This document shows positions 1 to 40,858 of a DNA stretch of 40,858 bases, piece by piece. This DNA comes from Candidatus Neomarinimicrobiota bacterium. Its GTDB lineage: Bacteria; Fidelibacterota; SORT01. Both the position numbers and the translations under genes were made by a program. Every line of letters begins with the position of its first letter. The first letter of the stretch is position 1. The notes below the pieces were generated by a model. That model worked only from the letters and a program-made list of their open reading frames with translations. It had not been told where the DNA came from and did no database searches. The stretch lies in NCBI GenBank assembly GCA_022567655.1, contig JADFGO010000010.1, positions 1 through 40,858 on the forward strand. Reading direction: 5' to 3'.

Positions 1-714
1 TCAAATCTCAAGTGCTAATCTGCTTCCGAGGTAATTTGGAAGTCCCACCTCCAAAATCTTTTTTGCCGCCGATTTATAGTCATATTCAACTCTTTCAATG
101 CTGATCCTTTTTGTGTCATAATCATATACGGCATACGATGCCGCCGGGTTTCCGTCCCTCGGTTGCCCCACGCTGCCGACATTTATAATGTACCTCTTAT
201 TTTCGTCAAGACTCACTTCCGCATCAAAAGTATCGCCGTCGTGACAGTAAATCCCCACGATATGAGAATGCCCCACAAAGGCAGCGGATTTCTTAAAATA
301 TCTGAACTCTGAAATTGCGTCCTGGCGGGAGACAATATAACTCCACTGCTCCGGTTTATGGGGCGATGCGTGCACGTAAACAATCCCTTCCTCTTCATAT
401 ATCAACGGCAACGATGAGAGATATACTTCCCAGCTGCCGGATATAGCGTCTTGAGTCCATGTTACGGCTTCAGCTGCATCCGGATTAAACCCGGATACGC
501 TGTGCTTACCTCCTACGGCATAGTCATGGTTACCGGCCAGTACTATCTCACACTTCTCCGCTATCAGCTCAAGACATTCGACCGGGTCGGCTCCGTATCC
601 GACTATATCACCGAGGCAAACTATCCTATCGATCCCCGATTCGTCCAACCGGGATAATACGGCTGTGAGAGCTTCCAAATTTGAATGCACGTCCGATATG
701 ATCCCGGATTTCAA
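1..714 (-). CDS. Metallophosphoesterase, calcineurin-like family
   Basis: This 237-residue protein is complete, with its TGA stop at the very edge of the window. The metal-binding signature of the calcineurin-like phosphoesterase fold is present in order: DVHSN near residue 8, GDIVGYG near 36, GNHDYA near 61, a His in YVHASPH near 115 and GHSH near 148. These supply the Asp, Asn and His ligands of a two-metal centre. The NVGSVGQPRDG stretch is typical of the ApaH/PrpE-like (COG0639-type) branch, whose members hydrolyse phosphoesters, sometimes dinucleoside polyphosphates or phosphoprotein. The substrate cannot be read from the sequence. There is no signal peptide, so it should be cytoplasmic. 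Its start overlaps the nusB stop by 4 bp, so it is probably the last gene of the phoH-to-nusB run. Confidence 0.88.
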   Translation of the reverse strand: MKSGIISDVHSNLEALTAVLSRLDESGIDRIVCLGDIVGYGADPVECLELIAEKCEIVLAGNHDYAVGGKHSVSGFNPDAAEAVTWTQDAISGSWEVYLSSLPLIYEEEGIVYVHASPHKPEQWSYIVSRQDAISEFRYFKKSAAFVGHSHIVGIYCHDGDTFDAEVSLDENKRYIINVGSVGQPRDGNPAASYAVYDYDTKRISIERVEYDYKSAAKKILEVGLPNYLGSRLALEI

Positions 715-1181
715 ACTTTCTCAACTTTATCTGCTTTTTCAATTTCCTTTTTCGTTACGTATTTTCTCCTCACACTGTCTAATATACCGTTTATGAAGGA
801 CACACTCTCATCGGAGCTGAAAGAGCGCGCCATCTCGAGCGCTTCATTTATGACTACCTTGGCAGGCACTTCCGGAAAATATAAAAGCTCGGCAACGGCT
901 AAGTGAAGGAGAGACTTATCGACCTTTGAAAATCGTTCTACGTCCCAGTTATCAGCAGTTTCGGATAGAATTTTATTTATCTCAAGAGAATTTTCCTTTG
1001 TGATCGTGAATAGACTCTCCGCATATTGTACCACGCTTTTTTTGACGTTTCTATCGGAGATAAGTTCCTTTTTGAGCGCCTCAATTCTCTCCTCTTCGAG
1101 CTCGCCAATCTCTTCCTGCATAAATAAAGCGTAGAGAGTCTGGAACGCTAATTCCCTTGATTTTCTTCTATCTGTTTTCAT
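711..1181 (-). CDS. nusB: Transcription antitermination factor NusB
   Basis: At 156 residues this matches the usual NusB length. The N-terminus shows the family signature RRKSRELAFQTLYAL, and the C-terminal part has VVINEALEMARSFSSDES followed by FINGILDSV, the conserved end of the all-helical NusB fold. NusB binds boxA RNA with NusE (ribosomal protein S10) and prevents premature termination in rRNA operons. It lies 22 bp after the leucine dehydrogenase gene and overlaps the following metallophosphoesterase by 4 bp, so it appears co-transcribed with catabolic genes rather than with ribE or ribH, its common neighbours. Confidence 0.93.
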   Translation of the reverse strand: MKTDRRKSRELAFQTLYALFMQEEIGELEEERIEALKKELISDRNVKKSVVQYAESLFTITKENSLEINKILSETADNWDVERFSKVDKSLLHLAVAELLYFPEVPAKVVINEALEMARSFSSDESVSFINGILDSVRRKYVTKKEIEKADKVEKV

Positions 1182-1203
1182 TCCGACGAATTTTTATAAA
1201 ATC

Positions 1204-2316
1204 TCACCTTACAGCATCCCTGCGTCGCTTGATGAATTTATCTGCGCTGCCGGAATAGGTTTTATTCTGTTCCCGCACTCTTTTGATCCTCTCTTCGGCA
1301 TATTTATTTGAGGCGACCGGGGTGGGTACTCCTTCTTTTTCAGCAGCGTCAAGAACTTCCGAGAGTATATGATAGATATCCTCTGTCTGAGCTAACGCCT
1401 TCTCACGATTGTATCCCTGTATTTCATTATAAATATTTATAAGACCGCCGGCGTTTATCACATAATCGGGAGCATACAGAATCCCTTTTTCGAGAATTGC
1501 TTTACCATGTTCCTTTTCCTTCTCGAGCTGGTTGTTTGCGGCGCCGGCAACTATCTTACATTTGAACATCGATAATGTCTTATCGTTTATAATACCTCCC
1601 ATGGCGCACGGCGCGAAAATGTCTACGTCAAGACCGTAAATCTTATCGTTGTCAACTACTTTCACCGGATAATTTTTTGTCATGTTTTTGATTTTATCTT
1701 CATCAATATCAGATATGAAAAGTTTCGCTCCCTCTTTGACCAATAATTCTACAAGATGTTTTCCTACATGACCCACCCCCTGTACTGCTATCTTTTTGCC
1801 TTCAAGAGAATCAGATCCGAATACCCTGTTAACGCAAGCTTTCATGCCGATGCTGGTTCCGAGCGCGGTTACCGGCGAGGGATCGCCGCTCCCCCCGAGA
1901 GCGCGGGAAATTCCCGTGACGTACCGCGTTTCCCTTCTAACCCATTCCATGTCGCTGACGCTCGTTCCCACATCCTCAGCAGCGATGTATCTACCCCCTA
2001 AGCCATCTACAATTTTGCCGAAGGAACGGAAAAGATGCTCGTTCTTCATACTCTTCGAGTCGCCGATTATTACTGATTTTCCTCCCCCTAAATCGAGACC
2101 CGCCACTGCTGCCTTATAGGTCATTCCGCGTGAAAGACGAAGAACGTCGGTAAGCGCGTCGCTCTCCTTTTCGTAATTCCACATACGGCATCCTCCGAGC
2201 GCGGGTCCCAGAGTCGTGTCGTGAATGGCGATTATCACTCTCAAGCCGGTACTTGAATCGCTCGCAAAAACCACCTGCTCGTGTTGTTTACTCTCCATAG
2301 AGTTAAATACGTCCAT
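1204..2316 (-). CDS. Leucine dehydrogenase (Glu/Leu/Phe/Val dehydrogenase family)
   Basis: A 370-residue NAD-dependent amino acid dehydrogenase that deaminates branched-chain amino acids to 2-oxo acids. Lys68 and Lys80, in MTYKAAVAGLDLGGGKS, fall exactly where the substrate-binding and catalytic lysines of leucine dehydrogenases sit. The GGCRMW motif near 41 is also characteristic. The C-terminal Rossmann domain begins at VQGVGHVGKHLVELL near residue 180, with an acidic ISDID at the end of beta-2 favouring NAD over NADP. The start is supported by GAGGA seven bases upstream of ATG 2316. It follows an acyl-CoA dehydrogenase, hydroxyacyl-CoA dehydrogenase and thiolase, which supports a role in branched-chain amino acid breakdown. 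A phenylalanine or valine preference cannot be excluded. Confidence 0.9.
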   Translation of the reverse strand: MDVFNSMESKQHEQVVFASDSSTGLRVIIAIHDTTLGPALGGCRMWNYEKESDALTDVLRLSRGMTYKAAVAGLDLGGGKSVIIGDSKSMKNEHLFRSFGKIVDGLGGRYIAAEDVGTSVSDMEWVRRETRYVTGISRALGGSGDPSPVTALGTSIGMKACVNRVFGSDSLEGKKIAVQGVGHVGKHLVELLVKEGAKLFISDIDEDKIKNMTKNYPVKVVDNDKIYGLDVDIFAPCAMGGIINDKTLSMFKCKIVAGAANNQLEKEKEHGKAILEKGILYAPDYVINAGGLINIYNEIQGYNREKALAQTEDIYHILSEVLDAAEKEGVPTPVASNKYAEERIKRVREQNKTYSGSADKFIKRRRDAVR

Positions 2317-2327
2317 CGACCGATCCT

Positions 2328-3482
2328 CTACGAGTTGCCGTATTTCCTGAGAGTTTCCCGGGCTATTACTATCTTCTGAATTTCTGATGTCCCCTCGTAA
2401 ATCTCGGTAATTTTTGCGTCCCTCATAAATCTCTCGATCTCAAATTCTCTCATGTAACCATATCCGCCGAATATCTGGACAGCCTGATTTGCGGTCTTCA
2501 TTGCTGTCTGGGAGGCAAAGAGCTTTGCCATTGCAGATTCAGCGGTGAAATTCTCTCCCCTGTCCTGCATCCAGGCGGCACGGTATAAAAGTAATCTCGT
2601 TGCATCGATTTCAACAGCCATATCGGATATCTTGAACTGAATAGCCTGAAATTCATTAATCTTTTTTCCGAACTGTTCCCTCTCCAGGCTGTACGCAATC
2701 GCCCGTTCCATAGCGCCCTGCGCGATCCCAAGCGCCTGAGCGCCTATTCCCACTCTTCCGTAATCAAGAGTGGTCATGGCTATTTTAAATCCTTCTCCTT
2801 CTTCACCAAGCCGGTTCGCTGCCGGTACTCGGCACTCCTCGAAGACCAGCTCCACCGTGTCGGAAGACCTGATCCCGAGTTTTTTTTCAATCTTTCCTAC
2901 CGAGACACCGGGCATCTCCTTTTCGATAATAAAAGTCGAAATTCCTTTTTTGCCCTTCTCTTTGTCCGTCTTCGCAAACAGAATAATTATATCTGCATTC
3001 CCCCCGTTAGTGACAAAATTCTTTACGCCGTTCAAAACGTAATCCTCTCCGTCCCTGACTGCCATACAGGCGAGGTTGGATGCATCCGAACCGGCTTGCG
3101 CCTCGCTGAGGGAATATGCGCCCAGCTTTTCTCCCGTAGAGAGCGGAGTAAGATATTTCTTCTTCTGTTCATCAGTCCCGAAACGTTTCAGGGGGAATCC
3201 GGCAAGAGTGTTAGTCACCGAGATTATGACGGCAACCGACGCATCGACACGGGCTAATTCTTCTATAATAATTGTGAATGAGAGATAATCAAGACCGGAA
3301 CCGCCGTACTCGATTGGGCTGCAGACTCCGCTCATACCGAGCTGCGCTAATTTCTTTACTATTTCGGCGGGGAATTCCGAATTTTCGTCTCTTTCTCTTG
3401 CTCCGGGCGCTATCTCGGTTTCTGCAAATTCCCGTACAGTTTTCCTAATTGCGATATGATCTTCTGAAAGATTAAAATCCAT
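2328..3482 (-). CDS. Acyl-CoA dehydrogenase, short-chain type
   Basis: A 384-residue FAD enzyme of usual family length that introduces the alpha-beta double bond into acyl-CoA. Visible signatures are YSLSEAQAGSDAS near 133 (FAD/substrate loop), FVTNGG near 156, and the C-terminal QIFGGYGYMREFEIERFMRD followed by EIYEGTSEIQ. The Glu in IYEGTSEIQ is the catalytic base used by butyryl-, medium-chain and short/branched-chain enzymes. Isovaleryl-CoA dehydrogenases use a different Glu and lack this one, so this is probably not that enzyme. It lies 11 bp before leucine dehydrogenase and 26 bp after the hydroxyacyl-CoA dehydrogenase. Likely substrates are butyryl-CoA or 2-methyl-branched acyl-CoA. 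Electron transfer flavoprotein is not encoded here. Confidence 0.92.
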   Translation of the reverse strand: MDFNLSEDHIAIRKTVREFAETEIAPGARERDENSEFPAEIVKKLAQLGMSGVCSPIEYGGSGLDYLSFTIIIEELARVDASVAVIISVTNTLAGFPLKRFGTDEQKKKYLTPLSTGEKLGAYSLSEAQAGSDASNLACMAVRDGEDYVLNGVKNFVTNGGNADIIILFAKTDKEKGKKGISTFIIEKEMPGVSVGKIEKKLGIRSSDTVELVFEECRVPAANRLGEEGEGFKIAMTTLDYGRVGIGAQALGIAQGAMERAIAYSLEREQFGKKINEFQAIQFKISDMAVEIDATRLLLYRAAWMQDRGENFTAESAMAKLFASQTAMKTANQAVQIFGGYGYMREFEIERFMRDAKITEIYEGTSEIQKIVIARETLRKYGNS

Positions 3483-3508
3483 CCTGTTTTTCTATCTGCC
3501 TTTCATGA

Positions 3509-4363
3509 TTAATTGTATTTGTAAAATCCGGACCCTGTTTTTCTTCCAAGTTCTCCTGACTCCACTTTCTCTTTTAGCAGCGGACAGGGCGCATACTTGT
3601 CGCTGTTTAATCCGTTCTGTAGAATTTCCATGATATTCAGGCAAACGTCAAGCCCGATAAAATCGGCTAACCTTAAAGGACCCATCGGATGATTCATGCC
3701 GAGCTTCATTACCGTATCGATGTCGTCAGCCGATGAAACGCCTTCCATGAGCGCAAAAACGGCTTCGTTTATCATAGGCATTAGAACTCTGTTCGAAATA
3801 AAACCGGGTGAATCATTTACCTCTACAGGGGTTTTCCCGAGGCTTTTAACAACTTTTCTGACTGCCTGGTAAGTTTCTTCCCCTGTGGATTCTCCTTTGA
3901 TAATCTCTACGAGCTCCATGACCGGAACAGGATTGAAAAAGTGCATTCCGATCACTTTATCCTTCCGGTTCGTTGCGGAAGCGATATCCGTAATGGATAT
4001 TGAAGAGGTGTTAGTAGCTAAAATCGCTTCGCGGTCGGAGATCCTCTCAAGCTCCCCGAACACCTTTTTTTTGACCTCACTATTTTCGAATACAGCTTCG
4101 ATCAGAAGTTGTGAGTCAGCTGCAATATCCATTTCAGTGCTCAAGTTTATACTTTTGAGCGCATTTTCTACCGCGTTCCGGCTTATAATTTCTTTTCTGA
4201 CCTGCCTTCCGAGATTATCCGTAATCGAACTGAGCGCTCTTTCAAGAAGAGCGTCAGACGTATCAATAAGGTTGACCTCATAGCCGTTGACGGCAAAAAC
4301 ATGGGCGATTCCGGAACCCATAGTTCCCGCTCCGATTATGCTTACCTTCTCTATTTCGTCCAT
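3509..4363 (-). CDS. hbd: 3-hydroxyacyl-CoA (3-hydroxybutyryl-CoA) dehydrogenase
   Basis: A 284-residue NAD-dependent enzyme that oxidises 3-hydroxyacyl-CoA to 3-oxoacyl-CoA. The Rossmann motif IIGAGTMGSGIAHVFA begins at residue 9. ATNTSSISI near 115, the catalytic His in GMHFFNPVPVMELVE near 138, and NDSPGFISNRV followed by MNHPMGPLRLADFIGLD complete the family signature. It is the short single-domain form without a fused hydratase. It lies 6 bp after the thiolase stop and 26 bp before the acyl-CoA dehydrogenase, so the three beta-oxidation enzymes are almost certainly co-transcribed. The substrate may be 3-hydroxybutyryl-CoA or its 2-methyl homologue. Confidence 0.92.
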   Translation of the reverse strand: MDEIEKVSIIGAGTMGSGIAHVFAVNGYEVNLIDTSDALLERALSSITDNLGRQVRKEIISRNAVENALKSINLSTEMDIAADSQLLIEAVFENSEVKKKVFGELERISDREAILATNTSSISITDIASATNRKDKVIGMHFFNPVPVMELVEIIKGESTGEETYQAVRKVVKSLGKTPVEVNDSPGFISNRVLMPMINEAVFALMEGVSSADDIDTVMKLGMNHPMGPLRLADFIGLDVCLNIMEILQNGLNSDKYAPCPLLKEKVESGELGRKTGSGFYKYN

Positions 4364-4369
4364 CTGTGA

Positions 4370-5554
4370 TTATCTTTCCACAATCATTGCGGTTGCCTCA
4401 CCGCCGCCGAGGCAGATGGCAGCGAGCCCTAATTTTGCATCCCTCTGTTTCATGGCATACAGAAGCGTTGTGGTTATCCTCGCTCCGCTCGCCCCGAGGG
4501 GGTGCCCGAGAGCTACTGCGCCTCCGTTCACGTTCAGTTTCGACATATCTATCCCGAGTTCATCGGATACGGCGAGTCCCACCACGGCGAAAGCTTCGTT
4601 CAGCTCGAAGAGCTCTATGTCGTCAAGAGTGAGTCCCGCTTTTTCGAGAACCGTTTCGATCGCCTGAACGGGAGCGGTCGTGAACCATTCGGGCGCTTTA
4701 GCTGCGGTAGAATAGGCGACTATCTTCGCCATAGGCTCCACACCGAGTTCCTCAGCTTTTTCCGCTGAAAGAACCATCATCGCCGATGCGCCGTCATTGA
4801 TCTTGGATGCGTTCGCGGCGGTAACCGTCCCGCCTTCCTCGAACGCTGATTTCAGCTTTGGAATTTTCTCGAATATGACTCTTCCCGGCTCCTCGTCCGA
4901 ATCAAACAACACCGATTCGCCTTTCTTTTGCTGAATTTCCACTCCGACTATCTCTTCGTCGAACAAACCTTCCTTTTGCGCTTTAAGCGCCTTTTCATAA
5001 CTCGATACGGCGAATTCGTCCTGCGCCTCTCTCGGCACGTTGCATTCACGGCTGCATAATTCAGCCGCGCTCCCCATATGGAAATCGTTATAGACGTCCC
5101 AGAGACCGTCCGTAACCATGCTGTCTATGAGCTCACCATGACCCAGACGATATCCCTCACGCGCTTTTTTCAGCAGATAGGGCGCATTCGACATGCTTTC
5201 CATACCGCCGGCGACAATCACGTTTGCATCTCCGGCACGGATAGCCTGCGCGGCGAGCATCACGGCTTTCATCCCCGAACCGCATACCTTGTTTACCGTA
5301 GTACATTGCACGCTGTTAGGCAGGTCCGCATAGAGAGCCGCCTGACGCGCCGGAGCTTGCCCGACGCCCGCAGGTAAGACACATCCCATGATAACCTCTT
5401 CGACACTCTCCGGTTTTATACCCGCCCTTCTGACCGTCTCTCTCACAACGACGCTGCCGAGCTCTGGCGCCGATAGAGATGAGAGCGAACCGTTGAATGA
5501 ACCTATCGGTGTTCTACATGCGGCGGCTATAACGGGATAATCATTTTTGCTCAA
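4370..5554 (-). CDS. atoB: Acetyl-CoA acetyltransferase (thiolase)
   Basis: A thiolase that cleaves 3-oxoacyl-CoA with CoA or condenses two acetyl-CoA. The nucleophile lies in TVNKVCGSGMKAV, the His motif in NGGAVALGHPLGASGAR, and the second catalytic Cys in AICLGGGEATAMIVER at the end. I chose TTG 5554, giving 394 residues. It has AAGGA eight bases upstream and yields the usual thiolase N-terminus ahead of PVIAAACRTPIGSF. An in-frame ATG at 5593 would add 13 residues and overlap phoH by 53 bp, against 14 bp for the TTG. This is the second gene of the phoH-led run and is followed by the hydroxyacyl-CoA dehydrogenase. A broader 3-ketoacyl-CoA thiolase role, including 2-methylacetoacetyl-CoA, is possible. 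Confidence 0.92.
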   Translation of the reverse strand: MSKNDYPVIAAACRTPIGSFNGSLSSLSAPELGSVVVRETVRRAGIKPESVEEVIMGCVLPAGVGQAPARQAALYADLPNSVQCTTVNKVCGSGMKAVMLAAQAIRAGDANVIVAGGMESMSNAPYLLKKAREGYRLGHGELIDSMVTDGLWDVYNDFHMGSAAELCSRECNVPREAQDEFAVSSYEKALKAQKEGLFDEEIVGVEIQQKKGESVLFDSDEEPGRVIFEKIPKLKSAFEEGGTVTAANASKINDGASAMMVLSAEKAEELGVEPMAKIVAYSTAAKAPEWFTTAPVQAIETVLEKAGLTLDDIELFELNEAFAVVGLAVSDELGIDMSKLNVNGGAVALGHPLGASGARITTTLLYAMKQRDAKLGLAAICLGGGEATAMIVER

Positions 5555-6521
5555 TCTTTTTATCCTTGTGTTCCAACCCGTTATGCCTGTCATAGGCGTT
5601 GATTATCTCCTTGACCAACCGGTGCCGGACAACGTCGTTTGAATTCAAATATACGAAGTCAATACCGTCTATCCCTTTCAGTATTGATTGAATGCTGATG
5701 AGACCTGATTTTTGATTTGTTTCGAGGTCTATCTGTGTTATATCGCCGGTGATTATCGCTTTGCTCGCTGTGCCCAGACGCGTTAAAAACATCTTCATCT
5801 GTAAGGGAGTGGAATTCTGCGCCTCGTCTAATATCACGAAGGAATTGTTGAGCGTCCTGCCGCGCATATACGCCAATGGAATTATCTCTATGACCCGCCG
5901 GTCCATCAATCCACGTAGTTTATCCGACGGCATCATATCGTCTAAAGCATCATAGAGAGGAGCCAGGTAGGGCTGGATCTTCTCCCGCAGATCACCCGGC
6001 AAAAATCCAAGTTTCTCCCCCGCTTCCACAGCCGGACGTGTGAGAATGATTTTACTTATTTCTTTGTTTTTCAGCGCCGCAATCGCTATTGCCACCGCTA
6101 AATAGGTTTTACCCGTACCGGCAGGTCCGATTACCAGTACGATGTCGTTCTTCCCCGTTGATTTGTACAACCGGAGCTGGCCTTCGGAGCGCGGTTTAAC
6201 ATATCCACCCTTTGTGAAAACGATTACCTGGTCCAGATCAACGTCTTTTTCGGGAAATTCCCCCGCTTTGCTGTAGGTGATGATCGATTTCACGTCATCC
6301 TCATGCAGCCCGCCGGATTTGTTCAGTTCTATCATCATTTGTGTAATTATCTTCCGGATATCCTCAACTTCACTCTCATCGCCTTTGATTTTCAGAACGT
6401 TACCCCTGGCGACTATACTTGATTTGAAATAACTTTCGATAACTTTTAAATTTGAATCTTTTGTACCGAGAAATAGAAGTGGGTCAACCCCTTTTAAGGC
6501 AATTTCAGTCTCCTTGATCAA
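5541..6521 (-). CDS. phoH: PhoH-family ATPase
   Basis: A 326-residue PhoH-like protein (YbeZ type). Residues 1-90 form an N-terminal KH-like region. The ATPase core has Walker A GPAGTGKT at 132-139 and Walker B VILDEAQN near 233. Family members are RNA-associated ATPases, often working with the endoribonuclease YbeY; no ybeY is visible here. The start is TTG 6521, supported by AAGGAG seven bases upstream. The gene ends inside the N-terminus of the thiolase gene, so the downstream catabolic genes are probably read from the same transcript. The pairing of PhoH with beta-oxidation genes is unusual and probably positional. Confidence 0.93.
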   Translation of the reverse strand: MIKETEIALKGVDPLLFLGTKDSNLKVIESYFKSSIVARGNVLKIKGDESEVEDIRKIITQMMIELNKSGGLHEDDVKSIITYSKAGEFPEKDVDLDQVIVFTKGGYVKPRSEGQLRLYKSTGKNDIVLVIGPAGTGKTYLAVAIAIAALKNKEISKIILTRPAVEAGEKLGFLPGDLREKIQPYLAPLYDALDDMMPSDKLRGLMDRRVIEIIPLAYMRGRTLNNSFVILDEAQNSTPLQMKMFLTRLGTASKAIITGDITQIDLETNQKSGLISIQSILKGIDGIDFVYLNSNDVVRHRLVKEIINAYDRHNGLEHKDKKIEQK

Positions 6522-6671
6522 TCACTTTCTCCTTTCTTTGATAGCTATATAAAATATATAAAAGAAGGGAGATAAACAAGGAAGTTGAATCGTGGAATAG
6601 TCAAACGGAAGTTAGAAATGAAACAAAATATGAGAGTATATTAAGGCTGTGATTTCCTTATTATTAAGGAT

Positions 6672-7655
6672 CTACATATTAACCGGTGAGGTCTCTTTTT
6701 TCTCTGCTTTTTTGGGTATTATCAGTATCGTGTAAGGGTGAATCGTGTCCGCATCTTTTAAGATAGATTTGTTTGCCTCGTAAATTCGCGTCCACTCAAA
6801 GGGATTAGAGTACCTTTTTGCTGCGATTTTCGATAGACTCTCGCCGCGGCTTACCCAATGTTCGTTAATTGCCGGTTCTCTCGGAATAACAAAAATCTGA
6901 TCGATCTCTATAACATCGGGGTCGACGATCTGATCGCGGTTCGCCGAATAGATTTTCAGCCATTGGAACGGATCGTTATAGATCTGCTCTCGCCCCGATA
7001 TTTTCCACAGGTTGTCGCCTCTTATTACCCTGTAAGAGTCAGCCTTCCTTACGAGGGTGATTTCGCGGGGAGTCTCACCGTCACTGATTTCCTCCTCTGG
7101 TTCATCCAGAGTTTCTTCTGAGATCGTCTCCGCCATGATGGTATCTTGCGACGGCGCCGGTATCACCGTCCTGTAATTCGAGAGCATCTCATCAATATTA
7201 TCCAGCAACTCCCGGTTCTGTTCCAAAATAGCGAGATCGTTTTCATTCAGGTCTTCAAGCCTGATTTCCAAATCCTCTAACAGATCGACCGCACCGAGTA
7301 TTTCCTCTCTCGAAAGGGATTCCAACGCGGCTACGTCTGCGTCTAATGAGGTCAGCATATTCATGTACTCTCTGATTTCATCATCCGAGGCGCTCATCAG
7401 ACCAAGTATTTCTTCCCTTTCTTCGGAGATAGTAGCGTCTATATCAGCCAACTGTTCTCTCAAAGATACTATGTCTCTGTTGATCCTTGCTAATTCGCTG
7501 CTTGCTGATGCCTCCCTGCCTTGCCATCGCGCCATCTCCGCCTGGTATTCCTCCGCTGTCATACCCGCAGCTTCTTGAGCGGCAACGGGTGAAGCAGATA
7601 ACAGATACCCTGCTACAGCCATCAGTATAATGACATAACTTCTTATCCATACCAT
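6672..7655 (-). CDS. Secreted coiled-coil protein with two LysM domains
   Basis: I chose ATG 7655, which has AGGGG seven bases upstream and gives 327 residues. The ATG at 7688 has no clear ribosome binding site and overlaps the previous gene. The N-terminus MVWIRSYVIILMAVAGYLLS ending at AQEA is a signal peptide. Residues of about 30-170 are heptad-rich coiled coil with many Glu, Leu and Arg. Two LysM peptidoglycan-binding modules follow: YRVIRGDNLWKISG to QIFVIPRE, and HWVSRGESLSKIAA to YTILIIPKK. Both keep the DPFQW or NPFEW type insertion before KIYSANRD or RIYEANKS that is common in FCB-group LysM proteins. It probably ties an envelope structure to peptidoglycan. It pairs with the lipoprotein gene just upstream. 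No catalytic domain is visible. Confidence 0.8.
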   Translation of the reverse strand: MVWIRSYVIILMAVAGYLLSASPVAAQEAAGMTAEEYQAEMARWQGREASASSELARINRDIVSLREQLADIDATISEEREEILGLMSASDDEIREYMNMLTSLDADVAALESLSREEILGAVDLLEDLEIRLEDLNENDLAILEQNRELLDNIDEMLSNYRTVIPAPSQDTIMAETISEETLDEPEEEISDGETPREITLVRKADSYRVIRGDNLWKISGREQIYNDPFQWLKIYSANRDQIVDPDVIEIDQIFVIPREPAINEHWVSRGESLSKIAAKRYSNPFEWTRIYEANKSILKDADTIHPYTILIIPKKAEKKETSPVNM

Positions 7656-7674
7656 AATTTTTCCCCTACTCTCT

Positions 7675-8025
7675 TTACTTACCGTCATCGTTTTCAGCCG
7701 TACTCGTATCGCTTTCCGCTTCGTCTCTGTTGAGCTGTTCTAATTTCCTGAGCCGTTCCATCAAAACCGACTTATCAGCGCGAAGCTGTTTCAGCTCTGT
7801 ACGCCTGGTTGCGAGATCTTCGTTTAACTCTTTTCTCGTGGCCTTTTGCTGCTGTATTTTTTCTTCGACAACGAGCGCAGCGTTTTTAGCCTCTTCTAAT
7901 TCTTGCAGCTGTTCGGACGTCAAAGCTCCGCCTCCGCAGCCAACGCTGATAAAGAGTGTAACAATTAACGCAGTCCATTTTGTCCGTACCATCCATCCAC
8001 CTTTTCGTATTTCGATTGTCTTCAT
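7675..8025 (-). CDS. Small coiled-coil lipoprotein
   Basis: A 116-residue protein with a hydrophobic N-terminal segment, TKWTALIVTLFISVGCGG, ending in a lipobox-like SVGC. Signal peptidase II cleavage and lipid attachment at Cys30 are therefore likely. The remainder is almost entirely heptad-type coiled coil, from LTSEQLQELEEAKNAA through LEQLNRDE, with an acidic tail. ATG 8025 has AAGGA seven bases upstream; an internal ATG at residue 12 is also possible. It lies immediately upstream of the double-LysM protein, which has its own coiled coil, so the two could form a lipoprotein-to-peptidoglycan link. I do not recognise a named family. Confidence 0.72.
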   Translation of the reverse strand: MKTIEIRKGGWMVRTKWTALIVTLFISVGCGGGALTSEQLQELEEAKNAALVVEEKIQQQKATRKELNEDLATRRTELKQLRADKSVLMERLRKLEQLNRDEAESDTSTAENDDGK

Positions 8026-8132
8026 TCCTGTGTCCTTATTATATAAATCGGTTCATAGTAGAAACACCGCCTATTTTAACAATGCATATATCTAATAAAC
8101 AATAACTTATGAATCCAAGAATCTTTTTGCAC

Positions 8133-8153
8133 ACGAGATTATACGACTCTCGT
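8133..8153 (-). terminator. Weak stem-loop just after aspS
   Basis: A 6-bp perfect inverted repeat (ACGAGA with TCTCGT) and a 9-base loop lies right after the aspS stop. Read on the minus strand it is followed by a purine-rich run rather than a T tract. It could contribute to termination, but it is weak. Confidence 0.25.
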
Positions 8154-9932
8154 TCACTTATGTTCCAACTTAATTCCTAACTCTTTCAGCTGTTCGTCGG
8201 ACACTTCCGACGGCGCTCCTTCCATTAACGCAGAGGCGCTTGTTGTCTTGGGAAAGGCGATAACATCCCGTATCGAATCGACACCGAGCATAGTTGCGAC
8301 GATCCTGTCGAGACCAAGCGCAATTCCGCCATGCGGTGGTGCTCCATAGGATAGCGCCTTCAGCAAAAACCCGAATTTATTCTCCGCTTCCTCAGGTCCG
8401 ATTCCGAGAGAATCAAAGACTTTCGACTGAATTTCTCTGGAATGTATCCTGATGCTTCCCCCTCCGAGCTCGCTCCCGTTGATCACCATATCGTATGCAC
8501 GTGCCTTCACCTTAGACGGGTCGGAATCGAGTAGATCCAAGTCTTCCGATCTCGGCGATGTGAACGGATGATGCACCGCCGTGTACCTCTTTGAATCCTC
8601 ATCCCATTCAAACATCGGAAATCCTGTCACCCAGAGCGGGGAAAACTCACCCGGCTTGATTAGGTTGAGTTTCCGTCCAATCTCTAATCTGAGAGCTCCC
8701 AATCCCTTCAACGCCGAATCGTGTTCATCGGCGGCAAAAAATATCACGTCTCCCTCAGCCGCATTGACCTTTTCAATCAATTCTTTTTGGACATCTTCGG
8801 AAAAATATTTGCTGACTCCACCGCTTAGACTTTCATTCTCTACCTTTGTCCATGATAATCCCTTTAGACCCTGGTTCTTGACGTACTCTGTCAGATCGTC
8901 AATGACCTTCCTGCTGAAAGTTCCACCGGCGGGCGCGGCGATGCAGGCGACGATCCCTCCCTTTTCCACAGCATCCCTGAACACCTGAAATTCTGTTTCA
9001 GCGGTTAATTTCGAGACGTTCGAGATTTCCAACCCGAACCTCAAATCGGGTTTATCGGTGCCATACCTATTCAATGCCTCTTCATATGTCAACGATGGAA
9101 ACGGCAATGATAACTCAACGTCTATGAGCTCCCTGAAGACGGTCCCCATCAGCTCTTCCACCATCTGCTGTACGTGACGCTCCTCTACAAACGACATCTC
9201 GATGTCTATCTGGGTGTGTTCCGGCTGCCTGTCCGCACGGAGGTCTTCGTCCCTGAACGCCTTTACGATCTGGAAATATTTATCGAAACCGGAGATCATC
9301 AACAGCTGTTTATATATCTGCGGCGACTGCGGCAGCGCAAAGAACTTTCCTTTACTTATCCTGCTTGGTACAAGATAATCCCGGGCGCCTTCCGGTGTGG
9401 ATTTTGTCAGCACCGGTGTTTCAATCTCGATAAACCCTTTATTCGCCATGAAATTTCTTACAGATTGATAGAATTCGTGGCGCATGATTATTGCGTCCCG
9501 CAATTTTCTTCGGCGCAGGTCCAAATACCTGTATTCAAGCCGCAGGTCTTCCGATGCTTCCACCTCTTCCCGTATCTCGAAAGGAGGAGTTTCCGCTTCG
9601 CTGAGTAATTCAATTGCATCAGCGTTTACCTCTATCTCACCCGTATCGAGGTCAGGGTTCAGCGTTCCCTCCGGTCGTTCTCCGACCGTTCCGGTTATTT
9701 TTAATACGTCCTCCGCCGAGAGCTTTTCCGCTATTTTAAATCCGTCATCAGGCATTTGAGGGTTGAAAACCACCTGTGTGATACCGTATCTGTCGCGCAA
9801 ATCGACAAAAATCAGCCCGCCGTGGTCGCGCCGCTTCGCTACCCATCCCATCAAAGTCACATCACCGCCGGAATCCTCCTTCCGGAGCTCCCCGCAGAAG
9901 TGTGTTCTCATCCCTTTGTAATGGTCTTTCAT
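8154..9932 (-). CDS. aspS: Aspartyl-tRNA synthetase
   Basis: A 592-residue class II synthetase of bacterial type. The N-terminal OB-fold anticodon-binding domain starts MRTHFCGELRKEDSG and continues GWVAKRRDHGGLIFVDLRDR. The catalytic core carries FIEIETPVLTKSTPEGARDYLVPSR (motif 1 region), FRDEDLRADRQPEHTQIDIE (motif 2), and GIALGLDRIVATMLG (motif 3). The bacterial GAD insertion lies between about residues 290 and 420, and the C-terminus ends AFPKTTSASALM. The protein attaches aspartate to tRNA-Asp in the cytoplasm. Whether it also charges tRNA-Asn cannot be decided by eye. The in-frame ATG at residue 8 is an alternative start. It stands alone, with 128 bp before the lipoprotein gene. Confidence 0.97.
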   Translation of the reverse strand: MKDHYKGMRTHFCGELRKEDSGGDVTLMGWVAKRRDHGGLIFVDLRDRYGITQVVFNPQMPDDGFKIAEKLSAEDVLKITGTVGERPEGTLNPDLDTGEIEVNADAIELLSEAETPPFEIREEVEASEDLRLEYRYLDLRRRKLRDAIIMRHEFYQSVRNFMANKGFIEIETPVLTKSTPEGARDYLVPSRISKGKFFALPQSPQIYKQLLMISGFDKYFQIVKAFRDEDLRADRQPEHTQIDIEMSFVEERHVQQMVEELMGTVFRELIDVELSLPFPSLTYEEALNRYGTDKPDLRFGLEISNVSKLTAETEFQVFRDAVEKGGIVACIAAPAGGTFSRKVIDDLTEYVKNQGLKGLSWTKVENESLSGGVSKYFSEDVQKELIEKVNAAEGDVIFFAADEHDSALKGLGALRLEIGRKLNLIKPGEFSPLWVTGFPMFEWDEDSKRYTAVHHPFTSPRSEDLDLLDSDPSKVKARAYDMVINGSELGGGSIRIHSREIQSKVFDSLGIGPEEAENKFGFLLKALSYGAPPHGGIALGLDRIVATMLGVDSIRDVIAFPKTTSASALMEGAPSEVSDEQLKELGIKLEHK

Positions 9933-10088
9933 ATTCTATTCAATAATTTACTTAAACAGAGTTTAAAGATAATCGTGAAGACGGTTTGTTGGTAGGAAAT
10001 AATAATCAGTAAACTAACTAAAGATTTCTGAAAATACCTCGTCTATTTTTTTAGATAAATCAATTACAAAATTTTAACATGTTGTGGC

Positions 10089-10118
10089 ACGCACACGGCG
10101 GATGCCGGGTGTGTGCGT
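10089..10118. repeat. Inverted repeat with nested stem, downstream of atpC
   Basis: The outer arms ACGCACAC and GTGTGCGT pair over 8 bp. Inside them CGGC and GCCG form a 4-bp stem with a GGAT loop. On the minus strand it lies after the atp operon and before aspS. It is followed at a distance by TTAAAATTTT, so it could act as a transcript end or mRNA-stabilising structure. Confidence 0.5.
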
Positions 10119-10137
10119 TTACCGGTCATCGTCTTAC

Positions 10138-10167
10138 GCAGTCATCCCGAATCTTCGGGATGACTGC
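10138..10167. repeat. REP-like perfect hairpin (13-bp stem) after atpC
   Basis: The arms GCAGTCATCCCGA and TCGGGATGACTGC are perfectly complementary around a 4-base loop. It starts 32 bases past the atpC stop. The T run lies upstream of the stem on the minus strand and downstream (as an A run) on the plus strand. It therefore does not look like a standard intrinsic terminator of the atp operon. The TCATCCCGAA...TTCGGGATGA core resembles dispersed extragenic palindromes. Only one copy is in the window. Confidence 0.55.
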
Positions 10168-10198
10168 TGCACAAAAAAATAGTTAATTAGAGAACTGT

Positions 10199-10603
10199 TT
10201 ACTTCTTGCCGGCTATCTTCAGCCGGTTTTTCGCTCGATTCATTGCGCTGTGCGCCCTGTCCATGTCGAGTCCGGCACCTCGCTCTTTGAGTCTCTCTCT
10301 AGCTCTGTCGAGAGAGTTTTGTGCCCGTTCAACGTCTATCTCTTCCGGGAGCTCCGCTGTTTCCACGAGGAAGAGAATCTTATCCCTCTGGACTTCACAA
10401 TAGCCGCCGCTGGCAGCCAAGATCTTTTTCTCACCCTCCATGTCAATCCGGAGCTCGCCCGATTTAAGTCCGATAATAGCCGGAATATGCCTTGGTAACA
10501 CTCCGAACTGTCCGTCGACGCCGGCTGCACGAACATGACCTACCTCATTGAATGTCCTTATCGAAGTCGGTGTAACTACTTCTACAGTGAACGTTTCAGC
10601 CAT
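10199..10603 (-). CDS. atpC: ATP synthase F1 subunit epsilon
   Basis: A 134-residue subunit of the central stalk. The N-terminal beta-sandwich has the family pattern FTVEVVTPTSIRTF, GVDGQFGVLPRHIPAI and GELRI, followed by a C-terminal helical hairpin rich in Arg and Ala (RAQNSLDRARERLKERG). The C-terminal helices can inhibit ATP hydrolysis in other bacteria. It is the last atp gene, 3 bp after atpD, and is followed by two hairpins. Confidence 0.95.
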   Translation of the reverse strand: MAETFTVEVVTPTSIRTFNEVGHVRAAGVDGQFGVLPRHIPAIIGLKSGELRIDMEGEKKILAASGGYCEVQRDKILFLVETAELPEEIDVERAQNSLDRARERLKERGAGLDMDRAHSAMNRAKNRLKIAGKK

Positions 10604-10606
10604 ATG

Positions 10607-12007
<1,401 letters not shown>

Positions 12008-12051
12008 TTAGTCCTTGAATTATTCGATATTAAGATATCTGTAATTATCAA

Positions 12052-12152
12052 AACCGCTAAAGCGGTTAAAAGAAGTTGCTGTCTCACTAACCCCCGACTT
12101 AAGTCGGGGGTTAACGGCATGAAATATATAAATATGAACCGTTTTAACGGTT
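12052..12152. repeat. Symmetrical three-hairpin REP-like element inside the atp operon
   Basis: Three inverted repeats stand in a row. At 12052-12067 AACCGC and GCGGTT flank a TAAA loop. At 12088-12113 there is a perfect 26-bp palindrome whose core is CCCCCGACTTAAGTCGGGGG. At 12137-12152 AACCGT and ACGGTT flank a TTTA loop. The outer hairpins are near reverse complements of one another (one base of the arm differs), so the whole block is roughly mirror-symmetrical about the central palindrome. It fills most of the atpG-atpD spacer and codes for nothing visible. Confidence 0.75.
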
Positions 12153-12192
12153 TCGATAAAAGGTCGGTAATAAATATTTATCACTGCTTTCA

Positions 12193-13107
12193 TCAATCCT
12201 TCAGCGCTTCCGCTCCGCCGACTATATCAAGCAGGTCTCTCGTGATTGAACTCTGTCTCGCCTTGTTGTATGAGAGCTGCAGTTCTTCGATCATCTCCTC
12301 AGCGGCATCTGTTGCGTTTTCCATGGCGGTCATCCGAGCGCCCTGCTCGGATGCGTTGGATTCGAGAAGTATCCTCCACATCTGAACACCAAGATACTTG
12401 GGGACGATAGCGTTTACCACCGCTTCCACTGAAGGCTCAAAAAGCATATCACCGGATAACGGCGAAGCGTAATCCTTTTCGCTATCCTCATCATCTTCTT
12501 TTGCACCGGGCATAAATTCCTCCCTCGCGTCACCCGGTTTAAGCGGTAGAAAGCGTTCCGCTATCAGGTCCTGTTTTACCGCTGATTTGAACTCATGGTA
12601 AATCACGTCCACCCTGTCCAAGTCATGCGAAAGATATTGCGAACTGATGGTTTCCGTCACTTCCACTGCGTGATTGAAATTGAGCTCCTTCGAAAAATTT
12701 ATGTACGACGCTATCAGATCGTAATTCCGGTTTTTGAAGAAATCACGCGCCTTCCTTCCGACAGCGATCAGTTTCGTATTTTCCCTGCCGTTTGCCGCGA
12801 TTATCTCTTCGGCTTTGTGAAGAACGTTTGTGTTGAACGATCCGCAGAGACCCCGGTCCGAAGTCACAACTACCGTACAAAACTTCTTCGGTTCCCGTAT
12901 CGCCAATAACGGATTCAGCTCCGACTCCACTTGTGGTATCAAATCGTTTAAAAGGTCTCTTATCCTGTAAGCGTATGGTCTGGCTTGTATTATTGCTGCC
13001 TGCGCGCGTCTGAGCTTGACGGTGGCGACCATCTTCATTGCGCGGGTAACCTGTTCGATCCCCTTTACCGACGACATGCGGGATTTTATTTCTTTGAGTG
13101 TCGCCAC
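12193..13107 (-). CDS. atpG: ATP synthase F1 subunit gamma
   Basis: A 304-residue central-stalk subunit. The N-terminal helix ATLKEIKSRMSSVKGIEQVTRAMKMVA and the C-terminal EMIEELQLSYNKARQSSITRDLLDIVGGAEAL are the two halves of the rotor coiled coil. VVTSDRGLCGSFNTNV near 78 is the conserved globular-domain motif. An acidic insert near residues 200-225 (EFMPGAKEDDEDSEKDYASP) makes it slightly longer than usual. The start is GTG 13107, whose G shares a base with the atpA TAG stop, with GAGG just upstream. Confidence 0.96.
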   Translation of the reverse strand: MATLKEIKSRMSSVKGIEQVTRAMKMVATVKLRRAQAAIIQARPYAYRIRDLLNDLIPQVESELNPLLAIREPKKFCTVVVTSDRGLCGSFNTNVLHKAEEIIAANGRENTKLIAVGRKARDFFKNRNYDLIASYINFSKELNFNHAVEVTETISSQYLSHDLDRVDVIYHEFKSAVKQDLIAERFLPLKPGDAREEFMPGAKEDDEDSEKDYASPLSGDMLFEPSVEAVVNAIVPKYLGVQMWRILLESNASEQGARMTAMENATDAAEEMIEELQLSYNKARQSSITRDLLDIVGGAEALKD

Positions 13108-14624
13108 TATGCCTCTTTTGCTTTAAATGAGTTTACGAAACTTTCGACTGCAGCGCCCAGTTTACCCATGAGCTCATCGGAGATTTCCTTTTTGGTGTCA
13201 ATTTCCTTTAGGATCTCCGGGTGTTCCTGTTCCATATAATCGTCAAACTCAACAGCGAATTGAACGATCTTTTCAGCCGGAATTACATCCAAGTGTCCTT
13301 TCGTTCCGGCGAAAATTATCGCAATCTGATTTCCGAATTTCATCGGCTTGAACTGGTTTTGTTTTAGAACCTCGACGAGCCGTTCGCCCCTTGTCAGCTG
13401 CGCCAGAGTCGCCTTGTCGAGGTCGGACCCGAACTTGGCAAATCCCTCGATTTCCCTGTACTGAGCCAGGTCTATCTTGAGGGAGCCAGCCACCTGTTTC
13501 ATGGCTTTTATCTGAGCGTTTGAACCGACTCGCGACACAGATATCCCGACGTTGATTGCGGGTCTTATTCCCGCATAAAAGAGATCGTTCTCTAAGAATA
13601 TCTGACCATCCGTTATAGAAATAACGTTTGTCGGGATATATGCGGACACGTCGCTCAACTGCGTTTCGATTATCGGCAGAGCGGTCAGAGATCCTCCGCC
13701 CAGTTTATTGCTCATCTTCGCAGCGCGTTCCAACAACCTTGAGTGGAGATAGAACACGTCTCCCGGATACGCCTCACGCCCCGGCGGCCGTCTCAGCAAA
13801 AGGGAAATCTGCCTGTAAGACCAGGCATGTTTTGAAAGATCGTCATAAACTATTAATGCATGCTCCCCCTTATCCCTGAAATATTCCCCGATGGCGGCTC
13901 CTGCGTACGGAGCGATAAACTGCATCGGTGCGGGGTCAGAAGCGTTAGCGGCTACTACCACTGTGTGCTCCATCGCGCCGTGATCTTCAAGCGTCTGGAT
14001 GACCGCCATTACAGTGGATGCCTTCTGACCGATCGCCACGTAAATGCATTTCACGTCACCGCCCTTCTGGTTAATGATCGTGTCAATCGCTATGGCAGTT
14101 TTCCCGGTTTGCCTGTCGCCGATTATCAGCTCCCTCTGGCCTCGTCCGATAGGGATCATGGAATCTATAGATTTTATTCCGGTGGCAAGCGGTTCCTTCA
14201 CAGGCTGCCTCGAGATGACGCCCGGCGCCTTTTTTTCTATAGGCAGTGTTGCTTCCGGGGTTATACTGCCTTTTCCATCGAGGGGCTGACCGATAGGATT
14301 TACCACTCTTCCCATCATCTCTTCCCCAACACCGATTTCGACTATCTTGCCGGTCCGTTTTGCAGTGTCACCTTCCTTGATCTCTCTGTCGTCACCGAAA
14401 AGAATTATACCCACATTGTCCGCTTCAAGATTCAGCGCCATACCGAATACGCCGCCGGGAAATTCTATCAGCTCGGAAGCCATCGCCTTTTCGAGCCCCA
14501 CTACACGGGCAATGCCGTCACCTACCATAATAACTTCGCCTACTTCGTCAACGTCGACGGTTACCTCGAAATCCTCGATCTGTTTTTTTAGCAGTGAAGT
14601 TATTTCTTCGGTTTTAATAGCCAT
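13107..14624 (-). CDS. atpA: ATP synthase F1 subunit alpha
   Basis: A 505-residue non-catalytic nucleotide-binding subunit. Walker A is [13 protein letters not shown] near 170, and Walker B is [17 protein letters not shown] near 260. The arginine finger lies in [13 protein letters not shown] near 373. The N-terminus [22 protein letters not shown] is typical. It is followed by atpG with a one-base overlap and lies 19 bp after atpH, in the standard order. Confidence 0.98.
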
Positions 14625-14643
14625 TCTTACTCCTGATATTCAA

Positions 14644-15180
14644 CTAAGTTAAAAGTTCTTTACGCATCCGTGCCAATTTCCCTCTCACAGAGCCATCTAT
14701 GACCGTGTTCCCGACCCTCAGTATCATCCCGCCTATAATAGACGGATCAACTTTTGAATCGAGAACCACATCTTTTTCTAATTTCTCCTCAAGACTCTCC
14801 TTGATACGCGAAACCATCTCACTTTCCAAACTCTCCGGGGTGGTGGCGATAACTAATACTTTATTCTTTGAACCGAGAGCCTTACGGTCGAACAGATCGG
14901 ATATGTCGGGGATCAACTCCTGCTTTTTGTTATCGATCAACGTCTTCATGAATTTCGATAATAACGGAGTGAAACTTTCCTTCATGGCACTCTTAATAGT
15001 CTTTAACTTTTGACCGGTCTCGATCCTAAACGAGAATATGAAAGCCCTGAACTCCGGTAAAGTCCTGAATACATGCTTTAACAGTCCCAAGCCCTCGGAA
15101 ATCTGATCGATTTCCGAATTCTTTTTTGACAGATCAAACAGCGCTGAGGTATATTTTCGGGCTGCGGTTAAATCTTTCAT
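14644..15180 (-). CDS. atpH: ATP synthase F1 subunit delta
   Basis: A 178-residue peripheral-stalk subunit (OSCP homologue). The N-terminal helical domain begins AARKYTSALFDLSKKN, and the C-terminus carries DSKVDPSIIGGMILRVGNTVIDGSVRGKL, the recognisable delta signature. It joins the b-subunit stalk to the top of F1. Its ATG overlaps the atpF stop by 4 bp. Confidence 0.94.
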   Translation of the reverse strand: MKDLTAARKYTSALFDLSKKNSEIDQISEGLGLLKHVFRTLPEFRAFIFSFRIETGQKLKTIKSAMKESFTPLLSKFMKTLIDNKKQELIPDISDLFDRKALGSKNKVLVIATTPESLESEMVSRIKESLEEKLEKDVVLDSKVDPSIIGGMILRVGNTVIDGSVRGKLARMRKELLT

Positions 15181-15677
15181 CCCTCTTTTGCCATACTCTT
15201 CATCGTATCCTCGATCAATTTCATCTGGTCGTCGGCTGACAGGTTCTTCTTTATCATCTTTTCCGCAGCTAAAATTGAGATATCAACCACAACCTTTTTT
15301 ATCTCGTTTAAAGCTTCTGCTTTCTCGGCGCTTATTTCTTTTTTAGCCTTCTCTACCAAAGAAGCAGACCTCTTGTTCGCCTCTTCGATTATCTCGGCTT
15401 TGGTCCGCTCCGCCGATTCTTTTCCTGAAGCTATGATCTTCCGAACTTCATCCCGTGCCTCAGCAAGTTTGGAGTTGTATTCTTCGAGAGTTTTCTCCGA
15501 CTTTTGCTGAGCCTCTTCCGCCTTTTTCATGGCATCGTGGATCGTCGATTCCCGTCGGTCAAGATTGTCTAAAAGCGGACCCCACAGATACTTTTTCAAG
15601 ACAACCAGCAGGAGTAAAAAAGTGATCGTAGACCAGAATACTAGTCCGAAACTTACGTCTAATAGGGTAAATTCCAT
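15177..15677 (-). CDS. atpF: ATP synthase F0 subunit b
   Basis: A 166-residue stator subunit. A single N-terminal membrane segment (FGLVFWSTITFLLLLVVLKK) is followed by a long, highly charged helix with the KAEEAQQKSEKTLEEYNSKL pattern of the dimeric b stalk. There is a single b gene and no b-prime, as usual outside phototrophs. It lies 11 bp after atpE. Confidence 0.95.
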   Translation of the reverse strand: MEFTLLDVSFGLVFWSTITFLLLLVVLKKYLWGPLLDNLDRRESTIHDAMKKAEEAQQKSEKTLEEYNSKLAEARDEVRKIIASGKESAERTKAEIIEEANKRSASLVEKAKKEISAEKAEALNEIKKVVVDISILAAEKMIKKNLSADDQMKLIEDTMKSMAKEG

Positions 15678-15688
15678 CTGTTGTTCGC

Positions 15689-15925
15689 CTATTCTCCTGT
15701 GAGGACTATCAACAATATGGTAACGATTATCGAGAAAAATGCCACACCCTCGATAAGCGCTGCCGCTACTATCATGGCGCCTCTTATTTCGCCGGCTGCT
15801 TCGGGTTGTCTCCCGATACTCTCCATGGCAGCTCTACCGATATTTCCGATACCGATAGCGGTTCCTATGGTGATCAATCCTGCTCCGATTCCCGCAGCGA
15901 GCCACGCTAATCCCTGTGAACCCAT
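15689..15925 (-). CDS. atpE: ATP synthase F0 subunit c
   Basis: A 78-residue hairpin of two membrane helices. Helix 1 carries GAGLITIGTAIGIG and the polar loop RQPEAAGE. Helix 2 carries the ion-binding carboxylate, Glu59, in AALIEGVAFF. The residue after the Glu is Gly, not the Ser or Thr seen in sodium-binding rings, and the Gln of helix 1 used for sodium is not apparent, so the ring is probably proton-coupled. That coupling call is inference from motif comparison. Confidence 0.95.
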   Translation of the reverse strand: MGSQGLAWLAAGIGAGLITIGTAIGIGNIGRAAMESIGRQPEAAGEIRGAMIVAAALIEGVAFFSIIVTILLIVLTGE

Positions 15926-15965
15926 CTAATTATCTCCTTAATTTATTTATTTTCTATTCTATTTA

Positions 15966-16769
15966 TCAATGGTCGGGGTTTAAACTCATCCCGACAAAAA
16001 TAGCCGAAAGATATGTGAATACATAGGTCTGAATGAGGATAATAAGTACTTCGAGGATGCTCATAGCAAGGTTGATTGCTATGCTGAACGGCGCTAACAG
16101 CCAGCTTTTCAATATGTAGATCAATCCGAATAAGGTTAATATCACTATATGACCGGCGATCATATTGGCAAACAGCCGGATACATAACGCAAATGATTTT
16201 GTGAACAACCCTATAATTTCTGCCACAACTAATATCGGGAGAATAAAAGCGGGAACGCCGGGCGGTACAAAGGATTTTAAGAACCCGCCGACTCCGTTCT
16301 TATGGATGCTTCCGAAAATTATGGTGAGAAACGTTATGCTCGCCAGCATTCCCGTAACGCTCAGGCTTCCGGTGGGATTAGCGAAGTATGGTATCATTCC
16401 TATAGTGTTATTTATCAACACAAAGAAAAAGAACGTGATAAACAGCGGCATAAAACGTTTCCAGTCATCGTGCAGGTTCGGCTTTACTATGTCATCACGA
16501 ATAAATTGTACTATCGCTTCCAACGCCTGCGCCAATCTTCCCTTCGGAACAAGCTCTAAATTATTTCTGACAATGAACGCTACGCCAAAAAGCATAGCCG
16601 CGGCAATCCACATAAATACCGTAAGTTTGGTTATCGACAGGTCCAATCCGAACACTTCTATAGGTATCCAGACCTGGTCGCTCACTTCATGAAAAATATC
16701 CCTCACAACATGTACCGGATCAATATCATCTAAGCTGTGGATTTGCTTTGATCCTTCAGATAACAACAT
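15966..16769 (-). CDS. atpB: ATP synthase F0 subunit a
   Basis: A 267-residue integral membrane subunit forming the ion half-channels. The essential Arg is Arg198 in SFALCIRLFANMIAGHIV. PNLHDDWKRFMPLFITFFFFVL followed by NTIGMIPYFANPTGSLSVT is the conserved middle region. The last two helices (LAPFSIAINLAMSILEVLIILIQTYVFTYLSAIF) close the fold. It is read directly after the AtpI-like gene (0 bp gap) and 40 bp before atpE. Confidence 0.96.
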   Translation of the reverse strand: MLLSEGSKQIHSLDDIDPVHVVRDIFHEVSDQVWIPIEVFGLDLSITKLTVFMWIAAAMLFGVAFIVRNNLELVPKGRLAQALEAIVQFIRDDIVKPNLHDDWKRFMPLFITFFFFVLINNTIGMIPYFANPTGSLSVTGMLASITFLTIIFGSIHKNGVGGFLKSFVPPGVPAFILPILVVAEIIGLFTKSFALCIRLFANMIAGHIVILTLFGLIYILKSWLLAPFSIAINLAMSILEVLIILIQTYVFTYLSAIFVGMSLNPDH

Positions 16770-17153
16770 CTATACCTTCTTCAAGCTCCTAAAATCAAAC
16801 CTCATTATGTACAGAACCTCAAAGATAAATAAGAGAAAGTAAATAGCAACCAGAAATATCATAAAATCTTTCGCATTTAAGTCCGTAAAATATTTTACGA
16901 TGATATACGCCGAGACAATCACTGAAAATTTGCCTGCGAAGCTAAAAAAAACACCTTTAAGAATCCTCTTATAGTCCCCTTTGGAACTCCATTCTCTAAC
17001 GAGGCTGCTTAGCTCCATTATTAAAAATGCGGTTAAAATGGATAACCCAAACGTAATAGTGTCGACTTGAACAAAGCTGTTAAATATCAAATATACGATA
17101 CTTGATGATATCAGTGTTACAGCCGCCCCGAGAATATGGAAGTTACTTAGCAT
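16770..17153 (-). CDS. AtpI-like four-helix membrane protein
   Basis: A 127-residue protein with about four hydrophobic segments (roughly residues 7-26, 32-48, 68-88 and 97-116) and basic loops, ending in KKV. It lies between atpZ and atpB, abutting atpB, which is the position of ATP synthase subunit I. AtpI and AtpZ proteins are known to assist c-ring assembly or magnesium supply. Sequence similarity to AtpI is too weak for me to call by motif, so the name rests on size, topology and position. Confidence 0.68.
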   Translation of the reverse strand: MLSNFHILGAAVTLISSSIVYLIFNSFVQVDTITFGLSILTAFLIMELSSLVREWSSKGDYKRILKGVFFSFAGKFSVIVSAYIIVKYFTDLNAKDFMIFLVAIYFLLFIFEVLYIMRFDFRSLKKV

Positions 17154-17184
17154 TCATCCTCGATTTGCAACCGGCAGATGAGAG

Positions 17185-17400
17185 TTATTCCTGCCGATAT
17201 AGTTTTCTCATAAAGTATATAAAGGATATTGCGCCAAAGATGATTCCGATTATCAAGAACAGCGGAAGAGTGGAAAATTTGATGTCCAGCCAATATCCGC
17301 CGAGGAGATAAAAAGCGAATGAGCCAGCCACCTGAATGCCGAATGAGAAATACCTGTTACTGAGTTTAAGCTTTCCGTTATCCTCACCAGTTTCCGGCAA
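17185..17400 (-). CDS. atpZ: AtpZ-family small membrane protein
   Basis: A 71-residue protein with two membrane helices. IQVAGSFAFYLLGGYWLDIKF is the hallmark of the AtpZ/AtpI family (PF09527), with the GYWLD turn, and is followed by LPLFLIIGIIFGAISFIYFM. Family members sit at the head of atp operons and are proposed to help F0 assembly. It lies 5 bp after the bactofilin stop. Confidence 0.85.
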   Translation of the reverse strand: MPETGEDNGKLKLSNRYFSFGIQVAGSFAFYLLGGYWLDIKFSTLPLFLIIGIIFGAISFIYFMRKLYRQE

Positions 17401-17405
17401 CAGTT

Positions 17406-17822
17406 TCAGCTCATTTTTATTTTGAAATTCGGTTCCCCTTTGTCGAGTTCCTTCTCATCGGAGTCCGAGTCACCGTTCTTGGAAAGCATTACGCTTCTGC
17501 CTTCAAAAGTTGCACCCTCTTCGATCTTGAGCCGGGCAGTTTTCAGGTCTCCCATTAACCGCGATTTCGGACCGAGGACGGCGCTCTCCTGCGCGTCCAG
17601 ATCCCCCTCGATCACCCCGCCGATCAGAGCCGAATTTGCCTTTACGTTTCCTTTTATTATACCGGTAGTCCCTACTCGAATAGTCATTTCAGTAGATACG
17701 TTTCCTGTGATCGTCCCGTTAATCAGCAAACTGTTTATCCCTTTTACGTTTCCCTCGATCAGGGTACCCTGTCCGATCATAGTCTCGATCCTCTCGGCTT
17801 GCTTCCTTTCAAACTTCTTCAT
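17406..17822 (-). CDS. Bactofilin (polymer-forming cytoskeletal protein)
   Basis: A 138-residue protein with the DUF583/bactofilin beta-helix. It has repeating short turns such as TLIEGNVKGINSLLINGTITGNV, IKGNVKANSALIGGVIEGDL and AVLGPKSRLMGDLKTARLKIEEGATFEG. The short N-terminal and Asp/Glu-rich C-terminal tails are expected to be disordered. Bactofilins self-assemble into filaments without nucleotide and often position peptidoglycan hydrolases or ParA-type systems. Here the gene lies 15 bp after an M23 peptidase and near parAB, which fits that role. Confidence 0.92.
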   Translation of the reverse strand: MKKFERKQAERIETMIGQGTLIEGNVKGINSLLINGTITGNVSTEMTIRVGTTGIIKGNVKANSALIGGVIEGDLDAQESAVLGPKSRLMGDLKTARLKIEEGATFEGRSVMLSKNGDSDSDEKELDKGEPNFKIKMS

Positions 17823-17837
17823 ATTCTCTTTTTATCC

Positions 17838-18683
17838 TTAATCAATAGAAATATCCTTTTCCCTGTATATCGGCATCAGATCTCGCGGGTCTATCGGGAC
17901 TCCCTTTTTCCAGATCTCAAAGTGGAGATGCGGGCCCCTGCTCATACCCGTATTCCCCGACAGAGCTATCGGGTCACCACGGTGGACTACATCGTGTTCC
18001 TTTACGAGGTTGCGGGCATTGTGTCCATATACCGTAAAATAATCATTTCCGTGATAAATTATTACGCTGTTTCCGGAACGGTACGTCCAGTTGGAAAAGA
18101 CGACCAAACCCTCTGCTGCTGCCATTACAGCCTCTCCCACGCTTATAGCAATATCTATCCCGAGGTGTTGATCTTCCTTGAATATAGTGGAACGCGCAAA
18201 ACCCGCGGTAACTACTCCTTCGAGCGGAGGCGTAGTGGGCACATTTTCGATGAAGTTAATATTCTTGAACTTTGGAATACTTGACGGGTTTATGTTGCGG
18301 AGCGGGATCGTTAACAATGAGTCGAGATTTTTTATCGGCGAATCCGAGTCGGTTCCGGCATAACCAATAGGTGAATTGAGGTTCAATCCGAGCCCGAGAT
18401 ATTTCCTGATCGCAAGATCTCTCTGCCTTATTCTGGAGTAATCATCGATCAACCCCAAAACCTTGAAACGCTCCTTGATCAGTTTTTCATTCTCAGTTTT
18501 CAATTGGTTGTATCTCATCGCTCTCGGCATTACAAGCGCCAGTGAAACCGCTATGGATAGTATCAGTAGAATTGCGATCACTATCGATGACCTGAGCAGA
18601 TTCCGGTTGAGCCGAAATGTTTTGGGGGTATCCGATTCGTCGGGGATCACGACTAAAGTCAAATATTTATTATCGTCTGCCAT
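17838..18683 (-). CDS. Membrane-anchored M23 family metallopeptidase
   Basis: A 281-residue protein. A cytoplasmic N-terminus is followed by one membrane helix (residues about 31-51), then a short coiled region and the LytM/M23 domain from about 160. The zinc site is visible as HLGIDIAI (first His and Asp), YGHN, and HLHFEIWKKG near the end. All key residues are present, so it should be an active endopeptidase rather than an EnvC-like activator. It is flanked by parB (5 bp) and bactofilin, an arrangement known for bactofilin-guided cell wall remodelling. It acts in the periplasm. Confidence 0.92.
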   Translation of the reverse strand: MADDNKYLTLVVIPDESDTPKTFRLNRNLLRSSIVIAILLILSIAVSLALVMPRAMRYNQLKTENEKLIKERFKVLGLIDDYSRIRQRDLAIRKYLGLGLNLNSPIGYAGTDSDSPIKNLDSLLTIPLRNINPSSIPKFKNINFIENVPTTPPLEGVVTAGFARSTIFKEDQHLGIDIAISVGEAVMAAAEGLVVFSNWTYRSGNSVIIYHGNDYFTVYGHNARNLVKEHDVVHRGDPIALSGNTGMSRGPHLHFEIWKKGVPIDPRDLMPIYREKDISID

Positions 18684-18688
18684 ATCGC

Positions 18689-19555
18689 CTAATCCTCTAT
18701 CTGTCCGATGAGCTCTATCAACCTGTCGAGGTCCTCGTTCGAGTAATATTCGACGACTATTTCACCGCCTGAGCCTTTCGGGCGTATCCGCACTTTAGTT
18801 CCGAGTTTCATCATCAGATCGCTTTCGATGGCTTTTATCTGAGGGGATTTAGAAGATTTTATTTTTATCTTCGTCGTTTTTACCAGCTCCAGCGTTCCGC
18901 GTTTGATAATATCTTCTACCTGGCGGACGCTCAAGGCGTCTTTTATCAGCTTCCTGAAAAGGATTCTGATTTTCTTGTTATCCTTCAGCGCCAACAGCGC
19001 CCGGGCATGACCCTGTGATATCTCACCGGCACGCAACGAGTCTTTTACTTCTTTCGGCAATACCAGGAGACGAAGGAAGTTTGCTACTGTTGACCTGTCC
19101 TTCCCGACACGGTCTGCGATTTCACTGTGGCTCAATCTGTAATGTTCGACTAATTCGCTGTATGCTTCAGCCAGGTCAATCGGGTTCAGGTCCTCCCTCT
19201 GGATATTTTCTATTAAAGAAAGTTGCAGGAGACTCTCATCTCCATCCACTTTGATAACGTAAACGGGAATCGTTCTCAGGTTTATCAGTTTGGCGGCGCG
19301 GAGACGTCTCTCACCGGCAACCAGTTCGTATTTACCGTCTTTCTTCGTTACAGTTATCGGCTGGACTATCCCGTTCTCATTTATCGAAGCGGCAAGCTCT
19401 TCGAGAGCCACGGGATCGAACTCCTGTCTCGGCTGCATAGGGTTGTGGGTAATCTGATCGACAAGGAGCTCGGCAACTCCCAATGACTCGCCCGGCAGTT
19501 CCCTTATTTCGGGGATCAGCGCTCCCAGCCCTCTGCCAAGTGATTTAGCCGGCAT
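18689..19555 (-). CDS. parB: Chromosome partitioning protein ParB
   Basis: A 288-residue ParB/Spo0J. The N-terminal CTP-binding domain shows LVDQITHNPMQPRQEFD, ENGIVQPITV and the ELVAGERRLRAAKL box. ENIQREDLNPIDLAEAY and the helix-turn-helix LSHSEIADRVGKDRSTVANFLRLL bind parS. The C-terminal dimerisation domain ends in LIELIGQIED. It overlaps parA by 11 bp. I looked for a parS-like site (TGTTTCACGTGAAACA type) in the flanking spacers and saw none. Confidence 0.96.
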   Translation of the reverse strand: MPAKSLGRGLGALIPEIRELPGESLGVAELLVDQITHNPMQPRQEFDPVALEELAASINENGIVQPITVTKKDGKYELVAGERRLRAAKLINLRTIPVYVIKVDGDESLLQLSLIENIQREDLNPIDLAEAYSELVEHYRLSHSEIADRVGKDRSTVANFLRLLVLPKEVKDSLRAGEISQGHARALLALKDNKKIRILFRKLIKDALSVRQVEDIIKRGTLELVKTTKIKIKSSKSPQIKAIESDLMMKLGTKVRIRPKGSGGEIVVEYYSNEDLDRLIELIGQIED

Positions 19556-20309
19556 TTTCCAGCATCTCCCGCACGAGATTCATGTAGTTGCTTGCGCCGG
19601 TAGAAACGGCATCGTAAAGAATGATCGGCTTGCCGTAACTCGGCGCTTCTCCCAATTTTACGTTCCTGTTGATCACAGTGTTGAAAACTTTCTCCTTAAA
19701 ATATTCTCTTATCTCATCCGCAACCTGCCGGCTGAGGTTCAACCTGCTGTCGAACATTGTTATAAGAAACCCCTCGATCTCAAGGCTGCTGTTTAAACTT
19801 TTTTGAACCAGCCTGATAGTGTTGAGCAGCTGGCTCAACCCCTCAAGAGCAAAGTATTCACACTGAACGGTAACGAGAACGGAATCTGCCGCAGTCAGAC
19901 TGTTAAGCGTCAGCAGCCCTAAGGAAGGCGGACAATCTATGAACACATATTCGTATTCACCGTTGACTGTAGCAAGCGCGCCCTTGAGTATCGTCTCACG
20001 GGCAAGTGCAGGAACGAGTTCTATCTCTGCTCCCACCAACTTAGCCGATGAGGGAAGTATGTCGAGAAGGGGAAGTTCTGATTTCCGTATAACCTCGTTT
20101 ACTTCGGTATCATTTATCAGCACGTCATAAATCGATGCCTCGCTGTCTGAGAGTTCTATTCCCAATCCGCTTGTGGCGTTCGACTGTGGGTCCATGTCGA
20201 TTATCAAAGTCGGCACTTCTGTAACCGCCATGCATGCGGCAAGGTTAACAGCGGTAGTGGTCTTTCCCACGCCGCCTTTCTGGTTTGCTACGACGATTAT
20301 TTTGCTCAA
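19545..20309 (-). CDS. parA: Chromosome partitioning ATPase ParA
   Basis: A 254-residue Soj/ParA ATPase. The deviant Walker A KGGVGKTTTAVNLAACMA begins at residue 11. LIIDMDPQSNATSGL and YVFIDCPPSLGLLTLNSL are the other P-loop motifs. It forms a nucleotide-dependent gradient that moves ParB-parS complexes and sometimes other cargo. The start is TTG 20309, giving SKIIVVANQKGG. It is the first gene of the long minus run through to atpC, so part of ATP synthase expression may come from upstream of parA. Confidence 0.96.
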   Translation of the reverse strand: MSKIIVVANQKGGVGKTTTAVNLAACMAVTEVPTLIIDMDPQSNATSGLGIELSDSEASIYDVLINDTEVNEVIRKSELPLLDILPSSAKLVGAEIELVPALARETILKGALATVNGEYEYVFIDCPPSLGLLTLNSLTAADSVLVTVQCEYFALEGLSQLLNTIRLVQKSLNSSLEIEGFLITMFDSRLNLSRQVADEIREYFKEKVFNTVINRNVKLGEAPSYGKPIILYDAVSTGASNYMNLVREMLENAG

Positions 20310-20549
20310 ACTTGAATACTCAAATATTTTATGAACGTCTTACCGCGTAATGTAGCAGGAGATTCACGGAAATGCAAGAGCGCAGTGGGCGCGCCCCCGA
20401 ATTCTATTCGACTACATAAATTATGCGGTAGTCAGGATAAATCCAGACTCGCGCGCTAAAATTTATCGTTCAGTTCGCTCTGTTTTACAGATCGATCATT
20501 ATATCATTAGAGTTGAATTCCGATAGCATCAGCGATAGATTGAAGCGCC

Positions 20550-21545
20550 TTGACAGACAATATTATCAAGATAGCCGTCCGGATGACGAACCGCAGGGAG
20601 ATGTTCGACAAAATAGTCGAGAACGTCCATCGGGAATTAGAATCTCCCGGGGAAGTCGAGCTCCTTTTCTGCTCCTCAGACGATGAGTTCGCCTCGGCGG
20701 GGGGCGACGTGGAAGTCAGCGCCTGCTATAATCTGACGCCGGAGATATTCTCTTCGCTCAGCGGACTGAAGTGGCTTCACTTCGGCGCTACAGGTGTTGA
20801 CGGCATACTCTTTCCTAAACTAATAGAGAGTAAGGTGATCCTCACGAGAGCGGTCGGGTTTCACTCCAAGGTCACCGCCGAGCACGCGTTCGCGATGATG
20901 ATCTACTTCGAGCGAAGGTTCGCCGAATCAGTTAAGTTCATGGAGACAAGGAAGTGGAGCCAGTCGGAGATAGTCAGGCAAAACGGGACGCTCTCAGGTA
21001 AAACACTTGGAATATTGGGGTACGGCGGTGTCGGCAAAGCGCTCGCGGAAATGGCTAAGAGTTTCGGAATGAGGGTAATCGTCACTTCAAGGAGCGCAAC
21101 AGAGGAAACGGAACTTTTGAACGCGGACAGTGTGTATCCATTGGAAAAAGTTGAGGAGCTGATCTCCGAATCAGATTACTTCGCCGTATGCGCACCTCTT
21201 ACGAACGAGACTCAAGGATTGATCGACGCCGGCAAACTATCCCATATGAAAGAATCTGCAGTACTTATTAATGTTGCCCGCGGGGCGATAGTCGATGAGA
21301 CCGCGCTCATCGATGCACTCGCTCAGAAGAAAATTGCGGGAGCGGGGCTCGATGTGTTCGAGACCGAACCGCTGCCCGAAGAAAGCCCGCTCTTCGAGCT
21401 CGACAATGTCTTCCTCTCCCCGCACGTTGCGGGGAACTTCGCCGGCTACACACTGTTAGCCGCATCGGATTTCGGCAAAAACCTCCGCAGATATATCGAA
21501 GGAGAGAACCTGATGAACATAGTTGACAAATCTCGCGGGTATTAA
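20550..21545 (+). CDS. D-2-hydroxyacid dehydrogenase (NAD-dependent)
   Basis: A 331-residue protein of the D-isomer-specific 2-hydroxyacid dehydrogenase family. The Rossmann motif LGILGYGGVGKALAEMAKSF begins near 150. The catalytic triad is intact: Arg in NVARGAIVDE, Glu in GLDVFETEPLPEESPL, and His in LSPHVAGN. The natural substrate is uncertain; GhrA/phosphoglycerate-dehydrogenase-like or glyoxylate/hydroxypyruvate reductase activity is plausible. The start is TTG 20550 with no strong ribosome binding site; an ATG 11 codons later is an alternative. It stands between the divergent parA gene and the secD promoter, apparently as a single gene. Confidence 0.9.
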   Translation: MTDNIIKIAVRMTNRREMFDKIVENVHRELESPGEVELLFCSSDDEFASAGGDVEVSACYNLTPEIFSSLSGLKWLHFGATGVDGILFPKLIESKVILTRAVGFHSKVTAEHAFAMMIYFERRFAESVKFMETRKWSQSEIVRQNGTLSGKTLGILGYGGVGKALAEMAKSFGMRVIVTSRSATEETELLNADSVYPLEKVEELISESDYFAVCAPLTNETQGLIDAGKLSHMKESAVLINVARGAIVDETALIDALAQKKIAGAGLDVFETEPLPEESPLFELDNVFLSPHVAGNFAGYTLLAASDFGKNLRRYIEGENLMNIVDKSRGY

Positions 21546-21587
21546 CCTATCTCTAAAATAAAACTCTATTACAATCCGAAATTTCAT

Positions 21588-21616
21588 TTGACAAAAGAAG
21601 CGGAGTGAGCTAAATT
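21588..21616 (+). promoter_or_regulatory. Sigma70-like promoter of the secDF-purA run
   Basis: A perfect TTGACA at 21588-21593 is followed by 17 bases and TAAATT at 21611-21616. The expected start site is about 21623, leaving a leader of about 30 bases before secD. Confidence 0.6.
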
Positions 21617-21654
21617 CCGTGTTTTGCTGAAGCGTAAGAATTAATGAGGTTTTA

Positions 21655-23565
21655 TTGAGAACACGACTGGCACCGAGATTCGTATTGATAGCTGCCGCTA
21701 TCACACTTGCCGCATACATGTTGTCGCCGACGGTAGAATATTATCTAACCGACCCTGAACAAACAGAAAAACGCGAAGCGCTTCAGGATCGCGTGCTGAA
21801 GCTCGGGCTCGACCTTCAGGGTGGAATACACGTCGTTATGGAAGTGGATATCCCGAAACTCGTAGAGAATTTGGCGTCCAACAAGTCATTACTTTATGAG
21901 GCTTTTGCGGCGTCAAAGCTCAGAGCGAAGGATGAGGGGATAGATTATCTCGATGCTCTTCTTTTAGAAGCGAATGAGCGAAACATCAAGCTGGCAAGGC
22001 ATTTCATCGAGTACGGCATCGAGAATTCCGAGATCATCTCGGCCCTGAAAGACGAGTCGGAGGATGCCGTTAACCGCGCCCTCGAGGTCATCCGCAACCG
22101 GATAGACCAATTCGGAGTTTCCGAACCAACCATTCAGAAACAGGGTCGAAACCGTATAATAGTTGAATTGGCAGGTGTTCAGGATCCGGAACGCGCTCGT
22201 AACCTGATACGTCAAACGGCTTTGCTCGAATTCAGTTTACTCAAAGATCCGGACGTCGTGCAGTCGGCTCTCACGCGCATAGACAACGTTCTCAAGAGTA
22301 TGAGAACAGGCATTTCGCTTGACAGTCTGCTTGCTATTACAGAGGCCAAAGTTGAAAGCGCGGATACGGCTGCGGCGCCTCCCGCTGAAAGTCAGGATAA
22401 GGCTATAAGCGTCGAGGAGATATTCGGGCGAACAACGACGGATTCCCGTACGAAGAGTTCGGACTCCTCCGTACTCGTGGACGAACAGATATTCGAAGAC
22501 CGTCCGTTCTCGGCTCTGCTCAGGAACGTGCAGGGAGATATCGGTGTACCCCGTGAAAACGTGAAGGCGGTTAAGAGAATCCTCGCTATGGAAGAGGTGA
22601 AGGCGGCATTACCGGCGGATATGAAAATCGTCTGGTCGAACAAAGCGAGAGATTTTGGCGGAAGGGGTCTCCCATCTGAAACGTTCTTTACTCTCTTCGC
22701 AATAAACAGAGAACCGGGTTTGACAGGCGAGGTAGTCACTTCCGCCTCGGCAAATTTCGGGGGTGGAGCCAGCTCTATCGCCGGTCAGCCGGTGGTTTAC
22801 CTGAACATGAACGATCAGGGAGCCCGGGACTGGGCACGGCTAACCGGTGCGAACATCAACAAGAGGATCGCTATAATACTCGACGATAAGGTACATTCGG
22901 CTCCGGTCATCAGGGATAAGATCTCAGGGGGCAACACGGTCATCGAGGGAATGTCTTCTATAAACGAAGCGAAAGATCTCTCTATAATCTTACGGGCGGG
23001 CGCTCTTCCCGCACCGATGGAGATAATCGAAGAACGCACAATAGGTCCGTCGCTCGGCAGAGATTCCATCGAGAAGGGCACAAAGGCCATCATTATCGGA
23101 TTTATTCTTGTCGTAATCTTTATGGCTGTCTACTACAGGATGTCAGGATTGATCGCCGACTTCGCTATCGTACTTAACCTGTCTTTTGTTCTCGCAATAA
23201 TGGCAACGCTTCGTGCAACATTGACACTTCCCGGAATTGCAGGTCTGATCTTGACTGTGGGAATGACGGTTGACGCCAACGTTTTGATTTTCGAAAGAAT
23301 CAAAGAGGAATTGAGCAAGGGTAAGACGGTACGCTCCGCAATCGATGCGGGGTATTCGAGGGCATTGAAGACGATTATCGATGCAAATGTTACCACGATT
23401 ATCGCCGCGCTCGTCCTGTTCCAGTTCGGCACGGGACCGATTAAGGGATTTGCAATCACGCTGTTCTGGGGTATATTGACGAGTATGCTTACGGCAATTT
23501 TCATCACCCGCACTGTGTTCACATATTTCACCGACCGGTTTGCGGTCACAAAATTAAGTATCTAA
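21655..23565 (+). CDS. secD: Protein translocase subunit SecD
   Basis: A 636-residue RND-type accessory of the Sec translocon that uses proton motive force to help preproteins leave the channel. One N-terminal membrane helix (residues about 6-24) precedes the conserved LGLDLQGGIHVVMEVD. The periplasmic P1 domain includes RNRIDQFGVSEPTIQKQGRNRI. A low-complexity linker follows near residues 225-280, rich in Ala, Ser, Asp and Thr. The P4 region is IILRAGALPAPMEIIEERTIGPSLG. Five C-terminal helices contain ILTVGMTVDANVLIFERIKEE, with the conserved Asp. The start is TTG 21655 with GAGG five bases upstream. SecF follows after one base. Confidence 0.96.
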   Translation: MRTRLAPRFVLIAAAITLAAYMLSPTVEYYLTDPEQTEKREALQDRVLKLGLDLQGGIHVVMEVDIPKLVENLASNKSLLYEAFAASKLRAKDEGIDYLDALLLEANERNIKLARHFIEYGIENSEIISALKDESEDAVNRALEVIRNRIDQFGVSEPTIQKQGRNRIIVELAGVQDPERARNLIRQTALLEFSLLKDPDVVQSALTRIDNVLKSMRTGISLDSLLAITEAKVESADTAAAPPAESQDKAISVEEIFGRTTTDSRTKSSDSSVLVDEQIFEDRPFSALLRNVQGDIGVPRENVKAVKRILAMEEVKAALPADMKIVWSNKARDFGGRGLPSETFFTLFAINREPGLTGEVVTSASANFGGGASSIAGQPVVYLNMNDQGARDWARLTGANINKRIAIILDDKVHSAPVIRDKISGGNTVIEGMSSINEAKDLSIILRAGALPAPMEIIEERTIGPSLGRDSIEKGTKAIIIGFILVVIFMAVYYRMSGLIADFAIVLNLSFVLAIMATLRATLTLPGIAGLILTVGMTVDANVLIFERIKEELSKGKTVRSAIDAGYSRALKTIIDANVTTIIAALVLFQFGTGPIKGFAITLFWGILTSMLTAIFITRTVFTYFTDRFAVTKLSI

Positions 23566-23566
23566 C

Positions 23567-24484
23567 ATGAGAATTATCAAAGACACTAATATCGATTTTA
23601 CGGGAAAACGCAAGATAGGCATATCCTTCTCTCTCCTCTTAATTCTCATTGGTTTTATCTCACTCATAGCTCACGGCGGACCCCGGTTGGGAATAGATTT
23701 TATAGGTGGAACCCTCGTTCAGGTCAGATTTGCAAACCCTGTTTCGAGCATTGACGTTCGCTCAGCTGTTTCAAGCGCGGGTTACGCAGGCGCCGTGATA
23801 CAGCAATTCGGCGGGGACCGGGAGGTTCTTATCAGGATTCTCGAAGAAGAGGGTGCCGCCGAAGCATCCGGCAATCTCTCTCAAACACTCGCGGAGGGAT
23901 TCGTGGACAATCCGTTTGAAATCCGTAAGGTAGTGCGCGTAGGACCTAAAATCGGCGAGGAATTAAGGGGTAAGGCGGTACTTGCGATCCTCGCAGCGAT
24001 GTTCGGTATTGTCATTTACATTACTTTCAGATTCGAGTTCAAATTTGCGGTCGGGGCACTGATAGCTCTCGCTCATGACGTTATCATCACTCTCGGTATA
24101 TTCAGTATCCTGGACATCGAGATTAACCTTTCTGTTATCGCCGCATTCCTTACCATAGTGGGCTATTCCCTCAACGACACCATAGTCGTTTACGATAGAA
24201 TTAGGGAAAACGTCAAAAGCATGCGCCGCGAATCTTATGAAATTATTGTTAACACGAGTATAAATAACTCTCTTTCCAGAACCATTGTGACTTCGATTAC
24301 TACTTTCATGGTAGTCTTTACGCTATACCTCATCGGAGGTGAAGTAATATCCGGATTTTCGTTCGCTATGATGGTAGGAGTTGTAGTCGGGACATATTCT
24401 TCCATCTTCATCGCAAGTCCTATTCTGATAGAATGGCAGGCAAGAGCTGCCGCCAAAAAACGAGCAAGCCTCACTTCAAGCTGA
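23567..24484 (+). CDS. secF: Protein translocase subunit SecF
   Basis: A 305-residue partner of SecD. Membrane helix 1 (residues about 18-35) is followed by the GPRLGIDFIGGTLVQVRF signature, a periplasmic domain to about 130, and then five helices. These include TIVGYSLNDTIVVYDRIRENV, which carries the conserved Asp, and SRTIVTSITTFMVVFTLYLIGG. It is read one base after secD, so the two are certainly coupled. They are separate genes, as in Proteobacteria and most FCB lineages other than Bacteroidales-type fusions. Confidence 0.96.
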   Translation: MRIIKDTNIDFTGKRKIGISFSLLLILIGFISLIAHGGPRLGIDFIGGTLVQVRFANPVSSIDVRSAVSSAGYAGAVIQQFGGDREVLIRILEEEGAAEASGNLSQTLAEGFVDNPFEIRKVVRVGPKIGEELRGKAVLAILAAMFGIVIYITFRFEFKFAVGALIALAHDVIITLGIFSILDIEINLSVIAAFLTIVGYSLNDTIVVYDRIRENVKSMRRESYEIIVNTSINNSLSRTIVTSITTFMVVFTLYLIGGEVISGFSFAMMVGVVVGTYSSIFIASPILIEWQARAAAKKRASLTSS

Positions 24485-24496
24485 TAGAGGTAAATT

Positions 24497-24835
24497 ATGG
24501 AATTAAAACAGATCGACAAAGAGGGAGTGACGGTACTTCAGGTAACCGGGAAGCTGATGGGGGGACCCGATGCCACGCAGCTGCATGAACTCATCCATAA
24601 ACTCATTGACGAAGGTGTGAAAAACTTCGTTCTTGATTTAGAAGGAGTTAATTGGGTAAACAGTTCGGGATTAGGAATTCTGATCAGCGGTCTCACCACT
24701 GTCCGTAACAGTGGAGGGGATCTCTGCCTTGCCAATCTCGGCGAAAGGATAAATAACATTCTTAATATCACCAAGTTGTCATCAGTGTTCACATCATACG
24801 ACAGCCTGGATAAAGCAGTCAGTAGTTTCAAATAA
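24497..24835 (+). CDS. STAS-domain anti-sigma factor antagonist
   Basis: A 112-residue single STAS domain (SpoIIAA/RsbV type). LDLEGVNWVNSSGLGILISGL near residue 50 contains the conserved Ser of the phospho-switch, and VTGKLMGGPDATQLHELI forms the first part of the fold. Such proteins bind anti-sigma kinases when unphosphorylated. No partner kinase, phosphatase or sigma factor lies in the window. ATG 24497 has GAGG six bases upstream. It sits 12 bp after secF and 61 bp before purA, so it is probably on the same transcript. Confidence 0.88.
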   Translation: MELKQIDKEGVTVLQVTGKLMGGPDATQLHELIHKLIDEGVKNFVLDLEGVNWVNSSGLGILISGLTTVRNSGGDLCLANLGERINNILNITKLSSVFTSYDSLDKAVSSFK

Positions 24836-24875
24836 TTGACCGACTAAACTTACAATACGAAGAGGCCGAAATTAA

Positions 24876-26165
<1,290 letters not shown>

Positions 26166-26233
26166 GTATTGCCGATTTTAATCCGGCGGTATATTAAGGA
26201 TAGATAAGATTAATACTCTCTTTTAAATCTGAG

Positions 26234-27592
26234 TTACTTATTCATTCCGAGCGTTTCAAGATGATGGTATAGATTACTCAGCGTGACGCCAAGTTCGTCG
26301 GCTACTTTATTTTTATTCCAGTTATTGATCGCAAGTCTTTCAGTCAGGAATTCCTTTTTAAACACTTTTATCGCCTCTTTCAATGAGAGGTTTTCATAGT
26401 CACTCGCTATGTTTTTAGGTCTGTCGATAACGTGATGCATCATCTCGATCAGGCGTCTTACCTCGGCTGCTATTTTGCCCGATAATACTACTTTATCACT
26501 CTGTTCATCTACCTTGGTCCGATCCTCTTCATCTACCTGCTTTTCCATCAATGTCGAATAGACCTTATAAACCATCTGCGCGAATTCCCATCCCCCTGTC
26601 TGTTCTTCTCCCTGTTCTGAAAGCAATTCCATTCTTAGTTGATAGTTTTTGTCGAGGAGAACCTTAGCCTCGTCATATTTACCGATTGAGATTAGATGTT
26701 TAGTATAAATATCCCTGCTGAGAGCCGTTTCCCTGTCATCCGCGAGAGAAACAGCATGAGATACGGATTCTTCAAATAACTTTTCAGCCTCATCATCCCC
26801 GCCGATTATTGCGTAGCATAAAGCTAAATTTCTCAGACTTCGTATTGTTAACAGCGGATCGGATTTGTCTTTTAAGCAATCTTCGAAATAGGTGATAGCC
26901 GGTGTGATCTTATTCGACAACATATTGAGCTCACCCAACTTGAATGACAATTCAGATAAAGAAAGCTCGCCCTTCGTCTTTTGAGCAAACCGGTAAGCTT
27001 CCCGGTAAGAAACAAGCGCTGAATCGACATCTCTCATCTCGAAGTAGGCATCGCCCACAGCCTGGTGTATCTCCGATATTTCCTTATTCGCTTTTTTGCT
27101 TTTATAAATAGTCGCTGCTTTATCAAACAGGCTTATGGCGCCCTCATAATCACCGCGATTATAGTTGATAGCGGCTTTAGCTCCTAACACACCTGCTTTT
27201 AACACTTTTGTATCAGCGCCTTTCATGGCGTCATCAATTGTTTCAGTCGCTTTTGAATATTGCTTTAACCCTGTATGATAATTCGCGAGTTCAATTCCAA
27301 CCTTAGTTCTGATATTAGCCGATTTAGCTGATTTCCCCGCACGAATCAGGAATTCGCCGGCTAATTTCGGTCCTTCCACTCCCATCGCTATATTTGCCAG
27401 AGCCCTGAATATTTCGGCTTTCTGGTCGTCATCTATTGAACTGTCGAACGCTTTGTAAAATTCCTCTAATCCATCGTCTTTATTTATTAATTTACACTCG
27501 ACGGCTGTTTTAAGCAGAAATTCAACTTCGTGATCGGTGAGCATTTCCATATACGAGATGAGGGTTTTCAGGTCTTCTTTTGTGGTGGTCAA
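26234..27592 (-). CDS. TPR protein with Fis-type C-terminal DNA-binding helix-turn-helix
   Basis: A 452-residue protein. Residues of about 50-330 are helical repeats of TPR type, for example NYNRGDYEGAISLFDKAATIY, AVGDAYFEMRDVDSALVSYREA, LGELNMLSNKITPAITYFED and DIYTKHLISIGKYDEAKVLL. A charged linker (VDEEDRTKVDEQSDK) follows. The last 50 residues, LSLKEAIKVFKKEFLTERLA then NKNKVADELGVTLSNLYHHLETLGM, match the Fis/HTH_8 domain normally at the end of NtrC-type activators. No AAA+ ATPase or receiver domain is present, so it should not activate sigma54 directly. The start is TTG 27592. It is read away from the biotin carboxylase operon and may regulate it; that is inference. No signal peptide or membrane segment is visible. 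Confidence 0.8.
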   Translation of the reverse strand: MTTTKEDLKTLISYMEMLTDHEVEFLLKTAVECKLINKDDGLEEFYKAFDSSIDDDQKAEIFRALANIAMGVEGPKLAGEFLIRAGKSAKSANIRTKVGIELANYHTGLKQYSKATETIDDAMKGADTKVLKAGVLGAKAAINYNRGDYEGAISLFDKAATIYKSKKANKEISEIHQAVGDAYFEMRDVDSALVSYREAYRFAQKTKGELSLSELSFKLGELNMLSNKITPAITYFEDCLKDKSDPLLTIRSLRNLALCYAIIGGDDEAEKLFEESVSHAVSLADDRETALSRDIYTKHLISIGKYDEAKVLLDKNYQLRMELLSEQGEEQTGGWEFAQMVYKVYSTLMEKQVDEEDRTKVDEQSDKVVLSGKIAAEVRRLIEMMHHVIDRPKNIASDYENLSLKEAIKVFKKEFLTERLAINNWNKNKVADELGVTLSNLYHHLETLGMNK

Positions 27593-27663
27593 TCTTGCAC
27601 CTATATGACAATTTTAACGTTCAATACTGACTCCCTTCCGGAACTATTACTAATTCAATCCAT

Positions 27664-27692
27664 ATTTTAATAATGCTTTGATTTCTTTGCAA
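27664..27692 (-). promoter_or_regulatory. Putative promoter of the TPR/Fis regulator gene
   Basis: On the minus strand TTGCAA (27687-27692), a 17-base spacer and TAAAAT (27664-27669) form a plausible sigma70-like promoter about 70 bases before the TTG start. The 330-base stretch 27593-27922 holds this, the opposing carboxylase promoter and no gene I can support. Confidence 0.45.
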
Positions 27693-27861
27693 CGTTTATT
27701 TTCATTGTAACTGACGCAAATTTCCCTAACCGAATTCGGGTAAGTTCTCATCCTTCATCATTGCGCCCGAAAATTTACGGAGAATCCGATACTCCATCTA
27801 TTGTGGTGCCAATGATCACTTTTAATCGGAAGATCATAACACTGTCGTAAATTCAAACAAC

Positions 27862-27891
27862 TTGACTATTGAGCGGTAATGATGGTATAAT
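27862..27891 (+). promoter_or_regulatory. Strong sigma70-like promoter of the carboxylase operon
   Basis: TTGACT at 27862-27867, an 18-base spacer and a consensus TATAAT at 27886-27891 stand just upstream of the biotin carboxylase gene. The predicted start near 27898 leaves about 25 bases before ATG 27923. This argues against longer in-frame starts at 27869 and 27896, which overlap or abut the promoter. Confidence 0.7.
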
Positions 27892-27922
27892 TTTCATGAT
27901 AAGTGGAACACAACACTGTTAT

Positions 27923-29425
27923 ATGAAAATAAATAAAATCCTTATAGCGAACAGAGGTGAAATTGCCCTTAGAATTATCAGGGCATGTAAGGAGCTCCGG
28001 ATCAGAACCGTAGCGGTTTACTCCGATGCGGACAGATTTTCGCCTCACGTATTTCACGCCGACGAGGCTTACCGGTTAGGCGCGCCTCCAGCTTCCGAGA
28101 GCTATCTGAAAATCGAAAAAATAATTGAAATAGCCGACCGGTCCGGATCGGACGCTATCCATCCGGGATACGGTTTTCTTTCGGAAAATCCTGAATTCGC
28201 GAAAGAAGTAGAGGACAGAAATTTGATTTTTATCGGACCCTCCCCGGAAACTATTACGACATTAGGCGATAAAACCAGGGCAAAATCGCTGGCATCAAAA
28301 TGCGGAGTCGATCCGATACCCGGGTCTCCTGAATCCCTTTCGTCTGTCGAATCGGCTGTCGTAGCGGCAAAGGAAATCGGTTTTCCCGTTCTGCTGAAAG
28401 CCGCTTCGGGGGGAGGAGGAAAAGGGATAAGGATAGTTCGGTCCGCTAAAGAGCTGCCCGAGATGTTTGAGACAGCAAGCTCCGAAGCGTACTCGTCTTT
28501 CAACGATCCTGCTTTATTCATCGAGAGGTACATCGAGTCTCCCCATCACGTTGAATTCCAGATCCTTGGAGATAAAGACGGCAACGTTGTCCATCTCGGA
28601 GATCGTGAGTGTTCTGTCCAGCGTCGATATCAAAAGGTTATTGAGGAGTCCCCCTCACCTTTTGTCCCGGATAAGATTAGAGAAGAGATCGGTTCTTATG
28701 CCGTCGAAATAGCAAAATCTGCCGGCTATTACAGCGCCGGAACGGTCGAATTCATTGTCGATAACAATCTGAATTTCTACTTCCTCGAAATGAACACGAG
28801 GCTTCAGGTGGAACACCCGGTTACCGAAATGAGGACAGGCGTGGATATCGTCAAGGAGCAGATAAACATCGCCGAAGGAAATAAACTTCCGTTTGGACAG
28901 CATGAAATAACTTATTCCGGGCACGCGATCGAGTGCCGGATCACGGCTGAAGATGCCCTGAACGACTTCCTTCCGGACTCGGGCACTATAGACAACTATA
29001 TTGAACCGGGAGGTCCCGGAATACGCATAGACAGCGGCGTACAAAATGATTCGGAAATCTCTCCGTACTATGACCCCTTGATCTCAAAGTTGATAGCATG
29101 GGGTAACGACCGTGTCGAATCGATCGCCAGATGCAGGAGAGCCCTCTCAGAGTACATCATAACAGGCATATCAACCTCGATTCCATTTTGTGTCAGCGCC
29201 TTAATGAACGATAAATTCGTGAAAGGTGATTACGACACCAACATCGCAGGCGAAATTATAAAGGAGATGCCTTCGCGATTTGAGGAGAAGGATGTGGACG
29301 CAGCCGCAATCGGTGCAGCCGCTTATACCGTTATGAACTTTCAGAATGGGAATGTGAATGAATCCGCCGGTCAATCAATCTTCAAATCGTGGAAGATGCA
29401 CGGAAGAAAGTCCGCTCTGAGATGA
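27923..29425 (+). CDS. Biotin carboxylase subunit of an acyl-CoA carboxylase
   Basis: The chosen start, ATG 27923, gives 500 residues and the standard N-terminus KINKILIANRGEIALRIIRACKEL. The ATP-grasp core shows HPGYGFLSENPEFA, LLKAASGGGGKGIRIV, RDCSVQRRYQK-like GDRECSVQRRYQKVIEESPSP, and FLEMNTRLQVEHPVTEM. It carboxylates biotin with bicarbonate and ATP. The following genes (biotin carrier, methylmalonyl-CoA mutase) point to propionyl-CoA carboxylase alpha, but acetyl-CoA carboxylase cannot be excluded by motif. The C-terminal extension beyond about residue 445 replaces the fused carrier of larger PccA proteins. The stop overlaps the carrier gene as ATGA. No carboxyltransferase gene is in the window. 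Confidence 0.93.
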   Translation: MKINKILIANRGEIALRIIRACKELRIRTVAVYSDADRFSPHVFHADEAYRLGAPPASESYLKIEKIIEIADRSGSDAIHPGYGFLSENPEFAKEVEDRNLIFIGPSPETITTLGDKTRAKSLASKCGVDPIPGSPESLSSVESAVVAAKEIGFPVLLKAASGGGGKGIRIVRSAKELPEMFETASSEAYSSFNDPALFIERYIESPHHVEFQILGDKDGNVVHLGDRECSVQRRYQKVIEESPSPFVPDKIREEIGSYAVEIAKSAGYYSAGTVEFIVDNNLNFYFLEMNTRLQVEHPVTEMRTGVDIVKEQINIAEGNKLPFGQHEITYSGHAIECRITAEDALNDFLPDSGTIDNYIEPGGPGIRIDSGVQNDSEISPYYDPLISKLIAWGNDRVESIARCRRALSEYIITGISTSIPFCVSALMNDKFVKGDYDTNIAGEIIKEMPSRFEEKDVDAAAIGAAAYTVMNFQNGNVNESAGQSIFKSWKMHGRKSALR

Positions 29426-29925
29426 AATATTTCTGTACTATTAATGGAACGGAGCTGACATTATCAGTTGACGAAGCGGGCGGTAAAATTCGATTCGTGT
29501 CATCCGAGAGGACTGATAAAGTTGACATAGTAAGAATCGGCGGCGGCATATTTCATCTTTTACTAAATGAACAATCACATTTAATAACCGTCAACGACAC
29601 AGCGGAAGGGCTCAGGGTATCTATTGATGGAAATAACTATCCGGTAAAGATCGAAGATGAAAAAAGCAGAATCAGGGGGAAATATCAACTTACAAATTCT
29701 CCTCCGAAACATTTGGGCAGGATCTATGCTCCAATGGGAGGCTTGGTAGTACGGATAAACGTGGCGGAGGGAGACACTATAGAAAAAGAGGCGCCGCTTC
29801 TCACTCTCGAGGCTATGAAAACGGAGAACACGATTAAATCACCGATTGACGGAAACATTACGAGCGTAAACGTGACCGAAGGCGAAAGCATCCCAGTCGG
29901 GTCATTGCTGATGGTAGTAGACTGA
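29422..29925 (+). CDS. Biotin carboxyl carrier protein
   Basis: I chose ATG 29422 (167 residues), which overlaps the biotin carboxylase stop as ATGA. An in-frame start at 29389 lies inside the previous gene. Residues 1-90 form an N-terminal beta-rich region resembling the BT or linker domain of PccA-type proteins. The C-terminal biotinyl domain begins [21 protein letters not shown], with Lys133 in [11 protein letters not shown] as the biotinylated residue. It carries carboxybiotin between the carboxylase and transferase subunits. The BirA gene two positions downstream would modify it. Confidence 0.93.
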
Positions 29926-29927
29926 TT

Positions 29928-31484
29928 ATGTCACGCTCGGATCGGAAAAAAACGCCGCTTCACAGACCGAAAACCGTTAATTCCGATTACGAGAAAAAAT
30001 TGGGAGATCCGGGATCCCCTCCCTTTACCCGCGGAATTTATGAAGAGATGTACGGTAAAAGGCTCTGGACTATGCGGCAGTATGCGGGGTACGCATCGGC
30101 TGAGGAGTCCAATCGGCGTTATAAATACCTTCTCGAACAGGGTATTACCGGTCTATCCGTAGCGTTCGACCTTCCCACTCAAATCGGCTACGACTCGGAT
30201 AATGATCTGGCAAAAGGTGAAGTAGGCAGGGTCGGAGTTGCCGTTGACAGCATCCTTGATATGGAAAGCCTTTTTGACGGGATCGATCTCGGAAGCGTAT
30301 CGACATCGATGACGATAAACGCCACCGCTCCGACAGTACTGGCTTTATATATCGCCGTTGCGGAATCTAAAGGTGTAGAAACAGCAAGCCTTTCAGGAAC
30401 AATTCAAAATGATATTTTAAAAGAATATATCGCCCGCGGCACTTATATATATCCACCGCGTCAGAGCATGCGGTTAATTACGGACGTATTCGCGTATTGT
30501 GCCGGGCAGATGCCGAACTGGAACACTATTTCTATATCAGGTTATCATATAAGGGAAGCCGGAGCCACTGCAGTGCAGGAACTCGCCTTCACTTTCGCCA
30601 ATGCAATCGCTTACTGTGATGCCGCTGTAGATGCCGGTCTCGAATTTGACTCATTTGCACCGCGTCTCTCTTTCTTTTTCAACTGTCATAACGATTTTTT
30701 CGAAGAGGCTGCAAAGTTCAGAGCAGCAAGGCGAATCTGGACGAATATAGCTAAGGAACGGTTCAAGTCAAAAAATCCTAAGAGCATGGCGCTGCGGTTT
30801 CATACACAGACAGCGGGTTCTTCACTAACCGCCCAGCAGCCGAATGTGAACGTAGTTCGAACAACCCTTCAAGCGCTTGCCGCAGTCCTCGGCGGAACGC
30901 AATCTCTGCATACGAATTCTTTCGATGAGGCTCTCTCCCTTCCGACGGAGGAAGCAGCACTTCTTGCACTCAGAACCCAGCAGGTGATAGCCCACGAAAT
31001 AGGGATAGAAAACGCAGCTGATCCGCTTGGCGGTTCGTGGTATGTGGAAAATCTTACCGACGAGCTTGAAACGGAAACATTCGATTATATTAAGAAAATA
31101 GATGACCTCGGAGGCGCTCTGAATGCCATAGAAAGCGGATTCATCCAGAACGAAATAGCCCGCAGCGCTTACGAATATCAAAAGGCGGTCGAAGAGGGCG
31201 CCAGACTAATTGTCGGTGTGAATGTTTTTGAGTCAGAGCAGGAGATTGAACCGGAAACATTTGAGATAGACCCCGATGTTTTAGAAAAGCAGATGGAAAA
31301 TTTGGGTCTCCTGAAAAAAGAAAGGGATTCCGCAGCCGTGGAGAGATCATTATCGGAACTGTCACGCGCTGCTGAAACCGCGGAAAATACGATGCCGAAA
31401 ATTTTAAATTGCGTAAAGACGAAAGCTACACTCGGCGAAATATCCGATGCCTTAAGAAAAGTTTTCGGCGAATACAAGCCGTAA
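29928..31484 (+). CDS. mcmA: Methylmalonyl-CoA mutase, catalytic (large N-terminal domain) subunit
   Basis: A 518-residue protein covering only the TIM-barrel substrate domain. [38 protein letters not shown] is the family N-terminus. [51 protein letters not shown] with the catalytic His, and [14 protein letters not shown] follow. The C-terminal B12-binding domain (DxHxxG) is absent, so this is the split form whose cobalamin subunit must come from elsewhere. With that partner it isomerises methylmalonyl-CoA and succinyl-CoA. It is 2 bp after the carrier gene, linking it to propionyl-CoA carboxylation. An isobutyryl-CoA mutase-like role is less likely given the context. Confidence 0.93.
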
Positions 31485-31502
31485 CTGATCGCCCTGCCGC
31501 TT

Positions 31503-32240
31503 ATGTTCGGAACGCCACGCATCCACTTCGACTCCATCGATTCGACAAACAAAGCGGGACTTCTCGCCGCGGCGGAGGGGGCAGCCGAGGGGACGGTTTT
31601 TTCCGCTGACGCCCAAACCGAAGGGAGAGGCAGAATGTCCCGTGAATGGTATTCGCCGGCGGGTCTCGGGCTTTATTTTTCCATCCTGCTTCGGCCCGAC
31701 ATTCCTGCGGTCAAGGCAAATCAGATAGTATTGCAGTCCGCCGTTGCCGTTTGCGAGGCTATTGAAGAGAGTGTAGATTGTAACGTCGGGATCAAATGGC
31801 CGAACGACATATACGTTGAGCGGAAAAAGATCGGAGGAATTCTCGTGGAGAGTGTCATAGCCGGCAGGATGATTGAATACGCAGTGGTCGGGGTTGGAAT
31901 CAATCTCCTGAACGAACCGGAAAGTTTCCCTTCGGAGCTCGGGAAAACGGCAGCCTCCCTGAAGAGCATCACGGGAGCAGTAGTAAAAAAAGACGAATTG
32001 TTAGATCGAATATTGTCTATTTATGAGGCATATTATTCCGGTGAAATTGAATGCGGCATCGATAAGTGGATGAAAAGGTGCATTCATTTGGATGAGCCGG
32101 TAAAAATTGAACATAACGGAGAGAAGCTGAAAGGAATGTTCACCGACATCGGTGCAGACCTCTCTTTTCAGCTGAAAGATAGTTCAGGGCGTAAGCGTAA
32201 AATCGAATATGGAGAAATTTCTCTGAATTTGGAGGTTTGA
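31503..32240 (+). CDS. birA: Biotin--[acetyl-CoA-carboxylase] ligase, non-regulatory type
   Basis: A 245-residue protein. SIDSTNKAGLLAAA, TEGRGRMSREWYSPAGLGLYFS (the GRGR biotinyl-AMP loop), GIKWPNDIYVERKKIGGILVE and VVGVGINLL are the catalytic signatures. The C-terminal SH3-like domain runs from about 200. There is no N-terminal helix-turn-helix, so it should be a group I ligase without repressor function. It follows the mutase gene by 18 bp and probably loads biotin on the carrier protein of this operon. Confidence 0.95.
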   Translation: MFGTPRIHFDSIDSTNKAGLLAAAEGAAEGTVFSADAQTEGRGRMSREWYSPAGLGLYFSILLRPDIPAVKANQIVLQSAVAVCEAIEESVDCNVGIKWPNDIYVERKKIGGILVESVIAGRMIEYAVVGVGINLLNEPESFPSELGKTAASLKSITGAVVKKDELLDRILSIYEAYYSGEIECGIDKWMKRCIHLDEPVKIEHNGEKLKGMFTDIGADLSFQLKDSSGRKRKIEYGEISLNLEV

Positions 32241-32245
32241 TTTTT

Positions 32246-33031
32246 ATGATATTGACCGTTGATATCGGGAATACCCATACAACTATGGGGTTATTCAGCG
32301 ACCATAAACTCGAATATGATTGGCGGACAACAAGCGGTCCGCCTAAAACCTCTGACGAATATGGCGTTCTTGTCAACCAGTTCTTAGCGAATGCCGGCTC
32401 AGATTCCGGTGACCTGAAAGGCGTTATAATTTCATCAGTCGTCCCTCCGCTCACTGACGTATTTTCCCACATGTCGGATAAGTATCTGAATCAAACTGCT
32501 TTGATAGTCTCAAATGAGCTGGAGGTCGGTGTGCCATTATCGATTGATAGTCCCGAACAGCTCGGCGCTGACAGAATTTGTAACGCGGTAGCGGGAATAC
32601 GGAAGTATAAACTACCGCTTGTTGTTGTTGACTTCGGGACTGCGACGACCTTTGACGTCATTTCATCTCAAGGAGAATACGTCGGAGGTGTAATTGCTCC
32701 GGGGGTGGAAACGTCGGCAAACGATCTGTTTGCGAGAGCTGCTAAATTACCGAGAATTGATTTTCGTTTTCCTGAAAAGATTATCGGAAAGAACAGCGTC
32801 AATTCGATGCAGTCGGGGATAATGCGGGGAGCGGTAGCCGTCGTAGACTATATGGTAACGGCGATTGAGGAAGAGTTGGGAGAATCTGTCGAAACGGTTT
32901 CCACAGGAGGATTCGCACATTTGATTACCCCCTATTGCGAAAAAGTTGATAAGATAAATACACATCTCACGCTCGAGGGTCTGAATTATATCTGGCATAT
33001 CGTTAACGAAAAGACTGATGGAGAGGACTGA
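32246..33031 (+). CDS. coaX: Type III pantothenate kinase
   Basis: A 261-residue ASKHA-fold kinase that phosphorylates pantothenate in the first step of CoA synthesis. LTVDIGNTHTTMGLF, the phosphate-1 motif, is at residues 3-17. ISSVVPPLT, LGADRICNAVAG, VVDFGTATTFDVI and GGVIAPGVETS follow in family order. I chose ATG 32246, ten bases after GGAGG. A TTG at 32237 would overlap the Shine-Dalgarno site and the birA stop. Pairing of birA with coaX is a widespread arrangement. Confidence 0.95.
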   Translation: MILTVDIGNTHTTMGLFSDHKLEYDWRTTSGPPKTSDEYGVLVNQFLANAGSDSGDLKGVIISSVVPPLTDVFSHMSDKYLNQTALIVSNELEVGVPLSIDSPEQLGADRICNAVAGIRKYKLPLVVVDFGTATTFDVISSQGEYVGGVIAPGVETSANDLFARAAKLPRIDFRFPEKIIGKNSVNSMQSGIMRGAVAVVDYMVTAIEEELGESVETVSTGGFAHLITPYCEKVDKINTHLTLEGLNYIWHIVNEKTDGED

Positions 33032-33847
33032 TTGAAAATCGCACTTGTACAGCATTTCGTTACGGAAAATATTGAAGATAATTTGAACAGGGGACTCGCC
33101 GCCCTCGAAGAAGCCGCCTCCAACGGCGCGGAGCTGGTTGCTTACGCGGAACTCGCCTTTGAACCGTTCTATCCTCAGCGGCATACGGATGGCAATAATT
33201 TGGAGCTTGCCGACACTATTCCCGGTAATTTTACGGAGAAATTCTCTCTCAGAGCGAAAGAACTCGGCGTCGTAGTCGTGCTGAACCTATTCGAACGTGA
33301 CGGGGAGAAGACGTACGATTCTTCCCCTGTTATAGATAGTGACGGCTCAATCCTCGGGGTCACAAGGATGATGCACATCACCGATTACGAACATTTCCAC
33401 GAAAAGGATTATTATTCTCCTGCCGCCGAACTGCCGAAGGTCTTCGATACAGCCGCCGGAAAGATCGGGGTAGCGATATGTTACGACAGACACTATCCCG
33501 AGGTCATGCGGTCGCTGCGGCTTAAGGGCGCCGAGCTGGTAGTGATTCCTCAAGCGGGAACGGTCGGTGAATGGCCGGACGGATTGTATGAAGCTGAGGT
33601 AAGAGTCGCCTCATTTCAGAACGGATACTATGCCGCGCTTGTAAACAGAGTCGGAACTGAACGGAATCTCAACTTCGCCGGAGAATCTTTCGTTTGTGCG
33701 CCGGACGGAAGCGTGATTGCTTCCGCGCCGGGTGGAGTTGAGGCAATGCTTTACGCCGATCTCGATTTCGAGCTGCTTGACAAGTCTCATGCCTCAAAAT
33801 ATTTTTTAAAGGACAGACGTCCCGGAAGTTACAGCGATATAAGCTGA
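33032..33847 (+). CDS. Carbon-nitrogen hydrolase (nitrilase superfamily), atypical catalytic Lys
   Basis: A 271-residue protein read from TTG 33032 directly after the coaX stop. The nitrilase Glu is Glu40 in VAYAELAFEPF, and the nucleophile is Cys150 in GVAICYDRHYPEVM. The length and the HEKDYYSP stretch resemble N-carbamoylputrescine amidase-like members. In those the catalytic Lys lies in a YRKMHI motif, whereas here the aligned stretch is TRMMHI (Met113, codon ATG). Either the Lys is lost, or this is a subgroup with a different arrangement. The substrate is unknown; small amides or carbamoyl compounds are the family norm. It is cytoplasmic and the last gene of the plus-strand run. Confidence 0.85.
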   Translation: MKIALVQHFVTENIEDNLNRGLAALEEAASNGAELVAYAELAFEPFYPQRHTDGNNLELADTIPGNFTEKFSLRAKELGVVVVLNLFERDGEKTYDSSPVIDSDGSILGVTRMMHITDYEHFHEKDYYSPAAELPKVFDTAAGKIGVAICYDRHYPEVMRSLRLKGAELVVIPQAGTVGEWPDGLYEAEVRVASFQNGYYAALVNRVGTERNLNFAGESFVCAPDGSVIASAPGGVEAMLYADLDFELLDKSHASKYFLKDRRPGSYSDIS

Positions 33848-33854
33848 GGTTATT

Positions 33855-34310
33855 TCAGTTAGATACAGTGTCCGGATTTGCTCCGGAATCATTCGTTTTC
33901 ACGATGCGGAACCGTTTGGATTTGAGTATTTTCCCATCAGCCGAAACGACGTCCACCCGCCATTCTCCCGTCCAGTCTTTTTGAATAGACTTGGTTGACC
34001 ATGTCCTCCACCTGTAACCTCGCACGTTCAACTTTACTTCGGCGCGCCGGTTTTCACCATGATACCAGACATGGCTGATGGTCGTGAAATCACCCATCCC
34101 CCTTATCTCAGTGAAACAGTAGAGCGTTCCGACGCTGTCGGCGAAGACGTCAGATTCACCAACCGGCTGACGGTTTTCCACCGATGTGCTGACTGTGATT
34201 CGTTCAATTTTTAAGATGCTTTGCGCTTTGATCTCACCCAGGAAAAGAAAAATGAAAGACGACGGCAAAAAGATATATTTAGTTAAAATAATTCCCAACA
34301 TGGTCTTCAT
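33855..34310 (-). CDS. Secreted DUF2914-type protein
   Basis: A 151-residue protein with an N-terminal hydrophobic signal (about residues 6-27, ending EIKAQS). The rest matches the DUF2914 pattern: TLYCFTEIRGMGDFTTISHVW, YHGENRRAEVKLNVRGYRWRTWSTKSI, and GEWRVDVVSADGKILKSKRFRI. The domain is a short beta-sandwich of unknown function, found as an exported protein or fused to peptidases. It lies 14 bp after the HAD phosphatase gene and converges tightly (7 bp) on the nitrilase gene. Confidence 0.78.
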   Translation of the reverse strand: MKTMLGIILTKYIFLPSSFIFLFLGEIKAQSILKIERITVSTSVENRQPVGESDVFADSVGTLYCFTEIRGMGDFTTISHVWYHGENRRAEVKLNVRGYRWRTWSTKSIQKDWTGEWRVDVVSADGKILKSKRFRIVKTNDSGANPDTVSN

Positions 34311-34324
34311 AATAATCTAACATC

Positions 34325-35029
34325 TTAATTCAGATTTGCAATAAGCTTGAGCTCTTCCGCCTCCGGAATCTTCTCGAATATCCACGAAGCCCCGGCGGAC
34401 TTAAGTTTCTTCCTTTCTTCTTCACCGTTTTTGCGTGCAACTCCAATCGCCATGTAATTGTTGTGCACCGCACACCGCATGTCATGGATGGTATCTCCCA
34501 CCACGAACACTTCGTTTTGATCGAATTTTTGCCGCCACATCTCCTCCGCTCTTGATACCGCGATTGGAGGAAGCGCGTTCCGGTCGGAGTTGTCGCTCGC
34601 ATATGCACCAATCCGGAAATAACCGTAAAGACCGAACGGAATTAATTTTATCATCGCCGATTGTTCCATGTTCCCTGTCAATAAACCGATGTGAACGTTC
34701 TTCATCTTGTGAAGAGCCTTCAAAATCCCGGGAACTTCCTCAAATACTTTTTTATCGACAGAATCTTCGAATCTTTCCTTCAGTCGCTTGTAATAAATGG
34801 GGAAGAATTCATCTGCGACACTCCCGATCCTGTTCTCCGGTATTCCTGCTCTGGACAACATATCCTCGAGAATTTTCGGATCTGTGAGTCCTGCCACATG
34901 TCTAATTTCAAGCGACACTTCAATTCCGGTAAGTTCGTTGACGATTTCGGTAAAAAGTGCACGGGGGGCAGTGCCCGAAGAAATTAAAGTGCCGTCAATA
35001 TCGAATAAAAATAGAGCTTTGGAATTGAT
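34325..35029 (-). CDS. HAD-family phosphatase with no standard start codon
   Basis: Motif I, LFLFDIDGTLISSG, lies upstream of the first standard start (GTG 34918), so the true gene must begin earlier. From the in-frame TAG at 35054-35056 down to motif I there is no ATG, GTG, TTG or CTG. The most reasonable start is ATC at 35027-35029, ten bases after AGAGG. It gives 234 residues starting (M)NSKALFLFDIDGTL, a textbook HAD N-terminus. Motif II is IGLLTGN, a Lys lies in AMIKLIPFGLYGYF, and motif IV is EVFVVGDTIHDMRCA, resembling phosphoglycolate phosphatases. All catalytic residues are kept, so it is not obviously decayed. Alternatives are a base error or recent start loss. Confidence 0.6.
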   Translation of the reverse strand: MNSKALFLFDIDGTLISSGTAPRALFTEIVNELTGIEVSLEIRHVAGLTDPKILEDMLSRAGIPENRIGSVADEFFPIYYKRLKERFEDSVDKKVFEEVPGILKALHKMKNVHIGLLTGNMEQSAMIKLIPFGLYGYFRIGAYASDNSDRNALPPIAVSRAEEMWRQKFDQNEVFVVGDTIHDMRCAVHNNYMAIGVARKNGEEERKKLKSAGASWIFEKIPEAEELKLIANLN

Positions 35030-35070
35030 GAAAGAATTACCTCTGGCTTCCGGCTAAACCGGATACCGAT

Positions 35071-35493
35071 TCAGATTTTATGCCCGCAGACACCGCAAAA
35101 AGCAGCTCCGTTATAGAGAGGAGTGCCGCACTCGATGCAGAAACCGGATATCTCAATTTCGGGAACAACGAACTCAGGATTTATTAATTTCTTTTTTCTT
35201 TTGTTTTGCCCCCCATTTTTGGAATCTATCTCCTTAATGACGAGCATCGCCTGCTGTCTGTAGCTTTTTGTCAGGTCTTCAAAATCGCTCTTATCGATTT
35301 TGCCCATCTCGTAATCAAGTTCTATATCTTTTATCTCTCGGATAAGAGCGCGTTTTTTACTCAGGAGTTCGTCGACCGCCCGATTGTTTTCTCGCCTTCC
35401 CTGCGCTGCCTGTTCTTTACCGCTGATTATCGGTTGAATCAATGCCGCTAAAACCAGAACTATTAAAATCCCCATGACAAGAAAAGTCAACAT
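35071..35493 (-). CDS. Membrane protein with coiled coil and C-terminal zinc ribbon
   Basis: A 140-residue protein. One N-terminal membrane helix (residues 2-23) is followed by a charged helical stretch (RENNRAVDELLSKKRALIREIKDIELDYEMGKI) and ends with a zinc ribbon, FCIECGTPLYNGAAFCGVCG. The helix plus the GKIDKSDFEDL segment resembles the N-terminal part of CcmI-type cytochrome c maturation proteins. That, and its place right after the CcmH-like gene (8 bp), suggests a maturation role. The zinc ribbon is not standard for CcmI. If the N-terminus is outside, the ribbon would be cytoplasmic. Confidence 0.7.
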   Translation of the reverse strand: MLTFLVMGILIVLVLAALIQPIISGKEQAAQGRRENNRAVDELLSKKRALIREIKDIELDYEMGKIDKSDFEDLTKSYRQQAMLVIKEIDSKNGGQNKRKKKLINPEFVVPEIEISGFCIECGTPLYNGAAFCGVCGHKI

Positions 35494-35501
35494 TCCCCCT
35501 T

Positions 35502-35966
35502 TTAACTCTCTTTTAGTTCTTCATCCAGACGTTTTGCATAATCACCGCCGTCGGTTTCAAGATTTTTAGGAGTGATTTCGGAAGCGGCAGCTGTTTTTTG
35601 CGACCAACGCCTTAACGTTATCACTATCAGAACTCCGAACGCCAGTACCGCTAATATCGGCATGACCCAGGCCGTAAGATAGAAACCCTCCTTTCTGGGC
35701 GCTGCTAATACTTGCTCTCCGTATTTTTCTACAAAACTTTCGACTACCGCATCTGAATCCAAACCCTTTCCGATCAACTCCCCAATCTCCGTACGCATTC
35801 GTTCAGCCGTTCCGCAATAACAAGAATAGAGCGCTAAGTTAGGACAGGTGCCGCATTGACACGCAAGCTCATGGGCAATTTTGTTTACCGATTCCTTTGT
35901 CTGAGAAAACGCTGATGTTGAAAGAGCAATTCCGATGATCAATGCGAAGATTTTAATTCTAATCAT
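35502..35966 (-). CDS. CcmH/NrfF-like cytochrome c maturation protein
   Basis: I chose ATG 35966 (154 residues), with AAAGGA five bases upstream and a clean signal peptide ending SAFSQ. A longer start at 36014 lacks these. CcmH proteins reduce or hold apocytochrome through an LRCxxC site. Here the equivalent region is ELACQCGTCPNLALYSCYCG, with Cys at 36, 38, 41, 49 and 51. This is a Cys-rich variant seen in some non-proteobacterial lineages. The downstream MRTEIGELIGKGLDSDAVVESFVEKYGEQVLAAP is the family helical bundle, and a membrane helix follows at about 98-117. It acts at the outer face of the inner membrane. Confidence 0.82.
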   Translation of the reverse strand: MIRIKIFALIIGIALSTSAFSQTKESVNKIAHELACQCGTCPNLALYSCYCGTAERMRTEIGELIGKGLDSDAVVESFVEKYGEQVLAAPRKEGFYLTAWVMPILAVLAFGVLIVITLRRWSQKTAAASEITPKNLETDGGDYAKRLDEELKES

Positions 35967-36020
35967 ATAGTTCCTTTCAACGGTGAATTTACCTGTCCGG
36001 CTCTCCTTAATCAACGCCTA

Positions 36021-36947
36021 TTAATCTTCCTGAGCATTCCCGCAATTGCCGCAAAATTTTGCTTCAGGATTTACTCTCTCGCCGCAATTGGTGCAAAATC
36101 TCGGAACCTTTCCGGAAATGAAATCTATCTTCTCCGATTGTGGTCGAGTTCCTTCATTTGATGTTATTTTCTCTTTCTTCCGGACATTTTTCATCCTTTT
36201 TGCGCCGGCTCGTTGTACCTTTCCGCGCCCCCTTGTAGTTTTGCCTATGTACGCATAAATAAGAAGGCCGACGAGCACGATAAGAACTGTTATTGATATT
36301 ATTCCGTACACACCTATTCCATCCTCTTTATGCTCACTTTTCTGCAGCGACGTCTCGTTATCAGGTTTAAAATAACTTACCGACACCGCTTTTGTCTCGC
36401 CCGCTGCCATACTCCCAGCTAAAACCTGATGATGGATTATGCCCTTATCATCAGTGTTGCTCCGGAAGCTTGCAGGCGACGTCGTGAAGCTCGAAGAACC
36501 CAACGGCTGCTGTACTTCATAAGAAAAATTCGCTATGGCGTAGTAGGATTTGTAGCTGTAGTTAAATGACTTCTGTTTGGCTTTAGGCGCAAACGGGTTG
36601 AAATAATATTCTAATTGAAACTCCCTTTCCCTTAATGTGAATTCGGCGTAACTGTCTCCGTCTGCGCTTTTCACCTCGAACGGGTCGTGAATATGCGCCC
36701 CTGTGGGCGTTACCGAAGCGACGTGAGGTTCTACACCCGGAAAGATGTTGAACTTGATCAATGCCGGAAGCTCAACCTCCGGGGAGACTCTGCCTCTGTA
36801 GATGACCAGTACCTCAGGTTTATCGTACTCCGGCATAAGAGATATTTTCATCGTCGAAATTTTAATTTCGTTCTCCTGAGCATTAGCCGGATGCTGATTC
36901 TGAAGTGACAATAACAGAACAACGGTCATTAAGAATAGTCTTTTCAT
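36021..36947 (-). CDS. Exported membrane protein with C-terminal zinc ribbon
   Basis: ATG 36947 has GAGG six bases upstream and starts a signal peptide (KRLFLMTVVLLLSLQNQHPANAQ); the upstream ATG 36980 is less likely. The 308-residue product has a beta-rich exported domain (about 25-210), one membrane helix (about 218-238), a basic linker, and a terminal double-CxxC ribbon, FCTNCGERVNPEAKFCGNCG, predicted to be cytoplasmic. I do not recognise the exported domain. It sits between the CusB-like adaptor and the CcmH-like gene. The same zinc-ribbon ending recurs two genes later, which suggests a shared partner or function. Confidence 0.72.
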   Translation of the reverse strand: MKRLFLMTVVLLLSLQNQHPANAQENEIKISTMKISLMPEYDKPEVLVIYRGRVSPEVELPALIKFNIFPGVEPHVASVTPTGAHIHDPFEVKSADGDSYAEFTLREREFQLEYYFNPFAPKAKQKSFNYSYKSYYAIANFSYEVQQPLGSSSFTTSPASFRSNTDDKGIIHHQVLAGSMAAGETKAVSVSYFKPDNETSLQKSEHKEDGIGVYGIISITVLIVLVGLLIYAYIGKTTRGRGKVQRAGAKRMKNVRKKEKITSNEGTRPQSEKIDFISGKVPRFCTNCGERVNPEAKFCGNCGNAQED

Positions 36948-36993
36948 ATTAAACCTCAAAATCGAATTTTTAATTTTCAAATTTACAATCGCC

Positions 36994-38274
36994 TTATTCT
37001 TTCATCTTTGAGGAATTCATACTCGCCTTTCTTGCTCTGAGCCTTTTTCTGACAGCTTCTCTCAGGCTGCTCTCGGAGTCAAGCATAAATTGCCCCGAGG
37101 TTACGACCAACTCCGAACCGGTTAACCCTTCCAACACCTCATAATATCCTCCCTCTCCTTCCGCCCCAAGCGTTACTTCCCTTGGCTCGTACTTGCCTTC
37201 ACCTATATCTATGAATACGATATCACGTTCCCCTGAGTGAATTACCGATTCCTTTGGAATCACAACGGCTTTCTTCCTATCCCTCGTTTTGATAACAATG
37301 TTGGCGTACATTCCCGGTCGTAACTTACCATCTTCGTTATCAAACTCTAATCTTACTCTTACAGTTCTCGTTTTGGAATCGAGATAAGGATAAACGTAGG
37401 CAATGCTTCCTTCGAATTTTTTGCCGGGTATATAGGTCAGACTCATTACCGCGTCCAATCCTTCTTCAAGCCAGGGCAGTTCGTACTCATAAATATCGGC
37501 ATAGACCCAGACCTTCGACAGGTCGGCGATGGCATACAAATTCATACCCTCTCCGACGTTCATACCTTCAAGAGCCATCTTCTCCACTACGACGCCGTTA
37601 AAAGGTGAATAAAGTGTCATTACCTTACTGACCTTACCCGACCTTTCCAACTCTCGTATCTGTTCGGGCGTTATGTCCCAGTTAGATAGCCTCTCTCTCG
37701 TTGATTTCAAAAGCGGGTCCTCTTCCGCGCTCCTTCTGCTTCGATTTTTCAGCACGGTTAGATACTCCTCCTGTGTTGATACGAGTTCGGGACTGTAAAT
37801 ATCGAGCAGCGGCTGGTTTTTATAGACTTTCTGACCTGTATAATCGACGTATAGCTTCTCTATCCATCCCTTTACCTTCGTATGTATGTGCGTAAACCGG
37901 GTTTCATCATAATCCACAAGACCTATCGTCCTTATCTCTTTTCGAAGGTCGCGCACTTCAACCGGAATTGACATTATCCCGGTGTTTTGTACAACGACCG
38001 GATCGATTATTATTACCAAACCCGATCCCCCTTGATCAGCATCTTCGTAAACAGGCACAAGGTCCATCCCCATGGGCGATTTCCCCGGTTTATCGCTGAT
38101 GAAGTTAGGATCCATCGGCGCTACCCAATATTTTATTTTACGCTCCTTCTTCTCACCCTGAGGAGATTCGGATGCTAAATCGGTCGAATCAGCGCCGTAA
38201 AATAGAGAAAACAGCGCGTATATGCCGATAACGACAATAATTCCTGATATCACATATTTTTTTCTATTATTCAT
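36994..38274 (-). CDS. cusB: CusB-like RND efflux periplasmic adaptor
   Basis: A 426-residue membrane-fusion protein of the copper/silver (heavy metal) efflux type. An N-terminal anchor helix (residues 8-26) precedes the heavy-metal-binding motif KYWVAPMDPNFISDKPGKSP followed by MGMDLVPVYED. This is the Met-rich region found in CusB/CopB-type adaptors. The lipoyl/barrel-sandwich and hairpin domains follow (GWIEKLYVDYTGQKVYKNQPLLDIYSPELV), then the beta-barrel YTPGKKFEGS-like YIPGKKFEGSIAYVYPYLD and a membrane-proximal domain. It overlaps the TolC-family gene by 8 bp. The expected inner-membrane pump CusA does not follow, so its pump must be elsewhere. Confidence 0.92.
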   Translation of the reverse strand: MNNRKKYVISGIIVVIGIYALFSLFYGADSTDLASESPQGEKKERKIKYWVAPMDPNFISDKPGKSPMGMDLVPVYEDADQGGSGLVIIIDPVVVQNTGIMSIPVEVRDLRKEIRTIGLVDYDETRFTHIHTKVKGWIEKLYVDYTGQKVYKNQPLLDIYSPELVSTQEEYLTVLKNRSRRSAEEDPLLKSTRERLSNWDITPEQIRELERSGKVSKVMTLYSPFNGVVVEKMALEGMNVGEGMNLYAIADLSKVWVYADIYEYELPWLEEGLDAVMSLTYIPGKKFEGSIAYVYPYLDSKTRTVRVRLEFDNEDGKLRPGMYANIVIKTRDRKKAVVIPKESVIHSGERDIVFIDIGEGKYEPREVTLGAEGEGGYYEVLEGLTGSELVVTSGQFMLDSESSLREAVRKRLRARKASMNSSKMKE

Positions 38275-39571
38275 TTTTACTGTCCCCCCGTGTTAGATTT
38301 ACTCCGACTGCAGCTTCTATGCCTGCAATCGATTTTTCATGCTCGCTTATTATCCTATAATAATTTATACGGAAATTGAAAAGCGTAATCTGATTATTCA
38401 ACAGAGTAATGAAATCAACTTTATTTACCTGATAACCGGAAAGAGCGGAATTCAAGCTCTGTTCCGCCTGCGGAAGTATCTGATTTTCATATAGTACGAT
38501 GAGTTCTTTTGCCTTCGCAATGTCTGCAAACATTATCCTTATATCCCTTTTGACATTATTCAGAATATTGTTGTATGACTCTTGTGCCATACGAACCGCC
38601 GCTTTAGATTCCTCCACCCTGCTCGATTGTCTGTTTCCCGGTTTTATCGGTAAGCTGAAAGCCACTGACATTGATAAAAAGTCTGCTCCTTCGCCCATCA
38701 TAGGGCCGGTGAGCTCGTTTCTTTGAGTATATGCCATAGCCACTCCCAGGTCGGGCAGTTTTAGTTTTTTTGAGAAGTCCATCATCCGTTCATTCCTGTC
38801 TATCCTGTGACGAGCCGCCTTCAATGCCGGTCTTAATTCCTTTGCCTTTTCCATCAATTCTTCTTCCGTTAGGTCAATCTTCGTCGGCAGCAGTTCATCC
38901 GATACCAAGATCGGCGTATCCGGAGCTCTGTTCATAAGAGCGTTCAACACGGCAGTGGCTTTTTCTCGTTTAAATCCGAGATTTATTAACTGCTCCTCGA
39001 ATTTGGACTTCTCCACCTGAGCTTTTAAAACATCTTGCTGCAGCCCCGTTCCAACGGAGTACCTCCTCTCGGCGATCTCTACGAACCTCGTCGTCAGGTC
39101 AATATTTTCACTGATAATCCCGATTGACTTGTCTATTGTGTACAGATCAAAATAGCTGTTTTTGACCTGGTGAATCAGCATCCTTTCCAATTCGAGCCTG
39201 TCGGCGGATACGGCATGCCACTCCTGTTCGGCTGCTTTCTTCTTCGCGCCCAGCTTACCGGGGAACGGTATATGCTGGGTTAAAGCAATCTGTTTTCCCG
39301 TCATCGGTTCCAGGTCAAATTCGAACGACTCAGCCGGAACGTTTAAAAGTCCAAACTTAAGCACCGGATCCATCCATGACCCGGATTGAACCATTTTTTC
39401 CTTTGCCGACTTTTCTTTCCATTCCGCTGCTTTTAGGAAGGGATTCGACCTGACGGCTTTTGTGACCGCATCTTCAAGAGATAACACTTCTATATCTCCG
39501 TTTAATTCCTGAGAAAACGACTCAGTCGTCAACAATCCTGCAACTATGTATACTACTATAAAATATTTCAC
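38267..39571 (-). CDS. TolC-family outer membrane efflux channel
   Basis: Read from GTG 39571, the 434-residue product starts with a signal peptide (KYFIVVYIVAGLLTTESFSQ). GGAG stands 11 bases upstream. An in-frame TTG at 39601 is the alternative and would add 10 residues. LSLEDAVTKAVRSNPFLKAAE and the later LTEEELMEKAKELRPALKAARHRI are the two OEP repeats that give the alpha-barrel. VAFSLPIKPGNRQSSRVEESKAAVRMAQESY is also typical of heavy-metal (CusC/CzcC) channels. It is coupled to the CusB-like adaptor by an 8-bp overlap. Confidence 0.9.
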   Translation of the reverse strand: MKYFIVVYIVAGLLTTESFSQELNGDIEVLSLEDAVTKAVRSNPFLKAAEWKEKSAKEKMVQSGSWMDPVLKFGLLNVPAESFEFDLEPMTGKQIALTQHIPFPGKLGAKKKAAEQEWHAVSADRLELERMLIHQVKNSYFDLYTIDKSIGIISENIDLTTRFVEIAERRYSVGTGLQQDVLKAQVEKSKFEEQLINLGFKREKATAVLNALMNRAPDTPILVSDELLPTKIDLTEEELMEKAKELRPALKAARHRIDRNERMMDFSKKLKLPDLGVAMAYTQRNELTGPMMGEGADFLSMSVAFSLPIKPGNRQSSRVEESKAAVRMAQESYNNILNNVKRDIRIMFADIAKAKELIVLYENQILPQAEQSLNSALSGYQVNKVDFITLLNNQITLFNFRINYYRIISEHEKSIAGIEAAVGVNLTRGDSKNE

Positions 39572-39600
39572 GATATTATATACTCCATCCACTTTAATCA

Positions 39601-39645
39601 ATTCACGGCATACGTGAATAAAACGTTTATTCCGAACTATCGGAA
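39601..39645. promoter_or_regulatory. Two inverted repeats upstream of the TolC-family gene
   Basis: ATTCACG and CGTGAAT pair around a 5-base loop at 39601-39619. TTCCGA and TCGGAA pair around a 4-base loop at 39630-39645. Both lie in the 101-base gap between the Cys-rich protein gene and the chosen channel start. They could be a regulator-binding site or an RNA structure; I cannot tell which. Confidence 0.4.
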
Positions 39646-39672
39646 CCGGGAATAATTATTGAAAAAGGGGGT

Positions 39673-40092
39673 CTAAGTCAGAAAGACTGAATCGAGAATA
39701 AATAAAGGTACAGATTTTTGACTCCGGCTCTGATCATAAAATACAGAGAGTGAGCTAAAATATAACGGCGACAGATCGGTCAAAGAGCGGACAACAGGAT
39801 CAGACTGGCCTAATTTTAATGAAACCGGTCTCGAAGAATGAAGCTTCAGAGCCTGTTGTTCTATCGTCAAGTTTGCAGAATAATCGCAATATTGACCTGA
39901 TCGTATCGAGATGTCTTCATTGAACATATGGCAGCAGACTTTTTCAACGTTCATCGAGTGACCGCTTTCGCCGCACAGCTTTCCGCACTCATGCGACATT
40001 ACCGCCTTTGCAACAGGCGTTAGTGTGAGGAGGAGCAGAACTAAAAATCCTGTCGTGATGCGGAATTTATTATATTTTTTTAACCAGCGCAT
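39673..40092 (-). CDS. Cys- and His-containing secreted small protein near metal efflux genes
   Basis: A 139-residue protein with a signal-like hydrophobic segment (residues about 13-31). The mature N-terminus is unusually rich in metal ligands: MSHECGKLCGESGHSMNVEKVCCHMFNED (not all metal-binding), then YCDY. The rest has no Cys and no domain I recognise. Its place 101 bp upstream of a heavy-metal-type channel and adaptor suggests a periplasmic metal-binding or sensing role, which is inference. It is probably the first gene of that transcript and is divergent from the acetyltransferase gene. Confidence 0.62.
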   Translation of the reverse strand: MRWLKKYNKFRITTGFLVLLLLTLTPVAKAVMSHECGKLCGESGHSMNVEKVCCHMFNEDISIRSGQYCDYSANLTIEQQALKLHSSRPVSLKLGQSDPVVRSLTDLSPLYFSSLSVFYDQSRSQKSVPLFILDSVFLT

Positions 40093-40177
40093 ATCGTACT
40101 CAATTTATCTTTTATGCCGCTTTTTGCAAGCTTTTTCATTCAAATCACTACTTTGTTATGTCTACAGAATAAAAAAT

Positions 40178-40206
40178 TTGTAACTTTTTCTCAAAACCTG
40201 TATACT
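40178..40206 (+). promoter_or_regulatory. Putative promoter of the acetyltransferase gene
   Basis: TTGTAA at 40178-40183, a 17-base spacer and TATACT at 40201-40206 form a good sigma70-like promoter. The expected start is near 40213, only a few bases before a 17-codon reading frame and 56 bases before the acetyltransferase ATG. Confidence 0.5.
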
Positions 40207-40218
40207 GATTTGAAAGTT

Positions 40219-40272
40219 ATGGCATTATCAAAACAGGAACTCGAATACTCAGGGCTGATAAACGTGGAATGA
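40219..40272 (+). CDS. Possible 17-residue leader peptide
   Basis: ATG 40219 opens a frame for MALSKQELEYSGLINVE, whose TGA stop overlaps the acetyltransferase ATG as ATGA. It begins just downstream of a promoter-like sequence, with GAAAG upstream. Its only likely role is translational coupling, and a chance frame of this size is quite possible. Confidence 0.3.
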   Translation: MALSKQELEYSGLINVE

Positions 40273-40712
40273 AAATGAGCGCCGAAATCATAAAAGCGAC
40301 AATTAATGATATTAAGGATATCAGGGAACTTCTCGAAGCCGAAAACCTTCCTCCCGACGACCTCGAGAGGTGGATTGATAATTTCTTTGTGCTCAGGATC
40401 GACGGTATTACCGTAGGCGCTGCCGGCATCGAAGTATGGGGTAACATAGGGCTATTCCGGTCGTTCGTGGTAGCACCTGAACAGAGGTCGAAAGGGTTCG
40501 GACAGCAGCTCTACGATTCGATTATATCTTTATCCGGAGAAATTGGTTTAACTGCAATCGTACTACTGTCGAAAGGGGCATCAGGATTCTTTGAAAAAGA
40601 GGGTTTCAGGTTCATACGAAGGAGTGAGGTTCCTTCGGAGGCGAAAAAATCAGTGCAGTTCAACCTCGACGAATGCAGAATCTATGATGTGATGATAAGA
40701 GAGTTGATTTGA
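40269..40712 (+). CDS. GNAT acetyltransferase, ArsN2-like
   Basis: A 147-residue single GNAT domain. The acetyl-CoA loop is VVAPEQRSKGFGQQLY (the R/QxxGxG/A motif) near residue 75. The pattern LLEAENLPPDDLERWIDNFFVL, GAAGIEVWGNIGLFRSF, LLSKGASGFFEKEGFRFIRRSEVP and KKSVQFNLDECRIYDVMIREL matches the ArsN2 subgroup linked with arsenic resistance. No ars genes are in the window, so the substrate is open. I kept ATG 40269 because the leader frame ends on it; ATG 40275 is an alternative. It lies divergent from the Cys-rich protein and convergent with the cytochrome fragment. Confidence 0.78.
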   Translation: MKMSAEIIKATINDIKDIRELLEAENLPPDDLERWIDNFFVLRIDGITVGAAGIEVWGNIGLFRSFVVAPEQRSKGFGQQLYDSIISLSGEIGLTAIVLLSKGASGFFEKEGFRFIRRSEVPSEAKKSVQFNLDECRIYDVMIRELI

Positions 40713-40755
40713 ATAAAAGGGTATATCGGTCAGGCTCTTATCATGTTATCAGTTA

Positions 40756-40858
40756 TCACTTATCAATATAAAACATATAATCCGTAAGTGCGTTTAGCTC
40801 TTGCGGAGAAAGTTTGTCAAACTTCGGCATAATACTCAACGGCTCGAACTTTTGCGGA
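40756..40858 (-). CDS. Class I cytochrome c, C-terminal fragment (cut by window edge)
   Basis: The last 34 codons of a gene that runs off the window end. They read PQKFEPLSIMPKFDKLSPQE then LNALTDYMFYIDK. IMPKF with the following LSPQELNALTDYM is the standard end of class I cytochromes c: the Met is the sixth haem ligand and the final helix closes over the haem. The CXXCH site would be beyond the window. It is fitting that a CcmH-like maturation gene lies nearby. Confidence 0.8.
   Translation of the reverse strand, partial: PQKFEPLSIMPKFDKLSPQELNALTDYMFYIDK

Follow-up and report, generated by a model that had tools for sequence, protein, structure and literature searches.

A dispersed three-hairpin element in the atpG-atpD spacer of a Neomarinimicrobiota genome and its candidate link to Y---Q--HH Y1 transposases

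REP elements and the domesticated transposases associated with them are best described for the GTAG/RAYT type, in which short, dispersed intergenic palindromes (REP, BIME, or REPIN), often arranged as inverted pairs, flank a Y1 HUH gene (RAYT, or TnpAREP) that occurs about once per genome. Recognition of hairpins on single-stranded DNA, as well as movement in trans, is established for the HUH/Y1 family. The IS200/IS605 elements (TnpA-IS200, subclass 1.1) have hairpins near the gene ends and occur as several near-identical gene-bearing copies, and TIR-type MITEs are short, non-autonomous, dispersed elements. In a 2018 survey (Quentin et al., 2018; PMC6006769), members of TnpA-Y1 subclass 1.2 are ∼148 aa in length, have the motif DH[VI]H and the signature Y---Q--HH, and come from hosts that include Bacteroidetes; the table of this survey gives “no” for REP, and the subclass is described there without IS200 ends or REPs. 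No publication linking subclass 1.2 with REPs was found in searches of an open-access library.

The element described here lies within an atp operon in the window, a stretch of 40,858 nucleotides that is contig C10 of a draft Candidatus Neomarinimicrobiota genome (2.14 Mb, 150 contigs, 96.6% complete). Named “Candidatus Neomarinimicrobiota” genomes encode transposases at zero distance from those of the relatives G044 and G121, which makes this phylum very probable. The ORFs give the minus-strand gene order atpB, E, F, H, A, G, D, C (gene names assigned by sequence recognition), separated in that order by 40 nt, 11 nt, an overlap, 19 nt, an overlap, 188 nt, and 3 nt. The 188-nt spacer (12005–12192, minus strand) separates atpG (gamma subunit; 12193–13107, minus strand) from atpD (beta subunit; 10607–12004, minus strand), and is the only sizeable gap in the run, all others being 40 nt or less, as the original prediction had noted. 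The predicted layout of three palindromes was also recovered within this spacer, with all three parts in place and far above chance. The outer hairpin (termed S) at 12052–12067, AACCGCTAAAGCGGTT (AACCGC-TAAA-GCGGTT; no strand assigned), has a 6-bp stem and a TNNA loop, and is the downstream S when read on the sense strand of the operon. The central palindrome, TAACCCCCGACTTAAGTCGGGGGTTA (12088–12113; no strand assigned), is perfect over 26 nt and contains a hairpin (termed B) with an 8-bp stem and a TNNA loop, CCCCCGAC-TTAA-GTCGGGGG (12091–12110), which a TAA/TTA extension on either side lengthens to the full palindrome. The other S hairpin, AACCGTTTTAACGGTT (AACCGT-TTTA-ACGGTT; no strand assigned), is at 12137–12152. 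The stems of the first S and of the central palindrome covary in a 33-row alignment of element copies. The outer arms (12045–12067 and 12137–12159) are 87% complementary, and the whole dispersed element spans 12045–12159, with minus as the best strand under our covariance model R1 (100.0 bits, compared with 95.3 bits for plus), of which this copy is one of the 33 training sequences. A 20-nt core occurs once in the window, where none is expected (0 in 100 shuffles), and the outer-hairpin pattern, allowing up to two mismatches, has exactly two matches in the window (0.13 expected), both of which are inside the block and free of mismatches.

These features could be taken to represent a regulatory RNA specific to this locus, which would have evolved in place within the atp operon and would act through pausing, processing, or stabilization. 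Folding is well beyond chance, both for the spacer RNA on the sense strand (z −5.8) and for the block DNA (z −6.8); the block sits in the sole large gap of the atp run, and one hairpin with a loose T-rich tail was scored as terminator-like on the minus strand. A classical intrinsic terminator was rejected as an identity for the block, with one weak match at an S hairpin and none at B. No Rfam family was found at the gathering threshold across the whole window, which rejects a known RNA family and counts against a regulatory RNA, and no sigma-70-type promoter was found in the atpG-atpD spacer. The comparison with related genomes is at odds with a regulatory RNA that evolved at this site: from the atpG stop codon to the Q.MGPVVDV motif of atpD, the distance is 210 nt in this genome, compared with 54 nt in G001, 57 nt in G002, and 57 nt in G003 (all sister genomes), and 37–88 nt in 24 further relatives. 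None of these 27 measured gaps contains a hairpin (loci L147 and L152 were not parsed, and no locus was obtained for 6 more of the 36 matched genomes). Because the gap is short and hairpin-free in all 27, the atp copy represents an insertion in this lineage, and the odd spacer of this operon is an insertion rather than a conserved control site. Together with the 15 genomic places occupied by the element (see below), the empty sites largely refute the in-place regulatory RNA, which we regard as very improbable; the inserted copy may still have a secondary effect on expression of atpD and atpC.

In the alignment, ∼150 extra nt appear immediately behind atpG, and the stretch upstream of atpD, AATTCAAGGA...ATG, is retained. 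The insertion thus leaves this upstream region intact and has probably been tolerated at this site, not selected for. Neither a duplication of the target site nor an exact end of the element could be identified, and with an insertion of ∼150 nt, some 35–50 nt beyond the element are unaccounted for.

The element is widespread in the genome. The 20-nt core, allowing up to three mismatches, occurs at 13 places, and the outer-hairpin pattern at 23, with no match to the reversed-pattern control in either case. Of the 23 S-pattern places, 22 occur together with a B-type palindrome or belong to a two-hairpin remnant, and the lone exception (C53:13378) resembles a chance match. The S-B-S layout is present in 13 of 120 relatives (reversed controls gave 0 in every genome), with 13 copies in G002, which belongs to the same family and another genus, and 14 copies in G044. 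Model R1, built from 33 copies of which 8 from this genome and 13 from G002 match by construction, locates 15 places in this genome (with overlapping matches on C5 and on C20 each taken as a single place), 31 in G002, one in each of the incomplete genomes G003 and G004, and none in G001. The block is a dispersed element and not a local regulatory structure. Two checks proposed with the original prediction, a genome-wide search for copies and a comparison of the atpG-atpD spacer in relatives, therefore both bear out its reading of the block as a dispersed, REP/BIME-like mobile palindrome.

Fourteen of the 15 copies in this genome do not overlap any ORF of at least 100 aa, compared with 2213 of 3000 random windows from the same loci that do overlap one, and nearly all copies in this genome and the sister genus lie between genes. 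For a second copy in this genome (contig C40), G002 has a diverged version at the corresponding site and G001 has none; since this copy is common to this genome and G002, some copies appear to be old and inherited. This intergenic siting, and the retention of the C40 copy in two genera, might indicate that the hairpins are kept for a host function, whatever their origin (e.g., nucleoid or gyrase binding, or the formation of mRNA ends), and roles in supercoiling, termination, and mRNA stabilization have been hypothesized for other REPs (PMC3733652). Among the lineages measured, though, only this one has a copy at the atp site, and we consider maintenance for host function improbable.

Comparison of the 33 aligned copies defines an element of ∼100–115 bp with the layout S, ∼25 nt, B, ∼25 nt, S, in which S has a stem of 6–7 bp, B has a stem of 8 bp, and both have TNNA loops. 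The spacers between hairpins vary freely, and the hairpins do not. Across the three local stems, 98.9% of cells are paired and nine pairs have two-sided changes, compared with 17.5–50.1% pairing in slid controls. Where the search pattern did not constrain the bases, Watson-Crick pairs account for 129/132 in S and 127/132 in B, compared with 80/132 for long-range pairing between the two S hairpins. Base changes are thus compensatory within each local hairpin. The minimum-energy fold, in which the two outer hairpins pair with each other over a long range, was rejected as the conserved structure, because the changes preserve each local stem and break the S-S pairs. In the aligned copies, the two S hairpins are inverted with B in the middle, and the empty atp site suggests that the three may move as a unit. 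None of the 33 copies has an unpaired GT[AG]G foot next to an S or B stem, and the feet of the hairpins are instead TTA/TCA-like. The motif TTANTGA (up to one mismatch) is found to the right of B in 21/33 copies and to the left in 12/33, with the copies from this genome having been oriented partly by the motif itself. The element therefore resembles REP, BIME, and REPIN sequences in being a short, dispersed, intergenic palindromic array with inverted hairpins, and differs from these in the lack of the GT[AG]G foot, in its two alternating hairpin types, and in its TNNA loops.

The original prediction further held that the block is moved by RAYTs. The REP-like mobile character of the block stands; its attribution to RAYTs is not borne out as worded, because the lone RAYT in this genome sits among different palindromes, and in the sister genus it is an IS200-like Y1 gene, well below the RAYT cut-off, that has S and B hairpins on its flanks. 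The proposed search for a RAYT gene did identify one, which belongs to a different REP family. This gene, on the minus strand of contig C14 (C14:18482–18688; L014 1222–1782), encodes a protein of 186 aa and is the sole RAYT in the genome. The next gene is small and nucleotidyltransferase-like (Polbeta/NTP_transf_2), and the RAYT gene is set among GTCAGG...CCTGAC palindromes (GTCAGG...CCTGACTCGCA). The palindromes in its flanks are of the form GTCAGGGC-AA/TT-GCCCTGAC, and neither S nor B hairpins were found there. This palindrome family is separate from the S-B-S element: under a strict pattern with a TCGCA tail, it has 28 matches in this genome and 25 in G002, and none in the window. The RAYT might nonetheless move the S-B-S element as well, given that no other Y1 gene was found in the assembly and that it passes the NCBIfam RAYT cut-off (89.2 bits, cut-off 80), but its own flanking palindromes are of the other family, and the S and B hairpins of G002 flank a different, IS200-like gene. 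As the cognate enzyme of the element it is disfavored, and we judge such a dual role to be doubtful. Some of the GTCAGG...CCTGAC palindromes adjoin S-B-S copies.

In G002, the sole Y1 gene (L049 1486–1926; 146 aa) lies between two direct repeats that are ∼92–93% identical and have the form S-B-∼120 nt-B-S, with the stop codon of the gene located inside an S hairpin. Four of the 31 R1 places in G002 are those flanking this gene, and the B palindromes beside it are not identical to the dispersed B type of the same genome. A transposase gene flanked by two such S-B...B-S repeats corresponds to the arrangement of the RAYT-linked REPtron, in which the gene is flanked by the same palindromes. G001 and G044 likewise have one Y1 match each, with flanking S and B hairpins that share this geometry and differ in sequence. 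Two sites in the genome containing the window (L010 and L011, on C5 and C20) have a longer variant of the element, consisting of S, B, and a second B-type palindrome; this variant is ∼90% identical over 215 nt between the two sites and resembles the repeats flanking the G002 gene. Elsewhere in G002 (L172; C19:58890–60323), a 334-nt tandem duplication, 97% identical, holds two S-B-S copies.

The proteins linked to these hairpins pass the IS200 model NF033573 (88.6 bits in G001, 81.6 in G002, and 76.3 in G044; cut-off 55), and score below the cut-off of 80 for the RAYT model NF047646 (27.3 bits in G002 and 37.1 in G001, with no match listed for G044). Additionally, they differ from RAYT proteins in having the C-terminal signature Y---Q--HH rather than Y---NP. 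The G002 protein has DHVH and Y---Q--HH, with WA instead of WQ at the W motif. For the G001 enzyme, ISHp608 TnpA is one of the nearest relatives of solved structure, alongside other chains that bear the title transposase. Hairpins near the gene ends are shared with IS200/IS605 as well; the differences from that group are the single gene copy in each of G001, G002, and G044, the many gene-less hairpin copies, the arrays of two hairpin types, and the Y---Q--HH signature. This signature occurs in 50 of 53 proteins compared, of which 30 from the phylum were found using a profile of such proteins, and in 21 of the 23 from named genomes, a set that was found by N-terminal patterns only. Signature, DH[VI]H motif, length, and hosts correspond to subclass 1.2, as described in the survey cited above, and the assignment is by signature match; in addition to that description, many of the members here are flanked by TNNA hairpins, which are also dispersed. 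The cognate enzyme of the element is thus probably an IS200-class Y1 protein and not a RAYT, judging from these sequence comparisons.

We consider it likely that the atp block is a non-autonomous, REP/REPIN-like element that was inserted in this lineage, and that it would have been mobilized by a Y---Q--HH Y1 transposase rather than by a RAYT. In the proposed mechanism, an S-B-S element of ∼100–115 bp inserted into the atpG-atpD junction. A single-strand DNA transposase of the HUH/Y1 class with the Y---Q--HH signature may recognize the hairpins on single-stranded (lagging-strand) DNA, and may copy or move the element in trans. No Y---Q--HH transposase was found in the genome containing the window at E ≤ 1e-10 (assembly 96.6% complete), so the source gene would have been either lost from this genome or missed in the assembly.

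The element could instead spread passively, either as cargo of DDE-type MITEs or through recombination, without an HUH enzyme of its own. In G044 (L153–L166), 12 of the 14 three-hairpin copies are inside a ∼190-bp TIR-type MITE with near-identical ends (TTAGTGTCTGTCC...GGACAGACACTAA), i.e., one mobile element within another. These MITE-borne copies were spread by another transposase, which argues against a single mode of spread. Neither such TIRs nor a target duplication were seen at the copies in this genome or G002, however, and in G002 the similarity between copies ends near the S hairpins. TNNA hairpins also flank Y1 genes in several phyla. Passive spread alone therefore appears unlikely, and mobilization by a Y---Q--HH transposase remains the preferred reading.

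We analyzed the flanks of Y---Q--HH genes more broadly at 23 loci obtained by an N-terminal pattern scan of named genomes, which span Neomarinimicrobiota, Bacteroidota, Cloacimonadota, Acidobacteriota, Planctomycetota, and Chloroflexota, along with one unclassified bacterium. Up to 350 nt from the gene (23 kb), 38 hairpins combine a TNNA loop with a stem of at least 7 bp; at distances above 700 nt (65 kb), there are 0. This tally was made on the same 23 loci where the loop was first noticed, and is hence a count rather than a blind test. Hairpins with other loops at these loci number 9 near the gene and 11 far from it. At least one TNNA hairpin is present at 16 of the 23 named loci, on both sides of the gene at nine of them, and none was found at the other seven (L102, L103, L108, L111, L113, L115, and L120), of which L113 is limited in the sequence downstream of the gene and L102 in that upstream. 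Dispersed TNNA palindromes occur in all seven such genomes searched, each for one family of palindromes, at 9–88 places per genome (0–3 in reversed controls), and often as inverted pairs ∼90–190 nt apart. Among the low counts, three to seven places are in the vicinity of the gene or form imperfect stems, and dispersal in the poorest of the seven genomes is therefore modest. The richest of the seven, Planctomycetales bacterium MS499-59 (L112; 2.4 Mb), has 88 dispersed TNNA palindromes by one pattern.

These observations tip us, by a small margin in our own estimate, toward the existence of a second, separate REP system, in which Y---Q--HH (subclass 1.2-type) Y1 transposases would each maintain a cognate population of TNNA-loop hairpins, with two alternating types (S and B) in this lineage. 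These hairpins would be dispersed across genomes of several phyla, and such systems would have evolved from the IS200 side and not the RAYT side. If the hairpin link holds, the Y---Q--HH group, to which the 2018 survey assigned no REPs, would gain a substrate amenable to in vitro assays, and REP-like systems would prove to have arisen from the IS200 branch too.

In a tree of the 53 proteins, the presence of TNNA hairpins requires 7 changes, compared with 16.7 in shuffles (0/500 as low); L078, for which the sole TNNA match is the AT-rich GGCAAAATTGATTTTGCC, was labeled “none” before the tree was made, and if it is included, the hairpin label is on 22 of the 53 rows. The tree contains a nested, well-supported clade of 24 phylum members without TNNA hairpins. 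The G002 protein has a long branch (0.79) and is placed beside this hairpin-lacking clade with weak support (91/76). Some of these 24 proteins (HLYRINGVEDHIHI type; L083, L088, L093, L097, and L099) have a different flanking hairpin with a 3-nt loop, e.g., ACTATCGGTTGCACCGATAGT.
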